Positions 1-64,000 of a stretch of DNA of 64,000 nt are shown in pieces. Source of the DNA: Actinomycetes bacterium (lineage in GTDB: Bacteria > Actinomycetota > Acidimicrobiia > Acidimicrobiales > Acidimicrobiaceae); the NCBI GenBank assembly GCA_021822605.1, contig JAKAQL010000003.1:1-64000 (forward strand), written 5' to 3'. Positions within the stretch are counted from its first letter, which is position 1. Every line of letters begins with the position of its first letter. A program made the position numbers and the translations under genes. Under the pieces are notes generated by a model. It saw nothing but the letters and a program-made list of their open reading frames with translations, ran no database searches and was not told the origin of the DNA.

Positions 1-367
1 CCAGAACAGACACGGTATACGCCGAGGGCGCGACATCTGTATCTGTGATCAACGGAGCCACGGATCGGGTGGTCCATGTCATCCGCGTGCACTCCAATGG
101 TCTCGCTCTCGCGGTGAACCCCACAACCAACACGGTATACCTAGGTGGTCTCGACTCTGTATCAGTCATAGACGGAGCCACGGATAAGGTGGTCCACACC
201 ATCGATGTGGATCGTGGTCCATCAGCTCTCGCGGTGAACCCCAGAACAGACACGGTATACGCCGAGGGCGCGACATCTGTATCTGTGATCAACGGAGCCA
301 CGGATCGGGTGGTCCATGTCATCCGCGTGCACTCCAATGGTCTCGCTCTCGCGGTGAACCCCACAAC
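1..367 (+). repeat. Tandem propeller-repeat DNA, 240-bp period with 127-bp exact identity
   Basis: Bases 1-127 recur without a mismatch at 241-367. Bases 61-180 and 181-300 are related at a 120-bp (40-codon) period but more diverged. A two-blade unit of 240 bp has therefore been duplicated recently or homogenised. It lies inside the YVTN propeller gene and keeps the reading frame. Confidence 0.95.
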
Positions 368-854
368 GAATATGGTATACGTGGCACGTCACAATGAATA
401 CGATGCGTTCTACGGAAAGAAAGACGCGAATGTTGTCACCGTGATCAACGGAGCCACGGATAGGGTGGTCAATACCATCGACGTGAACGATGATACGATG
501 GGTATCGAAGGGATAGAGGTTGACCCCACAATCAACATGGTGTTAGCGAATGGCGCAACATCTGTCTCTGTGATCAACGGAGCCACGGATAGGGTGGTTC
601 AAGTCCTGCCGGTTAACGGCGGATCGCTAGCACTTGACCCTACAACCAACATGGTGTATGCGGAGACCGGCAAGCGCTCCGTTTCTGTGATCGCCCTTGC
701 GGCAGGAATCCATCCTGCTGCGTCGTCCAGTAATCTCTGGCCGGCGGCTGGGATTGGGATTTGGATAGTCGTCGTTGGTGTTGGAGGGACACTCCTAGCT
801 GCGTCTAGACGCCGTCGCATTCCGCGTGGAGGTGCTCACGAAATGGGGCACTGA
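3..854 (+). CDS. YVTN-family beta-propeller surface protein, 5' end missing
   Basis: The frame is open from the left edge, so the protein starts outside the window; a GTG at 45 is internal to a repeat and is not the start. The visible 283 residues are about 40-residue repeats of the type VSVINGATDRVV...LAVNP.TNTVYV, the YVTN/NHL-like blade seen in secreted or S-layer beta-propellers. After the last blade comes a single hydrophobic segment (about WPAAGIGIWIVVVGVGG) followed by an arginine cluster (SRRRR), which fits a C-terminal membrane anchor with the propeller outside the cell. The repeats are very alike at DNA level (separate repeat entry). Such propellers usually mediate surface contact or binding; no enzymatic motif is seen. 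The next gene converges from the other strand. Confidence 0.85.
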   Translation, partial: RTDTVYAEGATSVSVINGATDRVVHVIRVHSNGLALAVNPTTNTVYLGGLDSVSVIDGATDKVVHTIDVDRGPSALAVNPRTDTVYAEGATSVSVINGATDRVVHVIRVHSNGLALAVNPTTNMVYVARHNEYDAFYGKKDANVVTVINGATDRVVNTIDVNDDTMGIEGIEVDPTINMVLANGATSVSVINGATDRVVQVLPVNGGSLALDPTTNMVYAETGKRSVSVIALAAGIHPAASSSNLWPAAGIGIWIVVVGVGGTLLAASRRRRIPRGGAHEMGH

Positions 855-1184
855 ACCTCGCTTACCTGGAGTGATCCACCCCCAAAGACGCCGATCTTGA
901 CTCGTTTGTCGTGATCACCAAACCCACTTACTCGCAGCAACGTATCCTCGAGCTTCTTCGGGTCATACCGAGTCTTTGCTATGTGTAGGCAGGGCTAAAA
1001 CCACAAATGCCAAGTGGAGGGCCCCCGGTGCGGGTGGGATAGTGCAAAGGCTGTGACGACTGCTGGTAGTGATGGTAGTCTAACAGTGAGAAGACCGCTG
1101 GTGAGGGTGGAGGGGTGACAGGTTCCTCATACTGGGCTTTCACACACACGAGATGGGTCATCTGGGGTGGAGCATTCCGCCCCC
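855..1184. other. Intergenic region between convergent genes
   Basis: This is the 330-bp gap between the end of the propeller gene (+) and the end of the MFS gene (-). I see no convincing gene, no tRNA and no hairpin followed by a T-run. Short open frames here have no ribosome binding site and look like chance. Confidence 0.6.
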
Positions 1185-2417
1185 TCAGGAATCGAGAGGT
1201 TCGGGAGTTCTCGGAAGACGCCAAACTTGAGGCACCGCGAGTACCAGCAGCGTTGACACAACAATGTAGGCAGCACCGATCTCAAGGACGCCGTCCTGTC
1301 CAACCAGGTGCGAGAAGGGGACCGCGATCGCATAGCCGAGCGGTAGCAGTGCGGAACTCGCAAGCCAGTCAAAGCTGGTGACTTTCGACATGACCTCGGG
1401 TGGAACGTGGTTCTGCATCAGCGTACCCCACAGCGAGGAGAAGTACTCAAGACCCATTCCAGATAGAGCTCCCGCGACGAGAACATACCCAATCGATAGA
1501 TGGAAGGCGAGCGCGAGGAGAATTGAGACCGTTGCGAACAGCGCCAGCAAGCCAAGCCTTAGCGGCCGACGGCTTCTACTCCGAAAGGCCCATACTCCCC
1601 CAAGGACGCCACCGACTGCGACGCTTCCCCAGATCAAGCCCCAGCCACTAGCGCCGTGATAGTAGTGGATTGCCAACACTGGCCCGAGGACCACCAGCGG
1701 TGCATAGGCAACGACGTGCCATAACGCGAACTGGAGATCAACCGTCCAGATCCAAGTTCGGCTCCAAAACGCACCCCAACCCTCGGCGATATCGTGGCGA
1801 AACGTTGAAGCACTCCGCTCCTGATGTGTCAGATCGGGGGGAAGACCAGCGAAGATGACGACCGTGCCGAGTGGCAACAGACCTGACAGCATGAGTGCCC
1901 AACCGGGAAAGACCAGTGCTGCAAGAAAACCGGCGATTGCGGGTCCAAGAATGTTGCCGGTGTTCCAATAGATACTCCGTAGCGCATTGGCCTGTTGTCG
2001 ATACTCCATTGGAATGACGGCCTGAAACCATCCCTCAAAGGCCGGAAAGAACAGCGAGTACGCAAATCCTACGATGAGCTGGGCCACCAGGTAGATCCAG
2101 AGTGCTTGTAGAGCAAGGAGGCCAGCAAGTGCCATCACGACTCTCATCAGCCCGATGACCATATCCGAACCCATTACCAAAGGCTTGCGCGCAACACGAT
2201 CACCGATGACTCCAGCGAAGAAGAGTACCGCGACGGTGGCTATCGCCTGAGCCCCCAGCACATACCCGTAGTCGCTAGCCGAGTGAAAACGGTCCAGGAT
2301 GGTGAAGCTTAAAGCCACTGGCACCATACCAGAACCGAACGAGGCGAGTGACCTGGCAATGACCAGCCTTCGGACAACGCGATTGCCCCACACTTCGCGC
2401 GCCGACGTCACCTTCAC
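1185..2417 (-). CDS. MFS transporter
   Basis: A 410-residue polytopic membrane protein with about 12 hydrophobic segments. The cytoplasmic loop after TM2 has the MFS-like basic pattern GVIGDRVARKPLVMGSD, and the N-terminal region (RLVIARSLASFGSGMVP) resembles the MFS_3/enterobactin-exporter branch. It probably exports a small molecule or drug by proton antiport; the substrate cannot be read from the sequence. The start is GTG, with AGAGGG just upstream. It is monocistronic, convergent with the propeller gene, with a long non-coding stretch behind its start. Confidence 0.85.
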   Translation of the reverse strand: MKVTSAREVWGNRVVRRLVIARSLASFGSGMVPVALSFTILDRFHSASDYGYVLGAQAIATVAVLFFAGVIGDRVARKPLVMGSDMVIGLMRVVMALAGLLALQALWIYLVAQLIVGFAYSLFFPAFEGWFQAVIPMEYRQQANALRSIYWNTGNILGPAIAGFLAALVFPGWALMLSGLLPLGTVVIFAGLPPDLTHQERSASTFRHDIAEGWGAFWSRTWIWTVDLQFALWHVVAYAPLVVLGPVLAIHYYHGASGWGLIWGSVAVGGVLGGVWAFRSRSRRPLRLGLLALFATVSILLALAFHLSIGYVLVAGALSGMGLEYFSSLWGTLMQNHVPPEVMSKVTSFDWLASSALLPLGYAIAVPFSHLVGQDGVLEIGAAYIVVSTLLVLAVPQVWRLPRTPEPLDS

Positions 2418-2768
2418 CCCTCTATTCTCTGTGCAAGAGTTAAAAGCTCTAGGCTAGCCCTTGGGTTTCACGCATGCGTACAGCTGAAAGAGTGAAAATA
2501 AATGCATTCGTCACCAACATGATTCTCAATTGCCCCCACTCGTCTCGGCCCCCGTGTTCAGTCGAACTAGCTCTGCTCATGCCTTCAGGGTTGTCGGCAG
2601 CCGAGCCCCAACAGCGGCCAAAGGTGGCCTCAGCCCTCTGCGTCGAGTCTGCCGAAGTAATGCGATGTGTTGGGCGCGACGGAGTGGCTCCACTGCGGAA
2701 CACCAAGAGAGCCGAGTCAGATGGTTGGTCGAGGATGGGTTGGACGCCTACTGGAATGTTGCCCTGGG
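2418..2768. other. Intergenic region upstream of the MFS gene
   Basis: About 350 bp between the MFS start and the 3' end of a doubtful minus-strand reading frame. The part near the MFS gene is AT-richer (around 2420-2530) and probably holds its promoter, but I cannot fix -35/-10 boxes. The open frames on both strands look like chance. Confidence 0.5.
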
Positions 2769-3326
2769 TCAGTCGAAGGCATTTCGTAGTCGATAGCTAA
2801 TCGGTAAACGGGTTGCCTCTGATGAATAAAGCGGTCCGGCCCCGCTGCAACAATGTACTCCCGCCTGCCGAGGCAGGAAGTGGTTGAGGGAAATTTGTTC
2901 GACGTATTTTGGAGGAGTGAATGCCCATACAAAGGCGAGTTCCAGTCCGTTACCACGGTATAGGGAAAGGGGGCTACCGGCTTCGGAGGTTACCGGGATC
3001 CAGTCCAACCCTGATGGCGGAGCTCGGTTCCCCTTGGTCGCAACGCCAATGCTGAAGCCTGCTTGTCGAGATGCTTTCACCGCAAGGCCGTTTATCTGGA
3101 GGTGTGCTCCGGTTGTGGGGTGAACCAACCATATGAGTGCGGTATTCGGGTGTTGCTTGCCTCCATAAGTGTCCGGTTTAGCAACGACGCGATCGGCGAC
3201 TGTCTTGAATTTCCCTTCCCGGAGGGCCGTCGGTGCCAATGCAGTCAGTATCGTAAAATTGACATCGCTGCGCTCGGTCGAGTGAACTCGCGTCCAGTCC
3301 AGAGATTGCAGCGCGAGAAGCGGCAA
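2769..3326 (-). CDS. Hypothetical protein or gene remnant
   Basis: A 185-codon frame that reads protein-like in its centre, for example VADRVVAKPDTYGGKQ and ALIWLVHPTTGAHLQING, but belongs to no family I recognise. The only usable start is TTG at 3326; the frame is open for another 19 codons up to a stop near 3385 without ATG or GTG and without a clear ribosome binding site. Codon choice (many CCC, ACC, AAC) differs somewhat from neighbouring genes. The C-terminal 40 residues look unstructured. It lies between queC and MFS on the same strand. It may be a decayed or horizontally acquired gene, or a chance frame. Confidence 0.3.
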   Translation of the reverse strand: MPLLALQSLDWTRVHSTERSDVNFTILTALAPTALREGKFKTVADRVVAKPDTYGGKQHPNTALIWLVHPTTGAHLQINGLAVKASRQAGFSIGVATKGNRAPPSGLDWIPVTSEAGSPLSLYRGNGLELAFVWAFTPPKYVEQISLNHFLPRQAGVHCCSGAGPLYSSEATRLPISYRLRNAFD

Positions 3327-3400
3327 AATACCGACGGCATTCCAGCTGTAGCGTCTTGGCCCTGCAGGGTGGAGAAGATCTCCTTAGGTGATGCAGGACA

Positions 3401-4099
3401 TTAACCAGGCCCTTCAATGAGGGCGGGGTCATCGAGGCCAGCCTCAGCAAATCCCTTTCGGCGCAAGAGGCAGGAATCGCAGGTTCCACAGGGTGCGCCC
3501 TGTTGATCAGGGTCATAGCAGCTGTGCGTGATTGAGTAGTCGACTCCAAGGCTGAGTCCTAGCGTGATGATCTGAGCTTTGGAGAGCTCGATGAGCGGGG
3601 TGTGGATGCGGAGATGCTGTTTCCCTTCGACCCCAACCTTGGTCGCAAGATTCGCCATCGTCTCGTACGCCCTGATGTACTCGGGCCGACAGTCCGGGTA
3701 GCCGGAGTAGTCAAGAGCATTGACGCCGATAAAAATATCGCTAGATTCGATCGTCTCGGCTAACGCCAGCGCAAAGGATAGGAAAATGGTGTTGCGAGCG
3801 GGGACATAGGTGATTGGGATGTCTTGCTTGAGTTCGTTGACGTCTAGATGGTGGGGTACCGCTATGTCGGCGGTGAGTGCTGACCCACCGAAGACACGCA
3901 GGTCGATCGCGGTGACGACGTGATCGACGGCACCCATCGACTGGGCTACGCGACGGGCTGCCTGCAGCTCGATGGAGTGGCGTTGTCCGTAATCGAAGCT
4001 GAGGGCATGGGGAGTGTAGCCCTCGTCTTTGGCAATTGCCAGCACTGTCGTCGAGTCAAGACCGCCACTCAACAGTACTACCGCTGGTTGAGTTTTCAA
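3401..4099 (-). CDS. queC: 7-cyano-7-deazaguanine synthase QueC
   Basis: 232 residues. The enzyme uses ATP and ammonia to turn 7-carboxy-7-deazaguanine into preQ0, the precursor of queuosine in tRNA. The N-terminus has the PP-loop ATP-pyrophosphatase motif [13 protein letters not shown], and the C-terminus has the zinc-binding cysteines in SCYDP and [15 protein letters not shown]. Length is normal for the family. The start is TTG at 4099, supported by GGGAGG seven bases upstream. No queD, queE or queF lies next to it in this window, so the rest of the pathway must be elsewhere or the precursor is salvaged. No preQ1-type riboswitch is evident in the leader. Confidence 0.95.
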
Positions 4100-4607
4100 G
4101 CTTCCTCCCGGAATCAGATGGTTGAGATTCCCAGGCTAATCGGGGAACGTTCATAGCTCGCAAATGGTTTGTGGTTAGGCACAACACTGATCCAGGTGAC
4201 GGTACTAGTGGCCACGATGCAATTGCACCATTTGGCACACCGATGCCTGCTAGATCGTGATTGTGTCCACTCCCTTGTAGAGCCTACCGAGGGCACGCAG
4301 TTGGCCCAGGCTCAGTGTCGCGGTAGCAGCGCTAAGCCTGCAGTCGGGCGAGACACACCAAGAAACTCTTGGTAGCCTACAGGGGAACAACGCGTTGCCT
4401 ACAATATCATGTCAACTGATGATAGCTTTCTTGTCGGCCATTGGGTCAACGCGAGCTCGAAACCGTACTACGTCCTTCATCGCGCTACTGGGTAACTGGT
4501 CTCCTCAAGGGACACGAGGTCTTCGAGTCGATCTTGGTCGTGTGTCTCATGCTCATGCGATCGGTGTCCCTTTCGGCACACGCTTCAAACGGGAGGTGCT
4601 GTCCCCC
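4100..4607. other. Intergenic region queC-fchA
   Basis: 508 bp upstream of queC and downstream of fchA. Open frames on both strands are short, lack ribosome binding sites and have no family-like sequence. I see no tRNA, no riboswitch and no strong terminator. The queC promoter should be within the first 150 bp, but I cannot point to it. Confidence 0.5.
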
Positions 4608-5240
4608 TTACAAAGGTAAGCGTCCAGTTATCGATTCCAGTGCTTTGGTGCGGTAGCTTGCTGCCAGCCCCAGAAGTTGAGCGATACGATCGGAGTGCGG
4701 CTCTCGTTCGGCACTCTCTAAGTTGATGCGGGCAAGTGTCGTTGCGGATTGGACTGCGGATTCAGCGAGTAGGGCAGCGGTGATGCTGTCTCCGACGAGG
4801 TTGGCGTTGCCCGCCTCTGCAAGATGGGCAGCAATGGCTCCGACTTCGACACCGATGTTGGCAATATCCAAGGATATCTGCGCCGCGCCCTCAAGGCTGG
4901 CCTTGACCCGAGCGACGGTGTCCGGTGAGTCTTGTCGGCGTTTTTCCCGTTGCGCTACGATTACCTCTGCATAGGCTTGCGCGTCGGACTGACAAAGTTC
5001 TCCGGCTCGGTTGCTCAGCTCCTGTGCAGTAGTAGCCAAGGTGTTTGCATTTTGGAGCTGACGGACGGACAGTAGCGCCGACTTGACGCACAGCGCGGCT
5101 GCCAAACTCACAGTGATGGCTGCGACCGAACCTGCTGCTGGGGCAGGTTTGGGTGTAGCGACTGAGGAGACGAAGTTGGCCACGGTGCCAACGAGGTACT
5201 GAGGGAGATCAGCTGAGCCCGACAATTTCCCCCGTTTCAT
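4608..5240 (-). CDS. fchA: Cyclodeaminase/cyclohydrolase family protein (FTCD_C domain)
   Basis: 210 residues, all of it the FTCD_C (formiminotransferase-cyclodeaminase C-terminal) fold, with the family pattern ATPKPAPAAGSVAAITVSLAAAL near the N-terminus and a helical remainder. Members either release ammonia from formimino-THF or act as methenyl-THF cyclohydrolase (FchA). No formiminotransferase or histidine-degradation gene is present, and the gene follows fhs directly, overlapping it by 32 bp. The cyclohydrolase role, interconverting 10-formyl-THF and 5,10-methenyl-THF, is therefore the better guess. The start is ATG at 5240 inside the fhs 3' end; a slightly later start cannot be excluded. 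Confidence 0.85.
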   Translation of the reverse strand: MKRGKLSGSADLPQYLVGTVANFVSSVATPKPAPAAGSVAAITVSLAAALCVKSALLSVRQLQNANTLATTAQELSNRAGELCQSDAQAYAEVIVAQREKRRQDSPDTVARVKASLEGAAQISLDIANIGVEVGAIAAHLAEAGNANLVGDSITAALLAESAVQSATTLARINLESAEREPHSDRIAQLLGLAASYRTKALESITGRLPL

Positions 5241-6909
5241 CGATGTCGATCGATTCCGCAGCGGGATGCGCCGACAGGCCTGGCATCGTGGAGATATCGC
5301 CGCAGATCAGGTAGACAAAACCAGCTCCGACTGAGGCACGAGCCTCACGGACGGGCATCCGCCAACCCGTGGGGGCTCCTTTGAGTGACGGATCTGATGA
5401 GATCGAGAGGTGAGTTTTGGCGATGATGACTGGTAGATTACCGAAACCATTTTGCTCATAGATCTCAAGTTGGCGACTCGCGGCCGGCGAGTAGTCGACG
5501 CCCTCTGCTCCGTAGACCTTCTCCGCAATGACCTCGATCTTGTCTCGCAATGGCGCCTCGTTGGGGTAGAGCAGATGAAAACCATTAGGCTCGTCGGCAG
5601 CCTCGGCCACCAACTCGGCAAGTTCAATCGCTCCTCGGCCACCGTCGACAAAGTTGGTGCAGAGGGCAACGCGCGCACCCATCGACTCAGCGATATCACG
5701 GATCGCATCGTGCTCGGATGAGAAGTCACCAGGGAAGGCGTTGATGGCGACGACAGGGCTGACCCCATGGAGTTTGATGTTCTCGATCTGTTTACGGAGG
5801 TTCGCACCACCGGCATGGACTTCGTCAGGGTTCTCTTGCAAGATTGCGGGAGGCAGAGGTCGACCAGCGACCACTCGGTGTGCGCCAGAGTGGACCTTGA
5901 GTGCTCGCACGGTGGCGACTAACACGGCTGCGTCGGGGATCAGGCCTGAAGCTCGGCACTTGATGTTGAAGAAGCGTTCCGCACCCATGTCAGCGCCAAA
6001 GCCAGCCTCGGTGATCAGAAAGTCTCCGCTGTGAATGCCGATCAAGTCAGCGACGATCGATGAGTTCCCATGAGCAATGTTGCCAAAGGGTCCAGCGTGG
6101 ACGAGTACAGGAGTGTTCTCTAGTGTTTGGAGGAGGTTGGGTTTGATCGCATCGCGCATCATGACCGTCATTGCGCCAGCGGCCTTTAGCTGTTCTGCTG
6201 TTACCGGTTCTTGGTCGCTGGTGTAGCCGATCACGATTCGACCGAGTCGAGCGCGAAGATCCTGGAGGGAAGTGGAGAGGGCAAGGACTCCCATGACCTC
6301 CGAGGCTGCAGTGATGTCAAAACCGGTCTGGCGCGGGACTCCATCATTCTTGCCACCGAGGCCGATCACGATGTTGCGAAGGGCGCGGTCGTCAACGTCG
6401 AGCACCCGTCTCCACGTGATGTTGTGAGGATCGATGTCAAGTTCATTTTTTCGAAACAGATGGTTGTCGAGCATCGCCGAGAGAAGATTATGAGCACTTG
6501 TTACGGCGTGCATATCGCCCGTGAGGTGGAGATTGAGCGACTCCATAGGAACCACCTGGCTATAGCCGCCGCCTGCCGCACCGCCCTTTATGCCAAAGGT
6601 TGGGCCCATCGATGGCTGGCGGATGGCGATCGTTGCGCGCCTGCCGGTATGGTGCATCGCTTGACCTAGCCCCACAGTCGTGGTGGTCTTGCCTTCCCCG
6701 AGTGGCGTCGGCGTGATCGCAGTGACGACAACGTACTTAGCCTTTGGTCGGTCAGCCAGCGCTTCGATGGCTTCAAGCTTGATTTTGGCAACACTGTTGC
6801 CATAGGTCTCCAGTAGCTCCGGTGCGATACCCATCTCATGTGCGATATCGATGATGGGGTTGAGTCTCGCTGCCCTGGCGATCTTTAGGTCGCTATCCAT
6901 GGTCATCAT
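5209..6909 (-). CDS. fhs: Formate-tetrahydrofolate ligase
   Basis: 566 residues, the usual length. It makes 10-formyl-THF from formate, THF and ATP in the cytoplasm. The nucleotide-binding loop is in TPTPLGEGKTTTTVGLGQAM, followed by RQPSMGPTFGIKGGAAGGGYSQ, both signatures of the family. The start ATG at 6909 is followed at once by a second ATG, with AAGGATGG just upstream; either could be used. With the overlapping fchA it forms a two-gene one-carbon module that feeds formate into the folate pool. A 10-bp perfect palindrome lies 24 bp before the start (separate entry). Confidence 0.97.
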   Translation of the reverse strand: MMTMDSDLKIARAARLNPIIDIAHEMGIAPELLETYGNSVAKIKLEAIEALADRPKAKYVVVTAITPTPLGEGKTTTTVGLGQAMHHTGRRATIAIRQPSMGPTFGIKGGAAGGGYSQVVPMESLNLHLTGDMHAVTSAHNLLSAMLDNHLFRKNELDIDPHNITWRRVLDVDDRALRNIVIGLGGKNDGVPRQTGFDITAASEVMGVLALSTSLQDLRARLGRIVIGYTSDQEPVTAEQLKAAGAMTVMMRDAIKPNLLQTLENTPVLVHAGPFGNIAHGNSSIVADLIGIHSGDFLITEAGFGADMGAERFFNIKCRASGLIPDAAVLVATVRALKVHSGAHRVVAGRPLPPAILQENPDEVHAGGANLRKQIENIKLHGVSPVVAINAFPGDFSSEHDAIRDIAESMGARVALCTNFVDGGRGAIELAELVAEAADEPNGFHLLYPNEAPLRDKIEVIAEKVYGAEGVDYSPAASRQLEIYEQNGFGNLPVIIAKTHLSISSDPSLKGAPTGWRMPVREARASVGAGFVYLICGDISTMPGLSAHPAAESIDIDETGEIVGLS

Positions 6910-7333
6910 CCATCCTTTTGGGGTTATTCGATACGATGCATCGGTACGGTCTGTTTCAGGTTATTCCGCGATGGGACCTTACCCGAACAGATGCCCAACC
7001 GAAAAGATCGGTCAGATGGGCTCTCCGTCGCATGATGGGAAGGGCGAGCGACGGCGCGCCTCCCAACTGGAGTCAGATGCTGTCGTGGTGGGCGCCCCAT
7101 ACGTGGTGGCGATTTGCGCCATAGGAGAGTGCGTCGCACGGAGTATCGCGTGCATCGTGGGCGCGTGTTACATGTCTATTTGCGCTGGGTCCAACGTAGG
7201 TTGCCTGATCTGCGGCGTGGCGTAGTTCGTTCACCTGTTGGGTCGCCTATTGCTATGCGCATCGAACCGCGGACGTTTGTGAGCACCTGGTTTTTTGGGC
7301 GAGGTAAGACCAGGAAGGCGACCATATCCTCGT
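6910..7333. other. Intergenic region fhs-PEBP gene
   Basis: 424 bp holding the fhs leader and promoter region. Apart from the palindrome at 6934-6943 I see no structured RNA, no tRNA and no gene; the open frames are rich in arginine and look like antisense or chance frames. Confidence 0.5.
6934..6943. promoter_or_regulatory. Perfect palindrome in fhs leader, possible operator
   Basis: CGATGCATCG reads the same on both strands and lies 24 bp before the fhs start codon. Its position close to the ribosome binding site suits a repressor site, but no regulator is known for it and a 10-bp palindrome can arise by chance. Confidence 0.25.
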
Positions 7334-7885
7334 CTAGCGTTCCTGTAGCCCAATGAGTCGACCGCGAGCAATTGCAGTTCCACTCGTCCTATCGAGCAGC
7401 ATCGCAAAATTCTTGATATCGGTGGGTTTCGAGATCCTCGTAGCGAGGGCCCAGAGGCAAAATCCATAGTGATGCAGGCCATGACCTGGCAGAGGCCTTG
7501 GTCCTTGGTAGCCTCGCCGCCAGAGGGTGGCCGGCAGAAAAACCAGCCCTTCGGTCTTTGGATCGAGCCCACCGACTGGAAGGCTGGAGTGAAATGGTTC
7601 TAGGAGAGCGATGGTGTGCAGGGCTGGTCGCGGCAATGGCACATCGGTGTCTTCGATTATCAAGAGCAGTTGCGCGCTATCTTCGGGCGCTCCGGTCCAA
7701 GCGAGTTGAGGTGAGATGTTGTCGCCAACGCCCTTGCCGGAGTAGGTGAGAGGAATGCGGCCCCCATCATCAAAATCTTGGCTAGATACGCGGATCCGCT
7801 CTGGAGCCATGAGACCCGGATGATTCCATGCGCTGTGCTCGTCGCCGCTACGGAGACTGCTCAACAGTTTCCCCATCGAAGCCAC
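7334..7885 (-). CDS. PEBP family protein (YbhB/YbcL-like)
   Basis: 183 residues of the phosphatidylethanolamine-binding-protein fold. The anion-site motifs are visible: EDTDVPLPRPALH, corresponding to the usual DPDAP...W/H segment, and GPRPLPGHGLHHYGF, corresponding to GP.PP.G.HRY.F. Bacterial members bind small phosphate-like or lipid ligands and their role is poorly known. No signal peptide is seen, so it is probably cytoplasmic. The start is GTG at 7885, clearly set by AAGGAGG with a good spacing; the N-terminal 30 residues before the conserved fold are an extension. It is a single gene. Confidence 0.85.
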   Translation of the reverse strand: MASMGKLLSSLRSGDEHSAWNHPGLMAPERIRVSSQDFDDGGRIPLTYSGKGVGDNISPQLAWTGAPEDSAQLLLIIEDTDVPLPRPALHTIALLEPFHSSLPVGGLDPKTEGLVFLPATLWRRGYQGPRPLPGHGLHHYGFCLWALATRISKPTDIKNFAMLLDRTSGTAIARGRLIGLQER

Positions 7886-8373
7886 AGAGCCTCCTTTTTG
7901 GCCTTGTACTGTTGAGAGGTAAACCGCACGTTGCAGCCCATGTGGTTCCTAGTTCTCGAGCCTGCCAGTGGCCTATACTTGTTCTGGAGGGCCCTCCTTG
8001 AGTCTAACCATCGGAAGCTAGCCTCGAAGCAGAGCTGCAAGCCACGAGATTGAGTAACGCAGTTGGCTGCTTTACCACAGGAGCCAACTGCACACCTGTT
8101 GGGTGATGAGCGTGGGTGTGTCGTCCGGGCTAGCCGCGCGATCATAGACGGAGGCTCAGCACAGTGATGAGAGTGGTGTTCAGTTGGCCGAGGCCGAAGT
8201 TGGGGTTTGTGGGGCTGGTGAGTTCGGGTGGAGTCGCGTATCATGGGACGGGTTCATCGGTTCGATTGGTTTCCCGCGATTTTTGCCGATGACGAGCACA
8301 CTACAGCAAGGCTGGTATGGGGTGGTTGAACAGGTTGGGCGTGCAAGCGACACGTGAGTAGAAGGGAGAGTCG
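7886..8373. other. Divergent intergenic region with a long inverted repeat
   Basis: 488 bp between the divergent PEBP and HAD genes, so it should hold both promoters. The only clear structure is the 10-bp perfect inverted repeat at 8059-8091. I see no tRNA; the long minus-strand frame here is low-complexity in arginine, serine and histidine and overlaps the PEBP start, so I do not accept it. Confidence 0.5.
8059..8091. repeat. Perfect 10-bp inverted repeat, 13-nt loop
   Basis: The arms GCAGTTGGCT and AGCCAACTGC are exact complements separated by 13 nt. No T-run follows on either strand, so it is not a standard intrinsic terminator. It could be a protein-binding site or a structured RNA element between two divergent genes. 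Confidence 0.6.
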
Positions 8374-9198
8374 GTGGTCAAAAATCCAGCAGTTCGGTTG
8401 GTCTTAGCAGATGTTGATGGGACGCTCGTGACCGATGACAAAGTGCTCACAGAGCGTGCCATCACCGCCGTGAGAGAGCTACATGAAGCTGGTGTCCTGT
8501 TTTCTCTTACCAGCGGTCGGCCGCCGCGTGGCATGGAGATGTTTATTAAGCCACTCAGTCTGTCCTTGCCCTTTGCCGCCTTCAATGGCGGTCAGATCCT
8601 CTCACCCACACTCGATACCCTGGTTGAGCATGTTCTTGACCATGACGTACTCGAGGGGATTGTCACGGATCTGGCGAGGGCGAAACTTGAGACCTGGTTC
8701 TATGCAGGATCGAAGTGGTATGTACCGAGTCGCGATGGTTCCCACGTTGATCGAGAATCTGCCACCGTGCAGTTCGCGCCTACCGTCATGAGCCAACACC
8801 AAATGCCGCCGGGATCCATCGTCAAAGTGGTGGGGGTCAGCGACGATCATCACCTCATCCAGAGGGCGGCCGTACAGATCCAAGAAGCCTATGGCCAGCA
8901 GGTCTCTGCCGAGGCTTCGCAGCCCTACTATCTCGATATCACGCACCCCCTCGCGAATAAGGGTACGGTGGTGAGCTATCTAGCGGAGCAGTATCAGATC
9001 GATCCACAACAGATCGCCACGATAGGGGATATGCCCAATGATATCGATATGTTCACCGTTTCGGGTTTATCGATAGCCATGGGCAACGCAGCGGAGGGTG
9101 TCCGCGGCCGGGCTCATCGGGTGACTGCATCGAACAACGAAGAGGGTTTTGCCAACGCTATGGAAGAGTTCGTTTTGGGAACCAAGGAGAGGTTGTAG
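8374..9198 (+). CDS. HAD superfamily phosphatase, Cof type
   Basis: 274 residues. HAD motif I is LVLADVDGTLVTDD with the nucleophile and acid aspartates, motif II is SLTSGRPP, and motif IV is IGDMPNDIDMF, with a C2-type cap between motifs II and IV. The family dephosphorylates sugar phosphates, FMN or similar small cytoplasmic phosphates; the true substrate is not deducible. The start is GTG at 8374, with GAAGGGAG upstream. It is a single gene ahead of convergent mutY. Confidence 0.9.
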   Translation: MVKNPAVRLVLADVDGTLVTDDKVLTERAITAVRELHEAGVLFSLTSGRPPRGMEMFIKPLSLSLPFAAFNGGQILSPTLDTLVEHVLDHDVLEGIVTDLARAKLETWFYAGSKWYVPSRDGSHVDRESATVQFAPTVMSQHQMPPGSIVKVVGVSDDHHLIQRAAVQIQEAYGQQVSAEASQPYYLDITHPLANKGTVVSYLAEQYQIDPQQIATIGDMPNDIDMFTVSGLSIAMGNAAEGVRGRAHRVTASNNEEGFANAMEEFVLGTKERL

Positions 9199-9449
9199 CC
9201 CCTGAATCGATTGCCCACTGTTCAGTTGGCGCCAGAGTGATGCTGACAGGAAAACCCAGTGGTAAGGGCACGGAGGTGCTCCTGATCGTTCACCGACGGG
9301 TGAGTCGTGTTGGGCAAGTCGACGGGTGAGGTCTCAAGGGAGGAGGTGCCTTGCGAAAGTGACAGGGGCTTGTTCGTAATCTAAACGGGCTAGCGGCTCG
9401 CTATCTGGCCAATTTTGGTGTTGAACTCCTTGTTTGGTCACCAATCTCG

Positions 9450-10289
9450 TCACGTAGTATTGGGTTCGAAAAAACCTTCCTGAGCGAGTTCGTTGTAGAC
9501 CTGGTCGAAAGCGGAGTCTGACAGACCGATGTGACGAGCTAGCTCTGCCTTTGTCGTCACCCCTTGGGCAAAGGCGGCGATGACTCGTCCCCGGAGCTGG
9601 CGATGTGAACCCTCAAAGGTCGACTGACGTCGTGGAGTCTTATGGGGATCATCTCCGCGACCCTGAAAGAGACAGCCCTCCTGTAGCGGACAGACGGCAC
9701 ATGCTGGTTGTGGACGACAGATCGTGGCTCCGAGATCAAAAACGGCTTGGGTCCAGGTCCATATCTGCCCGGCGGGCACCAATTCGTCTGCTTTACGTTG
9801 CAGTTCGCGAGTTTGCTCAAGGGTGCCAAAGAATGCACGTAAGAGAACTCGTCGCGTATTGGTGTCGAGCGCACTGACACGATGGTTGAAGGCCTGAGCG
9901 AGGATGGCGTTGGCAATGTAGGGCCCGATTCCCGGAAGGGAACGGAGAACTCGATAGTCGTCAGGCACGAGGCCCTGGTGCTGGTTGTGAATACTACGTG
10001 CGCATTCGCGAAGGCGTAGGGCTCGACGGTTGTAACCAAGCCCACTCCACAGGGCTAGCAGTTCCTGGATTGGAGCGTCTGCAAGCACGGCAATGGTGGG
10101 AAAGCGTTGCACGAAACTTGGAAAGATAGTGGCGACTCGAGATACTTGTGTTTGGGTGAGCATAACCTCGGCTACGAGCACCAAGAAGGGGTCCCTGGTT
10201 TCTCGCCAGGGTAATGCGCGGCGATGTTGGTTACCCCAAGCGAGGAGTTCTGTCTGTAGACGTTGTTGCTGATCTTTTAGTACCTTCAT
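9450..10289 (-). CDS. mutY: A/G-specific adenine glycosylase MutY
   Basis: 279 residues. It removes adenine mispaired with 8-oxoguanine. Visible are the catalytic glutamate in AEVMLTQTQVSRV, the helix-hairpin-helix SLPGIGPYIANAIL, the catalytic aspartate in ALDTNTRRVLLRAF, and the iron-sulfur cysteines in CRPQPACAVCPLQEGC. Spacing of the first two cysteines is five residues, where six is usual. The protein ends about 60-70 residues after the cluster and has no C-terminal NUDIX-like 8-oxoG recognition domain; the tail (VTTKAELARHIGLSDSAFDQ) looks like a small helical winged-helix piece. The start is ATG at 10289 with only a weak ribosome binding site. Confidence 0.92.
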   Translation of the reverse strand: MKVLKDQQQRLQTELLAWGNQHRRALPWRETRDPFLVLVAEVMLTQTQVSRVATIFPSFVQRFPTIAVLADAPIQELLALWSGLGYNRRALRLRECARSIHNQHQGLVPDDYRVLRSLPGIGPYIANAILAQAFNHRVSALDTNTRRVLLRAFFGTLEQTRELQRKADELVPAGQIWTWTQAVFDLGATICRPQPACAVCPLQEGCLFQGRGDDPHKTPRRQSTFEGSHRQLRGRVIAAFAQGVTTKAELARHIGLSDSAFDQVYNELAQEGFFEPNTT

Positions 10290-11184
10290 GGATACCGAGA
10301 GCGTAATAGGTCATCGAGCGGCCGACGTGTTCTAGGGTTAGTACACGGGAGTCCTCGGTGTTGTCCGCGCCACAGCTGGGAGGATTTACCATTTCGATAG
10401 CACATTCTCACAGCTGATTCGTCCGGTTGTCTGGGGTGCGGCTAGCTGCCATAGTTGGTGGGCTGGAGGGGCACCGCGTGCACAGCTGGAGCGTCCGATG
10501 CGAGTTGGAGTAAACCATTTTCGCCAGGGACTACAGGATTTGGGTTCGAGCCCGATAATATATCTGTAGCTCAAGAATTCTGTCCTAAGCCCTCCGGCAT
10601 GACAGAATGGCAACCGCTCCCGCAAGACGGTGCTACCGGAGGAAGAGCTGGCTGGTCGTGGTGACCGGCAAGGCGGGAAGCCTTCGCTGTATAGCTCGGT
10701 TTCCCATTGATTTTGGGAGGCGTGTGGTGCAACTCGATAGTGGCGGAGAGAAGTTCAGCAGTCCGCAGCAGAGGGATGAGTTTTCGGTCGGTGCTATGTC
10801 GTACACCGAGAGAAGCATCAAGAGTGCCAATACCTATGATCTTTGCGTGCGAGCGAAGTTGGTTAGACAAACGCACAAGCCCTGCACGCGACACCGCAGC
10901 GGGTGCGAGATGCGCAGTGGCTCGCGTGAACCTGGGGATATGTACGCTGGGTTCATAGGCTAGCGTCGAGTTCGCTCAATGACAAGCCTCCGTATGCGCA
11001 CGGAGTTTGTCTTTCCTAACTCGATACTCTGTCACCAACAGTGGCTTGGCCCAGTGGTTGGACCTGGTCGGACTGGCCCGCTTGGTTTGACGATCCATAT
11101 CAACATCGCAACAAGATTTTTGTATTTACGTCTTTGAACCTAAGATCGCAGAGTCGATCTATCTGAAACAAGGAGATCACCAAA
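10290..11184. other. Long intergenic region between mutY and metY
   Basis: 895 bp between divergent genes. The left two thirds contain only weak open frames on both strands, none family-like. The right end (about 10981-11184) is the metY leader with two strong hairpins, annotated separately. I found no complete tRNA: a T-arm-like GGGTTCGAGCCC near 10548 has a six-base loop and no matching acceptor stem. Confidence 0.5.
10981..11078 (+). promoter_or_regulatory. Structured leader RNA candidate upstream of metY
   Basis: Two hairpins lie in tandem. The first runs 10981-11011: GACAA and CTCCGT pair with ACGGAG and TTGTC around a six-base loop, giving 11 pairs with small bulges. The second runs 11048-11078, with GGCCCAGT pairing to ACTGGCC with one bulged base. 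The metY start is about 100 nt further on. Sulfur-amino-acid genes are often controlled by leader RNA (SAM or SAH riboswitches), but I could not match this to a known SAM class. It could also be two operators or chance structure. Confidence 0.35.
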
Positions 11185-12483
11185 GTGTCCCAATGGGGAT
11201 TTGAAACACAGCAGATTCATGCAGGAGCAGTCGCGGACCCGACAACGGGGGCTCGTGCCGTTCCGATCTATCAGACCTCGAGCTATGTCTTTCGCGACAC
11301 CGATCACGCTGCGGCACTCTTTGGCCTGCAAGAACTCGGTAATATCTATACTCGTCTTGGGAACCCAACGCAGGCGGTCTTCGAGGACCGGATTGCTGTT
11401 CTCGAGGGCGGTGTAGGCGCGCTCGCCACCGCCAGTGGGCAGGCGGCTGAGACGCTAGCGCTGGTCAACCTCGCCGAAGGTGGTGGTCATATCGTCGCGT
11501 CATCATCCCTCTACGGAGGTAGTTACAACCTTTTGCATTACACGCTCGCCAAGCTCGGAATCCAGACGACCTTTATCTCCGACGCCGATGATCTCGGTGA
11601 ATGGGAGTCAGCGATCCGACCCGAGACTCGAGCGTTTTATGCAGAGACGATCGGGAATCCCAAAGGGGATATCATCGATTTTGCGGGTATTGCTAGTGTT
11701 GCGCACGACCATGGTATCCCCCTGGTGGTGGATAACACTCTTGCGACTCCTTTTCTGGCACAGCCCTTGCGCTATGGTGCGGATATTGTTGTGCACTCGG
11801 CTACTAAATTTATCGGCGGGCATGGCACATCTTTAGGTGGCGTGATTGTTGATGGCGGGACATTCGACTACGAGAACTCGGGTCGTTTCTCCAACTTCAC
11901 CGAGCCCGATGAGAGTTATCACGGCTTGGTCTACGCCGAACTACCAGAAGCATTATGGCCAGCCCGTTACATTTTGAAGGCACGACTGCAGTACATGCGC
12001 GATATCGGTGCCGCGGTATCGCCGTTCAATGCGTTTCAGTTCCTGTTGGGACTGGAGACGCTAAGTCTAAGGATGGAACGCCATGTCGCCAACGCTCAAG
12101 CAGTTGCTGAGTGGCTCGAAGCAAGGAGTGAGGTTGCCTGGGTCTCCTATGCCGGCTTGCCTTCGAGCCCATGGCACGCGCGCCAGCAACAATACTTGCC
12201 GCGAGGCGCAGGGGCAATCATCGGCTTTGGTATCAGAGGTTCCGAGAACACAGGACAGCGCTTTATCGAAGGACTTGACCTCTTCAGTCACTTGGCCAAC
12301 GTCGGCGATGTGCGTAGTCTGGCGATCCATCCCGCCTCGACCACCCATTCACAGTTGACGGAGGCTGAACGCATCGCCACTGGAGTGAGTGCCGACCTTA
12401 TCCGTCTGTCGATCGGTCTTGAGACTATTGACGATATCTTGGCCGATTTGGAGGCTGGTTTCCGTGCTGCAAAAGAGAGTTGA
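11185..12483 (+). CDS. metY: O-acetylhomoserine sulfhydrylase MetY
   Basis: 432 residues, typical for the O-acetyl-L-homoserine aminocarboxypropyltransferase branch of the Cys/Met PLP enzymes. It makes homocysteine directly from O-acetylhomoserine and sulfide. The PLP lysine is in VHSATKFIGGHG, preceded by PLVVDNTLATPFL. N-terminal QQIHAG and YQTSSYVF motifs match family members. The start is GTG at 11185 with AAGGAG upstream. metX, which supplies its substrate, starts within its 3' end, so the two are translated from one message. The leader contains strong hairpins. Confidence 0.95.
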   Translation: MSQWGFETQQIHAGAVADPTTGARAVPIYQTSSYVFRDTDHAAALFGLQELGNIYTRLGNPTQAVFEDRIAVLEGGVGALATASGQAAETLALVNLAEGGGHIVASSSLYGGSYNLLHYTLAKLGIQTTFISDADDLGEWESAIRPETRAFYAETIGNPKGDIIDFAGIASVAHDHGIPLVVDNTLATPFLAQPLRYGADIVVHSATKFIGGHGTSLGGVIVDGGTFDYENSGRFSNFTEPDESYHGLVYAELPEALWPARYILKARLQYMRDIGAAVSPFNAFQFLLGLETLSLRMERHVANAQAVAEWLEARSEVAWVSYAGLPSSPWHARQQQYLPRGAGAIIGFGIRGSENTGQRFIEGLDLFSHLANVGDVRSLAIHPASTTHSQLTEAERIATGVSADLIRLSIGLETIDDILADLEAGFRAAKES

Positions 12484-13609
12484 GGAGGTGGCGACGGCTG
12501 CGTGGCACACTGGTATCTTTGCCGGACACCGTCAATTTGCGCGGGTTCTCGATGACTTTGTGACCGAGTTCGGCGTGGCGATTGGCCCTATCGATGTCGC
12601 CTATGAGACATGGGGAACGTTGAATGCCGACCATAGTAACGCGGTGTTGGTGCTCCACGCCTTAACCGGAGATTCGCACGCGGTGGGTCAGATCGAGGAT
12701 GGACATGCGACGCCAGGTTGGTGGAATGGACTGATTGGGCCAGGCCTGGCGATCGACACGAGTCGGTACTTTGTGGTGTGCCCGAACGTACTTGGTGGGT
12801 GTCAAGGGACGACTGGCCCCTCTTCGGTCGCACCTGATGGAGAGGTCTACGGCTCGAGATTTCCAACGATTACCATCCGTGATCAGGTGGCCGTTGAGTA
12901 TGCACTCGCCAGAGCTCTTGGCATCGAACGATTTGCTGGAATCGTTGGTGGGTCGATGGGTGGCATGCGGGTTTTGGAGTGGCTGATCAGTTACCCTGAG
13001 GCCTGCGAACGAGCTGTAGTGTTAGCGGTTGGGGCAACGGCGACCGCAGAGCAGATCGCACTCTCCTCGTTGCAGATTCGCATGATTGAGAGCGATCCCA
13101 ACTTCTGCGGTGGGGACTACCATCGTTACGGAGTAGTGCCTAGCCACGGACTTCGCCTCGCTCGTGAGCTCGCTCACCTCAGTTATCGAAGCCCTGACGA
13201 GCTCGATACGCGCTTTGGACGCAGTCGGCAATCGGTGTCGTCGACGACCTCTGGAGCGGACCTAGACGGGGACGCCTCTTTCGCGGTGGAGTCCTATCTC
13301 GCCCATCATGGGCAAAAGCTTGTGCAGCGCTTCGATGCCAACTCCTATATCCGACTGTCTGAGGCGATGAATCATCATGACGTTGGCCGTGGCCGAGGTG
13401 GCGTTCGCCACGCACTTCGACGGGTGAAGGCAAAGGTAACCGTGATTGGGATCTCTTCTGATCGTCTGTTCCCTGTTCAACAGCAGCGAACCATTGCAGA
13501 AGCACTGCCGACCTGTGATGGCATGTACATCGTTGAGTCACGGATCGGCCATGACGGATTCCTTGTTGAAGTGAGGGCGATCGGAGACATCATCCGATCG
13601 GTGCTCTAA
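12464..13609 (+). CDS. metX: Homoserine O-acetyltransferase MetX
   Basis: About 381 residues of alpha/beta-hydrolase fold. It acetylates homoserine with acetyl-CoA to give the substrate of MetY. The nucleophile elbow is VGGSMGGMRVLEW; the charge-relay aspartate is in GISSDRLFP and the histidine in IGHDGFLVE. N-terminal VAYETWGTLNADHSNAVLVLHALTG is diagnostic. The frame is open further upstream inside metY; I prefer GTG at 12464 because GGAGG lies nine bases before it, but GTG at 12488 is possible. It overlaps metY by about 20 bp, implying translational coupling. Confidence 0.93.
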   Translation: MLQKRVEEVATAAWHTGIFAGHRQFARVLDDFVTEFGVAIGPIDVAYETWGTLNADHSNAVLVLHALTGDSHAVGQIEDGHATPGWWNGLIGPGLAIDTSRYFVVCPNVLGGCQGTTGPSSVAPDGEVYGSRFPTITIRDQVAVEYALARALGIERFAGIVGGSMGGMRVLEWLISYPEACERAVVLAVGATATAEQIALSSLQIRMIESDPNFCGGDYHRYGVVPSHGLRLARELAHLSYRSPDELDTRFGRSRQSVSSTTSGADLDGDASFAVESYLAHHGQKLVQRFDANSYIRLSEAMNHHDVGRGRGGVRHALRRVKAKVTVIGISSDRLFPVQQQRTIAEALPTCDGMYIVESRIGHDGFLVEVRAIGDIIRSVL

Positions 13610-13857
13610 CGGGGGTACGAGGAGGCTGGCTCGTGATCTCGGTCTGCAACTGCCGCCAGTCTATCGTTATGCGACACATGCGCTCGAGAGGGATCTGCCC
13701 TAGTTGAGCGTGGCCGGAATCTGTGGAACGGCCAGCGAGCACAGACCTATTCCAAACGTTTTGATGGAGTTGTGCCACGAACCACTCCAGGTGTCCGACT
13801 GCGTGACCACCTGGTCCACCGCTCTGGCGAACCGCTGCCATGGTTCAGTGATGTGCG

Positions 13858-14367
13858 TTATGGTAGTGAGGTGACCGGGGGTCCATAACGGTTGGGCCCA
13901 GGGGTGGATCGTTGCGCCAAAAAGACTAGGAGGATGATGTTGCCGATAAGCGGAATGAGCCCTACAAAAATCCATCCACCGCTGTGATCGGTATCGTGGA
14001 GGCGTCGAAGCGTGATGCCTATCGAGGGAATAATGAGCGCCAGCACGTAGGCGTAGTACACGATAAAGAAGGCAAGATTGTGTACCACGAAGAAGACAGC
14101 CAACAGTATGAGACCGACGATAGCGTTGGCCAGGTAAGCCTTCCAGTACTCCCCCCTCGTTGACCGTATGCGGAAGTTCGTATAGAGTCGCCACATTCTG
14201 AGATAGGCTGCCGCGAAGGAGATCGAGGGAACTACGAAACCGAGGTTCGCCTCAGGAGCCCCTTCATACTTCGGAAGTCCACCCGATTCATGGCCGCCTT
14301 CGCCAGGGTCCGGTGGTGTCGCGAGATTGTCCATTCTTTGCCCCCATGCAGTCGTCAGAGGGATCAT
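13858..14367 (-). CDS. DUF805 family membrane protein
   Basis: About 169 residues. A polar N-terminal 60 residues are followed by the DUF805 pattern: an arginine-rich entry (RIRSTRGEYWKAYL), several hydrophobic segments, then the family signature SIGITLRRLHDTDHSGGW and a final IPLIGNIILLVFLA segment. Such inner-membrane proteins (YhaH/YhaI-like) have no established function. I start it at ATG 14367, which has GAAGG upstream; ATG at 14334 is a second option. The frame is open further upstream, but that sequence is not family-like. Confidence 0.8.
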   Translation of the reverse strand: MIPLTTAWGQRMDNLATPPDPGEGGHESGGLPKYEGAPEANLGFVVPSISFAAAYLRMWRLYTNFRIRSTRGEYWKAYLANAIVGLILLAVFFVVHNLAFFIVYYAYVLALIIPSIGITLRRLHDTDHSGGWIFVGLIPLIGNIILLVFLAQRSTPGPNRYGPPVTSLP

Positions 14368-14633
14368 AGCAGTGCCTTCATCACGACGAGGCGTTGTTGT
14401 CAAAGTTTTGGTGAGAAACGTTGTCCTCGACACCTCTCCGGCATGGTGGTCTCGTGGTTGGCGAGTCGTGTAGCGGTGATTCGCCCGGCCAAGAGTATCC
14501 AGGCGATCACGATGCGAGACTCCATTATGAGCTGAGCAGGGCAGCGGTCTTGATGCCATCGCACCTTGTCGGTCAAGACCGCACAGAAACGAGTGGTAGA
14601 ATCATGGAACCAACGGTGTGAGTGTGATACGAG

Positions 14634-15293
14634 ATGGGCCAAGGTGACCGAGTGCAGGAGCAGCGGAGGCATTGGGAGAGGACCTATGGTGAACATCCGT
14701 CGATGTACGGATTGTCGGCCAGCGAGCCAGGTTCCTACGCCATCGCTTTGTTTGCGCGTCTTGGACTCCGTAGTGTGCTCGAATTGGGAGCCGGACAGGG
14801 TCGAGACACCATTCCGATGCTGGAGGCCGGCCTCGACGTCATCGCGCTTGATTATGCGGAGGAGGGATTAGCAGAGATCAGATCGCGAGCTGACCGTTAC
14901 GGGGTGCAACTCTCCACCATTGTGCATGACGTGCGGCAGCCCTTGCCCTTTGAGGATGCCTCCTTCGATGCGTGTTACTCTCACATGCTCTTCAACATGG
15001 CTTTGACAACCACGGAGCTCGTGACGCTCAGTCATGAGGTGGAACGAGTTCTTCGTCCCGGAGGGGTATTGATCTATACAGCAAGGCATACCGGTGACGC
15101 TCATTATGGGACAGGAGTCGATCACGGTGACAATCGCTACGAGAACGGAGGCTTCATCGTGCACTTTCTCGATCGAGATCTTATCAATAGGCTCGCGGAA
15201 GGGTTCCGCATCGACGAGGTTACTGAGTTTGTGGAAGGTGCACTGCCGCGGAAACTCTTTCGAGTGACTATGACCCGACTGCCGGTGAGCTGA
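14634..15293 (+). CDS. SAM-dependent methyltransferase (class I)
   Basis: 219 residues with the Rossmann SAM-binding motif VLELGAGQGRDTIPMLEAG, the acidic ribose-binding strand VIALDYAEEGL, and motif IV-like FDACYSHMLFNMAL, as in the Methyltransf_11/25 group. The substrate is unknown. The start ATG at 14634 has no strong ribosome binding site. It stands alone ahead of the FUSC gene on the same strand, 143 bp apart. Confidence 0.85.
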   Translation: MGQGDRVQEQRRHWERTYGEHPSMYGLSASEPGSYAIALFARLGLRSVLELGAGQGRDTIPMLEAGLDVIALDYAEEGLAEIRSRADRYGVQLSTIVHDVRQPLPFEDASFDACYSHMLFNMALTTTELVTLSHEVERVLRPGGVLIYTARHTGDAHYGTGVDHGDNRYENGGFIVHFLDRDLINRLAEGFRIDEVTEFVEGALPRKLFRVTMTRLPVS

Positions 15294-15436
15294 TTCACCC
15301 GCTATTGATTGAAGGGCTGCCGGCCAGGTGTATCCAGATCAGAGGGATGGCGAATCTTGAAGGTCCGCTTATGGGCTGATGAGAGCGCCAATTTGGCCGT
15401 TAGTCTGATGGAGGCGGTACTAGTTGCTAGATCTCG

Positions 15437-17584
15437 GTGAAAGATCTAGCTGCAGCGATGGGAAAAATTGGAGTGACAGGCCAAGAGCGCATCAAGAATG
15501 GACCATGGCGCGCCCTTCTCGATGACATTGCCAGCGTTGAGCGTTCCGGCATGGCGGTATCGGTGGGGTTGCGTTGTGCACTTGGCATGCTTCCCCCACT
15601 CATCATTGGCGTCGCTACAGGCTTTGTTGGCGATGGAGTGAGTGCCGCGGTGGGTGCACTTGTCGTTGGCTTTGTCTCGTTTGAGGGTCGTTACCGCAGT
15701 ACCCTACGGAACATGCTGCTCGCGAGCATTGGGGTGACGATCTCTGCCTTCGTCGGAGCGATCGCAGCTCCCCATCTCTTTTTGCTCCTCATTGTGCTGG
15801 CTATTTGGGGGTTGTTGGGTGGGCTTGGGGGAGCTTTCGGGCCGGGTATGTCAATGGCGGCGATGCAGGCAGTCGAGGTTTTGGTGGTCTTCAGTGCGCT
15901 CGGGATGGGGGTTGAGAGTTCGATAGTTCAGGCGTTGTGGGTACTCGGTGGAGCCCTTTTTCAAATTGTGCTCCTCCTTCTCACATGGCCGACACGGAGG
16001 CTCGATGGTGAAATGGCTTCGGTGGGTGAGGTCTACCGTCGATTGGCCAACTACGCGAGATCGACACCGCGAACCGCTCCACCGGCAGATCAGCTGATAG
16101 CTGGAGCAGATTGGTTGGGTGACCCAAATCCACTGGGTGATCCGTCGGCTATCGTCGCGCTTAAGGAGCTCTTTCAATTGGCCCAGGATATCCGCCTATC
16201 GCTCAGCGCTCTGGTTTTTGAGTCACGAGGCGACGGAGATGAGAGCCAATGGGCTCTGGAGTTTCTCCGTCAGGCAGCCTCTCTATTGGGGGCTATCGGT
16301 GACCAACTCAGCTCGTCGACCTCTCTTCGCGCCAAGATGCACCTTTGGAGCCGTCGACGTCGCAGGCTCTTGTTGACCTCGATTGAACTGCGGGTGCCTG
16401 ACGCCGATGAGTCCAAACCAATCCTCGGACTGATTTCTCGACAGCTCCAAAGAGCTTTGGATCTCGTGAGCGAGGTTGGTGACCTTGGCTCTCATGTAGT
16501 CTTGCCTGGGTTGAGTCGTGGCCACGGGAGCCTTGACGAGACTGTGCGGAGAAGGTTGCGTGGTCTTCGCAAAGTCCTCGCCTCCGACTCGGAGCTGCTC
16601 TTTCACGCAGGACGTCTGGTTCTCGTGCTTGTTGTCGGTACCTATCTTGCCCATGCCTTCGCGTTGCCAAACGGTTACTGGGTCCCCATGACTGCGGCCG
16701 TGGTTTTGCAGGGGGATTTCAGCGGAACAGTACAGCGCGGGCTGGCCCGCCTGGGAGGAACGCTCATCGGTGCGGTTGCCGTGACCGAGCTGGCGGCACT
16801 CGTAGTACCGAGTCACGGCATTCTGATCATGGTGATCGTGTTGTTGACCTGGGGCACCTATGCGACCTATCGGGCTAATTACTTCCTCTACAGTATTTTC
16901 TTGACCTCAGATGTGGTGGCGATGTTCGCGATGATCGGCTCGCCAGTGGGCAAGACGGCCGAAGAGCGCGCTGTTGCTACCGCCTTGGGGGGAGTGGTAG
17001 CGATCGCTGTTTTTCTGCTGTGGCCAACGTGGCGTCGACGTCTATTGCCAGGAGCGCTTGCCTCCATGGTGAGGACACAGGGTGCTTATGCCGCCGAGGT
17101 ACTGCGGGCTTTTGATGTGACCTTTGCCGACCAGAGTGGGGCACTCAACGTAGAGGAGTTACGCGTGCGTTCAGTCGGGGCACGCTCATCTCGACAGCTC
17201 GCTGCCACTCTTCTTGAGGGCATGTCTACAGAGCCTGGTACGCAAGAGAGGGCAGTGACGACGGCTGGCGCTATTCTCTCGCAGGTCAACTTTTGTGCGT
17301 TGCTTGCGCTCGCACTCAACGCCGAGCTCCTTCATGAACATCAGTTCTTCACCGGGATGGTTGAGCTCGGTGATGCGGTTGAGGCTCTGTCTTCGTATCA
17401 AGCCGACCGTTTGGCGTCATTCGGGTTGATGTCTGATCCAGAAGAGATGGGTCAACAGCCGTCCATTCCCTCTGATCTCGTTGCTTCAACTGAGCTCTAT
17501 CGACAAATCTTGGAGCTCGTCAGCAGTTTCCAAGAGCTTGACGCTCTCATCGAACAGTATGGGTCTGTCGTCCTGACGATGTGA
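15437..17584 (+). CDS. FUSC family inner-membrane protein, two membrane blocks
   Basis: 715 residues in the aromatic-acid-exporter/YccS-like layout. It has a first block of about six hydrophobic segments (residues 40-185), a long soluble middle (about 190-390), a second block (about 395-535) with the FUSC_2 signature NGYWVPMTAAVVLQG then RLGGTLIGAVAV, and a C-terminal helical region. Family members are thought to export aromatic acids or to affect envelope lipids. The start is GTG at 15437 or ATG at 15458; neither has a strong ribosome binding site. It appears monocistronic. Confidence 0.85.
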   Translation: MKDLAAAMGKIGVTGQERIKNGPWRALLDDIASVERSGMAVSVGLRCALGMLPPLIIGVATGFVGDGVSAAVGALVVGFVSFEGRYRSTLRNMLLASIGVTISAFVGAIAAPHLFLLLIVLAIWGLLGGLGGAFGPGMSMAAMQAVEVLVVFSALGMGVESSIVQALWVLGGALFQIVLLLLTWPTRRLDGEMASVGEVYRRLANYARSTPRTAPPADQLIAGADWLGDPNPLGDPSAIVALKELFQLAQDIRLSLSALVFESRGDGDESQWALEFLRQAASLLGAIGDQLSSSTSLRAKMHLWSRRRRRLLLTSIELRVPDADESKPILGLISRQLQRALDLVSEVGDLGSHVVLPGLSRGHGSLDETVRRRLRGLRKVLASDSELLFHAGRLVLVLVVGTYLAHAFALPNGYWVPMTAAVVLQGDFSGTVQRGLARLGGTLIGAVAVTELAALVVPSHGILIMVIVLLTWGTYATYRANYFLYSIFLTSDVVAMFAMIGSPVGKTAEERAVATALGGVVAIAVFLLWPTWRRRLLPGALASMVRTQGAYAAEVLRAFDVTFADQSGALNVEELRVRSVGARSSRQLAATLLEGMSTEPGTQERAVTTAGAILSQVNFCALLALALNAELLHEHQFFTGMVELGDAVEALSSYQADRLASFGLMSDPEEMGQQPSIPSDLVASTELYRQILELVSSFQELDALIEQYGSVVLTM

Positions 17585-18048
17585 GATCCAGATCATGACG
17601 TCGGTGGTCTGAGGGCGGACCGTTGCTGAGCTTGGAGGGTCCGTTGATAGAGGGCGTATGGTCTACGCGAGTGATTCGGTGCCTTCTGACCGAAGCCCTC
17701 CGATCGTGATAGACAGCGGTCACTCCGACCGACTCTGGCACTAGGTTGATGTTCGCGCGGAATACCCACCGGGGGTGGTGGGCTGGCCAATGACACACAA
17801 AGGAGATTGAGATGGAGAGTGAGCAGCGGTTTTCTGGATCCTTAGAGGGCGGAATCGCTCGGTTGGAAGGCCCTGTATGCGGTGAATTCTAACCATACGT
17901 CGGCCTAGGTCGCTGACCCGACAATGCGATTTGCAAGATGGAGGAAAAGGAGTATGGAGGAAGGAGTATCCGCAGAGGGAATCGTGATTCGGTCGAGCCA
18001 AGTCAGCATGCGGGGGTACCCTCGGACCCTCAGGGGGCACAGCGCGAA
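17585..18048. other. Intergenic region after the FUSC gene
   Basis: 464 bp between convergent genes. It contains a compact hairpin-like CCACC/GGTGG motif near 17767 and two very small frames with good ribosome binding sites (17812 and 17954). No larger gene, tRNA or T-run terminator is visible. Confidence 0.5.
17812..17892 (+). CDS. Possible 26-residue small protein
   Basis: An ATG at 17812 is preceded by AAAGGAG at ideal spacing and opens 26 codons ending in TAA. The peptide is hydrophilic with no membrane segment and no known relative. The strong ribosome binding site is the only support; without transcription or conservation data it may be chance. Confidence 0.25.
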   Translation: MESEQRFSGSLEGGIARLEGPVCGEF

Positions 18049-18534
18049 CTATCGATGGTGACGTAATGGGGTAGGGATGAGAGCGAGAATGAGGATGCCG
18101 AGTAGTGCCACGGCCATGAGGATGACCGTGCCGGTAGCAAGCCAGGTGTTCGAAAATGCGAGCGTGAATGTAAGGGCATTACGAAGGGTTTGCGTTCGAT
18201 CGACAACGGTTGGGTGGAGCAGGTCGTGGTGGACGAAGAGGTACGACCCGACTACAACCAGGATGCTAGCGCATCCAACGATGAGTCGGACAAGTCGTGA
18301 TCGAAGCCACCAGAGGACAAGGACGATAAGCGGGACGAGGAGAACCAACTTCGTCATGGTGACGACGGCGATGATGCTGGGCACGGGAGCGAGATCCCCG
18401 CTCAGCGGCGCATAGGCAACCCAACCAGTGAGGCCCCGAGCGAACGCCACGTCGATCAGAATTGGTAGGAGCCAGACGACCAGCACGATCCAGATGGTGG
18501 CGATGCCGATCCTGTGGGTGGTGTCGCGGTTCAT
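18049..18534 (-). CDS. Small polytopic membrane protein, unknown function
   Basis: 161 residues with four strongly hydrophobic segments (around 10-30, 52-75, 82-102 and 130-152) and an extracytoplasmic loop between segments 3 and 4. I recognise no family. The start ATG at 18534 has GAG directly before and GGAG ten bases before. It lies just downstream of the sigma/propeller pair on the same strand, about 210 bp away, and could be co-regulated, but nothing shows that. Confidence 0.65.
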   Translation of the reverse strand: MNRDTTHRIGIATIWIVLVVWLLPILIDVAFARGLTGWVAYAPLSGDLAPVPSIIAVVTMTKLVLLVPLIVLVLWWLRSRLVRLIVGCASILVVVGSYLFVHHDLLHPTVVDRTQTLRNALTFTLAFSNTWLATGTVILMAVALLGILILALIPTPLRHHR

Positions 18535-18741
18535 CTCAAAATGCTCCGATAGTCGATCGAAGGCATTGGTGTGTGGTCACTGAGCGGTCTCCGTTGTCCT
18601 TTGATACCCGAGTGTCATAGCGTCTCTACACGTTATCGTATTTATGCTGAGTTTGTGTCGCTCCATTGAGAAGAGACATCGTTGCGTGCTCGACAGTTGA
18701 CCGCAGCGGATGGGTGGTGTCGATCTACAGTACCAGGGTAA

Positions 18742-19944
18742 TCAGTCGGCAACGGACACCTTGAGGAGGCCAGTGCTGTCGCGGATCCACAGGGTACTGT
18801 GGGTGAGTTCCATGGTGACGAAGAGGGTCCCACTCGGTGCCATGATGGTGCGCACGATGGTGTTGTTGACAGGGTTGATGAGAGCGGCCTCGCGATTGCC
18901 GAGAGACCAGATGTCGTCCTTTGTGGGGGCTGCACCGAGGCCAACAGCGTCGGCGGGGACGTGCAGAACTCGAGTGAGCGAGCCGTCCGTCTCCCTCACC
19001 GCTGCCAGGTCGAGTCGAGATCGATAGACACTTCCCCATAGAAGGTCGCCACGAAGCCCCTGGAGCTGGAATTCATGGGCGACTGGGAAGGAGTAGTTGG
19101 CCACGAAAATGGCTTTCGTGGTAGAGAAGCCAATGAGATGAGCATGTGTTGAGGTGCCGCATGGTATCGTCTCAGTCCAGAGCGTTGTTCCCTGTGCGAT
19201 GAGGGCAGGGCCAGCACAGGCCCCTGGTAGCTGATAGGTTTGGGTGACTGAGCCGTCGCTTGGATCGATCCTCTGGAGAACAGCAACGATCTGCTTCGAT
19301 GCGTTGAGCGTATTGCCTAGAAGCCAGAGGTTGCCCCCGACGGTGGTGAGGGACTGTGGCGTTCCAAGGTGATCTGGAAGGGTCGCTGTCACTTGGCCGC
19401 TGGCCAAGTCAACTCGATAGAGTCCGAGGGTCGACGCTATATAGGCGATGTGTCCACTGATGACCGGCTGAGCGATCTGAGCTGCTGAACTAACAGCACT
19501 ACGCGCTGCGATGGCGATATGGTCGGTGATTGCGGGCGGTGATCCCGAGATCCCCACCAGTTCGATCTCTGAAGGCGTGGAGACCAATGCCCAGGTTGCC
19601 CCATCCCCTGTCACGGGGGTCCCGTCAACATTCGAAAGCTCCACCGATGATCCTTGGAGTGTTCGAAATGACACGAGCTGAGGAACGGTTGAGGTTGCTG
19701 GAGCCTTCGATGGTGTCGGCTTTTTTCGTTGGGCTGGTGCCGGGGGTGTCGATGGCTTAGTGTGGGTCTCGTGATGGCTGATGGCGATGACGGAGGTGCT
19801 CGCAACGAGTGCCACCGCCACAATCACCGAGATTCGAGAGATGAAACGTTGGCGCTTCAGCCTGCGACCTCGACGTAGGGTCTTAGCGTAGAGGTCCGCC
19901 CTCTCGTTGTGAGCTTGGTAATTCGATCTCATGTCATGGGTCAT
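18742..19944 (-). CDS. Membrane-anchored beta-propeller protein, putative anti-sigma partner
   Basis: 400 residues. A basic cytoplasmic N-terminus of about 35 residues (RADLYAKTLRRGRRLKRQR) is followed by one transmembrane helix (VIVAVALVASTSVIAI), a proline/threonine/lysine-rich linker, and about 300 residues of repeats such as HLGTPQSLTTVGGNLWLLG and DIWSLGNREAALINP that resemble beta-propeller blades. No zinc anti-sigma motif is present. The gene overlaps the upstream ECF sigma gene by 4 bp (ATGA), the usual arrangement for a sigma factor and its membrane regulator. I infer an envelope sensor holding or modulating that sigma factor; direct evidence is lacking. Confidence 0.75.
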   Translation of the reverse strand: MTHDMRSNYQAHNERADLYAKTLRRGRRLKRQRFISRISVIVAVALVASTSVIAISHHETHTKPSTPPAPAQRKKPTPSKAPATSTVPQLVSFRTLQGSSVELSNVDGTPVTGDGATWALVSTPSEIELVGISGSPPAITDHIAIAARSAVSSAAQIAQPVISGHIAYIASTLGLYRVDLASGQVTATLPDHLGTPQSLTTVGGNLWLLGNTLNASKQIVAVLQRIDPSDGSVTQTYQLPGACAGPALIAQGTTLWTETIPCGTSTHAHLIGFSTTKAIFVANYSFPVAHEFQLQGLRGDLLWGSVYRSRLDLAAVRETDGSLTRVLHVPADAVGLGAAPTKDDIWSLGNREAALINPVNNTIVRTIMAPSGTLFVTMELTHSTLWIRDSTGLLKVSVAD

Positions 19945-20501
19945 GGTTGTTCTCCTTGGTCCTCGACGCCGAACTCGGTGCGCAAAACCTTCATTCCACG
20001 AGCCAAGTGAGTCTTTACGGTTTCGGTTCCAATACCCATGAGTTCGGCAACCTCAGCGACCCCAAAGCCGCCGAGGTAATGCAAGGTCACTGCCTCGCGT
20101 TGGCGTTCCGGTAGTCGTCGTAGCGCCATGATGAGCTCTGCTCGGTTCGTAGCTAGATCTCCGGTTGCATCACTCGTTATTGGTTGAAATCTCATAGGAT
20201 TGTCTTCAAGGGCCCCGTTGATTCCCGGTGTGGTCTTGGATCTCTTGCGCTTGCGCAGCTGGTCGATGCCGAGGTTGAGAGTTGTGCGAAAGACCCATGC
20301 TCTGCGATGCGCAGTGCCGTCGATTCGACTCCAGGAAGCGTACGCACGTGCCAACGCTTCCACGGCTATGTCCTCGGCCTCTTGTCTGTTTTGGACAATC
20401 GAAAACGCGTAGTTGACGATGCGATCAAGGTTCTCCTCAAAGAAGGAGCGAAACTCCTCTTCGGTTGCAATCTTCACGCTATCGACGTTCCGCTCGGGCA
20501 C
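19941..20501 (-). CDS. ECF-type RNA polymerase sigma factor
   Basis: 186 residues. Region 2 is NLDRIVNYAFSIVQNRQEAEDIAVEAL with the aromatic core-binding pattern, and region 4 is RLPERQREAVTLHYLGGFGV followed by a helix-turn-helix (AELMGIGTETVKTHLARG), as in the SigE-like actinobacterial ECF groups. Regions 1.1 and 3 are absent, as expected. The start is uncertain: GTG at 20501 has no ribosome binding site, and a GTG eight codons later is possible. The following gene overlaps by ATGA. I see no clear ECF promoter of its own in the 128 bp before it. Confidence 0.92.
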   Translation of the reverse strand: MPERNVDSVKIATEEEFRSFFEENLDRIVNYAFSIVQNRQEAEDIAVEALARAYASWSRIDGTAHRRAWVFRTTLNLGIDQLRKRKRSKTTPGINGALEDNPMRFQPITSDATGDLATNRAELIMALRRLPERQREAVTLHYLGGFGVAEVAELMGIGTETVKTHLARGMKVLRTEFGVEDQGEQP

Positions 20502-20629
20502 ATAGACGAAAGCGCCGATTGTTGTTGCCCGTTTGTATGCCGCGCTGCAGACTCACAATGGCATTGATTGCTTACCTTCATACTCATTATCACGCCCTGA
20601 TCACCCTAGTTGGGGGACAGCGGCTGGAT

Positions 20630-22570
20630 CTAAGGGCTGGCAAGCCTCCAGCGCGATGGCATGTAGTTCGCATAAGGGTTGAGCGGGCTCCACCCGGTGA
20701 GGCTCTTGTTCACAACGGCGACTTCGTAGTCCCCGACACTCCACCAAAGCCCTGCTACCTGTTGGCTCTGATAGTTCTCTACTGTGTAGAGCCGAGAGAG
20801 TCCAGGAAGGTGGTAGGCATCACTGAGGAGGCGCTGCTCAATCGGGTTGTAATATCCGCCTCCCCAATAGTTACCCTTTGCAAACTCGACTCCAGCCGTT
20901 GGCACGAGCACGTACTGTCCGAAATCCTCTTGAGCGCCATAGAGGGCGATTCCCCAGTTACAGGGGCCAGGAGGGCAGACACCCGCTGTTGAGTACATCG
21001 TGTCTTCAGGCTGTGGGTTGAGCTCGACGGTAATGCCTGCGGTCTGGGCAGCCGTCGCGAAGGCCTGCGCTTGCGCCGTTAGGCTAGCGCTCGGTGTTGC
21101 ATACATCATGGAGATCACCAGTGGCGCGCCCCTCTTGATGTCAGCACCGCACTGGTCAGCGCCAGTTCCAGGGTTGATGCAAGTTGATGGGCCGGAGGTA
21201 GACAGCCTCCATCCATGATGCTCTAATAGTTGCCGCGCTGCCGTGACCGAGTATGGATAGGGATCGTGATGCAACTGCGGACTGACATAGTCCGACCCTG
21301 GATAGATCGGTGCCGACCCATAGTCGAGCATGCCGTTCCCGTGTAGTGTCGCCTTCAAATAGAGGGGTTCGTCGACGAGGTGTTGGAGTGCCTGCCGGAA
21401 GTAGAGTTGGGCAACAAGATGGCGATAGGGGCCGGTGTAACCTAGCTCTGCGATGTTGTCGTAAAAGACCTTCCATGGGTGTACGACATAGCCATGGGTC
21501 TGGAAGTAGTGGGTCAATTCGAGGTCGGATGTCGGCAGATAACCGAAGTCAACGACCCCTGCGCGGAGCGCGTCGAGTTCGGCCGTGTCCGAGGTGAATG
21601 AGTAGATCTGGTAACCAGCGAGCCTGGGCTTACCGGCGCCTGTATAGCGTGGGTTTGCCCGAAACACAGCGTGGTAGTCTGTGGGGTTGTAGCTCGTGAT
21701 CTCCCATGGACCGTCGATTGTCTTCCAGAGCGGATTAGTGGCATAGGTCCTGAGCTGGGCCGACTCCTTGTACAGAAAGTCGATGACCTTCGTTGCTCCA
21801 ACGGGCGTTGAGGCGGCATTGGTAATGCGACAGGTGGAACAGGTCTTGTCCCAGGCCTGCACTGGAAGTGGATAGATCCAGGTCAGCTGGTTGCCGGTAA
21901 ACCAAATCGGGTTATAAGAATGGTTGAGGTGGAGGGTGAATTGGTACGGACCCTGATAGGTGATGCTCTCAATATCCGAGGGCATACGACCCGGCAGATA
22001 GGGGGCGTAGTCGCCGTTCTTGGCTCCTGCGGCCTCGAGCTCGAAGAAAAATTGTATGTCCTTGGTCGTTACCGGTTGACCGTCAGACCAGGTGTAGTTA
22101 TGGCGAAGATCGATAGTCACCGACGTGTCACCATGGGAGTAGTGAGGAACGGTGCCAATCGAGAGCGGATAGTTGACCCCGGTCGTGCCAGCTCCTCCCG
22201 CGTAGTACAGTGGGCGAAACAGACCATTGGCGACGTTGGAGTCATAGTTCTCGTAATTGGCTTCGTTCTCCAGTGGAAGGATCCAACTGAATTGATCCCC
22301 GGCACCAAGCGCGTAGGAGGCCACACCGCCGGAGCTACGAGTGGCAGATGCTTGAGACTGTTGCGAACCGGTGCAACTTGCGAGGAGCAGTGCTGCCATC
22401 CCGATGCTGACAGATCCAAGGATTACCCTTTGCTTGGTGTGTCGAGCAGCGTGTTTGGCGGGTCGTGAGGCCTTGGTGAGCCAACGAGACGCACCCCTAT
22501 GATGCCCTAAGCCACAAAAAAAGTGTCGCTGAATGGGCGACACCGACAAAAAAACGGTCTGCTTGGTCAT
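20630..22570 (-). CDS. ABC transporter substrate-binding lipoprotein, family 5, behind a TPP riboswitch
   Basis: 646 residues. The lipoprotein signal is VSIGMAALLLASC with the lipobox LASC; the mature part is the SBP_bac_5 (oligopeptide/nickel) fold, with family features such as DIRHNYTWSDGQPVTTKDI and DDLLNRPEW-like late segments. The TPP aptamer directly upstream says the gene is switched by thiamine status, so a thiamine precursor or related ligand is likely. No permease or ATPase gene is adjacent. The ATG at 22570 has GGAGGGA upstream (inside the aptamer); the signal peptide would then be about 60 residues, unusually long. No other in-frame ATG, GTG or TTG exists before the signal core. 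Confidence 0.9.
   Translation of the reverse strand: MTKQTVFLSVSPIQRHFFCGLGHHRGASRWLTKASRPAKHAARHTKQRVILGSVSIGMAALLLASCTGSQQSQASATRSSGGVASYALGAGDQFSWILPLENEANYENYDSNVANGLFRPLYYAGGAGTTGVNYPLSIGTVPHYSHGDTSVTIDLRHNYTWSDGQPVTTKDIQFFFELEAAGAKNGDYAPYLPGRMPSDIESITYQGPYQFTLHLNHSYNPIWFTGNQLTWIYPLPVQAWDKTCSTCRITNAASTPVGATKVIDFLYKESAQLRTYATNPLWKTIDGPWEITSYNPTDYHAVFRANPRYTGAGKPRLAGYQIYSFTSDTAELDALRAGVVDFGYLPTSDLELTHYFQTHGYVVHPWKVFYDNIAELGYTGPYRHLVAQLYFRQALQHLVDEPLYLKATLHGNGMLDYGSAPIYPGSDYVSPQLHHDPYPYSVTAARQLLEHHGWRLSTSGPSTCINPGTGADQCGADIKRGAPLVISMMYATPSASLTAQAQAFATAAQTAGITVELNPQPEDTMYSTAGVCPPGPCNWGIALYGAQEDFGQYVLVPTAGVEFAKGNYWGGGYYNPIEQRLLSDAYHLPGLSRLYTVENYQSQQVAGLWWSVGDYEVAVVNKSLTGWSPLNPYANYMPSRWRLASP
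22516..22543 (-). terminator. Intrinsic terminator inside the 5' coding region, below the TPP aptamer
   Basis: On the minus strand GTGTCGC, a seven-base loop and GCGACAC are followed by seven T residues. It starts about 28 nt after the ATG at 22570, within the same open frame. As it sits directly below the aptamer it is probably the riboswitch's transcription-termination platform. A short alternative pairing (ACCG with CGGT) overlaps its 5' arm and might act as antiterminator. Confidence 0.75.
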
Positions 22571-22573
22571 GGC

Positions 22574-22652
22574 TGACGTCCCTCCGCTAGTACTAACTAG
22601 ATCAGGTTCAACAGGTCTTTCTCAGCTCGAACTGCTCGAGCACCCTGCGTCA
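22574..22652 (-). ncRNA. TPP riboswitch (THI element)
   Basis: On the minus strand the conserved parts occur in order: P1 arm TGACG (22648-22652), GGGTGC, the pyrimidine-sensing CTGAGA (22620-22625), GAACCTGATCT (22599-22609), the CTAG...CTAG hairpin, AGCGGAGGGA, and the P1 closing arm CGTCA (22574-22578). This matches the thiamine-pyrophosphate aptamer. The GGAGGG that serves the start codon at 22570 lies inside the aptamer, so ligand binding would hide it. Confidence 0.92.
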
Positions 22653-22784
22653 CTAGCTCCACTCTAGTCGATACGACTTTGTTGGTGCACCGTTCGATAA
22701 AACGGGATCGTCAGTGTGCAACAACAGCTGAACGCGAGCGATGGTGCTGAGCTTTGACTTGACAGAGCGCCGCTTACCAGCAGA

Positions 22785-23765
22785 TCACGAGGGGATGGAC
22801 CGTCCGTGAGCTCTGAGGTACTGTTCGCGTACGGCCCGCGGGATGCGACCCTTGGCAGGTACTGCGATGTTGTGTTCGCTTGCCCACTCGCGGATGCTGG
22901 TTGGGCTCGCACTTGGGCTTTGCTGAGCATCTCCCATCAAGGTCGGTACGCTAAGCGCTTGATGATAGGCGGCCGCTAGGTATCGGTACGTCCACTCCTC
23001 GGCCAGCTTTCTGTTTTCACAGAACACGACGGGTACTTCGGGCCACCGTAGGGCGTAGTCGGCGACCGCGTCCAAGATTAGCGCTGGTCGCATGTAAGGG
23101 GACTGGAGAATCGCAGAGTAGCGAGCTTCGACGACGATCGCGGCATGAGCGAGGGCGGCGAGTTGACCGATCGCGTAGCGGAGTCGATTGTCGGAGAGGC
23201 TTGCGATAAGGTCTTCGAGAGTCTTGCGCTCGACTGCCGCATAGAGGTCGGTGCCAAGGTAGACGCCGTAATCGCCACAGGGCAACGCACCTCGTTGGGT
23301 GTTCACCGATCGATTGCGAAATTGGTAGGGATAGCGTTCCCTGGTGTCAATGGTGATAGGTATGTCCACCACGCCATGAGCTCTTGCTCGTGGCACCGTA
23401 CCTTTTGGTTTGGCCTGGCGCTGTGTCCTTGTGGATTGCCAGAAGATCATGTCGCGTCCCCGGGCGTGTGTGAAGACCAGTTGGGATCGATTCTCCCTAG
23501 CTCGGTCGGCGACGATGTCGATAGCCGCTCCTCGGCGCGCGCAGGAGAGGAGAGTGATCTCCTCGACCACCTCAGGCTCCGTCGGCCAGTCGCTGATCGG
23601 CACTGGATGACAGTACAGCGCTTTCGTTCGGGGCCAAGTGCCGGAGGTCTTCACGACCATTCCGCCGTCGATCGGGATCATGACCAGGTAACCAAGCCCT
23701 GAGGCAGCATCTGGGTTGCGAGCGATCGTGAGGTAGGGAAGATCGGTGCTCATCGCGCTAACCAT
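22785..23765 (-). CDS. ERCC4-domain nuclease with Lsr2-like C-terminal DNA-binding tail
   Basis: 326 residues. Residues about 135-225 carry the XPF/ERCC4 nuclease pattern: ITIDTRERYPY, GDYG and VERKTLEDL, i.e. the ERKxxxD metal site. The first 130 residues have no family I know. The last 40 residues (SIREWASEHNIAVPAKGRIP) match the Lsr2 C-terminal domain, which binds AT-rich, often foreign, DNA through an RGR-like loop; here the loop reads KGR. The start is ATG at 23765 or the ATG at 23753. The gene stands upstream of the TPP riboswitch on the same strand. Its role may be DNA repair or defence; the sequence does not decide. Confidence 0.8.
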   Translation of the reverse strand: MVSAMSTDLPYLTIARNPDAASGLGYLVMIPIDGGMVVKTSGTWPRTKALYCHPVPISDWPTEPEVVEEITLLSCARRGAAIDIVADRARENRSQLVFTHARGRDMIFWQSTRTQRQAKPKGTVPRARAHGVVDIPITIDTRERYPYQFRNRSVNTQRGALPCGDYGVYLGTDLYAAVERKTLEDLIASLSDNRLRYAIGQLAALAHAAIVVEARYSAILQSPYMRPALILDAVADYALRWPEVPVVFCENRKLAEEWTYRYLAAAYHQALSVPTLMGDAQQSPSASPTSIREWASEHNIAVPAKGRIPRAVREQYLRAHGRSIPS

Positions 23766-23883
23766 GCCCTGCGTTACGCGCTGTGTCCACCCGCTCGTGG
23801 TTGATGGTGTCCCGCTGGTTCCGACGCCAAGCCCGCGCGCGGGGCGCCATTAGCGCTACGATGGGGGAGGCCACTAGGCATCG

Positions 23884-24120
23884 TTAGGACTTGAGCCGTT
23901 GGACGTATGCGCCGGCCGCCGAGCGTAGGAAGACCACGCCGACTCCGCATGCGAAGATTGCAGGGATGTAGCGCCACGCTCCATGGACGTAGAGCCCAAT
24001 AGCGACTCCCCCGACGATCCAAACTGCCGCGATGACGCCGAGCACGATTGGGTTAGCCGGCGGTCCAGGCTGGCGAAAACTCGGACGTTGAACTCTTCGA
24101 TTCGGACGATCACCTACCAT
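23884..24120 (-). CDS. Small membrane protein, two helices
   Basis: 78 residues: a basic, proline-rich N-terminus (PNRRVQRPSFRQPGPPANP), then two hydrophobic helices (IVLGVIAAVWIVGGVAIGLY and a second around YIPAIFACGVGVVFL), ending in a basic tail. Similar short proteins are common in actinobacteria and have no known role. The start ATG at 24120 has AAGG ten bases upstream. It is separated by 118 bp from the ERCC4 gene. Confidence 0.65.
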   Translation of the reverse strand: MVGDRPNRRVQRPSFRQPGPPANPIVLGVIAAVWIVGGVAIGLYVHGAWRYIPAIFACGVGVVFLRSAAGAYVQRLKS

Positions 24121-24201
24121 GCAACTACCTTAGCATCTACCTGCTCGACTCACACGGTTAGCGTTGGCGGGTAAGTGATCAGGGTACGAGTGGGCCAGTT
24201 G

Positions 24202-26250
24202 CTAGCTCGAACAACGCAAGCTTGTCAATGGGATACTCGTAAAGGTTGTCGTCGTAGAGCTGGAGTACGTCACGAAGTAGAGGTTGTGTTCACCGGTCGT
24301 TGCTGCGCCAACATCGGTTGGGATGATGGCGGCGGGTACGTTGCACCAGTGGTGGGCGTGAGGGGTGAGTAAGGCGCTGTCAATTCCACTCCCGATGCTG
24401 AGCAGGTCACCCGTCCCCGGGAGAACGAGTGTGGTCTCGCCCCAACTGGTCTGGCCAAGCGGGGCGGACGTCCCTGGTGTTGTTACTCCTGGTGGGGTTG
24501 GAATGTCGCTCACCGCCTGCCACTGGACACCGCCGTCGGTGCTACGGCGAAGTGGAAAGCTCGACTGTGGGTCGATGAGATACTCGGTCCCGTCGACAGA
24601 GAAGAGCTCGTTGGGTCCACAGGCATTGACTGAACTGGGCCAGCTGGATGTGGTGAAGCTCCTTCCCTCATTTGTCGACAGGAGAATCGGTTCGTCAGCA
24701 CCGTTCATTGCGCAGTTAAAGAGGTCTGTTGTGGGGGAGAACTGGATGCATGGTCCGAGGCTGGGACAGGACAGTGGCCCCTCAGTCCAGCTCGTCCCGT
24801 TGTCGGTGCTCTCGACGATCTCGGCGTGATGAGGGATGGCGAAGTAGGCGCGGATGCCGGAGTGTGAAGCCTGTAGGCCAGCAAAGCTCGCATCCGTGGC
24901 TCCATTGGGGGGAGGGATGGTTGTCCAAGTGGTGCCATCATTGGCGGAGATGACCGGCAGGTAGGCGAAAGCCGGAGCCTGATTGGGGATCTCGATTGCA
25001 TAGGAGGCAGCGATCAGAGTCTCACCCGCCGATGTGTGTAGGGCAGCGAGATCGCTACACGGTTCACTATCAGCGAGGTAGGTCGGTACTCCCTTTTGTC
25101 TCAAGAGAGTAGCGACGCCTTCGGTGTTTACGACTCTGCTTTGTCCTTCGGATAACAGCCTCATTGCATTGGCTTGATCTCGCTGGCTGCCGCTACAGGT
25201 GAGTGCGACGCCGTTGACTCCGCTTTCGGTAACGATCGAAGGATCGGCGCTCGGTTGGATATTGGCGGCACCTTTGAGGCTGATGGACTCATAGGTAAGG
25301 GGAGTGATCACCCGGAATTTCACGGGCCCAAGCAAAACGGCGGGGTATTTACCGTATGCAGACGGGGGAAGTTGATAGACACCTTTGGTGATCGTCTTGG
25401 TGGGAGACTTCTTGAGGACAGCAAACTGGTCGACAAAGGGCTGAGCTTTGCCGATGATATTGCTGAGGGCGATCGTTCCCCTCACTGCAGTCATCTCGCC
25501 TGGTAGAACCTTGGTTGATGAGAGGCTGAGGTGAGGCAGGGCAGTCTTCATGGAGTGCTTGAAGGCAAGCGTGGTCGAACCCTCTCCGCTCGCAAGTGCA
25601 CAGGCGCGATGCACTCCGAGGCACTGGACAGCAACGGGATAGCTACCCGCCTTTGGTAGAGCAAGCCGCAGGGGATATCGCTCAAGCCAGGGACCGCTTG
25701 GCGTGACGAAGGAGGTCTGAAACTCCGTTGGCGAGATCCAACGGACGGAGGTGCCGTTGTAATGGAGTCCGTCAATGCAGCCATCAAAACAGACGTTGGT
25801 GTGGGCTGGCTGAGGGGATAACGGAGTGCTGAGGCGACCGGTGATGGTCACCGTAGCTCCCGGCGTCACCGAGAGAGGCGAGACGGTGAGGCTGACTGCC
25901 GGTCCGCTGTGTGCAGAGGGCACCGGGAATCCGTCTTTTGCTGCGGTCGCTCCTCTGGGTGAAAGCACAGCTTCAACACCGAGGTAGTAAGTCCCCGAGG
26001 CGAGATTAGGAATGCGGTAGCAGGAGTTGGCAAGGTGGGCATCCATTGTCGCCCCGAGGGCACCAACCGTGCACCTCGCTTGGGTGGCACTGGTGGAGAC
26101 GGCAGCAGACTTGGTTGCGGAGCGGGATGGAGCAGATCCTTGACCGGTCGATTTTGTCGCTGCGTTGTGTGAAGTTGTGGTGCCACAGGCCGCGAGGAAC
26201 AGCGCAAGGGTCGCCAGTATGATCCACCACGGTTGTCGCTGAATCGACAC
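24202..26250 (-). CDS. Secreted lipoprotein with BNR/Asp-box repeats
   Basis: 682 residues. The N-terminus is a lipoprotein signal (IILATLALFLAACG, lipobox LAAC) followed by a serine/threonine-rich linker. The middle holds Ig-like material (VTPGATVTITGRL). The C-terminal half has at least three Asp-box sequences typical of sialidase-type propellers: STDNGTSWTEG, STNEGRSFTTS and STDGGVQWQAV. No sialidase catalytic arginines are evident, so an extracellular binding or structural role is more likely than hydrolysis. The start GTG at 26250 is set by GGGAGG. A single gene. Confidence 0.8.
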   Translation of the reverse strand: MSIQRQPWWIILATLALFLAACGTTTSHNAATKSTGQGSAPSRSATKSAAVSTSATQARCTVGALGATMDAHLANSCYRIPNLASGTYYLGVEAVLSPRGATAAKDGFPVPSAHSGPAVSLTVSPLSVTPGATVTITGRLSTPLSPQPAHTNVCFDGCIDGLHYNGTSVRWISPTEFQTSFVTPSGPWLERYPLRLALPKAGSYPVAVQCLGVHRACALASGEGSTTLAFKHSMKTALPHLSLSSTKVLPGEMTAVRGTIALSNIIGKAQPFVDQFAVLKKSPTKTITKGVYQLPPSAYGKYPAVLLGPVKFRVITPLTYESISLKGAANIQPSADPSIVTESGVNGVALTCSGSQRDQANAMRLLSEGQSRVVNTEGVATLLRQKGVPTYLADSEPCSDLAALHTSAGETLIAASYAIEIPNQAPAFAYLPVISANDGTTWTTIPPPNGATDASFAGLQASHSGIRAYFAIPHHAEIVESTDNGTSWTEGPLSCPSLGPCIQFSPTTDLFNCAMNGADEPILLSTNEGRSFTTSSWPSSVNACGPNELFSVDGTEYLIDPQSSFPLRRSTDGGVQWQAVSDIPTPPGVTTPGTSAPLGQTSWGETTLVLPGTGDLLSIGSGIDSALLTPHAHHWCNVPAAIIPTDVGAATTGEHNLYFVTYSSSTTTTFTSIPLTSLRCSS

Positions 26251-26510
26251 GCTTAGACCTCCCTTAAGAGTTCCGTGGGCACAGTTAGCTATCTACTAGA
26301 CCAAGCCTATCGCATGTGATCGTCAGGTTGTCGTGATTGACTATCAGCTTTTCGCGACTCACAAGCTCGCCGCGCGGGGGTGTCCTCTTCAAGAGAGGCT
26401 TTGTCGCACTGGACATCTACGTCATTGATGAGCTGAGCGATAGCGAGGACCGAGGATGATGAGACTGATCTGGCTGGAATCGCAGCTGTTAGTAGATAGG
26501 TGTTGCTCGC

Positions 26511-27128
26511 CTAGGGTGTGCGCAGGATCGATACCGCAAAGCTGGCCGCCAAAGACCAAGGGCGTAGGTCCCAAGTGGCGAAGCGGTGTTCGAGGGTCAG
26601 GCCGGCTTCGCGGATGTCGTTGTCGAAGGTCGCGAGGTCGTAACCTCGGTCGAGGCCGAAGCCGACAGCGATTGGTGCATCCGATTTGAGATGACTTTTG
26701 AGGTTATGGAGAACTCGTGCAGCCGTATTGGCGGCGAGATAGGTCATGACGTTGCCGGCGACGATCGCGGCGTCGAAGTGCTCTGGCTCCCCAAGTGATG
26801 CGAGGTCCATGGTCGCGAGGTCCGCGTTGAGCCAAACTGGGCCAGGATGGTCCTCGCTTGCGGCCGCGAGCAGAAGAGGGTCGACGTCAACACCGACCAC
26901 GCGATGGCCACGCGCGAACAGAGCTCCGGCCACCCTCCCTGGCCCACAACCCGCATCCAGGATACGCGAGCGACGAGGGACGATGGCATCGAGGAGGCGC
27001 GCTTCACCCTCCAAGTCGGCACCCTGGGCTGCGAGTTTTCGAAATCGCTCAATATACCAAGCCGAGTGGGCGGCGTCGTGATCGGTTATCCATCGAGGTG
27101 GAGAGGGCGACCCCTCGTCTATCGTCAT
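26511..27128 (-). CDS. SAM-dependent methyltransferase (class I)
   Basis: 205 residues. SAM motif I is ILDAGCGPGRVAGALFARG and motif II VVGVDVDPLLL; FDAAIVAGNVMTYLA corresponds to motif IV. The N-terminal WITDHDAAHSAWYIERFRKLA is seen in small actinobacterial methyltransferases of unknown substrate. The start is ATG at 27128. No partner gene is adjacent. Confidence 0.85.
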   Translation of the reverse strand: MTIDEGSPSPPRWITDHDAAHSAWYIERFRKLAAQGADLEGEARLLDAIVPRRSRILDAGCGPGRVAGALFARGHRVVGVDVDPLLLAAASEDHPGPVWLNADLATMDLASLGEPEHFDAAIVAGNVMTYLAANTAARVLHNLKSHLKSDAPIAVGFGLDRGYDLATFDNDIREAGLTLEHRFATWDLRPWSLAASFAVSILRTP

Positions 27129-27555
27129 GTGTCCAGGTTAGTTGTCTTGGAGTGCGGCTCCTTGACGAAGGGCTCGGAGGCGGGTGGCTGCTGTTCCGAG
27201 GGGGTATAGCGACTCAGATGGAGGTGCGCGACGTGAAAGGCAGCGGTCGGCCAGGCGGAGTTGGGATGAGAAGCTCGCTGAGGGATCACGAAGGTTGGCA
27301 TCATGGGGAACCTTCAGAGTAAGACTGTTAGTGATAGCTGTGCTTTGGCTGTGTTGTGACTGAATTTGTGTCGCTCGTCACACTGGGTTACAATACAGGT
27401 CATACCGAGTCGACAGAGGTGTTTGGGGGACACCTCGGTCGGCTCTTTCGCTGTACGCACCTGTTCGATTGTCCTTCACCCAGACGACGTGATGGGCGAT
27501 TAACCGGACGGAGTCAGTGCGCTCCGGCCTGGGCCGACGACGTTGGCCTAAGGGG
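27129..27555. other. Intergenic region with a possible plus-strand promoter
   Basis: 427 bp upstream of the methyltransferase and downstream of the cyclodeaminase gene. A promoter-like pair, TTGTGT at 27366-27371 and TACAAT at 27389-27394 with a 17-bp spacer, faces the plus strand but no gene follows it in that direction. No tRNA or hairpin terminator is seen. Confidence 0.4.
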
Positions 27556-28512
27556 TTAGCTCGAGGCTGTCTGTAGTTTTTTGATAAGAGATTGGGCAAC
27601 GAAGAGTTCTGTTCCTGCGAGGCCGGTCGAGAGGTAAAGCCGGAGGCCGAGCGGGTGAGCGACGCTGGCCGAGGCTGGTTCGTAGGCTGTCCAGCCTGAC
27701 GGGTCAGGTTTTGCGGTGAGTGGCTTGAGGTGGGCCAGCGGTACTACCCGGTTGGCTGGGAGGATCGATTCATCGCCTTCAGCTACAATCTGTGCAACTG
27801 AATCCGAGGTGATGAGTTGGGCTCGATCGAAGAGGGATTCTGGTAGTTCGCACGCGTCACGTCTTTTTGGCCCCAAAGTGAAGATAGTGCAGGAGTCGCT
27901 AATCCACGAATCCTCTATGACTGGCTCTGATGCGCCAGTGGCGATAATGAGAAGATTGACTTCACGGCTTGCTGCTTCGGCGCTGGTGACGGCCTGACTC
28001 TTGATGCTGAGTTCATCCTGGACCTTTTGGGCAAAGGCGAGGTTGGCTGCAGGGTCACGACGGTAGGATCGTACATCCTTGATGGAGTTGACTCTCAGGA
28101 TAGCCCATAGCTGAGCGAAGGCCTGAGCACCAGCACCGATGACTCCAACCGAGAGCCCTTCATCCACCGGGAGCAGGCGAGCTGCGGCCGCTGCTCCGAG
28201 AGCCCCAGTTCTTCGTCGTCCGAGTTCTTGTCCCACGACGACCCCGGACAATCGGCCATTTTGGTCCCACACCACAGTGAGCTGCTCACCGCTCCGAGCG
28301 GGAAAGGTATCATAGGCACGAAAGCCGTAACCCTGGCTGAAGGCCCCGCTGGTGAAGACCAACGAGCCTTGCCCGAGTGGACTCTTGAGTCGAGCTGGGG
28401 CGTGAAGTGTTCCTCTACGATATTCGTCGAGCGCCTCCTCGATCGCCCGAATGGCGAGCTCCGCATCGAGGTGAGCGATGACTGTAGCGTCGTCGACGAG
28501 GGTGACGGTCAT
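27556..28512 (-). CDS. Ornithine cyclodeaminase/mu-crystallin family protein
   Basis: 318 residues. The NAD-binding motif GVIGAGAQAFAQLWAI is in the middle, and the N-terminal substrate region includes ARLKSPLGQGSLVFTSG and AYDTFPARSG. The family covers ornithine cyclodeaminase, alanine dehydrogenase and ketimine reductases; the true reaction is open. The start ATG at 28512 overlaps the stop of the upstream oxidoreductase by 4 bp (ATGA), so the two are co-translated and may act in one pathway. Confidence 0.85.
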   Translation of the reverse strand: MTVTLVDDATVIAHLDAELAIRAIEEALDEYRRGTLHAPARLKSPLGQGSLVFTSGAFSQGYGFRAYDTFPARSGEQLTVVWDQNGRLSGVVVGQELGRRRTGALGAAAAARLLPVDEGLSVGVIGAGAQAFAQLWAILRVNSIKDVRSYRRDPAANLAFAQKVQDELSIKSQAVTSAEAASREVNLLIIATGASEPVIEDSWISDSCTIFTLGPKRRDACELPESLFDRAQLITSDSVAQIVAEGDESILPANRVVPLAHLKPLTAKPDPSGWTAYEPASASVAHPLGLRLYLSTGLAGTELFVAQSLIKKLQTASS

Positions 28513-29447
28513 CGGTGCTCGAGTTCGGCGATCTCGATGACGAGTTTTCCGCGTACGTGCCCCTTCATCGAGGCTTCGAAGGCGGCCTTGGTGTCAGCGA
28601 GTGCAAAGTGTTCTTGGATCTCAACATGAAGTTGACCGGAGTTGGCGAGATCCGTGAGGGCGTCGAGGTCGTTCGATGAAGGCTGCACGAAGACGTAATG
28701 CCCGCCTTTGGCGACAATCGTCGGGTCAGCGATGGTCGCGATCCGTTCAGCACCTCCGAGCAGTCCAATCGTCGATTGGAGCGGTTCACCACCGTAGAGG
28801 TCGAGCACGGCCGTTGGCTTGATTGTTGCCAATGTCTGCCGGGAATGGGGGAGATGTTCGATCGGATGGGCGCCAAGGTCCTCGAGGTAGGAGTGGTTAT
28901 TGGGTGATCCGGTGGCGTAGACGTCGGCTCCGAGAGCCCGAGCGATCTGAATTGCAAATGTCCCAACGCCCCCAGCTCCTCCGATGACGACGAGTCGATC
29001 CTCCGCGTCGAGGTGTAGGCGGTGGACGAGCGCCTGGTAGGCGGTTAGTCCGGCCAGCGGGATGGCGGCTGCGTCAGCATAGGAAAGTGAGCTGGGACGC
29101 TCTGCCAACACTCGTTCGGGGACTGCCGCATATTCGGCGAAGGTTCCGTGGTGGACGAAGTCCATGCGCGCGTACCCGTACACGTTATCGCCAACGCTTA
29201 CCCGTGTCACTGATGGACCGATTTCTCGCACGACTCCAGCCAGATCCCATCCGGGGACGACCGGGAAGACCGATGTCATTCGCGATCGCAGACCTCCAGA
29301 CATCAGCTTCCAGTCCACCGGATTGACCGAGGCAGCAGCTATCTGCACCAAGACACTGTCGGGTCCGAGCTCAGGGCGCTCAAGCTCGCCGTACTCAAGG
29401 ACATCGAGAGAACCAAACTCGTTGTAGTAGATGGCTTTCACAGGCAT
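28509..29447 (-). CDS. Zinc-independent MDR oxidoreductase (quinone reductase-like)
   Basis: About 312 residues from ATG 29447, which has GAGGGG just upstream; the frame continues further but that part is not family-like. It has the N-terminal MDR GroES-like domain (AASVNPVDWKLMSGG, VVPGWDLAGVV), a nucleotide-binding VIGGAGGVGTFAIQIARALG, and no structural or catalytic zinc cysteines, as in the NADPH:quinone reductase/RTN4IP1-like branch. It probably reduces a quinone or enone with NADPH. It overlaps the cyclodeaminase-family gene. Confidence 0.87.
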   Translation of the reverse strand: MPVKAIYYNEFGSLDVLEYGELERPELGPDSVLVQIAAASVNPVDWKLMSGGLRSRMTSVFPVVPGWDLAGVVREIGPSVTRVSVGDNVYGYARMDFVHHGTFAEYAAVPERVLAERPSSLSYADAAAIPLAGLTAYQALVHRLHLDAEDRLVVIGGAGGVGTFAIQIARALGADVYATGSPNNHSYLEDLGAHPIEHLPHSRQTLATIKPTAVLDLYGGEPLQSTIGLLGGAERIATIADPTIVAKGGHYVFVQPSSNDLDALTDLANSGQLHVEIQEHFALADTKAAFEASMKGHVRGKLVIEIAELEHR

Positions 29448-29666
29448 ACACCCCTCTAAAGATTGACAAATGACCTCATGAGCCCTAGATAGCTTATGCG
29501 CAATTGTGGACGTGTGGCTGGGGCAAGAAGCCCGGGCGCACGGCTTGGTGTCGGTAACGCTTCCTTCCAATCGGTGACTGGGCTCAGCCTGTCGACCTGT
29601 CCGCTGTGATTGCATATGGGTGTCGGTAGGCGGTCTGAGGACGATGAAGGTCGCTATGCTTCGAGT

Positions 29667-30554
29667 ATGAGCACACTTATCCTCACCGTGGTGGTTATCG
29701 TCCTTCTACTGGTGCTCGGGTTGGTGCTTTCTGTTCGCATCGTTAAGCAGTACGAGATGGGTGTGGTCTTCCGTCTCGGTCGGTTGATAGGCACCCGCGC
29801 TCCAGGTCTTCATATAATCATACCGATTGTGGATAATCTCCGCCATGTCTCACTGCGGATTGTGACGATGCCGATTCAGTCACAGGGGATTATCACGCGC
29901 GACAATGTCAGTGTCGACGTCTCGGCAGTTGCTTACTTCCGGGTGGCCGATGCCGTGAAGTCGGTTGTCGCTATTGAAAATGTCGCCGTTGCGATTGATC
30001 AAATTGCCCAAACGACCTTGCGCAAGGTTGTCGGACAGCACTCGTTGGACGAGACTCTTTCAGAGACAGACCGCATCAACCTGGATATTCGCCAGATTCT
30101 GGATGTGGCGACAGTGGATTGGGGGGTAGAGGTTACCCTTGTTGAACTGAAGGATATCCAACTTCCCGACAGTATGAAGCGAGCTATGGCGCGCCAGGCT
30201 GAGGCGGAACGCGAGAAGCGAGCCAAAATTATTAACGCGGAAGGGGAATCCATGGCTGCGTCGGCACTCGGCGATGCCTCAGACATTATGATGGCACACC
30301 CGCTGGCCCTGCAGTTGCGCAACCTCCAGAGCTTGGTCGATATCGCTGCCGACAAGAACTCGACGGTGATCTTCCCAGCTCCGCTGATGACCACCATCGC
30401 AGAGCTTGGCTCGTTCCTGAGCGGAGAGAAGGCGGCTTCACTCCTCCCCTTGGAGAAGCTTACGCCAATCATCGCCACCGCTGATGAGCCGGAGGGCCTC
30501 CTACCAACCGCTCCTGAAAGACAAGCGGCTCCTGAAACACCAGCCGCCACCTAG
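29667..30554 (+). CDS. SPFH/Band 7 protein, slipin type
   Basis: 295 residues. One N-terminal membrane helix ([18 protein letters not shown]) is followed by the stomatin/prohibitin domain with [20 protein letters not shown] and the typical [13 protein letters not shown] coiled-coil helix. Members form oligomeric rings in membrane microdomains. No NfeD protease partner gene is adjacent. The tail is rich in proline and alanine. I use ATG at 29667 because the membrane helix begins there; the frame is open to 29610. Convergent with acs. Confidence 0.9.
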
Positions 30555-30639
30555 TTGCCGATATGTTGGCACGCACCTGTGTTCTTGAGTCTGCTGACAC
30601 GAGCGTCGGCCGTCAGTGTGGCAGATGCTGTCTCACGTT

Positions 30640-30667
30640 ACCTCATCATGTTCTCCCATGGTGAGGT
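30640..30667. repeat. Hairpin with 11-bp stem between band-7 gene and acs
   Basis: ACCTCATCATG and CATGGTGAGGT pair over 11 positions with one G-T, leaving a six-base loop. No T-run follows on either strand. In this convergent gap it may stop transcription from both sides or protect 3' ends. Confidence 0.5.
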
Positions 30668-30767
30668 CAGCCTGCTACTGGAAGCAAATGGGAAGGCCCA
30701 CTGACGCGGCTCCCAGAACACGTTCCCGGCTGGTGTCATTGTAGGCGACCCTTGGCGCGACACCTCT

Positions 30768-30815
30768 ACTTTCGCCAGACACCAACTGCGTCGCCAGACA
30801 CCAACTACCGAAAGT
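30768..30815. repeat. Direct repeats enclosed by an inverted repeat
   Basis: CGCCAGACACCAACT occurs at 30773-30787 and again at 30792-30806, a 19-bp period. The pair is bracketed by ACTTTCG (30768-30774) and CGAAAGT (30809-30815), an exact 7-bp inverted repeat. The element ends just before the acs stop codon. Confidence 0.8.
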
Positions 30816-30823
30816 GGGTAGCG

Positions 30824-32788
30824 CTAGCGAAGTTCTGCCTCTAGCTTCGCCAGTACCTCCGGATCCTCGAGCCCGGTGACATCACCACTGGTATGACCGT
30901 CGACCACCAACTCCTTCAGCAGACGACGGACTATTTTGCCGGATCTAGTGCGGGGCATTGTCGAGAGAAGGTAGACATTTTGTGGACGCGCGATTGCCCC
31001 AATCTCGTCAGTAATTTTTTGCTTCAGCATGTCCTCAGTGATCTCGCTTGCATTCGCTGACAGCGAAACGAAGGCTACCGGTACCTGTCCCTTTGTCTCA
31101 TCATCTACCCCGACCACGGCAGCTTCGGCAACACCAGGCACACTGAGGAGTGCGCTTTCCATCTCCATAGTCGACAGACGGTGGCCAGCGACGTTGATCA
31201 CTCCGTCGACCCTTCCCACCACCCAGATGTGTCCATCGCCATCGATGAGGGCCGCGTCAGCGGTGTCATAGCGGTTAGGGCCAAAGCGAGTGAAGTACTG
31301 TGCCCGGTAGCGCTCGGGGTCGTTCCAGATAGTGCGGAACATTGTCGGGAATGGCTGGGTCAACAAGAGGTATCCAACTTTGCCAGGACCGACTGGTTCG
31401 CCGGACTCGTCGACAATCTCAAACGCGTGGCCAGGGAGGGCTAGACCACAGGAACCCGGTTTCGAATGGGTGATTCCCACGCCAGAGGAGGTCCAGGCGC
31501 TGCCGGTCTCGGACTGGCCGTAGGTGTTGTTGATCTCGATGTTAGAGGCCCCAACGTTGTCGTGAACCCAGTTCCATGTCTTGGCGTCGAGAGGCTCCCC
31601 AACCAACCCGATCAGTTTTAGGCTAGACAGATCATGCGCCTTCGCGAGCGACTCGCCATTGCGAGCGAGCATTCGCAAGAATGTCGGTGCGGTGAAGATT
31701 TTGGTGATGTGAAGTTTTTCGATCAACTCATAGGCTCGATCGGGCGTTGGGTAGTCGAGAGCTCCTTCATAGGCGACCATCGTGGCTCCGTGGGCAAGGC
31801 CTCCGACGAGCTCAAAGATCGGAAAGGTGAGCCAACCGGTATCCGCGGTGCACCAGTAGATATCCTCGGGTCCAAGATCGAGCGACCAGAGAACATCATG
31901 GTAGGTCCCCACCAGAAAACCTGTCCCTGTGTGGACGAGACCCTTGGGTTTGGCTGTCGTGCCACTGGTGTAGATGATAAAGGCCGGCTCGTTGGCCTCA
32001 ATTGCGACCGGATCTGCGCGCGTTGATGTCGCAGCGAGGAGTTCATCGAAGTAGTGATCCCTGCCGGGTCGCATCGCCACCGCCGCACCCGTTCGGCGCA
32101 CCACGACGACATGTTCAATGCTTTCGAGTCGATCCAGTACGCTATCGAGGGTTGCCTTGAGCGGCACCGGTCGGCCGCGACGTAGCGATTCATCGGCGGT
32201 AATGACAACTTTTGCCGAAGTATCGACGATACGGTCAGCGAGCGCATTGGCAGAGAAGCCAGAGAAGATGATGTTATAGATGGCACCGATTCGAAAACAC
32301 GCGTGGACAGCAGCAAAGGTCTCGAGTAGATTCGGTAGGTAGATCGCGACCCGATCACCCTTGGCCACACCGAGGTCCGCAAGGGCCTGTGCGAAGCGTG
32401 CGGTGGTATCGAGGAGCTCCTCGTAGGTCCAGGAGCGCTCCGCCCCGTCCTCGCCGACCCAGTAGAGCGCGATTTTTGTCGGATGTGCCCGAGCATGACG
32501 GTCGATGCAATTGACGCTGACATTCATGGTAGCGCCATCAAAAAAGCGATATCCGGTCGCGAAATCACCACCAAGAGGCACGGCCGAAGGCCAGCCCCCC
32601 ATCCATTCAAAGCTATCCGCCACTCCCTGCCAATAATCACCGAGGTTCTGCAGTGATCGGCGATAGAGGGCCCAAAACTCCGCTTCGGTCTGAACTGGGA
32701 GACGCGATGACGGCGGCAGGGAGGGTGGAACCAGGTTGCTATCACGCACCATCGGTGGTAGATCGGGCAGGTTGTCGTTCGCAGTCAT
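30824..32788 (-). CDS. acs: Acetyl-CoA synthetase (AMP-forming)
   Basis: 654 residues, the normal length. It activates acetate to acetyl-CoA through acetyl-AMP. Visible: the P-loop-like YTSGTTAKPKG, TADTGW, NNTYGQSETGSAW, RYDTADAA in the hinge region, and RTRSGKIVRR with the lysine that is acetylated in Acs enzymes. Propionate or another short acid is an alternative substrate. The start ATG at 32788 has GGGGGAG before it. A single gene, convergent with the slipin gene. Confidence 0.9.
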   Translation of the reverse strand: MTANDNLPDLPPMVRDSNLVPPSLPPSSRLPVQTEAEFWALYRRSLQNLGDYWQGVADSFEWMGGWPSAVPLGGDFATGYRFFDGATMNVSVNCIDRHARAHPTKIALYWVGEDGAERSWTYEELLDTTARFAQALADLGVAKGDRVAIYLPNLLETFAAVHACFRIGAIYNIIFSGFSANALADRIVDTSAKVVITADESLRRGRPVPLKATLDSVLDRLESIEHVVVVRRTGAAVAMRPGRDHYFDELLAATSTRADPVAIEANEPAFIIYTSGTTAKPKGLVHTGTGFLVGTYHDVLWSLDLGPEDIYWCTADTGWLTFPIFELVGGLAHGATMVAYEGALDYPTPDRAYELIEKLHITKIFTAPTFLRMLARNGESLAKAHDLSSLKLIGLVGEPLDAKTWNWVHDNVGASNIEINNTYGQSETGSAWTSSGVGITHSKPGSCGLALPGHAFEIVDESGEPVGPGKVGYLLLTQPFPTMFRTIWNDPERYRAQYFTRFGPNRYDTADAALIDGDGHIWVVGRVDGVINVAGHRLSTMEMESALLSVPGVAEAAVVGVDDETKGQVPVAFVSLSANASEITEDMLKQKITDEIGAIARPQNVYLLSTMPRTRSGKIVRRLLKELVVDGHTSGDVTGLEDPEVLAKLEAELR

Positions 32789-32917
32789 CGCTCCCCCTTT
32801 TTATGCGGCCATTGGCTAGCAAGCCCAATTTACCGCTAATCTCGGAAAGGAACAACTCGGCACTCTTGCGCGGATCGAACGCGAAAAAGGGTTGACAGAT
32901 GGCCCCTGTTGAAGTGT

Positions 32918-33247
32918 CTAGGCTGACTCCTCCTCATCATCATCCTCGGTGATGACTTCATTGCCTCGGTCGATCCAAGCGATGGTACCCCCAGCTACCG
33001 ACACTGACTCATAGCCAGCGCCTCGGAGCGCTTCCGCAGCTCTCAAACTTCGACCGCCCGAAGCACAGATGATGTAGTGGCGGGAGGTTGGAATCAAGTC
33101 GAGGTTGTCCGCCAACGAGGAGAGTGGAACGTTGACCGCTCCTGGCACGTGGCCAGCCACATACTCCCATTCTTCGCGTACATCGATGATCTCAATATCA
33201 TCACTGTGGATAGCTTCGAATTCGTGGATCTTAATCTCTAGGTCCAA
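32918..33247 (-). CDS. Single-domain rhodanese
   Basis: 109 residues, one rhodanese domain: IIDVREEWEYVAGHVPGAVN at the start and the active-site loop IICASGGRS with the cysteine that carries persulfide. The C-terminus is an acidic tail (EDDDEEESA). It transfers sulfur from a persulfide or thiosulfate to an acceptor. The start is TTG at 33247, set by AAGGAGGAG. A CsoR/CstR-like operator lies 24 bp upstream, suggesting control by sulfide/persulfide or copper. Confidence 0.9.
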   Translation of the reverse strand: MDLEIKIHEFEAIHSDDIEIIDVREEWEYVAGHVPGAVNVPLSSLADNLDLIPTSRHYIICASGGRSLRAAEALRGAGYESVSVAGGTIAWIDRGNEVITEDDDEEESA

Positions 33248-33759
33248 TGGACTCCTCCTTCGTGTGCTGTATACCTATTGGGGTATCTCTATTCTAATGA
33301 CCTGACGAACTCGCTGGATGACCAGCGAGCAAATGGGTGCACCTTGGAACGATGAAGTGAATCGGTAAAAAAGCAGTTCAGAGTAGGTTCTCTGACGATT
33401 ACGCCTCGTCGATGTCTCCGACATTTCGAGATAGAAGAACTGCCATATCTGATATCGAGAAGTTGGTAGGTTTGGCATCTGATTGCCATCGATCCATCGA
33501 TTGAGATCTGCGATCCACTGCTGACGACTGGACAGAGTTGGGTATGACCCCTGGTTTCACTCTGATCGAGATACCCTCGGTTGACAGGTGGCCCGAGTCG
33601 CTGAGGTTGGACCGGAGGAGGTGATTCACAGGAGCGGGCGCTACGCAGAGTGTGCGCTCAAGAGGCGCCGCCATGGGTGCCTCGAGTACCAAACGGTTCA
33701 GTACGTCGTTGGGAGATTTGACCCAGCTCTGAGGATGGCAAAGCGAGCCGCTGGTGGGG
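33248..33759. other. Intergenic region between rhodanese and sigma-factor genes
   Basis: 512 bp containing the operator at 33271-33286. A minus-strand frame at about 33399-33740 is partly protein-like (WVKSPNDVLNRLVLEAPMA) but has only a TTG start and no family; it could be a gene remnant. No RNA gene or terminator is visible. Confidence 0.4.
33271..33286. promoter_or_regulatory. Possible CsoR/CstR-family operator before the rhodanese gene
   Basis: ATACCTATTGGGGTAT is a near-palindrome with the ATACC...GGTAT half-sites typical of CsoR/CstR/RcnR-type repressors. It sits 24 bp before the start codon of a rhodanese, a common target of the persulfide sensor CstR. No repressor gene is in this window, so the assignment rests on motif and context only. 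Confidence 0.45.
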
Positions 33760-34560
33760 TTACATGATTCGTTTTGGTTCCCCTTGGGCTAACTTCGTTG
33801 TGATGCGCTTGGCCAGATCAGGCGGCACAACGGTATTCGGATCGCGCAGGGATCCTAACGACTTGGTGACACCGACAAGAGAGGTGTAGAGACTGGGGCA
33901 GGTAGCACAGGTTGCGAGGTGTGCCTCCAAGAGAGCGGCCTGATCCGAGGGAAGTTCACCGTCAATGTAATCGGAGACCCGGTACCGTGCATCAGCACAG
34001 CTCATTACGACGTTACGATTTGCCACTTTTCGCTCTGCTCCTCTTGCTAGGCTCGTCACCAGCATCATGCGACCGCGACGAAGACGCTGTTTGACTGCGG
34101 AAAGGGTGACCTCCAGCATGGATGCTATTTCAGGCATAGACCAGCCCTCGGCGTCATGGAGTATCACGACCTCCCGGTACTTGACCGGGAGGTGAAAGAG
34201 TGCCTCCTGTAGCTCACCTCTCAGCTCTATCCGCTCCATAATGAGCTCGGCATCAACCTGATAGTGTTCGTCGCTCCACACGGCCTCTACTTCTTCGACC
34301 AAGTCTTCACGACCATAGTGACGGCTGCGGTCAATGGCGATGTTCCTCAAGATCTGGTGTAACCAGCTACGCAGTTGCGCTTCCTTTCGGAATTGAGTTT
34401 GACGTTCGAGAGCGCGCACCAGGGTCTCACCCACCAAATCCTCGGCCTCCGAAGCCCGACCTACGAGCGAGTAGGCATAGCGATAGAGACCTGGAATCTC
34501 ACCTGAGAGGAGGCCCCCAAAGCTTGGCTCGGGAACCTCCTGATCGCTGTGTTTAGCCAT
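33760..34560 (-). CDS. ECF sigma factor fused to a zinc-finger anti-sigma domain
   Basis: 266 residues. Region 2 is YRYAYSLVGRASEAEDLVGE and region 4 is HLPVKYREVVILHDAEGWSM followed by a helix-turn-helix (IASMLEVTLSAVKQRLRRG). After a basic linker, the last about 80 residues carry the zf-HC2/ZAS pattern: CADARYRVSDYIDGEL then HLATCATC (HxxxCxxC). The sigma factor thus brings its own zinc-binding anti-sigma-like domain, probably sensing redox or metal in the cytoplasm. I start it at ATG 34560, with AAGGTG six bases upstream; GTG at 34569 is the alternative. No separate anti-sigma gene is adjacent. Confidence 0.9.
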   Translation of the reverse strand: MAKHSDQEVPEPSFGGLLSGEIPGLYRYAYSLVGRASEAEDLVGETLVRALERQTQFRKEAQLRSWLHQILRNIAIDRSRHYGREDLVEEVEAVWSDEHYQVDAELIMERIELRGELQEALFHLPVKYREVVILHDAEGWSMPEIASMLEVTLSAVKQRLRRGRMMLVTSLARGAERKVANRNVVMSCADARYRVSDYIDGELPSDQAALLEAHLATCATCPSLYTSLVGVTKSLGSLRDPNTVVPPDLAKRITTKLAQGEPKRIM

Positions 34561-34627
34561 GGAGCCCACCTTATGGGCTATGATCGCGATGGCATGCGCC
34601 CGACCAAGTCGCCACCTGACGAATTAA

Positions 34628-34852
34628 CTACCGACTGGCGTGGCTCTTGTTGGCATGACCGAGTGTGTTGATCTTGGCCATGCTATAGAGTGGGCAATAG
34701 GCAGACGAGCCGGTCACTACCATCACAGCTGCCACGATGAAGAGGATGATTCCCCATGCGCTACTGGCGCCAACGACGAAGGCAAGGACGATAGCTACGG
34801 CTGCGATTACGATTCGAATGACACGATCTGCGGTTCCAACTGTCTTTTTCAT
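34628..34852 (-). CDS. DUF2892 (YgaP-type) small membrane protein
   Basis: 74 residues: VGTADRVIRIVIAAVAIVLA, a second hydrophobic segment and the CPLY motif, all diagnostic of DUF2892. In YgaP this membrane domain is fused to a rhodanese; here a separate rhodanese lies 1.4 kb away on the same strand. The start ATG at 34852 has AGGGAG upstream. It precedes the sigma-factor gene by about 65 bp and may be in its transcript. Confidence 0.9.
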   Translation of the reverse strand: MKKTVGTADRVIRIVIAAVAIVLAFVVGASSAWGIILFIVAAVMVVTGSSAYCPLYSMAKINTLGHANKSHASR

Positions 34853-35096
34853 TTTGTTCTCCCTTATGAACTTCTTGATCTATAGACGGACACCCTCCCC
34901 AAAAGGATACAAATACAGGTAGCGGGCTGTGTGGAGGGAATCGGAGCATCCTGATGACCCAGGCATTTCGATCCTCGATACCGATCTGACGAAGGGACTC
35001 ACGCCGCGTTGCGCAAGTGTGGGCACCCCTCCCAAAGCGGCTGTCGTTCTTCGGATACACCGAGAGTCCTCCTAGCGCTGTTAGCGGTTTGGCGAT

Positions 35097-35738
35097 CTAG
35101 TGGCGGGAGGAGGAGTGATCATAGCGGCGGGAGGAGTTCTCGACGAGCCAGCTCGTCAGAGGGTATCGATCGATCACCCTGGTGATCTTTGTCAAAATCC
35201 AGACGCCGAATGGAGACAACACCCAGACGAGAAGACCGCCAAAGACTAATCCGGCTACGACATCACCAGGATAATGCATCCCAACATAGACCCTACCAAA
35301 GGCCAAAAATGCTCCAACGATAACCGCCAATACGGTCATGATCCGATCGTGGCTTAACCAGAGCCCGACGATAACGGCGCCAGCAATCGTCGCATGGCCG
35401 CTTGGGAAGCTGAAACCCGACGTGCGAGTGAGGAGCACTTCGACATGGGCGAGCGTAAGGTAAGGGCGCCGCTCGGCAATCAGCGGTTTCAAAACGTAGT
35501 GCGATACTCCCTCGGCGATGACAGTTCCAACGGCGGCCCAGAGCACCTTCGCAACGCGTCGTTCTGGGCTGGGTTGTGAACGTGCCCGCCACCAGGCGAT
35601 AAGCAAGAGGAGCGCGAGCAGACCAATACCAATGAGGTGTGAGTAGCCCGCCATGAATCCATGTGCCCACGGGGTCGAGATCGCGAAGTGATTCACATCG
35701 AGGTAGAGCCGACGATTCAACTTCACGATTTCGGGCAC
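35097..35738 (-). CDS. PAP2 superfamily membrane phosphatase
   Basis: 213 residues with about six membrane segments. All three PAP2 motifs are present: KPLIAERRP, PSGH, and RVYVGMHYPGD. Such enzymes dephosphorylate undecaprenyl diphosphate or phospholipid phosphates at the outer face of the membrane; a role in recycling the cell-wall lipid carrier is possible. The start GTG at 35738 has GGGAGG upstream. A single gene. Confidence 0.92.
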   Translation of the reverse strand: MPEIVKLNRRLYLDVNHFAISTPWAHGFMAGYSHLIGIGLLALLLLIAWWRARSQPSPERRVAKVLWAAVGTVIAEGVSHYVLKPLIAERRPYLTLAHVEVLLTRTSGFSFPSGHATIAGAVIVGLWLSHDRIMTVLAVIVGAFLAFGRVYVGMHYPGDVVAGLVFGGLLVWVLSPFGVWILTKITRVIDRYPLTSWLVENSSRRYDHSSSRH

Positions 35739-35913
35739 TGCGCCTCCCCGCCTCAGGTCGAAGTCTATGCGATGACAGAAGTTTAGAGAGTGGCAACCAA
35801 ACGTTTACCCCATCTGGGTTCGATAACGACGAAGGCGTAGTACATGGTGAGTACTCCTCGCCGCGCTGGGTTCGGAGACACGGTCAGCAATCAGTTGCTC
35901 GCTGGGTGGAAGC

Positions 35914-36705
35914 TCAGGGAGCCGTAAGCCCCCTGGCAACCTGCTTGGCCGTTCTCCACGAGTCGAAATCAGTCGCAACGATCCGCTCTCCGTTGATGCC
36001 ATGTGAGGCATCAGAGGCGAGAAAGACAATAGGCGGGCCCATAATCTCGGGAGGAAGAGCCGCAGCGCGCAGCTCTTCTGGCGAGTCCTCTGGGATCATG
36101 CCAGTCATGGTGATCCCTCCTGGCAGGAGCGTATTGACTGTCACCCCCGTACCATCAAGGTCCTTGGCCATGATGTCAGCGAGTGCTTCAGATGCCGCGC
36201 GGGATGGGCCATAGGGCACGAAGCCTTGGCGTACCATAGTCTCGTGGTTGATTGAGATCATGATGATCTTCCCGGAACCGCGAGCCACCATTCTCGGGGT
36301 GACCGCGCGGGCGACGAGATAATAGCCGGTGAGGTTAGTGGCGATCACCGCACGAAAACCCTCAACCGGCACCTTCCAGAATGGAAGGGGCTCTTCGAAG
36401 AAGCGGGGATTGACGGTCCGCATTCCGATGCCGGCATTGTTGACCAGTACGTCGAGTTCACCGAAGTGTTCATAGACTCTGGTTACGCCACGCTCGACCT
36501 CGTCGGCGTCGCGGACATCCATCTCGATGGGCAAGACATCGAAGCCTGAGGAGGCAAAATGCCGGACGGTGGTGGTCAGCCTAGTGCCGCCACGGGCGCA
36601 GAGAGCTACACGCGCGCCCTGTTCAAGTAGAGCCTTGGCCATCGCAGCCCCGATGCCACTGGACCCGCCAGTGATCATAGCCGTTCGCCCTTGCAGCGTC
36701 CCCAT
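35914..36705 (-). CDS. SDR family protein with Arg replacing the catalytic Lys
   Basis: 263 residues. The Rossmann motif is TGGSSGIGAAMAKALLEQG and NNAGIG is present. The catalytic tetrad is altered: the YxxxK motif reads YGPSR, with arginine in place of lysine; an upstream serine (IMISINHE) is 14 residues before the tyrosine. This may lower or change activity, or the reaction may be unusual. Substrate unknown. The start is ATG at 36705 with AAGG just before it. Confidence 0.87.
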   Translation of the reverse strand: MGTLQGRTAMITGGSSGIGAAMAKALLEQGARVALCARGGTRLTTTVRHFASSGFDVLPIEMDVRDADEVERGVTRVYEHFGELDVLVNNAGIGMRTVNPRFFEEPLPFWKVPVEGFRAVIATNLTGYYLVARAVTPRMVARGSGKIIMISINHETMVRQGFVPYGPSRAASEALADIMAKDLDGTGVTVNTLLPGGITMTGMIPEDSPEELRAAALPPEIMGPPIVFLASDASHGINGERIVATDFDSWRTAKQVARGLTAP

Positions 36706-36789
36706 GACCTTGATCTTAGTGCAGTGGTTGAGGGTGCTGGCGAGATTGAGGGCTGAACTACACGCCGTTGGGCGGCCCCAGTGAGAGAT

Positions 36790-37701
36790 TCAATGACCCG
36801 GGCCCTGCACGTTCGCTCGGAGGCGCGCATGTAGCTGCACCTCACCCGCCTGGGAGAGTCCGACGATGCGCCAGCCACGGTCGACGAATCCGCTCGCTTC
36901 GGCCACCCGTGCAGACGCGAGGTTGGTGGGCGCGTGCAGGTAGGTTGGAAGCATCCCCGATGCAAGTACACACTCAGCAGCCTGGGCGACCAATGCTTTG
37001 GCTAGTCCGCGGCCCCGAGCCTCTGGTTGGGTTACGACAGCGAGTTCTCTGACAAAATCGTCGTGATGTTTGAGCCCAACTCCCGCCGCGACGTGGCCGC
37101 CAGCGTCGTAGGCCACCAGTACCCTCCCTCCAAATGGATGGAGCCACTCTGGTAGATCACCACTCTCCGCTGGTACCCAGACACCGGGTCTGCCGAGGTT
37201 TGGAGCGGCGAAGGTAAAACGAAAGTAAGCCATGAAGCAGAGTCCATGTTCGATGCCAAGAGCATCCTCAAGGTGACTCACCAACTGTGACGAACTCGAT
37301 TGGCCATCGCCATCGGATTCCGGGTAGAAGGACGTGGACTTGGTAGACGCTCTTCGCTCAGGATCCTCATCATTGATGAGCTGACCCCTGGGATGTACAG
37401 GCGCTATGACCTCCACCGTATCAAGTCGTCTTGGACCACCGGCCAAGACGGTAGTGTCGAGGGCAAGTTGAAGGCTGGGGTCGATGGAGATGAGGGTGCC
37501 GAAGGGGGAGATCATGCCGATCAGAGCCCTAGTGGTCCCATCCCAACCCGGTTGACGTCGACGAGGTGTTGGCAGAACTTGGAGTCGGCCAGAGGGTGGC
37601 CACATGCCTAGGAGGTTGGCGAGGTGGCTAGTGAGCAGACCCCAGTTGTTACCCTCCGAGTCGCCTGATTGTATGGGAAGGTCCTTGGGCACTCTCTTCA
37701 T
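36790..37701 (-). CDS. GNAT N-acetyltransferase with N-terminal extension
   Basis: 303 residues. The C-terminal about 110 residues are a GNAT domain: RELAVVTQPEARGRGLAKAL carries the acetyl-CoA-binding Q/RxxGxG/A loop, followed by LHAPTNLASARVAEASGF. The first about 190 residues contain no family I know and may recognise the substrate. The start ATG at 37701 has GGAGGT about 11 bases upstream. It stands 84 bp before the SDR start, possibly one transcript. Confidence 0.8.
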   Translation of the reverse strand: MKRVPKDLPIQSGDSEGNNWGLLTSHLANLLGMWPPSGRLQVLPTPRRRQPGWDGTTRALIGMISPFGTLISIDPSLQLALDTTVLAGGPRRLDTVEVIAPVHPRGQLINDEDPERRASTKSTSFYPESDGDGQSSSSQLVSHLEDALGIEHGLCFMAYFRFTFAAPNLGRPGVWVPAESGDLPEWLHPFGGRVLVAYDAGGHVAAGVGLKHHDDFVRELAVVTQPEARGRGLAKALVAQAAECVLASGMLPTYLHAPTNLASARVAEASGFVDRGWRIVGLSQAGEVQLHARLRANVQGPGH

Positions 37702-37871
37702 CCTAGAGGTTGACCTCCGAGGGGAGTTCCTGATCGGTTGTGGATGCTTTGTTCAGCGGTAGGTGTCTGTTGTCGTCTCATGCGATGTTCGAATCGGTCG
37801 ACTACAGTGGATAACTGGATCTAGGGGGCCAACGCCCCGTAGTAATCGTCGAGTCGGAACAGGGAGTGTGA

Positions 37872-38483
37872 GTGGCTACGAATCAGCCGGTTCCGCATCG
37901 GAGACGTTCTGGTGAGGAGCGTTTCGAGAGGCGTCAGGCTAATCGAGGTAAATGGGTCAAGCGAGGAATGATCGCTTTTGGGGCGGTCCTGATTCTCTCG
38001 GTCCCGCTGGAGCTCCATCAGTTCGCGGAGTCGAATGCCCTCAATGCCAAGGAGGTTATCCTTCGGGCAGATGAACTGCAACTCGGCGGAGCACCGTTCA
38101 TCGATTTTGGCCCAAGCGGCCGAACAGCCGTCGGCCAGTTTGGTACAGGTTCTTGGATCAAACCCGCTGCGCGTCGACTGTGCAACACTGTGGAGTCTTG
38201 GACCGGTGACGTCGAACACATCAAAGTCGGATTTTTGGAGGCCAGCGAAGGGGCGACGGGAATAGTTGCAGCATCGTGCCAGACGACGAGTGGGTTCACC
38301 CGCCTGGTTATCGGCCGCTATTCTCCGCCAGGCGTGTTGGCCAAGGTCCTGTTGGCCGCGAATAAGAACGTGACAATGGCTACCGTGATTGCCACGCCCC
38401 GGACTCTTTACCTTCAGAATCCAGTGTACGGGGAGTCTGCTGGCCCACTGCGCCCGGCAAAAGTGGCGATCGCAACCCTCTAG
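37872..38483 (+). CDS. Membrane-anchored protein, unknown function
   Basis: 203 residues. A basic cytoplasmic N-terminus (HRRRSGEERFERRQANRGK) precedes one membrane helix (GMIAFGAVLILSVPLEL); the rest is extracytoplasmic, with two cysteines that could form a disulfide. No family is recognised. The start is GTG at 37872 with AGGGAG upstream. Confidence 0.65.
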   Translation: MATNQPVPHRRRSGEERFERRQANRGKWVKRGMIAFGAVLILSVPLELHQFAESNALNAKEVILRADELQLGGAPFIDFGPSGRTAVGQFGTGSWIKPAARRLCNTVESWTGDVEHIKVGFLEASEGATGIVAASCQTTSGFTRLVIGRYSPPGVLAKVLLAANKNVTMATVIATPRTLYLQNPVYGESAGPLRPAKVAIATL

Positions 38484-38668
38484 GCACTGTGGTGGTGGAG
38501 GGAAGGCACGCTTATGGTCGTCGGTTGTGCACAAACTAGGCCTGGGATCAGGGGCAGCGATGCACGACATAGATCGGGGTCGGCGTCGCGCGCCTTGTCG
38601 TGCAAGGGTTAGCACTCACAGGCTGATCTGGCGATCCGATCAGTGACCGCCGAACCAACGCAATGTAC

Positions 38669-38929
38669 CTAGGACGGATGAGGGAGAAGCATCTCAAGCT
38701 GGAGATGTCCCACTGGGCAGGTGAGCGTTCGTGTCACTCCTTCAATGACTTGAATGCCCTCCACCACCTGGCTGCCGATCTCGGGAAGCGTGTCGGCCTG
38801 CATGAGGGCGATGATATCGTATGGTCCGGTGACATCGTCAGCCCGTTCGACCAAAGGCAATGAACGTATGGCTGGCAGGACCTTGCCTACCGCTCCGATC
38901 TCTGTCTGGATTAAGACGTAGGCCTCCAC
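38669..38929 (-). CDS. Lrp/AsnC ligand-binding (RAM) domain protein without DNA-binding domain
   Basis: 86 residues that are just the RAM domain: YVLIQTEIGAVGKVLPAIRS and DDVTGPYDIIALMQADTLPE. The usual N-terminal helix-turn-helix is absent. Such stand-alone RAM proteins bind amino acids or similar ligands and may pair with full Lrp regulators. The start is GTG at 38929, set by AAGGAG. Confidence 0.9.
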   Translation of the reverse strand: MEAYVLIQTEIGAVGKVLPAIRSLPLVERADDVTGPYDIIALMQADTLPEIGSQVVEGIQVIEGVTRTLTCPVGHLQLEMLLPHPS

Positions 38930-39092
38930 ACTTCTCCTTGCCTGCTCTGATCCCTGGGACTAGACTACCGTAGTCGGAGGGCGATGCGAGGCGATCATGT
39001 CGAACTTGCACTCGTTCAGAGTTGGACGGGTGGTTCGATCATTGCGCTCAGTCGGCAGCGTCTCTGGCGGACGGCTGGCTTTCCCTCCAGCG

Positions 39093-39131
39093 GTGGATAG
39101 AGCAGCTGTGGATGGAGCAGCTGTGGATAGG
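39093..39131 (+). repeat. Short tandem repeat, 15-bp period, resembling DnaA boxes
   Basis: GTGGATAGAGCAGCT, GTGGATGGAGCAGCT and GTGGATAGG follow each other directly. Each GTGGATA is one base from a DnaA box (TGTGGATAA). It lies just upstream of the DUF5522 gene start. Confidence 0.7.
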
Positions 39132-39144
39132 AAGTTCGGCGGTG

Positions 39145-39420
39145 ATGGCTGGATTCGATGATGAGCGGGAGCAACGGATACGGTATCTTCCCTCGGAACG
39201 CCGTTTTGATTACGATCATCCGTTGGCACTTCTCAGGCTGAAGCTGCATCGTGATGCTTGCGACGCGGGCCTCGATTCGTATCCTGATCCAGAGACCGGC
39301 GATACGGTGCTCTGCTCGAGCACTCTGCTGGCCCAGGGTATTTGCTGTAATCTTGGTTGTCGACACTGCCCGTATGTAGGGGGGCGGAGACCGTTGATCC
39401 CTGGAATTCTGGCTGAGTGA
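39145..39420 (+). CDS. DUF5522 cysteine-rich protein
   Basis: 91 residues from ATG 39145, which has AGGAAG upstream. The family pattern is clear: SYPDPETGDTVLCSSTLL then the cysteine cluster CCNLGCRHCPY. The four cysteines suggest metal binding. Function unknown. The lipoate-ligase gene overlaps its stop by 4 bp (GTGA), so the two are translated together. The frame is open further upstream through a 15-bp tandem repeat, so a longer N-terminus is not excluded. Confidence 0.85.
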   Translation: MAGFDDEREQRIRYLPSERRFDYDHPLALLRLKLHRDACDAGLDSYPDPETGDTVLCSSTLLAQGICCNLGCRHCPYVGGRRPLIPGILAE

Positions 39421-40097
39421 GCCCCGACCATCCTGGCCAATGGCGCGTAGAGTCGGTCTCCTGGAGCGCCGCGGGTCTCCATGACTCCTGGCCCGTCCTA
39501 GGCCCCAGACAGCGCCTTTGCCGGATTGGCGAACCTACGGACCGGGCGTTGGTACTTGGATCATCCACCGTCGGCGACGCCTTCGACCTCGAACGGGCTC
39601 GACATGAGGGTCTGGCTGTTGTGCGGCGTGGGAGCGGTGGTGGAGCAGTGCTCGTCGAACCGGGGTCTCAAATCTGGCTCATGCTGTATCTAGGTCTCGA
39701 TGACCCACTTGTGCCCTGGGACCTTGGTACCTCTTTTCTTTGGCTGGGTGCCGCGGTGGCAAACGTTCTCCGCGGTCTTGGACTCCCAGCGCAGGTTGTT
39801 GAGGATCGCCAACCGCGCACTGAGCTTGGCCGGCTGATCTGTTTTGGTGATCTCGGCTTTGGTGAGGTCACGATCGAGGGCGCCAAGGTGCTCGGATTGG
39901 CACAGAGACGCTCACGCGGTCAAGCATGTTTTCAAGTCTCATTGCTGTGGAGAGAGAATCAGAGCTCGCTGCGTGGTCTGCTTGCGGATGACCAGTTTGT
40001 GAATCAACCACTTCGAGTGGCTGGGGTAGCACCCCTTGTCAAGGTTTCGCGGCAAAATCTCCAAGATCGGATCGTGCAAGCTATCACCGCGCTGTAG
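39417..40097 (+). CDS. lplA: Lipoate-protein ligase A family enzyme
   Basis: 226 residues of the biotin/lipoate ligase fold. The signature VVRRGSGGGAVL matches RRxSGGGAV, and the lysine region VTIEGAKVLGLAQRRSRGQ is in place. It attaches lipoate or octanoate to E2 and H-protein lysines using ATP. The C-terminal accessory domain of long LplA forms is missing, as in many actinobacterial and archaeal ones. The start is GTG at 39417 overlapping the DUF5522 stop. Confidence 0.87.
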   Translation: MSPDHPGQWRVESVSWSAAGLHDSWPVLGPRQRLCRIGEPTDRALVLGSSTVGDAFDLERARHEGLAVVRRGSGGGAVLVEPGSQIWLMLYLGLDDPLVPWDLGTSFLWLGAAVANVLRGLGLPAQVVEDRQPRTELGRLICFGDLGFGEVTIEGAKVLGLAQRRSRGQACFQVSLLWRENQSSLRGLLADDQFVNQPLRVAGVAPLVKVSRQNLQDRIVQAITAL

Positions 40098-40172
40098 TCG
40101 TACATCAGTACGTATAAAACCTGCTTTGGCCAAAAAATAGTCATGTTTCGCTACTTTCATGCCGAAATTTCG

Positions 40173-40205
40173 TGGGTCAGTGGGGAATTGTGGGGTAAAG
40201 TGGGG
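40173..40205 (+). promoter_or_regulatory. MraZ operator array (TGGG repeats, 10-bp period)
   Basis: TGGGG begins at 40181, 40191 and 40201, exactly 10 bp apart, with a further TGGG at 40173. MraZ binds TGGGN direct repeats with 5-bp spacers in front of its own operon, so this array is very probably its autoregulatory site for the dcw cluster. The next unit (TGGTT at 40211) is degenerate. Confidence 0.85.
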
Positions 40206-40240
40206 CCCATTGGTTGATGGTGGAGAGGACAGTCGGTTCG

Positions 40241-40669
40241 GTGTGGCAGACAGGTGAGGTAAAGGCGAAGTTTTTCGGTGGCTACACCCACTCCCTTGAT
40301 CTCAAGGGTCGCTTGACACTGCCCGCACGTTTTCGCACCAGCTTCTCCGACAGATGCTATGCAACGCCGTCGCAGTACGGCGATGCCTGCATCGTCATAT
40401 GGACGGTGGAGGACTTCGAAACCTTTGTGAACGCAGTGCCGGCACAGAGTTGGGATGAATCGCTAGAGCGTCGGCGACTACGCGACTGGGGTCGTCAAGC
40501 CTTCGATATTGAGATCGATCGTCTCGGCCGCATCGGTCTGCCCCAACCGCTGCGCACTCTTGTTGGTTTGGATCACGATGTCCTGGTAAATGGAGCATTT
40601 GGAACGATAGAGCTCTGGGATCCGCTGCAATGGAGTCAGTATCAAGAGAGTGATCTTCGTGCCGAGTGA
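40241..40669 (+). CDS. mraZ: Transcriptional regulator MraZ
   Basis: 142 residues from GTG 40241. It has the double SpoVT/AbrB-like fold with FFGGYTHSLDLKGRLTLPAR in the first half and DIEIDRLGRIGLPQPLR in the second. It is the first gene of the dcw cluster and represses it in other bacteria. Starts at 40214-40220 would fall beside the operator and have no ribosome binding site, so I prefer GTG 40241, with GGAGAGGA upstream. rsmH overlaps its end. Confidence 0.92.
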   Translation: MWQTGEVKAKFFGGYTHSLDLKGRLTLPARFRTSFSDRCYATPSQYGDACIVIWTVEDFETFVNAVPAQSWDESLERRRLRDWGRQAFDIEIDRLGRIGLPQPLRTLVGLDHDVLVNGAFGTIELWDPLQWSQYQESDLRAE

Positions 40670-41735
40670 CCGCAAGGTGGAGGAGCCGACGGCAGTTACC
40701 CGCCAGGAGTCGATCAACCCGCCCAACGACCCAATCGGGGGGCGGCCCAGGGTGCGATACGCGCATGCCCCGGTACTGGCCGCACAGGTGGTGGATGGCT
40801 TTCGGGAGCATCAGAGCGCCTCAGTGATTATCGTGGATGCCACCATTGGACTCGGAGGCCATGCCCAGCGGATTCTGGATGATCTCGAGTGGTCCCATGT
40901 CGTCGGTGTCGATCGCGATCGGCAAGCCCTTGCGTCGTCGCGTGAACGACTGGCTCCCTATGGTGATCGGGTCCGGCTGCTCCACGGCAGGTTTGGTGAC
41001 GTAATGGCTGTGACGGCACCTCTTGCTCGTGTCGCCGGTGTCTTGGCTGATCTCGGCGTCTCCTCACTGCAACTCGATGATCCAGGTCGTGGTTTCTCCT
41101 TTCGTTTTGATGCACCACTCGACATGCGGATGGACCAGGACGGTGGATCGGAGACGGTGGCGGAGTACTTGCTATCAGCGACACCACAGGATCTTGTCGC
41201 TGTCTTTCGGGAGAATGGCGTTGGGTCCCTTGCGAGTCGATATGCCAGTGCCATCAAGAGCCAACCCCCTGCGACCACCGGTCAGCTGGCTGAGGTGATT
41301 GCGGCTGCAACGCCTGCACGACTGCGGGGTGGTCGTCTGCATCCAGCCACCAAAGTCTTTCAGGCGTTACGTATCAGGGTGAACCAGGAACAAGAGGAGC
41401 TACTTAACTTTTTGCCACTCGCATTTGGTCTCCTCGATCGTGGGGGAGTGATGCAGGTCATCAGCTATCACTCAGGTGAAGACAGGATCGTCAAGCGTTT
41501 CATGCATCTGGTCGAGACTGGGGGGTGCGTTTGCCCACCTCGCCTCGGGTGCAACTGCGGTGCTCAGGCGGTCGGCTCCCGTATGATGCGCCATGCGCTC
41601 ATACCGTCCGAGGAGGAACAAAAGGTGAATCCACGCTCTCGGAGTGCACGTCTGCGAATGCTGCGGCGTACTGCCGATGACATCTCCGAGGTGGTACAAC
41701 GATATTGGGAGCAGGTCCCCTCATGGCACGTGTAG
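40650..41735 (+). CDS. rsmH: 16S rRNA (cytosine-1402-N4)-methyltransferase RsmH
   Basis: 361 residues. It methylates C1402 in the ribosomal decoding site. The family motifs are YAHAPVLAAQVVDGF, VDATIGLGGHAQRIL (SAM loop), GVLADLGVSSLQLDD and VISYHSGEDRIVKRF; a cysteine-rich insertion (CVCPPRLGCNCG) is near the end. The GTG at 40650 overlaps mraZ by 20 bp; GTG at 40659 is a second candidate. The N-terminal 35 residues before the family start are an extension. Confidence 0.95.
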   Translation: MIFVPSDRKVEEPTAVTRQESINPPNDPIGGRPRVRYAHAPVLAAQVVDGFREHQSASVIIVDATIGLGGHAQRILDDLEWSHVVGVDRDRQALASSRERLAPYGDRVRLLHGRFGDVMAVTAPLARVAGVLADLGVSSLQLDDPGRGFSFRFDAPLDMRMDQDGGSETVAEYLLSATPQDLVAVFRENGVGSLASRYASAIKSQPPATTGQLAEVIAAATPARLRGGRLHPATKVFQALRIRVNQEQEELLNFLPLAFGLLDRGGVMQVISYHSGEDRIVKRFMHLVETGGCVCPPRLGCNCGAQAVGSRMMRHALIPSEEEQKVNPRSRSARLRMLRRTADDISEVVQRYWEQVPSWHV

Positions 41736-42172
41736 TCACGCTCCCACAAATTGCTCCGCGAGAGCATCCACATCGACAACAGCCCGAGCTCGTACTGGTC
41801 AAGCCTGTTCGAAGGGCTGCCAGGACCCATAAAGTACGTAGGGTCGTCATCTACCTCATGGTCATTGTACTGATGGGGATGGTGGTCCTCGCAAGGATCG
41901 CTATTGAATTGGAGGAGTCGGCGGTTGGTCAACTGCAAACGGAGATTACCCAGGCCGAGCACACCCAGAGTGACCTAAAGCTTGAGGTGGCCGAGCTCTC
42001 CTCACCTCAGCGAATCGTGAGCTATGCGAGCGCACATCTTCACCTGACGCTACCAGGGTCGGTCGATGTCGTTCCTGGCGCGGGCACCAAGAACGCAATC
42101 CCTCTGCCCCAATCGGTGGCCACGAGTCCAACGCTTCCACTCCCGGCTGGTGAGGTAGTCGGTGGCAACTAG
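41723..42172 (+). CDS. ftsL: Cell division protein FtsL
   Basis: 149 residues from ATG 41723. A basic cytoplasmic N-terminus, one membrane helix (VIYLMVIVLMGMVVLARIAI), then a short coiled-coil (ESAVGQLQTEITQAEHTQSD) and the segment LSSPQRIVSYASAHLHL, all typical of FtsL/septum-formation-initiator proteins. FtsL binds FtsQ and recruits FtsW-FtsI. Sequence conservation is weak as usual, but location between rsmH and ftsI is decisive. It overlaps rsmH by 13 bp and ftsI by 11 bp. Confidence 0.85.
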   Translation: MARVVTLPQIAPREHPHRQQPELVLVKPVRRAARTHKVRRVVIYLMVIVLMGMVVLARIAIELEESAVGQLQTEITQAEHTQSDLKLEVAELSSPQRIVSYASAHLHLTLPGSVDVVPGAGTKNAIPLPQSVATSPTLPLPAGEVVGGN

Positions 42173-43958
42173 AAAACGTACCCGGCGTGCTCGCCTGACG
42201 TTGCTGCTCTGCGGCATTATGACGACAGCGCTGGTCGTTCAGCTGTTGCGCGTGACGTTGCTGGCGTCCTCGAGCTACACGAACCTCGCGGTACAAGAGG
42301 CAGAGACGACCGTAACGCTCCCAGGCCTGCGCGGATCGATTGTGGCCAGAAATGGTGAGGTGTTGGCGATGTCAGAGTTGCGCGACACTATCATTGCCGA
42401 CCCGTTGCTGATTAAGGATCCTGCTCCTGAAGCCGCGACGCTGGCCAAACTGCTGGCATTGCCAGCGACCCAGGTTGAGAGTGCGCTGACCGTCAAGGGG
42501 GGTTACTCCGTCGTCGCCCAACTGGTGCACCAGTCGGTTGGCTCGAGAATTGAGTCGATGGCGCTCGATGGGGAGCTGCCGGGCATCAATGTGACGCCTG
42601 GGCAGGCTCGCTACTATCCAGCTGGTTCCATGGCCGAACCGGTAATTGGGCGGGTCGGGGCCGATGATAATGGACTTTTTGGGCTCGAGTACCAGTATCA
42701 AAACCAGCTCGCTGGTAAGAATGGCTACGAGGTGGAGCGGACTGCTGCCGGAAGCCTTCCATTACCCGACGCGGTCGTCAAACGAGTGGCGCCTGTGCAG
42801 GGCAAGAGCCTGGAGTTGACGATCGATCCAGACCTGCAGGAGTATGCGGAACAGGCGGTCGCGGGTGAGATTGAGAAGACAAATGCCATCGGTGGGACCG
42901 CTGTTGTTATGGATGTGGCCACTGGGCAGATCTTGGCAATGGTCTCGTTGACGGCGCCACCGCTTCCTGGCGCTCACCCGTTGGCCAACGGTGCCCAACC
43001 GGTTGATGTCACTCGAGCACTCCCAACACAGAGCTGGATCAATCAGGCGGTGGCGTATGCCTACGAACCTGGGTCAGTCGCCAAGATCGCCACCTTCACC
43101 GCTGCTCTCCAGGACCACCTGATCACGCCTACCTCTACAGAAGTGGTACCTGGTCAGCTCGACATCGATGGTTCAATCTTCCACGATGCCGAACCTCACC
43201 CAACCGAGGTCCTCTCGATGCGTCAGATTTTGGCACAGAGTTCCAATATCGGGACCATTGAGATCGCTCGACGTCTTGGTCCGGCCCGCTTGCTCGCCTC
43301 CTTCGAGCGCTTTGGTTGGGGAGAGCCCACTGGGCTGGCGTTTCCAGGGGAGACACAGGGATACCTGAAGCCGGTGAGCCAGTGGTCACCGACTGCGATT
43401 GGTTCGACCCCCATCGGACAGGATCAACTGGTGACCCCACTTCAAGTTCTCGACTCCTATAACGCCATCGCTAACGGTGGGGTGATGGTCACGCCGAAAT
43501 TGGTGCTTGGCACTGTGAGCGCCGACGGTCATGTCGTCCCTCTGCAGTCACCTGCGCCGCGTCGAATCGTTCCAAAGACGGTTGACGAGGAGATGATCCA
43601 GCTGCTGTCAGGCGTGACGGGTGCCAACGCTACCGCACCTGATGCCAGCATTCCTGGGTACCTGGTCGCTGGTAAGACGGGAACCTCTCAGAAGCCGTTA
43701 CACACTCAGGCGGGTTACCAGATGGGCGCCTACTGGGGTACCTTCGTTGGGATGGTACCGGCCCAGCATCCTGTCTTGAGCGCCATAGTGATGCTCGATC
43801 AACCCGTTCCAATCTATGGTGGCATGACAGCGGCTCCAGTGTTTTCTCAGATCATGCGCTACGCGCTCGCCCGCTACGGGGTGAGTCCGACGGGCGCAGT
43901 CGAGTCCACACTCTTGCCAGCGATAGCAGGGTCTTCTGCCTCAAGGTCGCGTGAGTGA
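42162..43958 (+). CDS. ftsI: Septal peptidoglycan transpeptidase FtsI (PBP3)
   Basis: 598 residues. A single N-terminal membrane anchor, a PBP dimerisation domain (GLRGSIVARNGEVLAMS), and a class B transpeptidase domain with the SxxK motif in EPGSVAKIATF, SSN in AQSSNIGTIEIA and KTGT in VAGKTGTSQKP. It cross-links peptidoglycan at the septum with FtsW. There is no C-terminal PASTA domain. The start GTG at 42162 overlaps ftsL. Confidence 0.95.
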   Translation: MATRKRTRRARLTLLLCGIMTTALVVQLLRVTLLASSSYTNLAVQEAETTVTLPGLRGSIVARNGEVLAMSELRDTIIADPLLIKDPAPEAATLAKLLALPATQVESALTVKGGYSVVAQLVHQSVGSRIESMALDGELPGINVTPGQARYYPAGSMAEPVIGRVGADDNGLFGLEYQYQNQLAGKNGYEVERTAAGSLPLPDAVVKRVAPVQGKSLELTIDPDLQEYAEQAVAGEIEKTNAIGGTAVVMDVATGQILAMVSLTAPPLPGAHPLANGAQPVDVTRALPTQSWINQAVAYAYEPGSVAKIATFTAALQDHLITPTSTEVVPGQLDIDGSIFHDAEPHPTEVLSMRQILAQSSNIGTIEIARRLGPARLLASFERFGWGEPTGLAFPGETQGYLKPVSQWSPTAIGSTPIGQDQLVTPLQVLDSYNAIANGGVMVTPKLVLGTVSADGHVVPLQSPAPRRIVPKTVDEEMIQLLSGVTGANATAPDASIPGYLVAGKTGTSQKPLHTQAGYQMGAYWGTFVGMVPAQHPVLSAIVMLDQPVPIYGGMTAAPVFSQIMRYALARYGVSPTGAVESTLLPAIAGSSASRSRE

Positions 43959-44047
43959 CTATCGGGAGCACTCGGTGCCTGTACCATAGTTATGTTCATG
44001 GTCCAGGTTGGGGTGGAGGAGTGGGTGAGACGAGGCATGCCGCAGTG

Positions 44048-45463
44048 ATGTTGGGCGAGTTGGCTCGTCGGCTTGATGCACAGCTGATAGGGTGTGGCGA
44101 CGAGAGCATAACGGCGACTGGTATCGCCATGGATCACCGCCTCCTGAGTGTCGGAGATATCTTTGCTGTGGTGCCTGGTGCGCATGTTGACTCGCGGATC
44201 TTTGTGGGCCAGGCCGAGAGCAACGGAGCGTTGGCGCTGCTGGTGGCCACGCCAGTGCTGGAGACTGCATTACCACAGATTGTCGTCGAGAGCTCTCGTA
44301 TTCGAGATCGCGTTGCCCTGGCGAGTCAGCTTGTCTATGGCGAACCATCGAAACACCTGAAGGTCATTGGCGTGACCGGTACCAATGGGAAGACAACTAC
44401 GGTCTCATTGATCTCCGAGATGCTAGGTCTCCTCGGTTGCGGGGTTGGAACCATGGGCACGCTCTGGGGGCGTCTTACGACGCCGGAGGCTCCTGAGGTC
44501 GCTCGCCGACTTGCTCATTTTGTCGCAGAGGGCAGGAGTTATGCGGCCATGGAGATCTCCTCGATCGCGCTTTCTATGGATCGAGTCCGCTATCTCAACG
44601 TCGAGGTAGCGATGTTCACCAATTTGAGTCAAGACCATCTCGACTTTCATTCATCGATGGAGGAGTACTTCGAGGCGAAGGCTTCACTCTTTCACCCGCG
44701 TTATGCCAAGCTCGGGGTGGTCAATGCCGATGATACGTGGGGGCAGCGTTTGCTTGAAGTGGCAGAGGTCCCGGTCGTTGGTGTCTCAGATGCCGAGTTG
44801 AGTCAGGTGACTCTCGGACCCTACGGCCTGAGTTTCGATCTGCGCGGCCATCGCTTTGCTGCGCCATTGATCGGCCACCACAATCTGGTGAACCTTCACA
44901 TGGCTCTGATCGCCCTTGAAACCCTGGGTTTCGACCTTCATGACCTGGTTGAAGTGGCGCGCGAGGTGCAAGCGCCACGCGGCCGACTCGAGCGGGTGCC
45001 GAGTCGCCATGGTTCGATCTTCATCGACTACGCTCACTCTCCAGGGGCGCTTGAGCAGGTGCTGACCGCGGCGAGATTGTCCCTTGGCCGCACTGGCAAG
45101 CTCATGGTGGTGTTTGGCGCTGGCGGAGAGCGAGACCATGGCAAGCGACCGCTGATGGGCGCTACCGCGGAGCGGCTCGCTGACGTTGTCATTATTACCA
45201 GTGACAACCCTCGGTCGGAGGATCCACAGGCGATTGCTGATGACATCGCGGCGGGGTGTACCAACGTGGCGAAGCCACGAATCATCCTCGATCGCCGTCT
45301 GGCCATTCGTACCGCCGTCGATGAGCTCTGTGACGAAGACGTCTTAGTGGTCGCCGGCAAAGGACACGAACGGAGCCAGCGTATTGGTTCGGCGAGTTAT
45401 GATTTTGACGACTACGACGAGGCGTTGCGGGCAGTGCTTGAACTCGGGGACGGCGAAGGTTGA
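44048..45463 (+). CDS. murE: UDP-MurNAc-tripeptide synthetase MurE
   Basis: About 471 residues from ATG 44048. The ATP loop is VTGTNGKTTTVSLISEML, and the carboxylate-lysine-type middle domain and C-terminal domain are complete. The specificity motif reads DNPRSEDP, i.e. DNPR, which selects meso-diaminopimelate. The frame is open back to 43955, overlapping ftsI by GTGA, but residues encoded there are unlike MurE, so I choose 44048; GTG 44045 and 44021 are alternatives. mraY follows with overlap; murF is missing between them. Confidence 0.93.
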   Translation: MLGELARRLDAQLIGCGDESITATGIAMDHRLLSVGDIFAVVPGAHVDSRIFVGQAESNGALALLVATPVLETALPQIVVESSRIRDRVALASQLVYGEPSKHLKVIGVTGTNGKTTTVSLISEMLGLLGCGVGTMGTLWGRLTTPEAPEVARRLAHFVAEGRSYAAMEISSIALSMDRVRYLNVEVAMFTNLSQDHLDFHSSMEEYFEAKASLFHPRYAKLGVVNADDTWGQRLLEVAEVPVVGVSDAELSQVTLGPYGLSFDLRGHRFAAPLIGHHNLVNLHMALIALETLGFDLHDLVEVAREVQAPRGRLERVPSRHGSIFIDYAHSPGALEQVLTAARLSLGRTGKLMVVFGAGGERDHGKRPLMGATAERLADVVIITSDNPRSEDPQAIADDIAAGCTNVAKPRIILDRRLAIRTAVDELCDEDVLVVAGKGHERSQRIGSASYDFDDYDEALRAVLELGDGEG

Positions 45464-46497
45464 TCGCGATCCTCACCGGCAGTGGACTTGCCCTTATCAT
45501 CGCTGTGTTCATCACTCCAATCTTGATCGATCGACAACGTTCACACGGCGTCGGTCAACAGATACGAGAGGATGGGCCGAGTCGCCATCTGGTCAAGGCA
45601 GGGACTCCCACCATGGGTGGCATCGCCATCCTGATCGCCATCGTACTCAGCTATCTGCTCGTCCATTTCCACCTTGGGGTGAGCTTCTCGCGCTCTGGAA
45701 TTCTTGTCGTTGGAGTGACCATCCTCTCCGGTATCATTGGATTGATCGACGATCTTCTCAAGGTGCGTAACCGTCGCAGCCTTGGACTGACCAAGACGGC
45801 CAAGTTTGGAAGCCAAGTCCTGGTGGCCACCGCCTTTGCGATTTTGGCCCATTCATGGGCTCATGTCCCAACGGCGATCTCGTTTGTCCGACTTGGGAGT
45901 CTCAGCATTGGCCTCGGTACCGTAGGCTGGTGCATCTTCGCCGTCTTCGTGGTTGTGGGCACGTCCAATGCGGTCAACCTAACCGATGGCCTCGATGGTC
46001 TAGCCTCAGGGGCGGGTATCTTTGCTTTTGCGGCGCTCGCATTGATCTCCTACTGGATGTTTCGCCACGTCGCTGCCTATGGGGTTCATGACGCGCTCGA
46101 CTTGGCGGTGCTCGCCATGTGCTTTGTTGGGGCAATCCTCGGGTTTCTTTGGTGGAATGCTCCGCCGGCGAAGATCTTCATGGGCGACGTCGGTTCGCTC
46201 GCGATCGGCAGTGGACTTGGTGCTTTCGCGCTCGTCTTACGGCTTGATCTGCTGCTGTTGCTCCTCGGGGGCTTGTTCGTCGTTGAGACCCTCAGTGTCA
46301 TTGCTCAGGTCTTTTCTTTTCGCGTCTTTCATCGGCGGATCTTGAAGATGGCACCTATCCATCACCATTTTGAACTCTATGGCTGGCCAGAGACGACGGT
46401 CCTCATCCGGCTTTGGATTTTCGCGGGGGTCGTCACTGCGATCGCTGTGGGGGCCTTCTACGCTGATTTTCTCTCGCTCGGGAGTTTCGGACGATGA
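45460..46497 (+). CDS. mraY: Phospho-MurNAc-pentapeptide transferase MraY
   Basis: 345 residues with about ten membrane segments. It transfers phospho-MurNAc-pentapeptide to undecaprenyl phosphate, giving lipid I. Motifs: TPTMGGIAIL, GLIDDLLKVRNRRSLG, NLTDGLDGLASG, FMGDVGSLAIGS and MAPIHHHFELYGWPE. The start TTG at 45460 overlaps the murE stop by TTGA. Confidence 0.96.
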   Translation: MIAILTGSGLALIIAVFITPILIDRQRSHGVGQQIREDGPSRHLVKAGTPTMGGIAILIAIVLSYLLVHFHLGVSFSRSGILVVGVTILSGIIGLIDDLLKVRNRRSLGLTKTAKFGSQVLVATAFAILAHSWAHVPTAISFVRLGSLSIGLGTVGWCIFAVFVVVGTSNAVNLTDGLDGLASGAGIFAFAALALISYWMFRHVAAYGVHDALDLAVLAMCFVGAILGFLWWNAPPAKIFMGDVGSLAIGSGLGAFALVLRLDLLLLLLGGLFVVETLSVIAQVFSFRVFHRRILKMAPIHHHFELYGWPETTVLIRLWIFAGVVTAIAVGAFYADFLSLGSFGR

Positions 46498-47879
46498 ATC
46501 TTGCTGGGGCTAGGGTTTTGATTGTCGGTTTTGGAATCAGTGGGCGTGGGGTGGCTGATGCCCTCGCTGATTCTGGCGCGTACCTTTCCTTGGCTGAAGA
46601 CAATGAGTGGCTCCGTGAGCAGGCGAGTATGCGGCAACCGGGGTTCTGGCGCTCTGGAACGATCGCGGAGCTTCGCGGGGAGGCCTGGGACCTCGTGGTG
46701 GTGAGTCCGGGCATCTCACCAGAGCAACTGGGGCTCGAACCCCTCGCCAACAGAGTGATCGGAGAGCTTGAACTCGGTTGGTTGCTTGCGGATGCACCGA
46801 TCACGGCGATCACCGGAACCAACGGAAAAACGACGGTGGCGACCCTGACACAGATGATGCTGGGATCGGATACGGTGCTGTGTGGCAATGCTGGGGTCTC
46901 CTTTGCAGCGGTGGCACAATCAAAGGCGACGCGTTATGTGGTCGAGGCGAGCTCATTCCAACTCACCTGGGCGCCGACGTTCGCGCCAACGTCAGCTACC
47001 TGGACGAACTTCACCCCCGACCATCTTGACTGGCATGGCACGCTTGAGGCCTACCGGCTCGCCAAGGCGAAACTCTTTGCAAACCTCCCAGATGCAGGGA
47101 CGGCGATCCTCAACGCCGATGATGCGGTTGTCGAGGCGACACCGTTGCCCGATGGGATTGAGCGTAGGACATTCTCGATGATAGGTGCTGCTGATTACCG
47201 CGTCACACAGGGTAGCCTCGTTGGTCCAAATGAGGTTGCCCTGATGCCTGTCACATCCCTCGGCCGAGGCGGGCCGATCGGTATCAGCAATGCGTTGGCT
47301 GCATGGGCCTCCGCAGATGCGGCTGGTGCCGATCTCGAGCAGGTGCGTGATGTGTTGGAGCAGTTTACGGGCCTCGAACACCGACAAGAACTCGTTGGTG
47401 AGGCGAATGGCGTTCGGTACGTTAACGATTCCAAGGCCACTACCCCGGTCGCAGCAGCAGCTGGAATCACCTCGTTTGCTCATGTCGTTCTTATCGCTGG
47501 TGGGCGAGGCAAAGGTCTCTCATTCGAACCGATGGTTGCAGCGGCCGAACAGGTCCGCCATTGTGTAACCATTGGTGAATGTGGTTCCGAGATCGGTGAG
47601 CTCTTTCGTGCCCATGGCGTGTCGACAAGCGATGCATCTTCGATGAGGGAAGCGGTGGAGATGGCGACAGCCAAGGCGCACGTGGGGGATGTGGTGCTGC
47701 TGGCACCCGGTGCTGCCTCCTTTGATTGGTATGACAGCTACGCCCAGCGCGGGCTTGACTTCAAAGCAGTTGTTGCCAACATCGTCGGCAAGTCATCGGT
47801 GGGACTAGCGGATGACAGGGGACGTGAAGCTTCGGAGTCCCCGATCGGATCGCGAGACGAAGATGGAGAAGGGGGGTAG
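46494..47879 (+). CDS. murD: UDP-MurNAc-L-Ala:D-Glu ligase MurD
   Basis: 461 residues. N-terminal UDP-binding Rossmann part (VLIVGFGISGRGVADAL), ATP loop ITGTNGKTTVATLTQM, central NFTPDHLDWHGTLEAY and C-terminal FVNDSKATTP-like sequence (RYVNDSKATTPVAAAAGI). It adds D-glutamate to UDP-MurNAc-L-Ala. The ATG start overlaps mraY by 4 bp. Confidence 0.96.
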   Translation: MNLAGARVLIVGFGISGRGVADALADSGAYLSLAEDNEWLREQASMRQPGFWRSGTIAELRGEAWDLVVVSPGISPEQLGLEPLANRVIGELELGWLLADAPITAITGTNGKTTVATLTQMMLGSDTVLCGNAGVSFAAVAQSKATRYVVEASSFQLTWAPTFAPTSATWTNFTPDHLDWHGTLEAYRLAKAKLFANLPDAGTAILNADDAVVEATPLPDGIERRTFSMIGAADYRVTQGSLVGPNEVALMPVTSLGRGGPIGISNALAAWASADAAGADLEQVRDVLEQFTGLEHRQELVGEANGVRYVNDSKATTPVAAAAGITSFAHVVLIAGGRGKGLSFEPMVAAAEQVRHCVTIGECGSEIGELFRAHGVSTSDASSMREAVEMATAKAHVGDVVLLAPGAASFDWYDSYAQRGLDFKAVVANIVGKSSVGLADDRGREASESPIGSRDEDGEGG

Positions 47880-47882
47880 TCG

Positions 47883-48989
47883 GTGACGACCTATGTTCGT
47901 GGTGCACTCGAGAGGATTCGTCTGCAGGCGACGTTCTATTGGCTCGTCCTGATTCTATTAGCCGTTGGCGCCATTCTCGAGGTGGCTGCTGCCTACGTCG
48001 CCACCATCGCTGCCCATGCCTCGATAACCTCCCTGATCAGCCATGAGGTGCTCTGGCTAGTGATTGGAGGAGTGGCTTTCGTCGTGATGACAGTAGTGCC
48101 GTTGCGAGTCTGGCTAAAGTTGGCGCCTCTGTTGCTGCTCGTCGCGGCCGCGATGCTCCTGGCCGTCATGCTTCCCGGAGTCGGTCGCAGCGTGGGGGGT
48201 GCGGATCGGTGGTTTCAATTTGGTCCAATCCAAGTACAGCCATCGGAGTTCGCCAAGCTCGCCCTCGTCCTGTTCTTGGCGCGTCTTGTCACCAGTAGGC
48301 GTCCTACGCAGCTGGTTGGGCCTGTCATCGTGGTCACAGCCCTGATGGCTGGGGTGATCTTCCTCGAACCCGATATGGGTACAGCGATGATCGTCTTCTC
48401 CTTGGGTCTCGGCGCACTCTATGTCGGAGGAGTTCGCGGTCGTGCGTTGACGGCCGTGACGGGAGCATCGGTTCTCATCGGGGTCATCGGCGCTTTTTCG
48501 AGCACCTACCGTCGCCTACGATTACTCTCCTTTTTGCACCCGTGGGAGTACCGAGCCAGCTACTCCTACCAGGAGGTGCAAGCACTCAACTCGTTTGCCT
48601 CCGGTCATCTGCTCGGGACAGGACTAGGTACTGGCTTAGCGAACTGGGGGTATGTGCCCAATGCCCAGACCGACTTCATATTCGCGGTGGTTGGTCAGGA
48701 TTTCGGCCTCTTGGGTTCAGTAGTCATTCTGTTGCTGATCGTTGCCCTGGTAGTCGTCATTTTCCAGCTCTCTGAACAGCTCGCTGATCCTGCTGAGCGC
48801 ACTCTAACCTTCCTCATTGCTGTGTGGCTCATGGTGCAGACTACGCTCAATATTGGTGCAGTGATCGGGTTGCTGCCTGTTACTGGCGTGCCACTCCCAC
48901 TGATCTCCGCGGGTGGTTCCTCGACGGTAGTGACGCTTGCAGCATTGGGACTGGTGGGTGGCGTTCTCCGTAGAAGGCGGATCGTATGA
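47883..48989 (+). CDS. ftsW: Septal peptidoglycan polymerase FtsW
   Basis: 368 residues with about ten membrane segments, SEDS family. Signature GGADRWFQFGPIQVQPSEFAK and LEPDMGTAMI plus NAQTDFIFAVVGQDFGLLG place it as FtsW/RodA; dcw position makes it FtsW. It polymerises lipid II into glycan strands with FtsI. The start GTG at 47883 lies 3 bp after the murD stop. Confidence 0.93.
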   Translation: MTTYVRGALERIRLQATFYWLVLILLAVGAILEVAAAYVATIAAHASITSLISHEVLWLVIGGVAFVVMTVVPLRVWLKLAPLLLLVAAAMLLAVMLPGVGRSVGGADRWFQFGPIQVQPSEFAKLALVLFLARLVTSRRPTQLVGPVIVVTALMAGVIFLEPDMGTAMIVFSLGLGALYVGGVRGRALTAVTGASVLIGVIGAFSSTYRRLRLLSFLHPWEYRASYSYQEVQALNSFASGHLLGTGLGTGLANWGYVPNAQTDFIFAVVGQDFGLLGSVVILLLIVALVVVIFQLSEQLADPAERTLTFLIAVWLMVQTTLNIGAVIGLLPVTGVPLPLISAGGSSTVVTLAALGLVGGVLRRRRIV

Positions 48990-50077
48990 GTCGAGTGGTT
49001 TGGGTTGTGGCTGGTGGCACTGCGGGCCATATCCATGCTGGCCTATCCATGATCGAGGCCTTCGACGATGGGGTACGCCCGGTACTCATCACCACTGATC
49101 GACCGGTCGACTACGCGGTGACCGCCGAGTTAACCTTGGATCCAACCGTCGATATTGCCCGGGTCAGTGGAACCGGGTTTCCCCGAGGGGTTCGGCAGAT
49201 CGCTGCGGCCATGATCGCGAATTCAAAGGCGATCTCGGCAAACCTATCACTCCTTCGCTCCTTGCCTCGTCCGGATATGGTGATTAGCTTTGGCGGCTTT
49301 CACACTCCGCTGGTCTCGCTCGTGGCACGGGCGCGTGGTGCGCGGTCCTATCTGCTTGAGCAGAATGCGGCACTGACGAGATCCAACCGTCTCGTTGGCC
49401 TCTGGTCGAAGGAGATCTTTCTCGCCTGGCCGGTGCCGTTGCCCAAGAGTTGGGTGCGTCGCGCCGCGGTGGTGGGGAATCCTCCGCGCCGCGAGGTCGC
49501 AGCGCTTAGTGACCGAGAGGGTACCCGCGTTGCTCTGGGCTTTGGGGACGACGATATGGTGGTCGTCGTCACCTCGGGTTCGCTGGGGGCTCGCAGCGTC
49601 AACATCGCCACTGTGGAGGCGGCCGAGGAACTTGCGGACCTAACCAGCGTGAAGGTAGTCCATAGCATGGGTTCCAAGAACGGATTAAGCGAGGTGGCAT
49701 CGATGGTCCATAACCCTCGTTACCTATCGCTCGGTTGGGATCCAGGCCTGTATCGCTACCTGAGGGCAGCTGATCTGGTGGTCGCCCGAGCTGGGGCGAG
49801 TACCCTGACTGAGATCGCAGAATTCGGGGCTGCGTCGATTCTCATTCCGTTGCCGAAGTCGCCGAATGATCATCAACGCCGTAACGCGGAAGTCTTTGTC
49901 CGAGCCGGTGCATCAGTGATGATCGAGGATGACACACTTACGGGAACCCGGTTGGCGAGCATGATCCGTGAACTGGTCGAGGATGAGCCGCGGCGCCTTG
50001 GAATGGCGTCGGCTGCCAAGACGCTCGCACATCCACGGGCGGCTAGGTTGATGTGGGACGAGATGGTGAAACAGTGA
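48986..50077 (+). CDS. murG: UDP-GlcNAc:lipid I transferase MurG
   Basis: 363 residues of GT-B fold. The N-terminal GGTAGHIHAGLSMIEAF and the C-terminal UDP-GlcNAc site RAGASTLTEIAEFGAASILI then NDHQRRNAE are typical. It makes lipid II at the inner face of the membrane. The ATG start overlaps ftsW by ATGA. Confidence 0.96.
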   Translation: MSRVVWVVAGGTAGHIHAGLSMIEAFDDGVRPVLITTDRPVDYAVTAELTLDPTVDIARVSGTGFPRGVRQIAAAMIANSKAISANLSLLRSLPRPDMVISFGGFHTPLVSLVARARGARSYLLEQNAALTRSNRLVGLWSKEIFLAWPVPLPKSWVRRAAVVGNPPRREVAALSDREGTRVALGFGDDDMVVVVTSGSLGARSVNIATVEAAEELADLTSVKVVHSMGSKNGLSEVASMVHNPRYLSLGWDPGLYRYLRAADLVVARAGASTLTEIAEFGAASILIPLPKSPNDHQRRNAEVFVRAGASVMIEDDTLTGTRLASMIRELVEDEPRRLGMASAAKTLAHPRAARLMWDEMVKQ

Positions 50078-51432
50078 CTCTTCTCGATGGTGTGCGACGT
50101 GTTCACGTCGTTGGTGTTGGCGGAGCAGGCATGAGCGCGCTCGCCTCGCTATTGCTCGAGGCAGGCTATGAGGTGACCGGCTCTGATCTTAAGGAGTCAG
50201 CAGTTATGGAGCGACTGCGGCTGCTCGGTGCGGCGGTATTCCTCGGTCACGATGCTTCGCATGTCCAAGGGGCGCAATTGGTCGCTTACTCGAGTGCCAT
50301 TGCCTCCGATAATATCGAACTTGTGACGTCGTTGGTGTTGGGCATTCCGATCGCTTCGCGCGCGGAGCTTCTTGTGGCACTCACCCAAGGTCGAGAGGTG
50401 ATCGCCATCTCTGGAACGCACGGCAAGACCACGACGACGTCGATGATTGGGCTCTCGCTGACACAGGCTGGGTACAGCCCGAGCTATGTGATCGGTGCTG
50501 AGTTAAATGAGGCAGGTGCCTCTGGCCACTATGGTTCCTCTCCAATGATGGTTGTCGAGGCTGACGAGAGCGACGGTACCTTCCTCAAGCTCGACCCGAC
50601 GTTAAGCGTGATCACCAACGTGGAACCCGACCACCTGGAGTTCTACGGCGACTTCGATCACCTGAAGGAGGCGTTCGCTCGCTTCGCCCGTGGTTCACAT
50701 CTTCCACCGGTTCTGTGTGTTGAGGATCCGTTCTTGGCGACGCTTGCCACAGGGATGGAGTGTCGAAGCTATGGGTTCTCAGAATCGGCGATGTATCAGA
50801 TCAAGAATGTTTCGATGTCCCCGATCTCGACGGCATTTGAGGTGTTTGAACACAAGAGAAGGCTTGGCAACGTCGAACTCTCGGTTCTTGGACTCCACAA
50901 CATCTTGAACGCTACAGCGGCGATCGCTGCGGTCGCAGCCATGGGTGTCACGCTGGATGAGATTGGCCCATCGCTCAGTCGTTACCTCGGAGTTGCCCGT
51001 CGCTTCCAACACCGCCGCGTTCTTGACTCGGTGCGTATCATCGACGATTACGCACATCTGCCGAGCGAGTTGACCTCGACGATCGCGGCCGCTCGACAGC
51101 TCGGAGCTCGGCGGGTCGTTACCGTGTTCCAACCGCATCGATACTCGAGAACCCGGGCTATCGCCGAGGAGCTTGGCGAAGCGTTGGTAGGGGCCGATGT
51201 CGTGGTGATCACCGACGTCTATGCTGCCGGAGAGGATCCTATTCCTGGTGTCAGTGGCGAGGCGGTCTATGAGGCGGTGCACCGTGTTCTTGGTGATCGA
51301 GCCCATTACTGCGCATCTCGGCATGAGCTGGCACCTTTTGTTCGCGGACTGCTCCAACCGGATGACGTCTGCTTAACCTTGGGGGCAGGCGATATCACCA
51401 TGCTCGACACCGAGCTAGCGGATGTGTGGTAG
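50074..51432 (+). CDS. murC: UDP-MurNAc:L-alanine ligase MurC
   Basis: 452 residues from GTG 50074. The UDP-binding motif is VGVGGAGMSALASLLLEAG, the ATP loop is ISGTHGKTTTTSMIG, then EADESDGTFLKL and the C-terminal FQPHRYSRTRA. It adds the first amino acid of the stem peptide. The GTGA overlap with murG decides the start over the GTG at 50053. Confidence 0.96.
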   Translation: MTLLDGVRRVHVVGVGGAGMSALASLLLEAGYEVTGSDLKESAVMERLRLLGAAVFLGHDASHVQGAQLVAYSSAIASDNIELVTSLVLGIPIASRAELLVALTQGREVIAISGTHGKTTTTSMIGLSLTQAGYSPSYVIGAELNEAGASGHYGSSPMMVVEADESDGTFLKLDPTLSVITNVEPDHLEFYGDFDHLKEAFARFARGSHLPPVLCVEDPFLATLATGMECRSYGFSESAMYQIKNVSMSPISTAFEVFEHKRRLGNVELSVLGLHNILNATAAIAAVAAMGVTLDEIGPSLSRYLGVARRFQHRRVLDSVRIIDDYAHLPSELTSTIAAARQLGARRVVTVFQPHRYSRTRAIAEELGEALVGADVVVITDVYAAGEDPIPGVSGEAVYEAVHRVLGDRAHYCASRHELAPFVRGLLQPDDVCLTLGAGDITMLDTELADVW

Positions 51433-52357
51433 TGAAGTGGACGAGGAACTTCAGCAGACGATCCAGAAGCTGAGAGCTGACGGATTTTTTGTCGTGGAGG
51501 GGGCTCCGTTTGGGGCGAGGACGACCTACCGAGTCGGCGGCCTGGCCGCAGCAGGGTTAGAGCTCTCGACGGTCGAGGAGCTCCAACACCTCCGTGATCT
51601 CCTCGTGGGGAGTGAGGTGAAGATTCCTCTCTTTATACTCGGTCGCGGTTCGAATGTTCTTGTCGCCGATCATGGGTTTTGTGGGTTGCTGATCACGTTA
51701 GGGGCTGGATTCTCCTGGCTGAAGCAGGAGGGCAGGAACGTCGAGATTGGCGGCGCATCCCCTCTCCCGGTGATGGCCAGGAGGATAGCTACGCTTGGGC
51801 TTGGTGGGTTCACCTGGGCAGTCGGCGTACCAGGTAGCATGGGGGGCGCGGTACGAATGAACGCTGGTGGTCATGGCCATGTCCTAGCCGAGACACTTCG
51901 CGAAGCACTACTTGTAGATCTTGAGACCGATGCACCCTCTGCCTGGGAGCCTGTGGGAGCGCTGGAGCTTGGCTATCGATCCTCTTCGATACGGGAGAGT
52001 CAGGTGGTTATCGCCGCGCGTCTTGAGCTCGCTCCAGGTGATCCTAGCGTATTGGCTGGGGAGCTTAGCGACATCGTGGCCTGGCGCCGTGCTCATCAGC
52101 CAGGTGGACAAAACGCAGGCTCGGTCTTCATGAATCCGTCGACGTCCCCCGCTGCGCAGCTGATCGAGGAGAGCGGTCTGAAGGGCTATCGATACCGGAC
52201 TGCGATGGTGTCAGCCAAGCACGCGAACTTCATCCAAGCGGATCCTCAGGGTTCGGCGGACGATGTGTTCCACTTGATGCATGTCGTTGGCGAGACGGTC
52301 AAGCTCAGGACTGGGGTCGAGTTGCGCTCTGAGGTGAGGTTGGTTGGATTCTCGTAG
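51422..52357 (+). CDS. murB: UDP-N-acetylenolpyruvoylglucosamine reductase MurB
   Basis: 311 residues. FAD-binding ILGRGSNVLVADHGF, GVPGSMGGAVRMNAGGHG, and NAGSVFMNPS with the catalytic serine region; the C-terminal SAKHANFIQ matches type I/II MurB. It reduces the enolpyruvyl group to give UDP-MurNAc. Start GTG 51422 overlaps murC by 11 bp; GTG 51437 is possible. Confidence 0.95.
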   Translation: MCGSEVDEELQQTIQKLRADGFFVVEGAPFGARTTYRVGGLAAAGLELSTVEELQHLRDLLVGSEVKIPLFILGRGSNVLVADHGFCGLLITLGAGFSWLKQEGRNVEIGGASPLPVMARRIATLGLGGFTWAVGVPGSMGGAVRMNAGGHGHVLAETLREALLVDLETDAPSAWEPVGALELGYRSSSIRESQVVIAARLELAPGDPSVLAGELSDIVAWRRAHQPGGQNAGSVFMNPSTSPAAQLIEESGLKGYRYRTAMVSAKHANFIQADPQGSADDVFHLMHVVGETVKLRTGVELRSEVRLVGFS

Positions 52358-52519
52358 TGCAGGAGTGGGAGGGACAAAGCCGATGCTGCGTTGCTTGAGG
52401 TTCGACCCCTATCGGGCTAGGTTGTTGGCTCCTCGTTGCAGGCTTCGCGGGAGAAGGCTGTACGAACGGATGTTTGTCCGATCAGGCGAGCGTTCTCTGT
52501 ACGTGAGGTAGGTTCGGGC

Positions 52520-53290
52520 ATGCGCGCAAGTGACGCTCAGGCGGTTCGTGACACGCGATGGCGCAGAAGGCTCCGGAGACTAGCGGTCTACGCGGTGATC
52601 GTTGCACTGACCGGTGCCGCTGGCTGGCTTTACGATGGGCCCAGCTTGCGCGTCCAATCGGTGACGGTTCTGGGTGGTACCGCCAGGGAGCGTAGCCTGG
52701 CTGCTGGTCGGCTGTTGGCCATACTTGGTGGTCGTCACATCTGGTCGGTATCGATCGACGCAGTCACCAACCGATTTTCATCTGAGCGCGTCCTGGGCGC
52801 AGAGGTCCGGCTACATATGCTGGCCACACGGTGGCCCTCTTCGGTGGAGGCGGAGCTCTCCGAGATTCCTCCGGTGGGCTATCTCAAAGATGGCTATGCA
52901 CTGACCGGCACTGGTGCGGTGATCGCTGGCAAGCCACCAGGGCCGGGACCATCTATCTCTCTCTGCCCTCTCGTGCTTACCGCCATGGCGGCCAACTGTC
53001 CGTGGCAACCGGAGGTTGGTGACGTAGTGCCTGCACGGTTTGCCGCCGTCGTTGGGGCTCTTTGGCGGGATCGAGTTCCGAAGGAGAGTGGGGAAGCGAT
53101 CGCTGTTGGCGAGGTGCCCAGGTCTGGAATTGTGATTGGGCTGCCCGGTTCTGCTGAGTGTCTGTTGGGGAGTGGCGTACTTGCTCGCGCGGAGGTGAAC
53201 GCCTGTACGCGCTTTTCTGCGCCAGGGGCTGTTGTCGACGTGATTAACCCAAATAGTCCAGCGGTTCTCCTCAACGATCGTGTAGGCTAG
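52520..53290 (+). CDS. ftsQ: Cell division protein FtsQ
   Basis: About 256 residues from ATG 52520. A basic N-terminus, one membrane helix (LAVYAVIVALTGAAGWLY), then a POTRA-type segment (LRVQSVTVLGG) and a beta domain. FtsQ joins FtsL and FtsB in the divisome core. Primary sequence is weakly conserved, but topology and position between murB and ftsZ support it. The frame is open back to 52436; the earlier start has no clear ribosome binding site. The 80-160 bp before the gene is the largest gap within the dcw cluster. Confidence 0.87.
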   Translation: MRASDAQAVRDTRWRRRLRRLAVYAVIVALTGAAGWLYDGPSLRVQSVTVLGGTARERSLAAGRLLAILGGRHIWSVSIDAVTNRFSSERVLGAEVRLHMLATRWPSSVEAELSEIPPVGYLKDGYALTGTGAVIAGKPPGPGPSISLCPLVLTAMAANCPWQPEVGDVVPARFAAVVGALWRDRVPKESGEAIAVGEVPRSGIVIGLPGSAECLLGSGVLARAEVNACTRFSAPGAVVDVINPNSPAVLLNDRVG

Positions 53291-53398
53291 TCAAATTCAG
53301 AGGTAGCGCTGAGGTTGATCCAACGAGCTGCAGGAATTTTATGTAATTGGAGGCCGTGTGGTGGTTCGAGCCAAGATTCAGCGGAGGTGGGATGCGAA

Positions 53399-54499
53399 GT
53401 GAATGACGCGCAGAATTACATCGCCGTGATCAAGGTCGTCGGTGTCGGTGGTGGTGGTGGCAATGCCGTGAATCGGATGATCGAGGCTGGCCTCAAGGGC
53501 GTTGAATTTATCGCGATCAACACCGATGCCCAGGCGTTACTGATGAGCGATGCTGATATTCGGCTCGATATCGGACGCCAACTCACCCGCGGTCTGGGTG
53601 CTGGCTCCAACCCTGATATTGGCCGTTCGGCGGCTCAGGAGCACAAGGATGAGATCCAAGAGGCGCTGACCGGTGCCGACATGGTGTTCATCACCGCTGG
53701 CGAGGGCGGCGGCACTGGGACGGGTGGTGCTCCGGTCGTTGCGGAGATCGCAAGAGGGATTGGTGCCCTTACGATAGGGGTTGTCACGCGGCCCTTTGGG
53801 TTTGAAGGCAAGCGTCGAGCTGCGCAGGCGGACGAAGGCATTGATCGTTTACGTGAACATGTAGATACGCTGATTGTGATACCTAACGATCGGCTCTTGA
53901 CGATCGCGAATGAGAAGACCTCGATGATCGCTGCCTTTCGAATGGCGGACGATATTTTGTTGTCCGGGGTGAAGGGGATTACCGATCTCATCACCACGCC
54001 AGGGGTTATCAACACCGACTTCGCAGATGTCCGGGCCATCATGGCTTCCGCCGGTACGGCCATCATGGGCATTGGCATCGCTAGTGGAGAGAACCGCGCG
54101 ACAACCGCAGCGCGCAACGCGATCACCTCGCCGCTCTTTGAGACCTCGATCGATGGAGCACAGGGCATCTTGCTCAACGTCGCTGGAGGTACTGACCTCG
54201 GTATCTTTGAACTGAATGAGGCCGCCAACATTATTCAAAATGCAGCCTCCAGCGATGCCCTCATCATTGTGGGTAGCGTGATTGATGAATCGATGGAGGA
54301 TGAGGTGAAGGTCACGGTCATCGCGGCTGGCTTCGACGTCTGGGGTGAGGGCGGCCCGAATCTTCGGGTGACACCTCCGCCGGCTGAAGAGGACCTTGAT
54401 TTTGGCGTACCGGTGGTGCCGCCAGAACCAGCGACCACGCAGGTCGAAACGGATCCAGAGGATCCAGATGATGGCGACGTACCCTTCTTTCTCCGCTGA
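53399..54499 (+). CDS. ftsZ: Cell division protein FtsZ
   Basis: 366 residues from GTG 53399, with GGAGGT upstream. The GTP-binding tubulin signature is [20 protein letters not shown], preceded by [19 protein letters not shown] and [11 protein letters not shown]. The T7-loop and C-terminal domain are complete, and the tail ends in [10 protein letters not shown], the conserved peptide that binds SepF and other partners. It forms the division ring; with no ftsA here, SepF is its likely membrane tether. Confidence 0.97.
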
Positions 54500-55128
54500 T
54501 GATCGCGCTCTCGCTCCGTGAGAGTGGTGTGAGGGTGGTCTTCACCGATCGGGTGGATGTCGTCTCTGAGGCGGTTGCACTGATTGGTGGCGGTGGGTCA
54601 CCCGCACAGCTAAACCAGGTTCATAGCGCGAAGGTAGTCATGATCGACGAGAGCCTGAGCGAGGCCGAGCCCATCGAGGCGGATGGGATCTACATCCCTG
54701 CGGGACACAGAGGACTGGCCTCGATACGGACCGCGGACTGTCTCCCACTCGTTGTTGCGAACCGTAACGGTGATGCTGTGGTTCTTCACGTTGGTTGGAG
54801 GGGTTTGACTGCTGGGATCGTCGAGGCGGGTCTGGCTCACCTTGGTGGGGACGGTCTTGTTGCGGTCATTGGTCCGCATATTCGTTCCTGCTGTTATGAA
54901 TTTCTCGGCCCTGAGCGGTACGTGGTTGCACAGCGCTTCGGTCAAGCGAGTTTTGTTGGCGATAATCTTTCGTTAGAGTTGGCTCTATCGGGTCTACTGT
55001 TGCGCCAACGTGTGCAAGGTGTGGTCTCTGTCGACCAATGCACGTTCTGCAACGATGTCTACCACTCCTATCGGCGCGACGGTACGCCCGAGCGTCAGAT
55101 GACGCTCGTCGGCGCAGGCAGGCCCTGA
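54499..55128 (+). CDS. pgeF: Peptidoglycan editing factor PgeF (YfiH/laccase-domain)
   Basis: 209 residues of the multicopper-polyphenol-oxidase-like Cu-oxidase_4 fold: QVHSAKVV, RTADCLPLVV, LHVGWRGLTAGIVEAG and CCYEFLGPE carry the metal/active-site histidines and cysteines. PgeF enzymes hydrolyse misincorporated L-Ser from UDP-MurNAc; copper-linked oxidase or purine-nucleosidase activity has been reported for relatives. The ATG overlaps the ftsZ stop by one base. Confidence 0.9.
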   Translation: MIALSLRESGVRVVFTDRVDVVSEAVALIGGGGSPAQLNQVHSAKVVMIDESLSEAEPIEADGIYIPAGHRGLASIRTADCLPLVVANRNGDAVVLHVGWRGLTAGIVEAGLAHLGGDGLVAVIGPHIRSCCYEFLGPERYVVAQRFGQASFVGDNLSLELALSGLLLRQRVQGVVSVDQCTFCNDVYHSYRRDGTPERQMTLVGAGRP

Positions 55129-55805
55129 TGCCCCTCTATGACGACGTTGGAGCACGTCTGTCTCAGGTAAGAGAGGTGATACGGCGCCACGGCGGTTCAG
55201 ATGCCATAAACATTGTCGCCGTTACCAAAACGCATCCGGTCGATGCGGTGGCTAGCGCCCTCAGCGCAGGTTTGACAGACATCGGCGAGAATTACGCTGA
55301 GGAGCTGGCTGCGAAGGCAGCTCAAGCTGAACGACTCGGCCTCAAACCTCGATGGCACTATTTGGGTACGATTCAGCGAAGGCATTTGAAGCTTGTCTGC
55401 CAGTATGCATCAGTAATCGAGACGATCTCACGAGCGTCGGAACTCGAGACGCTGGCCACGCTTGAATATCGCGGGGACCTGCTCGTTCAAGTTGCTCCTC
55501 CGGGAAACCCACAAGGAAGAAATGGCGCAGAGCCTGACGAGGTGAGATCGTTGGTGGCGCTCGGTCGGAATCTTAACCTTCAGGTTATCGGCTTGATGGG
55601 GATGGCACTCCCCGGGTCTCAGGAACAGAGTCGCCTGTACTTCCAGAGTGTCCATCTACTCGGGGAAAGTTTGGGACTTAGGGAATATTCCATGGGAATG
55701 TCAGCCGATTACCAGGTGGCCGTCGCTCAGGGTGCTACTATGGTGCGGTTAGGTAGTGTTTTATTCGGAGCGCGTGGTCAAGAGCGTGCTACGATAGAGC
55801 GTTAA
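55128..55805 (+). CDS. yggS: PLP homeostasis protein (YggS/PROSC family)
   Basis: 225 residues, fold-III PLP barrel. The PLP lysine is in INIVAVTKTHPVDAV; ETISRASELE and MGMSADYQVAVAQGATMVRLGS form the phosphate and ring contacts. It buffers free pyridoxal phosphate. The usual GENRVQE motif reads GENYAEE. ATG 55128 overlaps the pgeF stop by one base. Confidence 0.92.
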   Translation: MPLYDDVGARLSQVREVIRRHGGSDAINIVAVTKTHPVDAVASALSAGLTDIGENYAEELAAKAAQAERLGLKPRWHYLGTIQRRHLKLVCQYASVIETISRASELETLATLEYRGDLLVQVAPPGNPQGRNGAEPDEVRSLVALGRNLNLQVIGLMGMALPGSQEQSRLYFQSVHLLGESLGLREYSMGMSADYQVAVAQGATMVRLGSVLFGARGQERATIER

Positions 55806-55825
55806 TGAGTGGGGTAGGAGGATAA

Positions 55826-56350
55826 ATGCCGGGATTGAAGCGTGCACTTGCGTGGCTGGGAATAACTGAGGACGACGAGATGGACGGTGAGGTTACTGAT
55901 CTTGAAGGTTCGGTGCCACCAGTCTACGAACGGCGCGAGCAGCCTCCCCGCGTTCAGGTTGTCTCCGGTGGCGCCACCAACGTTGCTCAACAACCTCGCG
56001 AGGATCCCCAGGAACATCGCGCTGCTGTGCTTCGCCCCTTCAACCCGCAACCTGAGCGAGCCAAAATCCATCTCGTTTTGCCTACCAAGTATGCAGATGT
56101 CCAAGAGATCGGTGATCGCATGAAGTCTGATCAACCGGTGATCATCAACCTGGAGGGGGTCGATCGTGATTTGCGTCGGCGAATTATCGACTTCTCCTCA
56201 GGACTTACCTACGCGTTGGGTGGTAAAGTGAAGGAGATAAGTACGAGCGTGTATCTGCTCTCGCCAGCTCGGGTCGAGGTGGCGGATGAGGAGATGTTTC
56301 GCATGCGCCAGCGTACGGTAGCGAAGGGAGTTGGCCTGCATGGGTCTTAG
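55826..56350 (+). CDS. sepF: Cell division protein SepF
   Basis: 174 residues. A short N-terminal membrane-binding amphipathic helix (PGLKRALAWLGI), an acidic/proline linker, and the SepF domain with KIHLVLPTKYADVQEIGDRM and VIINLEGVDRDLRRRIIDF. SepF links FtsZ to the membrane in bacteria lacking FtsA. The ATG is preceded by GTAGGAGG. yggT overlaps its end by 11 bp. Confidence 0.95.
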   Translation: MPGLKRALAWLGITEDDEMDGEVTDLEGSVPPVYERREQPPRVQVVSGGATNVAQQPREDPQEHRAAVLRPFNPQPERAKIHLVLPTKYADVQEIGDRMKSDQPVIINLEGVDRDLRRRIIDFSSGLTYALGGKVKEISTSVYLLSPARVEVADEEMFRMRQRTVAKGVGLHGS

Positions 56351-56612
56351 CGGAATCATCGTCGAACTGCTAGAGCTTTATGTTATCGTCATTGTGCTCT
56401 ATGTGGTGATGACGTGGTTCCCGGTAACGAACCCGGGTGGGCCGATGGATCGTTTTCGCTATTTGCTCACTCGCTTGTCGGAGCCAGTTTTGAATCCAAT
56501 TCGTAGATTGATACCTTCGGTGGGTGGAAGCTCGATTCGTTTTGACTTCGCACCGCTCATCGTGATTTTGCTGATCGAGCTGATCATCATTCCGATCGTC
56601 AGCCGGATCTAA
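56340..56612 (+). CDS. YggT family membrane protein
   Basis: 90 residues from ATG 56340, with AGGGAG upstream. Two membrane helices: the first around ELLELYVIVIVLYVVMTWF, then the family signature RLSEPVLNPIRRLIPSVGG and a second helix (FAPLIVILLIELIIIPIV). It always accompanies sepF in this gene order; the function is unclear, perhaps in envelope stress or division. Confidence 0.92.
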   Translation: MGLSGIIVELLELYVIVIVLYVVMTWFPVTNPGGPMDRFRYLLTRLSEPVLNPIRRLIPSVGGSSIRFDFAPLIVILLIELIIIPIVSRI

Positions 56613-56700
56613 GGTTGGAGCTAGCGCTCGTCGATGTATGACGTGGGCGCTAGTTGATTTCGCTAGAGCAATGGTGTATGGGCTCGTAAGGGAGGGTGCT

Positions 56701-57513
56701 GTGGACGGAAGTGCAGTCGATGCTCAAAAGATTCGCGAGGTTGAGTTTCGCGAGCGCATGAGAGGTTATCACCAAGAGGATGTCGACGAGTTTCTTGAGC
56801 AGGTAGCCAAAGGTGTTGAGGTTCTCGAGAACCAACTCACGCAGGCGCGTGAGGAGCTTGCTCGCCTCAAGGCGAATCCTCCCGTGAACGCTAGCAGTGG
56901 CCCACCAGCTGGAGAGTTCGGCGATGATGTCATTCAAAGGACGTTGATCGTGGCACAGAAGGCGGCTGATCAGCTGAGAACTGATGCCGAAAAGGAGGCG
57001 CGGGAGATTCGTGCAGAAGCTCAGCGACAGGCTGAGCGTATCTTGGCTGAGGCCAGGACGACTTCAAGGCTGATCGAAGAGGAGCGCCGCAAGAATTTGC
57101 TCGAGGAACTGACCCAGTTGGAGGGAGAGTTCGCTCGTCGGCAGGAGCAGTTGGCCAACATCGTCAACCGTGACCGGGCGGTTCGTCAACGGATCACCGA
57201 TGAGATCGGTGGACTGCTCTCGCTAGTGCGCGCCGCCGAGGTGCCCACATCCGAATCCCTTGCACCAACACCAGCGTTAGGAAGTCTCCACTCTGGTGAG
57301 ATCGAAGAAGCCGTACCGGCAGCCTCCACGCCTGCTGATGAGGTAAAGGTCGCTGATGCCGAACAGGTGGATGCCATCGGTCGATTCAACCTTGCCGACG
57401 AGCAACCCTACCCCGAGGAGCAGCGGCCGGTTCAGGAGTTCGTATTCGGTCATGACATCAGCGCTGAGGCTGGCGATGATGAACCGTTCATGCTGTGGCG
57501 CCAAGACGACTGA
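56701..57513 (+). CDS. divIVA: DivIVA-family polar/septal protein
   Basis: 270 residues from GTG 56701, which has GGGAGG six bases upstream; upstream codons in frame are not DivIVA-like. The N-terminal lipid-binding domain is VEFRERMRGYHQEDVDEFLEQV, followed by long coiled coils (about residues 95-190) and an acidic/proline tail. It senses membrane curvature and organises poles and septum (Wag31-like). It ends the dcw cluster. Confidence 0.92.
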   Translation: MDGSAVDAQKIREVEFRERMRGYHQEDVDEFLEQVAKGVEVLENQLTQAREELARLKANPPVNASSGPPAGEFGDDVIQRTLIVAQKAADQLRTDAEKEAREIRAEAQRQAERILAEARTTSRLIEEERRKNLLEELTQLEGEFARRQEQLANIVNRDRAVRQRITDEIGGLLSLVRAAEVPTSESLAPTPALGSLHSGEIEEAVPAASTPADEVKVADAEQVDAIGRFNLADEQPYPEEQRPVQEFVFGHDISAEAGDDEPFMLWRQDD

Positions 57514-57723
57514 GGGTCGTAGGTACGATTCGACAAGCTGGTGAGTAGCGCATGCTCCGGCGATTGATGGCGGCCGATCTGGGACGACACGCAACTCGGT
57601 GGGAGTCGCGCGATCGGATCTGAGGCCGGGGTGATCTGTTGGTGTCGACTCTTTGAGTGGTGTGGGTTATGCCAGCAGATGGTATGGCGCGACGGAGGCA
57701 CGGTTTAGTCTTCGCTGTTGCTG

Positions 57724-57739
57724 GGTGCCTACGGGCACC
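57724..57739. terminator. Short hairpin between divIVA and the oxidoreductase pair
   Basis: GGTGCC, loop TACG, GGCACC is a compact exact hairpin in the 249-bp convergent gap. No T-run follows on either strand, so if it ends transcription of both operons it is not a standard intrinsic terminator. Confidence 0.3.
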
Positions 57740-57762
57740 TGCATGCGAGCATGACCATGAGG

Positions 57763-58737
57763 TCAGGTTTGTGTTAGTGATGACTGAGCGAGCTCGTTGA
57801 TCCGAAGGAGGAGACGGGCAAGCTTTCGTGATTCGGCGAGGTTCCACGTGGGTTCGCATCCGTGAGAGAAGGCTTCGAAGACCTCATCGACCATAGCTTG
57901 GTACGGGTCACGGCCGACAGCCTCGTAGGTAACAACCTCGCCTGCGGTCGCTACCGTCCAGGTCGTGTCGTCGACTCCAGGAGTACAGGTGCGATCCATC
58001 TCGATCGTCGCTTCGCGCGTCAGTATGCGTAGAGCTTGCGATTCGCCGGTGACGAAGGAGGTAGTGAAGTGTGCACCTGCGTCACCCTCGTAGGCCAAGA
58101 GGGCCCGCATCGTGAGATCCACTGGGTGTTCACCCTGGCTCCAGGCCGCGTGGGTCCAGATTTGGTAGGGCTCTGCACCGAGGAGCGAGACGATAGGGTA
58201 CAGAGCATAGATCCCGACATCGAGGAGTGAGCCCCCGCCACGAGTTGAGTCGAGGCGATATCCGCCAAGAGGGATCAGCGTACCGGCGAAGGTCGTCTCT
58301 ATAGAGACGACAGCACCAAACATACCCGAGGAGACCTGACTAAGGGCAGCACGCAGTCGCGGATGGTAGGAGCTCATAAAGGCCTCGGTGACCAATCGAT
58401 CGGTGTTGGCAAGGAGATGTTCGAGCTGTGCATAATCAGAGTCGGCTAGGAACATCGGTTTTTCGCAGAGCACATGCTTGCCAGCCAGTAAGGCTTTCTC
58501 GAGGTAGGCGAGATGAAGATCGTTGGGGAGTGGCAGATAGACGGCGTCAACGTTCGGGTCAGCGAGCAGGGATTCATAGGTGGGATAATGGATCTCCTCA
58601 CTGCTGAGCACCTGCGTCGCAGTGGCAGTCGATCGGGTTGTTCCACCGAGAAATTCGACCCATGGTGATCGTCGCAGAGCAGGAATAACCCCCACGCGCG
58701 CAACGTAACTACCAAGACCGCAGACGGCGACCCTCAA
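57763..58737 (-). CDS. Gfo/Idh/MocA family oxidoreductase
   Basis: 324 residues. The N-terminal Rossmann start is VAVCGLGSYVARVGVIPALR, followed by PLPNDLHLAYLEKALLAGKHVLCEKPM, the family's EKP motif; the C-terminal alpha/beta substrate domain is present. It oxidises or reduces a sugar or cyclitol with NAD(P). Its TTG start at 58737 overlaps the upstream sister gene by TTGA, so the two are co-translated. Confidence 0.9.
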   Translation of the reverse strand: MRVAVCGLGSYVARVGVIPALRRSPWVEFLGGTTRSTATATQVLSSEEIHYPTYESLLADPNVDAVYLPLPNDLHLAYLEKALLAGKHVLCEKPMFLADSDYAQLEHLLANTDRLVTEAFMSSYHPRLRAALSQVSSGMFGAVVSIETTFAGTLIPLGGYRLDSTRGGGSLLDVGIYALYPIVSLLGAEPYQIWTHAAWSQGEHPVDLTMRALLAYEGDAGAHFTTSFVTGESQALRILTREATIEMDRTCTPGVDDTTWTVATAGEVVTYEAVGRDPYQAMVDEVFEAFSHGCEPTWNLAESRKLARLLLRINELAQSSLTQT

Positions 58738-60353
58738 CGTGGCGTGAGGGTCTGTAGATTGCCGAATTCGCCTGAGCGGTGAGCCAGTTCAAGGACGCCG
58801 ATGACGTCGCGTACCTGGTTGGTTTGTACCGCAAGTGGTGTTCCGACGAAGAAGTGGTCGGCGAGGTCACGGTGAAAGCCAAATTGCTCGGGAGCCAGCA
58901 GCTCTGGTTCGTAGTGACTCAGTTGTCCTGGCCCCTCATAGAGCGCGATCTTCAGGGAGACGGGCGCCTCTGCATAGTGGTAGCGATCAACTTGGTAGCC
59001 GGTCACCGGCATCACTCGAGGCTGCTCAAAGGGTGCATAGTTGCCGATGATCGTCCCCTCCGTGCCCTGAACGTAGAACTTTGGTCGTCGAAATCCGTCC
59101 AGTTCACTCTGGAAGAAGGTAGCCTCCCTCCCGCCGCTGAACTGGAGATGAATCCGTAGTTGATCGAGGTTCGTCATCTCGTGCCAACGGCGCTTCTGTC
59201 CAAAGGCATAGACGCGCTCGGGCGCTCCGCCATAGAGTTGATGAATCCAGTCGATGTGATGGGCTCCCCAGTCGTAGGCGAGGCCTCCGGAGACCTCCGT
59301 ATCGGAGTGCCAGGCACGGCATGGATGGTCAAAGCCCCCTACGGAGGTCTCAATGTTGAAGACCTCTCCGATCACTCCACTATCGAGAAGGCTCACCAAG
59401 GTGCGGTAGTCCTGGTCCCAGCGGCGGTTTTGGTGAACCGTGAGGACCCTCTCGTTGTTGTCAGCTATGTCGATGAGCTTGTCGGCCTCATCGGTGGTCA
59501 GACAAAGGGGCTTTTCGACCACCACATGTTTGCCCGCTTCGAGTGCTTGTAGTGCGAGGTCGAAGTGGGTGTTGGGTGGCGTGGCAATGACGACGATGTC
59601 GGAGATTGCATCTCGGAACAGGTCGCTTGCCAAGCGATAGCCAGTCAGGTCAGGAAAATCCTGCCTGGCCTGAGCGATCCGGGAAGGATCGGCATCCACG
59701 GCGCTGACGAGCCGAAGCCCTGGGGTCTCCTGGGCACCAGTCCCGTGGTAAAGGCCCATGCCACCATAGGGACCATAGCCAACTATGCCGATACCGAGGT
59801 GGTCGCGCTTTACTCGAGGAGCCGAGGCGACGAGCAGCTCCATGCAGCGGTGCTGCCATGAGTGTGGGGTTGCGAGGGCCTCTAGGTCGAGGCCGATGAT
59901 CGTCAGCTGACCCTTGCCCAGCGCTTGCTGGCTGGCAACAGCATACTCTTTGAGCGCGATATTGACCGTCATGAGCGTCGTGGCCTCTCTGGGCGGCAGG
60001 AAAGCATTGACCGATGTGCGGATTGCAAACTCGTTAGGTGTTCGAGCCAGTGGGGGGAAGGATTGGTTGGGAGTGATCATCCATTCGCCTCGTGGGCCGG
60101 CAACCTGATGGCGATATCCGGGCAGTGAGCGGAGAACCTCAGCGCTATTTGCTGCATTGATGAGAATGAATACTCTGGCACCGTCGTGGATCGTGCTGAG
60201 TAGCTGCGGTGTGATCTTCTCCGGTTCGATCAGCAAGGTGGATTGATCGACGGGAAGAGGACCGTGCGGGGATTCGGACACCTGGATACTGCCTCCCCAA
60301 GCCGCTCGTTCCAACAGTTCTGCTGTCGATCGCCGGTCTGGTGACACCTTCAT
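58734..60353 (-). CDS. Gfo/Idh/MocA oxidoreductase with extra N-terminal domain
   Basis: 539 residues, about 170-190 longer than usual. Residues about 1-185 form a separate domain with alpha/beta elements (TLLIEPEKITPQLLSTIHDG, LTIIGLDLEALATPHSW) that may resemble ThuA/GATase-like folds; I do not recognise it with certainty. The oxidoreductase follows: IGIVGYGPYGGMGLYHG, ATPPNTHFDLALQALEAGKH and VVEKPL, then HHIDWIHQLYG. With the downstream sister gene it may act on successive steps of a sugar. The start is ATG at 60353. Confidence 0.87.
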   Translation of the reverse strand: MKVSPDRRSTAELLERAAWGGSIQVSESPHGPLPVDQSTLLIEPEKITPQLLSTIHDGARVFILINAANSAEVLRSLPGYRHQVAGPRGEWMITPNQSFPPLARTPNEFAIRTSVNAFLPPREATTLMTVNIALKEYAVASQQALGKGQLTIIGLDLEALATPHSWQHRCMELLVASAPRVKRDHLGIGIVGYGPYGGMGLYHGTGAQETPGLRLVSAVDADPSRIAQARQDFPDLTGYRLASDLFRDAISDIVVIATPPNTHFDLALQALEAGKHVVVEKPLCLTTDEADKLIDIADNNERVLTVHQNRRWDQDYRTLVSLLDSGVIGEVFNIETSVGGFDHPCRAWHSDTEVSGGLAYDWGAHHIDWIHQLYGGAPERVYAFGQKRRWHEMTNLDQLRIHLQFSGGREATFFQSELDGFRRPKFYVQGTEGTIIGNYAPFEQPRVMPVTGYQVDRYHYAEAPVSLKIALYEGPGQLSHYEPELLAPEQFGFHRDLADHFFVGTPLAVQTNQVRDVIGVLELAHRSGEFGNLQTLTPR

Positions 60354-60410
60354 GGAATTGTCCTCTCAGTAGTTGATTCTGGCACTTGAGGATGTCAACG
60401 TCGATGGGGC

Positions 60411-60442
60411 AAAAAGGCTTCCCGAGGAATCCCGGGAAGCCT
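60411..60442 (-). terminator. Intrinsic terminator of ileS
   Basis: On the minus strand AGGCTTCCCG, an eight-base loop and CGGGAAGCCT form a perfect 10-bp stem running into TTTT. It lies 28 bp after the ileS stop and separates ileS from the oxidoreductase pair. Confidence 0.9.
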
Positions 60443-60469
60443 CCTCAAATGGTTCCTACACCTGCTCTG

Positions 60470-63400
60470 TTAGGCCCCAGCCAAGGCGAGCGTGCTGGTG
60501 ATCACAATGGTCAGTCCATCGAGTTCGAGGGTGGTAGCACCCGGCGGTGTAGCAGCTTCACGGAGGACCTCGAGCGTGGTCGCCAAGGTCTGGCTGGTGA
60601 TGTCGGCTCCATGTTCCCCGAGCGCCTTGATGAGCCGGTGCTGGGGATCGGCAACACCGATGGATAGGCTAATCCGATCGGTTACGTCGTAGCCTGAGTC
60701 CTTGCGGTGTTGTTGAATTGCTCGGATAAGATCGCGGGCGATTCCCTCGAGTTCGAGTGCCTCGTCAGTCACGAGATCCAGTGCCACAACGGTAGATCGA
60801 TCGCTTAGTACCCGCATAGAGCCTGGGTCAACTGGTTCAAGCGTGAGCGAATACTCGCCTTCTTGAAGGCGTACGCCAGCTACCAACGGGTGGTCGTCGT
60901 CCATGGTGTACTCGCCCTCTCGAATGGCTCGAATCACCTGTTGGGTTGCGGCCCCGATCCGTGGACCCAGTAGCGCTGGGTTGACGTTGAGTCGCTGGTG
61001 GGCGAAGCGACCGAAATCGTCGGTGAAGTGTACCATTTTCACGTTGGTCTCCGCCTCAATGAGGTCGATGTAAGGTGAGAGATCTCGGTCAACCAGACTT
61101 GCGATGGTGACCGAGCGTAGCGGGAGGCGTGCCCGGAGGCCGGTCGCCTTCCTGATACTGTGGACTTGCGAGCAGATCTCGCGAACCAACTCCATCTCCT
61201 CCACGAGCTGGGGATTGCTTACCCCGAGCGAAACAGCCGAGGGCCAGTCGGCGAGATGCACGCTCCGCGCTCCGGTCAGCGACCGGTAGAGGTGTTCACT
61301 TAACATGGGGAGGAGTGGCGCGGACAGTGTTGCAAGGGTCTCCAAAACGGTATGAAGCGTATTGTAGGCCTGCGCTTTGCTGAGGTCGATGTCGGGTGTA
61401 GTGCCTTTGGCTGCCCAAAAACGGTCGCGACTGCGTCGAATATACCAGTTGTTTAAGGCATCAAGGAACTCCTCGATGCTGCTGGTGGCTCGCGAGAGAT
61501 CGAAGCGATCGAGAGCATCAGTGACTTCGGTGGTGAGCTGGTGGCTCTTGGCGAGGATGTAGCGGTCGAGCAACTGATCGGAGGTGGGGTCGAAGTGTCC
61601 CCGGGTTCCGTCTGCCCCAGCATAGAGGGTCAAGAACGAGAACGCATTCCAGATCGGGTTGATGACGCGCTTGACGGTGTCGAACATGGCCTGACGTTCC
61701 AGGATCATCTCTTGTCCGCGAAGGACCGGTGACGAAAGCAAGAACCAGCGCATAGCATCCGCACCGATCTCTTCGAAGACCTCCCATGGGTCCGGAAAGT
61801 TCCGGAGACGCTTGGAGAGCTTGCGGCCGTCGTTGCCGAGGAGGATGCCGTGGGCCATGCAGTGTTTAAAGGGCGGCGAGTCAAAGAGTCCGACGGAGAG
61901 TACATGCAGGGTGTAGAACCAACCACGTGTTTGTCCGATGAATTCGACGATGAAGTCAGCGGGAAAGTTATCCTCAAACGCCTCGCGATGTTCGAAAGGA
62001 TAGTGCAGTTGCGCAAACGGCATCGAACCCGACTCGAACCAGCAGTCGAGTACATCAGGCACGCGTCGCATCATTGATCGACCAGAGGGATCATCAGGGT
62101 TGGGGCGCACCAGTTCGTCAATATCGGGGCGATGTAGGTCAGCGGGGCGAACGCCGAAGTCCGCCTCGATCTCATCGAGTGATCCATAGACATCGATCCG
62201 TGGATGACGAGGGTCGTCGCTCTTCCAGACAGGGATGGGGGAACCCCAATAGCGGTTGCGGGTGATGGACCAATCACGTGCACCCTCCAACCACTTCCCA
62301 AAAGCACCATTCTTCACATGCTCAGGGACCCACTCGATCTCTTGGTTGAGTTCGAGCAGGCGAGTTTTAATGGCGGTCACGTCGACGAACCAGGAGCTGA
62401 CCGCCTTGTAGATCAATGGTGTATCGGTCCGCCAGCAGTGCGGGTAACTGTGTTCGTAGGCCTTGGCCTCGATCAGGGCGTGCTGTTGGTCGAGGTAGGC
62501 TTTGATGGACTCGTTGGCCTCAAAGACTTGCGTGCCCTCATACCAACTCACTTCGTGCGTGTAACGGCCCTTTTCGTCGACTGGACAGACTACCTCGATC
62601 CCAGCGGTTGCACAGGCTTGCTGGTCCTCTTCGCCAAAACCTGGTGCCATCTGTACGATCCCCGTCCCCTCGTCGATGGTCACGAAAGCACCCTCGATGA
62701 CGCGAAAGGCGTTCTCCACATCGGAGAAGAAGGGGAAGAGTGGGGCAAAGGAGCGACCCAAGAGACGCTCTCCTGAGACGGTTCCGAGCACCTGGGGATT
62801 GGGAAAGCGGTCCTGATACGTCACGAGTCGATCAGCAGCCATCACGAAGACACGGGGGTCATCCTCATCGCGAAAGAGCACGTATTGGATGTCTGATCGC
62901 ACGGCGAGAGCAAGGTTTGAGGGCAAGGTCCATGGTGTCGTCGTCCACGCAAGGAGGTAGAGCTCTCCGTCGAGGGCAGGAAGATCCTCTGGTCCTCTCG
63001 CATGGCCACTGGCGGGAAGGTGGAAGGCCACCGTGATGGCTGGATCGATGCGAGGGCGGTAAGAGTCATCCTGGCGAGTCTCGAAGTTGGATAGAGGCGT
63101 CTCGCACTCCCAGCAATAGGGGAGGACACGGTAGTTCTCATAGACGAGACCCTTCTCATGCAGGCGTTTGAAGGCCCAGATCACCGATTCCATAAAACTG
63201 ATGTCCATCGTCTTGTACGAGTCGATAAAGTCAACCCAGCGGGCTTGTCTGGTTACATAACGAAACCAGTCATCGGTGGTGCGCTGGACGAGTGATCGGC
63301 AGTGGTCGTTGAAGCGATCGATGCCGAGTTGTTCGACCTCATCGCGACCGCTCACCCCGAGTTCCTTCTCGGCCGCCATCTCGGCGGGAAGGCCATGACA

Positions 63401-63688
63401 GTCCCATCCAAAACGTCGTTCGACAACCCTACCCTTCATGGTCTGGTAGCGCGGGATGGCATCCTTGACAAACCCGGTGAGCAGGTGGCCATAGTGAGGA
63501 GATCCGTTGGCAAACGGGGGACCATCGTAGAAGACGAAGGCCTTGCCATTACTGGCTCGCCGCTGGGCAATTGAAGACCGAAACGTATCATCTTGCTCCC
63601 AAAAAGCGAGAATCTCATGCTCAAGCTCCGGCAGGTTGAGGGCACCAGGCTGATGTGGATAGGAGTTCGTTTCTTTGCGGTCGCTCAT
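60470..63688 (-). CDS. ileS: Isoleucyl-tRNA synthetase, eukaryote-like IleRS2 type
   Basis: 1072 residues. The HIGH motif is HYGH in PPFANGSPHYGHLLTG. The KMSKS motif reads KLSKRLRNFPDP, close to the KMSKR form of the mupirocin-tolerant IleRS2 group. The length and C-terminal layout without a four-cysteine zinc tail also suggest IleRS2. It charges tRNA-Ile. The editing domain is present (TTPWTLPSNLALAV). The ATG at 63688 has no good ribosome binding site, and no T-box sequence is visible in its leader. Confidence 0.95.
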   Translation of the reverse strand: MSDRKETNSYPHQPGALNLPELEHEILAFWEQDDTFRSSIAQRRASNGKAFVFYDGPPFANGSPHYGHLLTGFVKDAIPRYQTMKGRVVERRFGWDCHGLPAEMAAEKELGVSGRDEVEQLGIDRFNDHCRSLVQRTTDDWFRYVTRQARWVDFIDSYKTMDISFMESVIWAFKRLHEKGLVYENYRVLPYCWECETPLSNFETRQDDSYRPRIDPAITVAFHLPASGHARGPEDLPALDGELYLLAWTTTPWTLPSNLALAVRSDIQYVLFRDEDDPRVFVMAADRLVTYQDRFPNPQVLGTVSGERLLGRSFAPLFPFFSDVENAFRVIEGAFVTIDEGTGIVQMAPGFGEEDQQACATAGIEVVCPVDEKGRYTHEVSWYEGTQVFEANESIKAYLDQQHALIEAKAYEHSYPHCWRTDTPLIYKAVSSWFVDVTAIKTRLLELNQEIEWVPEHVKNGAFGKWLEGARDWSITRNRYWGSPIPVWKSDDPRHPRIDVYGSLDEIEADFGVRPADLHRPDIDELVRPNPDDPSGRSMMRRVPDVLDCWFESGSMPFAQLHYPFEHREAFEDNFPADFIVEFIGQTRGWFYTLHVLSVGLFDSPPFKHCMAHGILLGNDGRKLSKRLRNFPDPWEVFEEIGADAMRWFLLSSPVLRGQEMILERQAMFDTVKRVINPIWNAFSFLTLYAGADGTRGHFDPTSDQLLDRYILAKSHQLTTEVTDALDRFDLSRATSSIEEFLDALNNWYIRRSRDRFWAAKGTTPDIDLSKAQAYNTLHTVLETLATLSAPLLPMLSEHLYRSLTGARSVHLADWPSAVSLGVSNPQLVEEMELVREICSQVHSIRKATGLRARLPLRSVTIASLVDRDLSPYIDLIEAETNVKMVHFTDDFGRFAHQRLNVNPALLGPRIGAATQQVIRAIREGEYTMDDDHPLVAGVRLQEGEYSLTLEPVDPGSMRVLSDRSTVVALDLVTDEALELEGIARDLIRAIQQHRKDSGYDVTDRISLSIGVADPQHRLIKALGEHGADITSQTLATTLEVLREAATPPGATTLELDGLTIVITSTLALAGA

Positions 63689-63892
63689 GTATTTACGCTA
63701 GTCGGCAGGATGAAGTGGTCTGATCGTGGCCCATGTTCGAGCTCGCTCGCTCAGCCGCTCAGCCGATCGCCGACCTCGGAGATGCAAAGGGTTGGTTGAG
63801 GTCTGCCGCTTGTCGGTTATCTGCGGCTAGAGTAGAGCGATTCAAATGGGCAGTACGATGGTCGGCGCTATCGTGCTCCGTAATAGATTGGA

Positions 63893-64000
63893 ATGACGAT
63901 GGCGAAGACGACGCAAGAGCAGAGCGATTCTATTGATCCCGTCGAGGCATACCTCAATTTGGACGATGAGACATTAGAGAACCTGAGTGATGATGACTTT
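63893..64000 (+). CDS. N-terminus of an acidic protein, cut by the window edge
   Basis: ATG at 63893 opens 36 codons that run to the edge without a stop; a second ATG is at codon 3. The visible part is acidic (VEAYLNLDDETLENLSDDDF). In related genomes a DksA/TraR-like protein often follows ileS, but the visible part has no zinc finger and cannot confirm it. The true start may also be downstream. Confidence 0.5.
   Translation, partial: MTMAKTTQEQSDSIDPVEAYLNLDDETLENLSDDDF

Follow-up and report, generated by a model that had tools for sequence, protein, structure and literature searches.

A Three-Part Gene That Stands Alone

The DNA analyzed here, which we call the window, is a stretch of 64,000 nucleotides from an Actinomycetes bacterium of the family Acidimicrobiaceae. 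On its reverse strand lies an intact open reading frame, placed exactly by an earlier sequence-only reading, that encodes a protein of three parts (Table 1). The full-length AlphaFold model (mean pLDDT, 87.7; pTM, 0.51) consists of well-folded parts joined by disordered linkers at residues 118-128 and 275-282, and a Pfam search with the whole protein returns ERCC4 and Lsr2_DNA-bd only, with no HhH2. Pairs of congeners differ with a dN of 0.10-0.11 and a dS of 0.88-0.92 (dN/dS of ~0.11), showing that the three-part gene is under purifying selection. Given this ratio and the three-part copies found across the phylum, the architecture is not a product of chance. Among close relatives, identity is 81-82% in the first two domains and 56% in the tail; by this measure the PE-like (LigD 3'-phosphoesterase-like) and ERCC4 domains are equally constrained and the Lsr2-type tail evolves faster.

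Table 1. Features of the nuclease gene, in window coordinates
Feature	Position	Strand	Basis
Three-part nuclease ORF, 326 aa: PE-like + ERCC4 + Lsr2-type DNA-binding tail	22785..23765	(-)	ORF, Pfam, homologs
N-terminal domain, residues 9-118, LigD 3'-phosphoesterase-like beta-barrel fold	23412..23741	(-)	Fold search
ERCC4 (XPF/Mus81/Hef-type) nuclease domain, residues 135-272	22950..23363	(-)	Pfam and VIA-align
Catalytic stretch GDY....VERKTLED, residues 164-185	23211..23276	(-)	Conserved alignment columns
Linker, residues 273-285, disordered, little conserved	22911..22949	(-)	pLDDT <50 at 275-282; 25% identity among close relatives
Lsr2-type DNA-binding tail, residues 286-326	22788..22910	(-)	PF23359, 36.1 bits; Lsr2 C-terminal structures 2kng/6qkp
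AT-hook-like motif K305-G306-R307 (RGR in Lsr2)	22845..22853	(-)	Sequence and family survey

The gene stands alone in the window: a separate TPP riboswitch (22562-22657, reverse strand, 72.1 bits) heads the following gene downstream, which encodes a substrate-binding lipoprotein (20630-22570) and possibly serves the uptake of thiamine or a thiamine precursor. A SAM-IV riboswitch (53.3 bits) lies elsewhere in the window, at 10569-10680 on the forward strand.

The ERCC4 Nuclease Domain

That the middle of the protein is an XPF-like ERKxxxD nuclease, as the sequence-only reading had proposed, was borne out by profile and by structure. Pfam-A places ERCC4 (PF02732) at residues 139-261 with 65 bits against a cut-off of 24, a profile built from 31 homologs matches the Hef nuclease (1j22; E value, 2.6e-9) at the expected place, and the ERCC4 part of the AlphaFold model aligns with XPF (2bgw) at a Z score of 16.3 over 127 residues (VIA-align), the archaeal XPF/Hef structures 2bgw, 2bhn, and 1j24 all scoring ~16. 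The ERKxxxD motif corresponds to V178-E179-R180-K181..D185 and is preceded by G164-D165-Y166 and by D140/E143; all of these residues are invariant among the 31 homologs except D185, which is nearly so, and ERCC4 itself is matched in 31/31. With the domain cut-off exceeded and the GD..ERKxxxD motif present, the protein is, by its sequence, a member of the ERCC4-domain nucleases (PF02732).

XPF-type nucleases have been described in archaea and eukaryotes, and XPF, Hef, and Mus81 cut near the junction of double- and single-stranded DNA. In our control genome set ERCC4 was found in archaea only, and the window's genome carries a single ERCC4 gene. The actinomycetotal protein has the nuclease fold and the GDY..ERKxxxD active site in common with archaeal Hef/XPF and eukaryotic XPF/Mus81, but it is bacterial, it lacks the helicase domain, and it carries a PE-like domain in front and an Lsr2 tail behind. 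The tandem HhH domain that follows the nuclease in XPF and Mus81 is absent by Pfam, and the model shows in its place a linker and a two-helix Lsr2-type tail; for want of HhH2, the protein is not an XPF/Mus81 orthologue. NucS/EndoMS, a two-domain repair nuclease of Actinomycetota, also has a beta-rich N-terminal domain, but its nuclease is RecB-like rather than of the ERCC4 type, and neither NucS nor RecB-like nor other nuclease folds occur among the fold matches of our protein.

The N-Terminal Domain: a Predicted LigD Phosphoesterase-Like Fold

The sequence-only reading had set apart an N-terminal domain of 130 residues and called it unknown. The first ~118 residues are indeed a separate domain and match no Pfam family, PF13298 (the LigD 3'-phosphoesterase, or PE) remaining unmatched up to an E value of 10; a fold search, however, gives them a likely identity. 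Modeled alone (pLDDT, 87.4), the domain has as its top four structural matches LigD 3'-phosphoesterases only: 3p43 (Z of 9.9, 103 residues, 3.1 A), 3p4h (9.8), 3n9d from Pseudomonas aeruginosa LigD (8.2), and 5dmp (7.6). These matches span 93-109 residues, the next structure scores only 4.1, and Foldseek concurs (probability of 1.00; TM score, 0.64). As modeled, then, the domain shows the LigD-PE fold, which has been described as unique to the PE clade (PMC4797286).

What the domain has in common with the enzyme is the modeled fold and probably not the chemistry. In the Methanocella PE (5dmp), H40, H46, and D48 bind the metal and R50, H82, and Y86 bind the phosphate (PMC4797286); neither the metal ligands (His, His, Asp) nor the full set of six catalytic residues is conserved in our domain, which has no invariant histidine anywhere in the family alignment and which, in the best but weak register, offers G/P25 and L27 at the positions of H46 and D48. 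Two attempts at profile-profile comparison with nine LigD PE domains were not significant (hhalign probability of <1%), although their local matches lay in the register that the structures predict. The name "PE-like" reflects both the missing metal ligands and a sequence relationship to PE that falls short of significance. Lacking catalytic residues and a profile match, the protein is, on present alignments, not a PE enzyme; its N-terminal domain is probably noncatalytic and probably a binder of DNA ends, and on the modeled fold common descent with PE is plausible. The two also keep different company, since PE is joined to ligase and polymerase in LigD and to a nuclease here. Across 396 genomes, the complete N-terminal domain was always joined to ERCC4, and no stand-alone copy was found: a weak match in G148 is antisense to an FAD oxidoreductase, and those in G376 and G328 are short fragments.

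The Lsr2-Type Tail, Probably an Exchangeable Module

The C-terminal domain is of the Lsr2 type, a call of the sequence-only reading that the profile searches uphold. PF23359 (Lsr2_DNA-bd) matches residues 286-318 with 36.1 bits against a cut-off of 26.9 (Pfam-A), the profile of 31 homologs finds the solved Lsr2 C-terminal domains 2kng, 6qkp, and 6qkq at the expected place (E value of ~2e-5), and 26/31 homologs match the domain at least weakly (E value up to 0.1). This DNA-binding domain (PF23359; 2kng, 6qkp) is what the nuclease has in common with Lsr2, the xenogeneic silencer of Actinomycetota. Unlike Lsr2, it lacks the N-terminal oligomerization domain PF11774, its tail is variable and often missing, and the RGR motif is degenerate in some members; with PF11774 absent it is, as far as its domains tell, not an Lsr2 protein.

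How much does the tail matter? Among 79 classified members, the Lsr2-type tail is present in 44 and nothing follows ERCC4 in 28; a deep, diverged clade of 5 has a winged-helix-looking tail instead, and the remaining 2 carry an unassigned C-terminal domain of ~190 amino acids. These states cluster on the family tree. The AT-hook-like motif is RGR in most members, KGR in the window's protein, and RGP or KGP in the close relatives L002 and L004, where the key arginine of RGR is lost. The window's genome encodes no Lsr2 protein, PF11774 being absent from the whole genome as well as from the nuclease, which rejects dependence on a host Lsr2; the Lsr2 cut-off was passed in 6/58 family-bearing genomes tested, all 6 belonging to one family (code f57). 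Because the tail is dispensable, the host lacks Lsr2, the RGR motif is degenerate, and the tail evolves faster than the rest, we favor a reading of the tail as an exchangeable tether to DNA and not as the functional core. The same observations leave unsupported the earlier proposal that an Lsr2 tail aims the nuclease at xenogeneic DNA.

Members L097 to L101, which form the deep clade, come from genomes of 1.5-2 Mb and have the same PE-like and ERCC4 parts; their winged-helix-looking C-terminal domain has no Pfam match in the two members scanned (L098 and L100). The extra ~190-amino-acid domain of L152:8720-10096 and L154:4529-5881 (GEPVGHWGGR.IWQL...), also without a Pfam match, is possibly another nuclease. 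In L085 (9490-11676, reverse strand), an ORF of 728 amino acids places a stretch of ~450 residues without a Pfam match ahead of the PE-like and ERCC4 domains.

Distribution and Neighborhood

A survey for the same fusion found the full protein in 38 of 396 evenly sampled Actinomycetota genomes (~10%). The family is present in all 7 genomes of the window's genus, one member of which is named Ferrimicrobium, and in 2/18 other genomes of its family; the distribution is Actinomycetota-wide but patchy. This prevalence rejects a ubiquitous housekeeping repair enzyme, the case that the sequence-only reading had named as speaking against its proposal. Several members lie on complete chromosomes (e.g., L015 and L017), and the gene is also carried by 23 plasmids of Mycobacterium, Rhodococcus, Pseudonocardia, and Streptomyces, with recombinase and ParA genes adjacent on some. 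Neither a phage collection nor IMG/VR contains a match to the family, and a phage origin is rejected on that ground. Several of the mycobacterial carrier plasmids range from 21 to 615 kb and annotate the product only as "ERCC4 domain-containing protein"; homologs elsewhere are misnamed "histone-like nucleoid-structuring protein Lsr2." In one congener (L104, in G001) the gene is split by an in-frame TAG, and another genome of the phylum (L160, in G376) keeps only a remnant, from which it follows that the gene is lost now and then.

Within the window's genus the gene occupies one conserved locus, and across genera no neighbor recurs; apparent conserved "neighbors" proved to be antisense ORFs of the gene itself, leaving no conserved operon partner. 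Of about 70 loci examined, 2 have nonhomologous end-joining (NHEJ) genes in the neighborhood of the family member. In G033, which belongs to the same order, 115 bp separate the gene (start at L109:10572) from a divergently oriented NHEJ ligase (TIGR02779); the ligase opens a complete operon that continues with Ku (TIGR02772) and the LigD polymerase (TIGR02778), all scoring above their NCBIfam cut-offs; in G286, Ku and LigD lie ~4 kb from the gene. The two linkages are suggestive because, by our own estimate for a genome of ~4 Mb, only ~0.2 linkages within 10 kb would be expected by chance among 33 Ku-bearing members. Ku occurs in 33/38 family-positive and 174/358 family-negative genomes (Fisher P value of 4e-6, on raw counts that ignore phylogeny and genome size). 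In the window's own genus, Ku and LigD-PE are absent from 7/7 genomes, and Ku is absent also from the two other members in the window's family; in that genus, then, the protein cannot depend on canonical NHEJ, and dependence on Ku is rejected there.

What Might the Nuclease Do?

Taken together, these observations are consistent with a repair nuclease that stands alone and selects its DNA by structure, processing ends, flaps, or branches, a proposal to which we give an even chance of being right. In this model, the PE-like domain, its PE catalysis lost, would act as the binder of DNA ends or 3'-terminated junctions; the ERCC4 domain, by analogy with XPF, Hef, and Mus81, would cut near the junction of double and single strands; and the exchangeable C-terminal module, here of the Lsr2 type, would only hold the protein on duplex DNA, as a substitute for the HhH2 domain found behind ERCC4 in XPF and Mus81. 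In many Actinomycetota, we posit that Ku/LigD end joining would use the enzyme to trim 3' flaps or unmatched ends, and in the Ku-less genus of the window it may have an equivalent role in annealing-type or branch repair. A flap trimmer for end joining is attractive in Ku-bearing hosts for two reasons: the substrates of bacterial and archaeal PE enzymes are short 3' ribonucleotide ends and flaps, and the search for further end-processing nucleases in bacterial NHEJ continues (PMC4797286, PMC3656841). The kept active site, the top fold matches to PE only, the NHEJ loci of G033 and G286, and the co-occurrence with Ku are suggestive of repair. On the other side, plasmid carriage and patchiness are unusual for a core repair enzyme, the window's genus is Ku-less, NHEJ neighbors are few, and the sequence homology to PE is not significant. 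We speculate further, and tentatively, that the family could be an end-joining equivalent of XPF-ERCC1 in bacteria, in which a retired LigD-PE fold and an archaeal-type ERCC4 domain trim 3' flaps at microhomology-annealed breaks, held to DNA by interchangeable tails (Lsr2 type, winged helix, and others); this more specific idea is possible, if somewhat unlikely.

Could the protein be a general branched-DNA nuclease like Hef or XPF, acting in fork or crosslink repair without any special tie to the joining of double-strand breaks, its PE-like fold a DNA-binding scaffold only? The closest ERCC4 matches are Hef and XPF, every sampled genome of a genus without Ku has the gene, and most members have no NHEJ neighbor; yet the PE fold has otherwise been described from NHEJ-type end processing (PMC4797286), the G033 gene directly adjoins an NHEJ operon, and Ku co-occurs with the family, so that we regard this account as rather unlikely. 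The sequence-only reading had left the choice between defense and repair, and of the two it is repair that fits better, by way of the LigD-PE fold of the N-terminal domain and the two members at NHEJ loci. A defense or xenogeneic restriction nuclease, recruited by its Lsr2 tail to AT-rich incoming DNA that ERCC4 then cuts, would account for a tail with a KGR/RGR motif and for a patchy, plasmid-borne distribution, and scattered defense-model matches do occur in the surroundings of some members, a type IV restriction enzyme (one case) and mad3/mad6 among them. But the protein matches no PADLOC family, and no recurrent defense partner emerged among 145 neighbor proteins of ~25 loci (a count that has no random-locus background and so allows for a mild enrichment), and a defense island is rejected on these grounds.

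A defense role also sits poorly with a tail that is absent or replaced in 35/79 members, with the loss of the key arginine in close relatives, with a PE-like end-processing fold, and with a host that has no Lsr2 and whose window, at 57.7% G+C, stands out less sharply from AT-rich DNA than high-GC genomes would; we consider it quite improbable. Finally, the 23 carrier plasmids, and the recombinase and ParA genes beside the gene on some of them, would suit a maintenance nuclease that resolves replication or recombination intermediates of large actinobacterial plasmids and has also settled on chromosomes. Against this stand the absence of the family from the phage and viral collections, the members on complete chromosomes, and the single conserved locus in the window's genus, and we think this role very improbable.

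Outlook

In the open literature searched, no paper names ERCC4 together with Lsr2 or with LigD, and this three-part nuclease family of Actinomycetota appears to be undescribed there. The family carries a warning, which is that an Lsr2 tail alone is no proof of foreign-DNA targeting. It also leads to a specific question about bacterial flap processing that can be put to the test: which nuclease trims the flaps that bacterial LigD and PE cannot handle? The LigD-PE fold and the NHEJ loci of this family make that gap testable.
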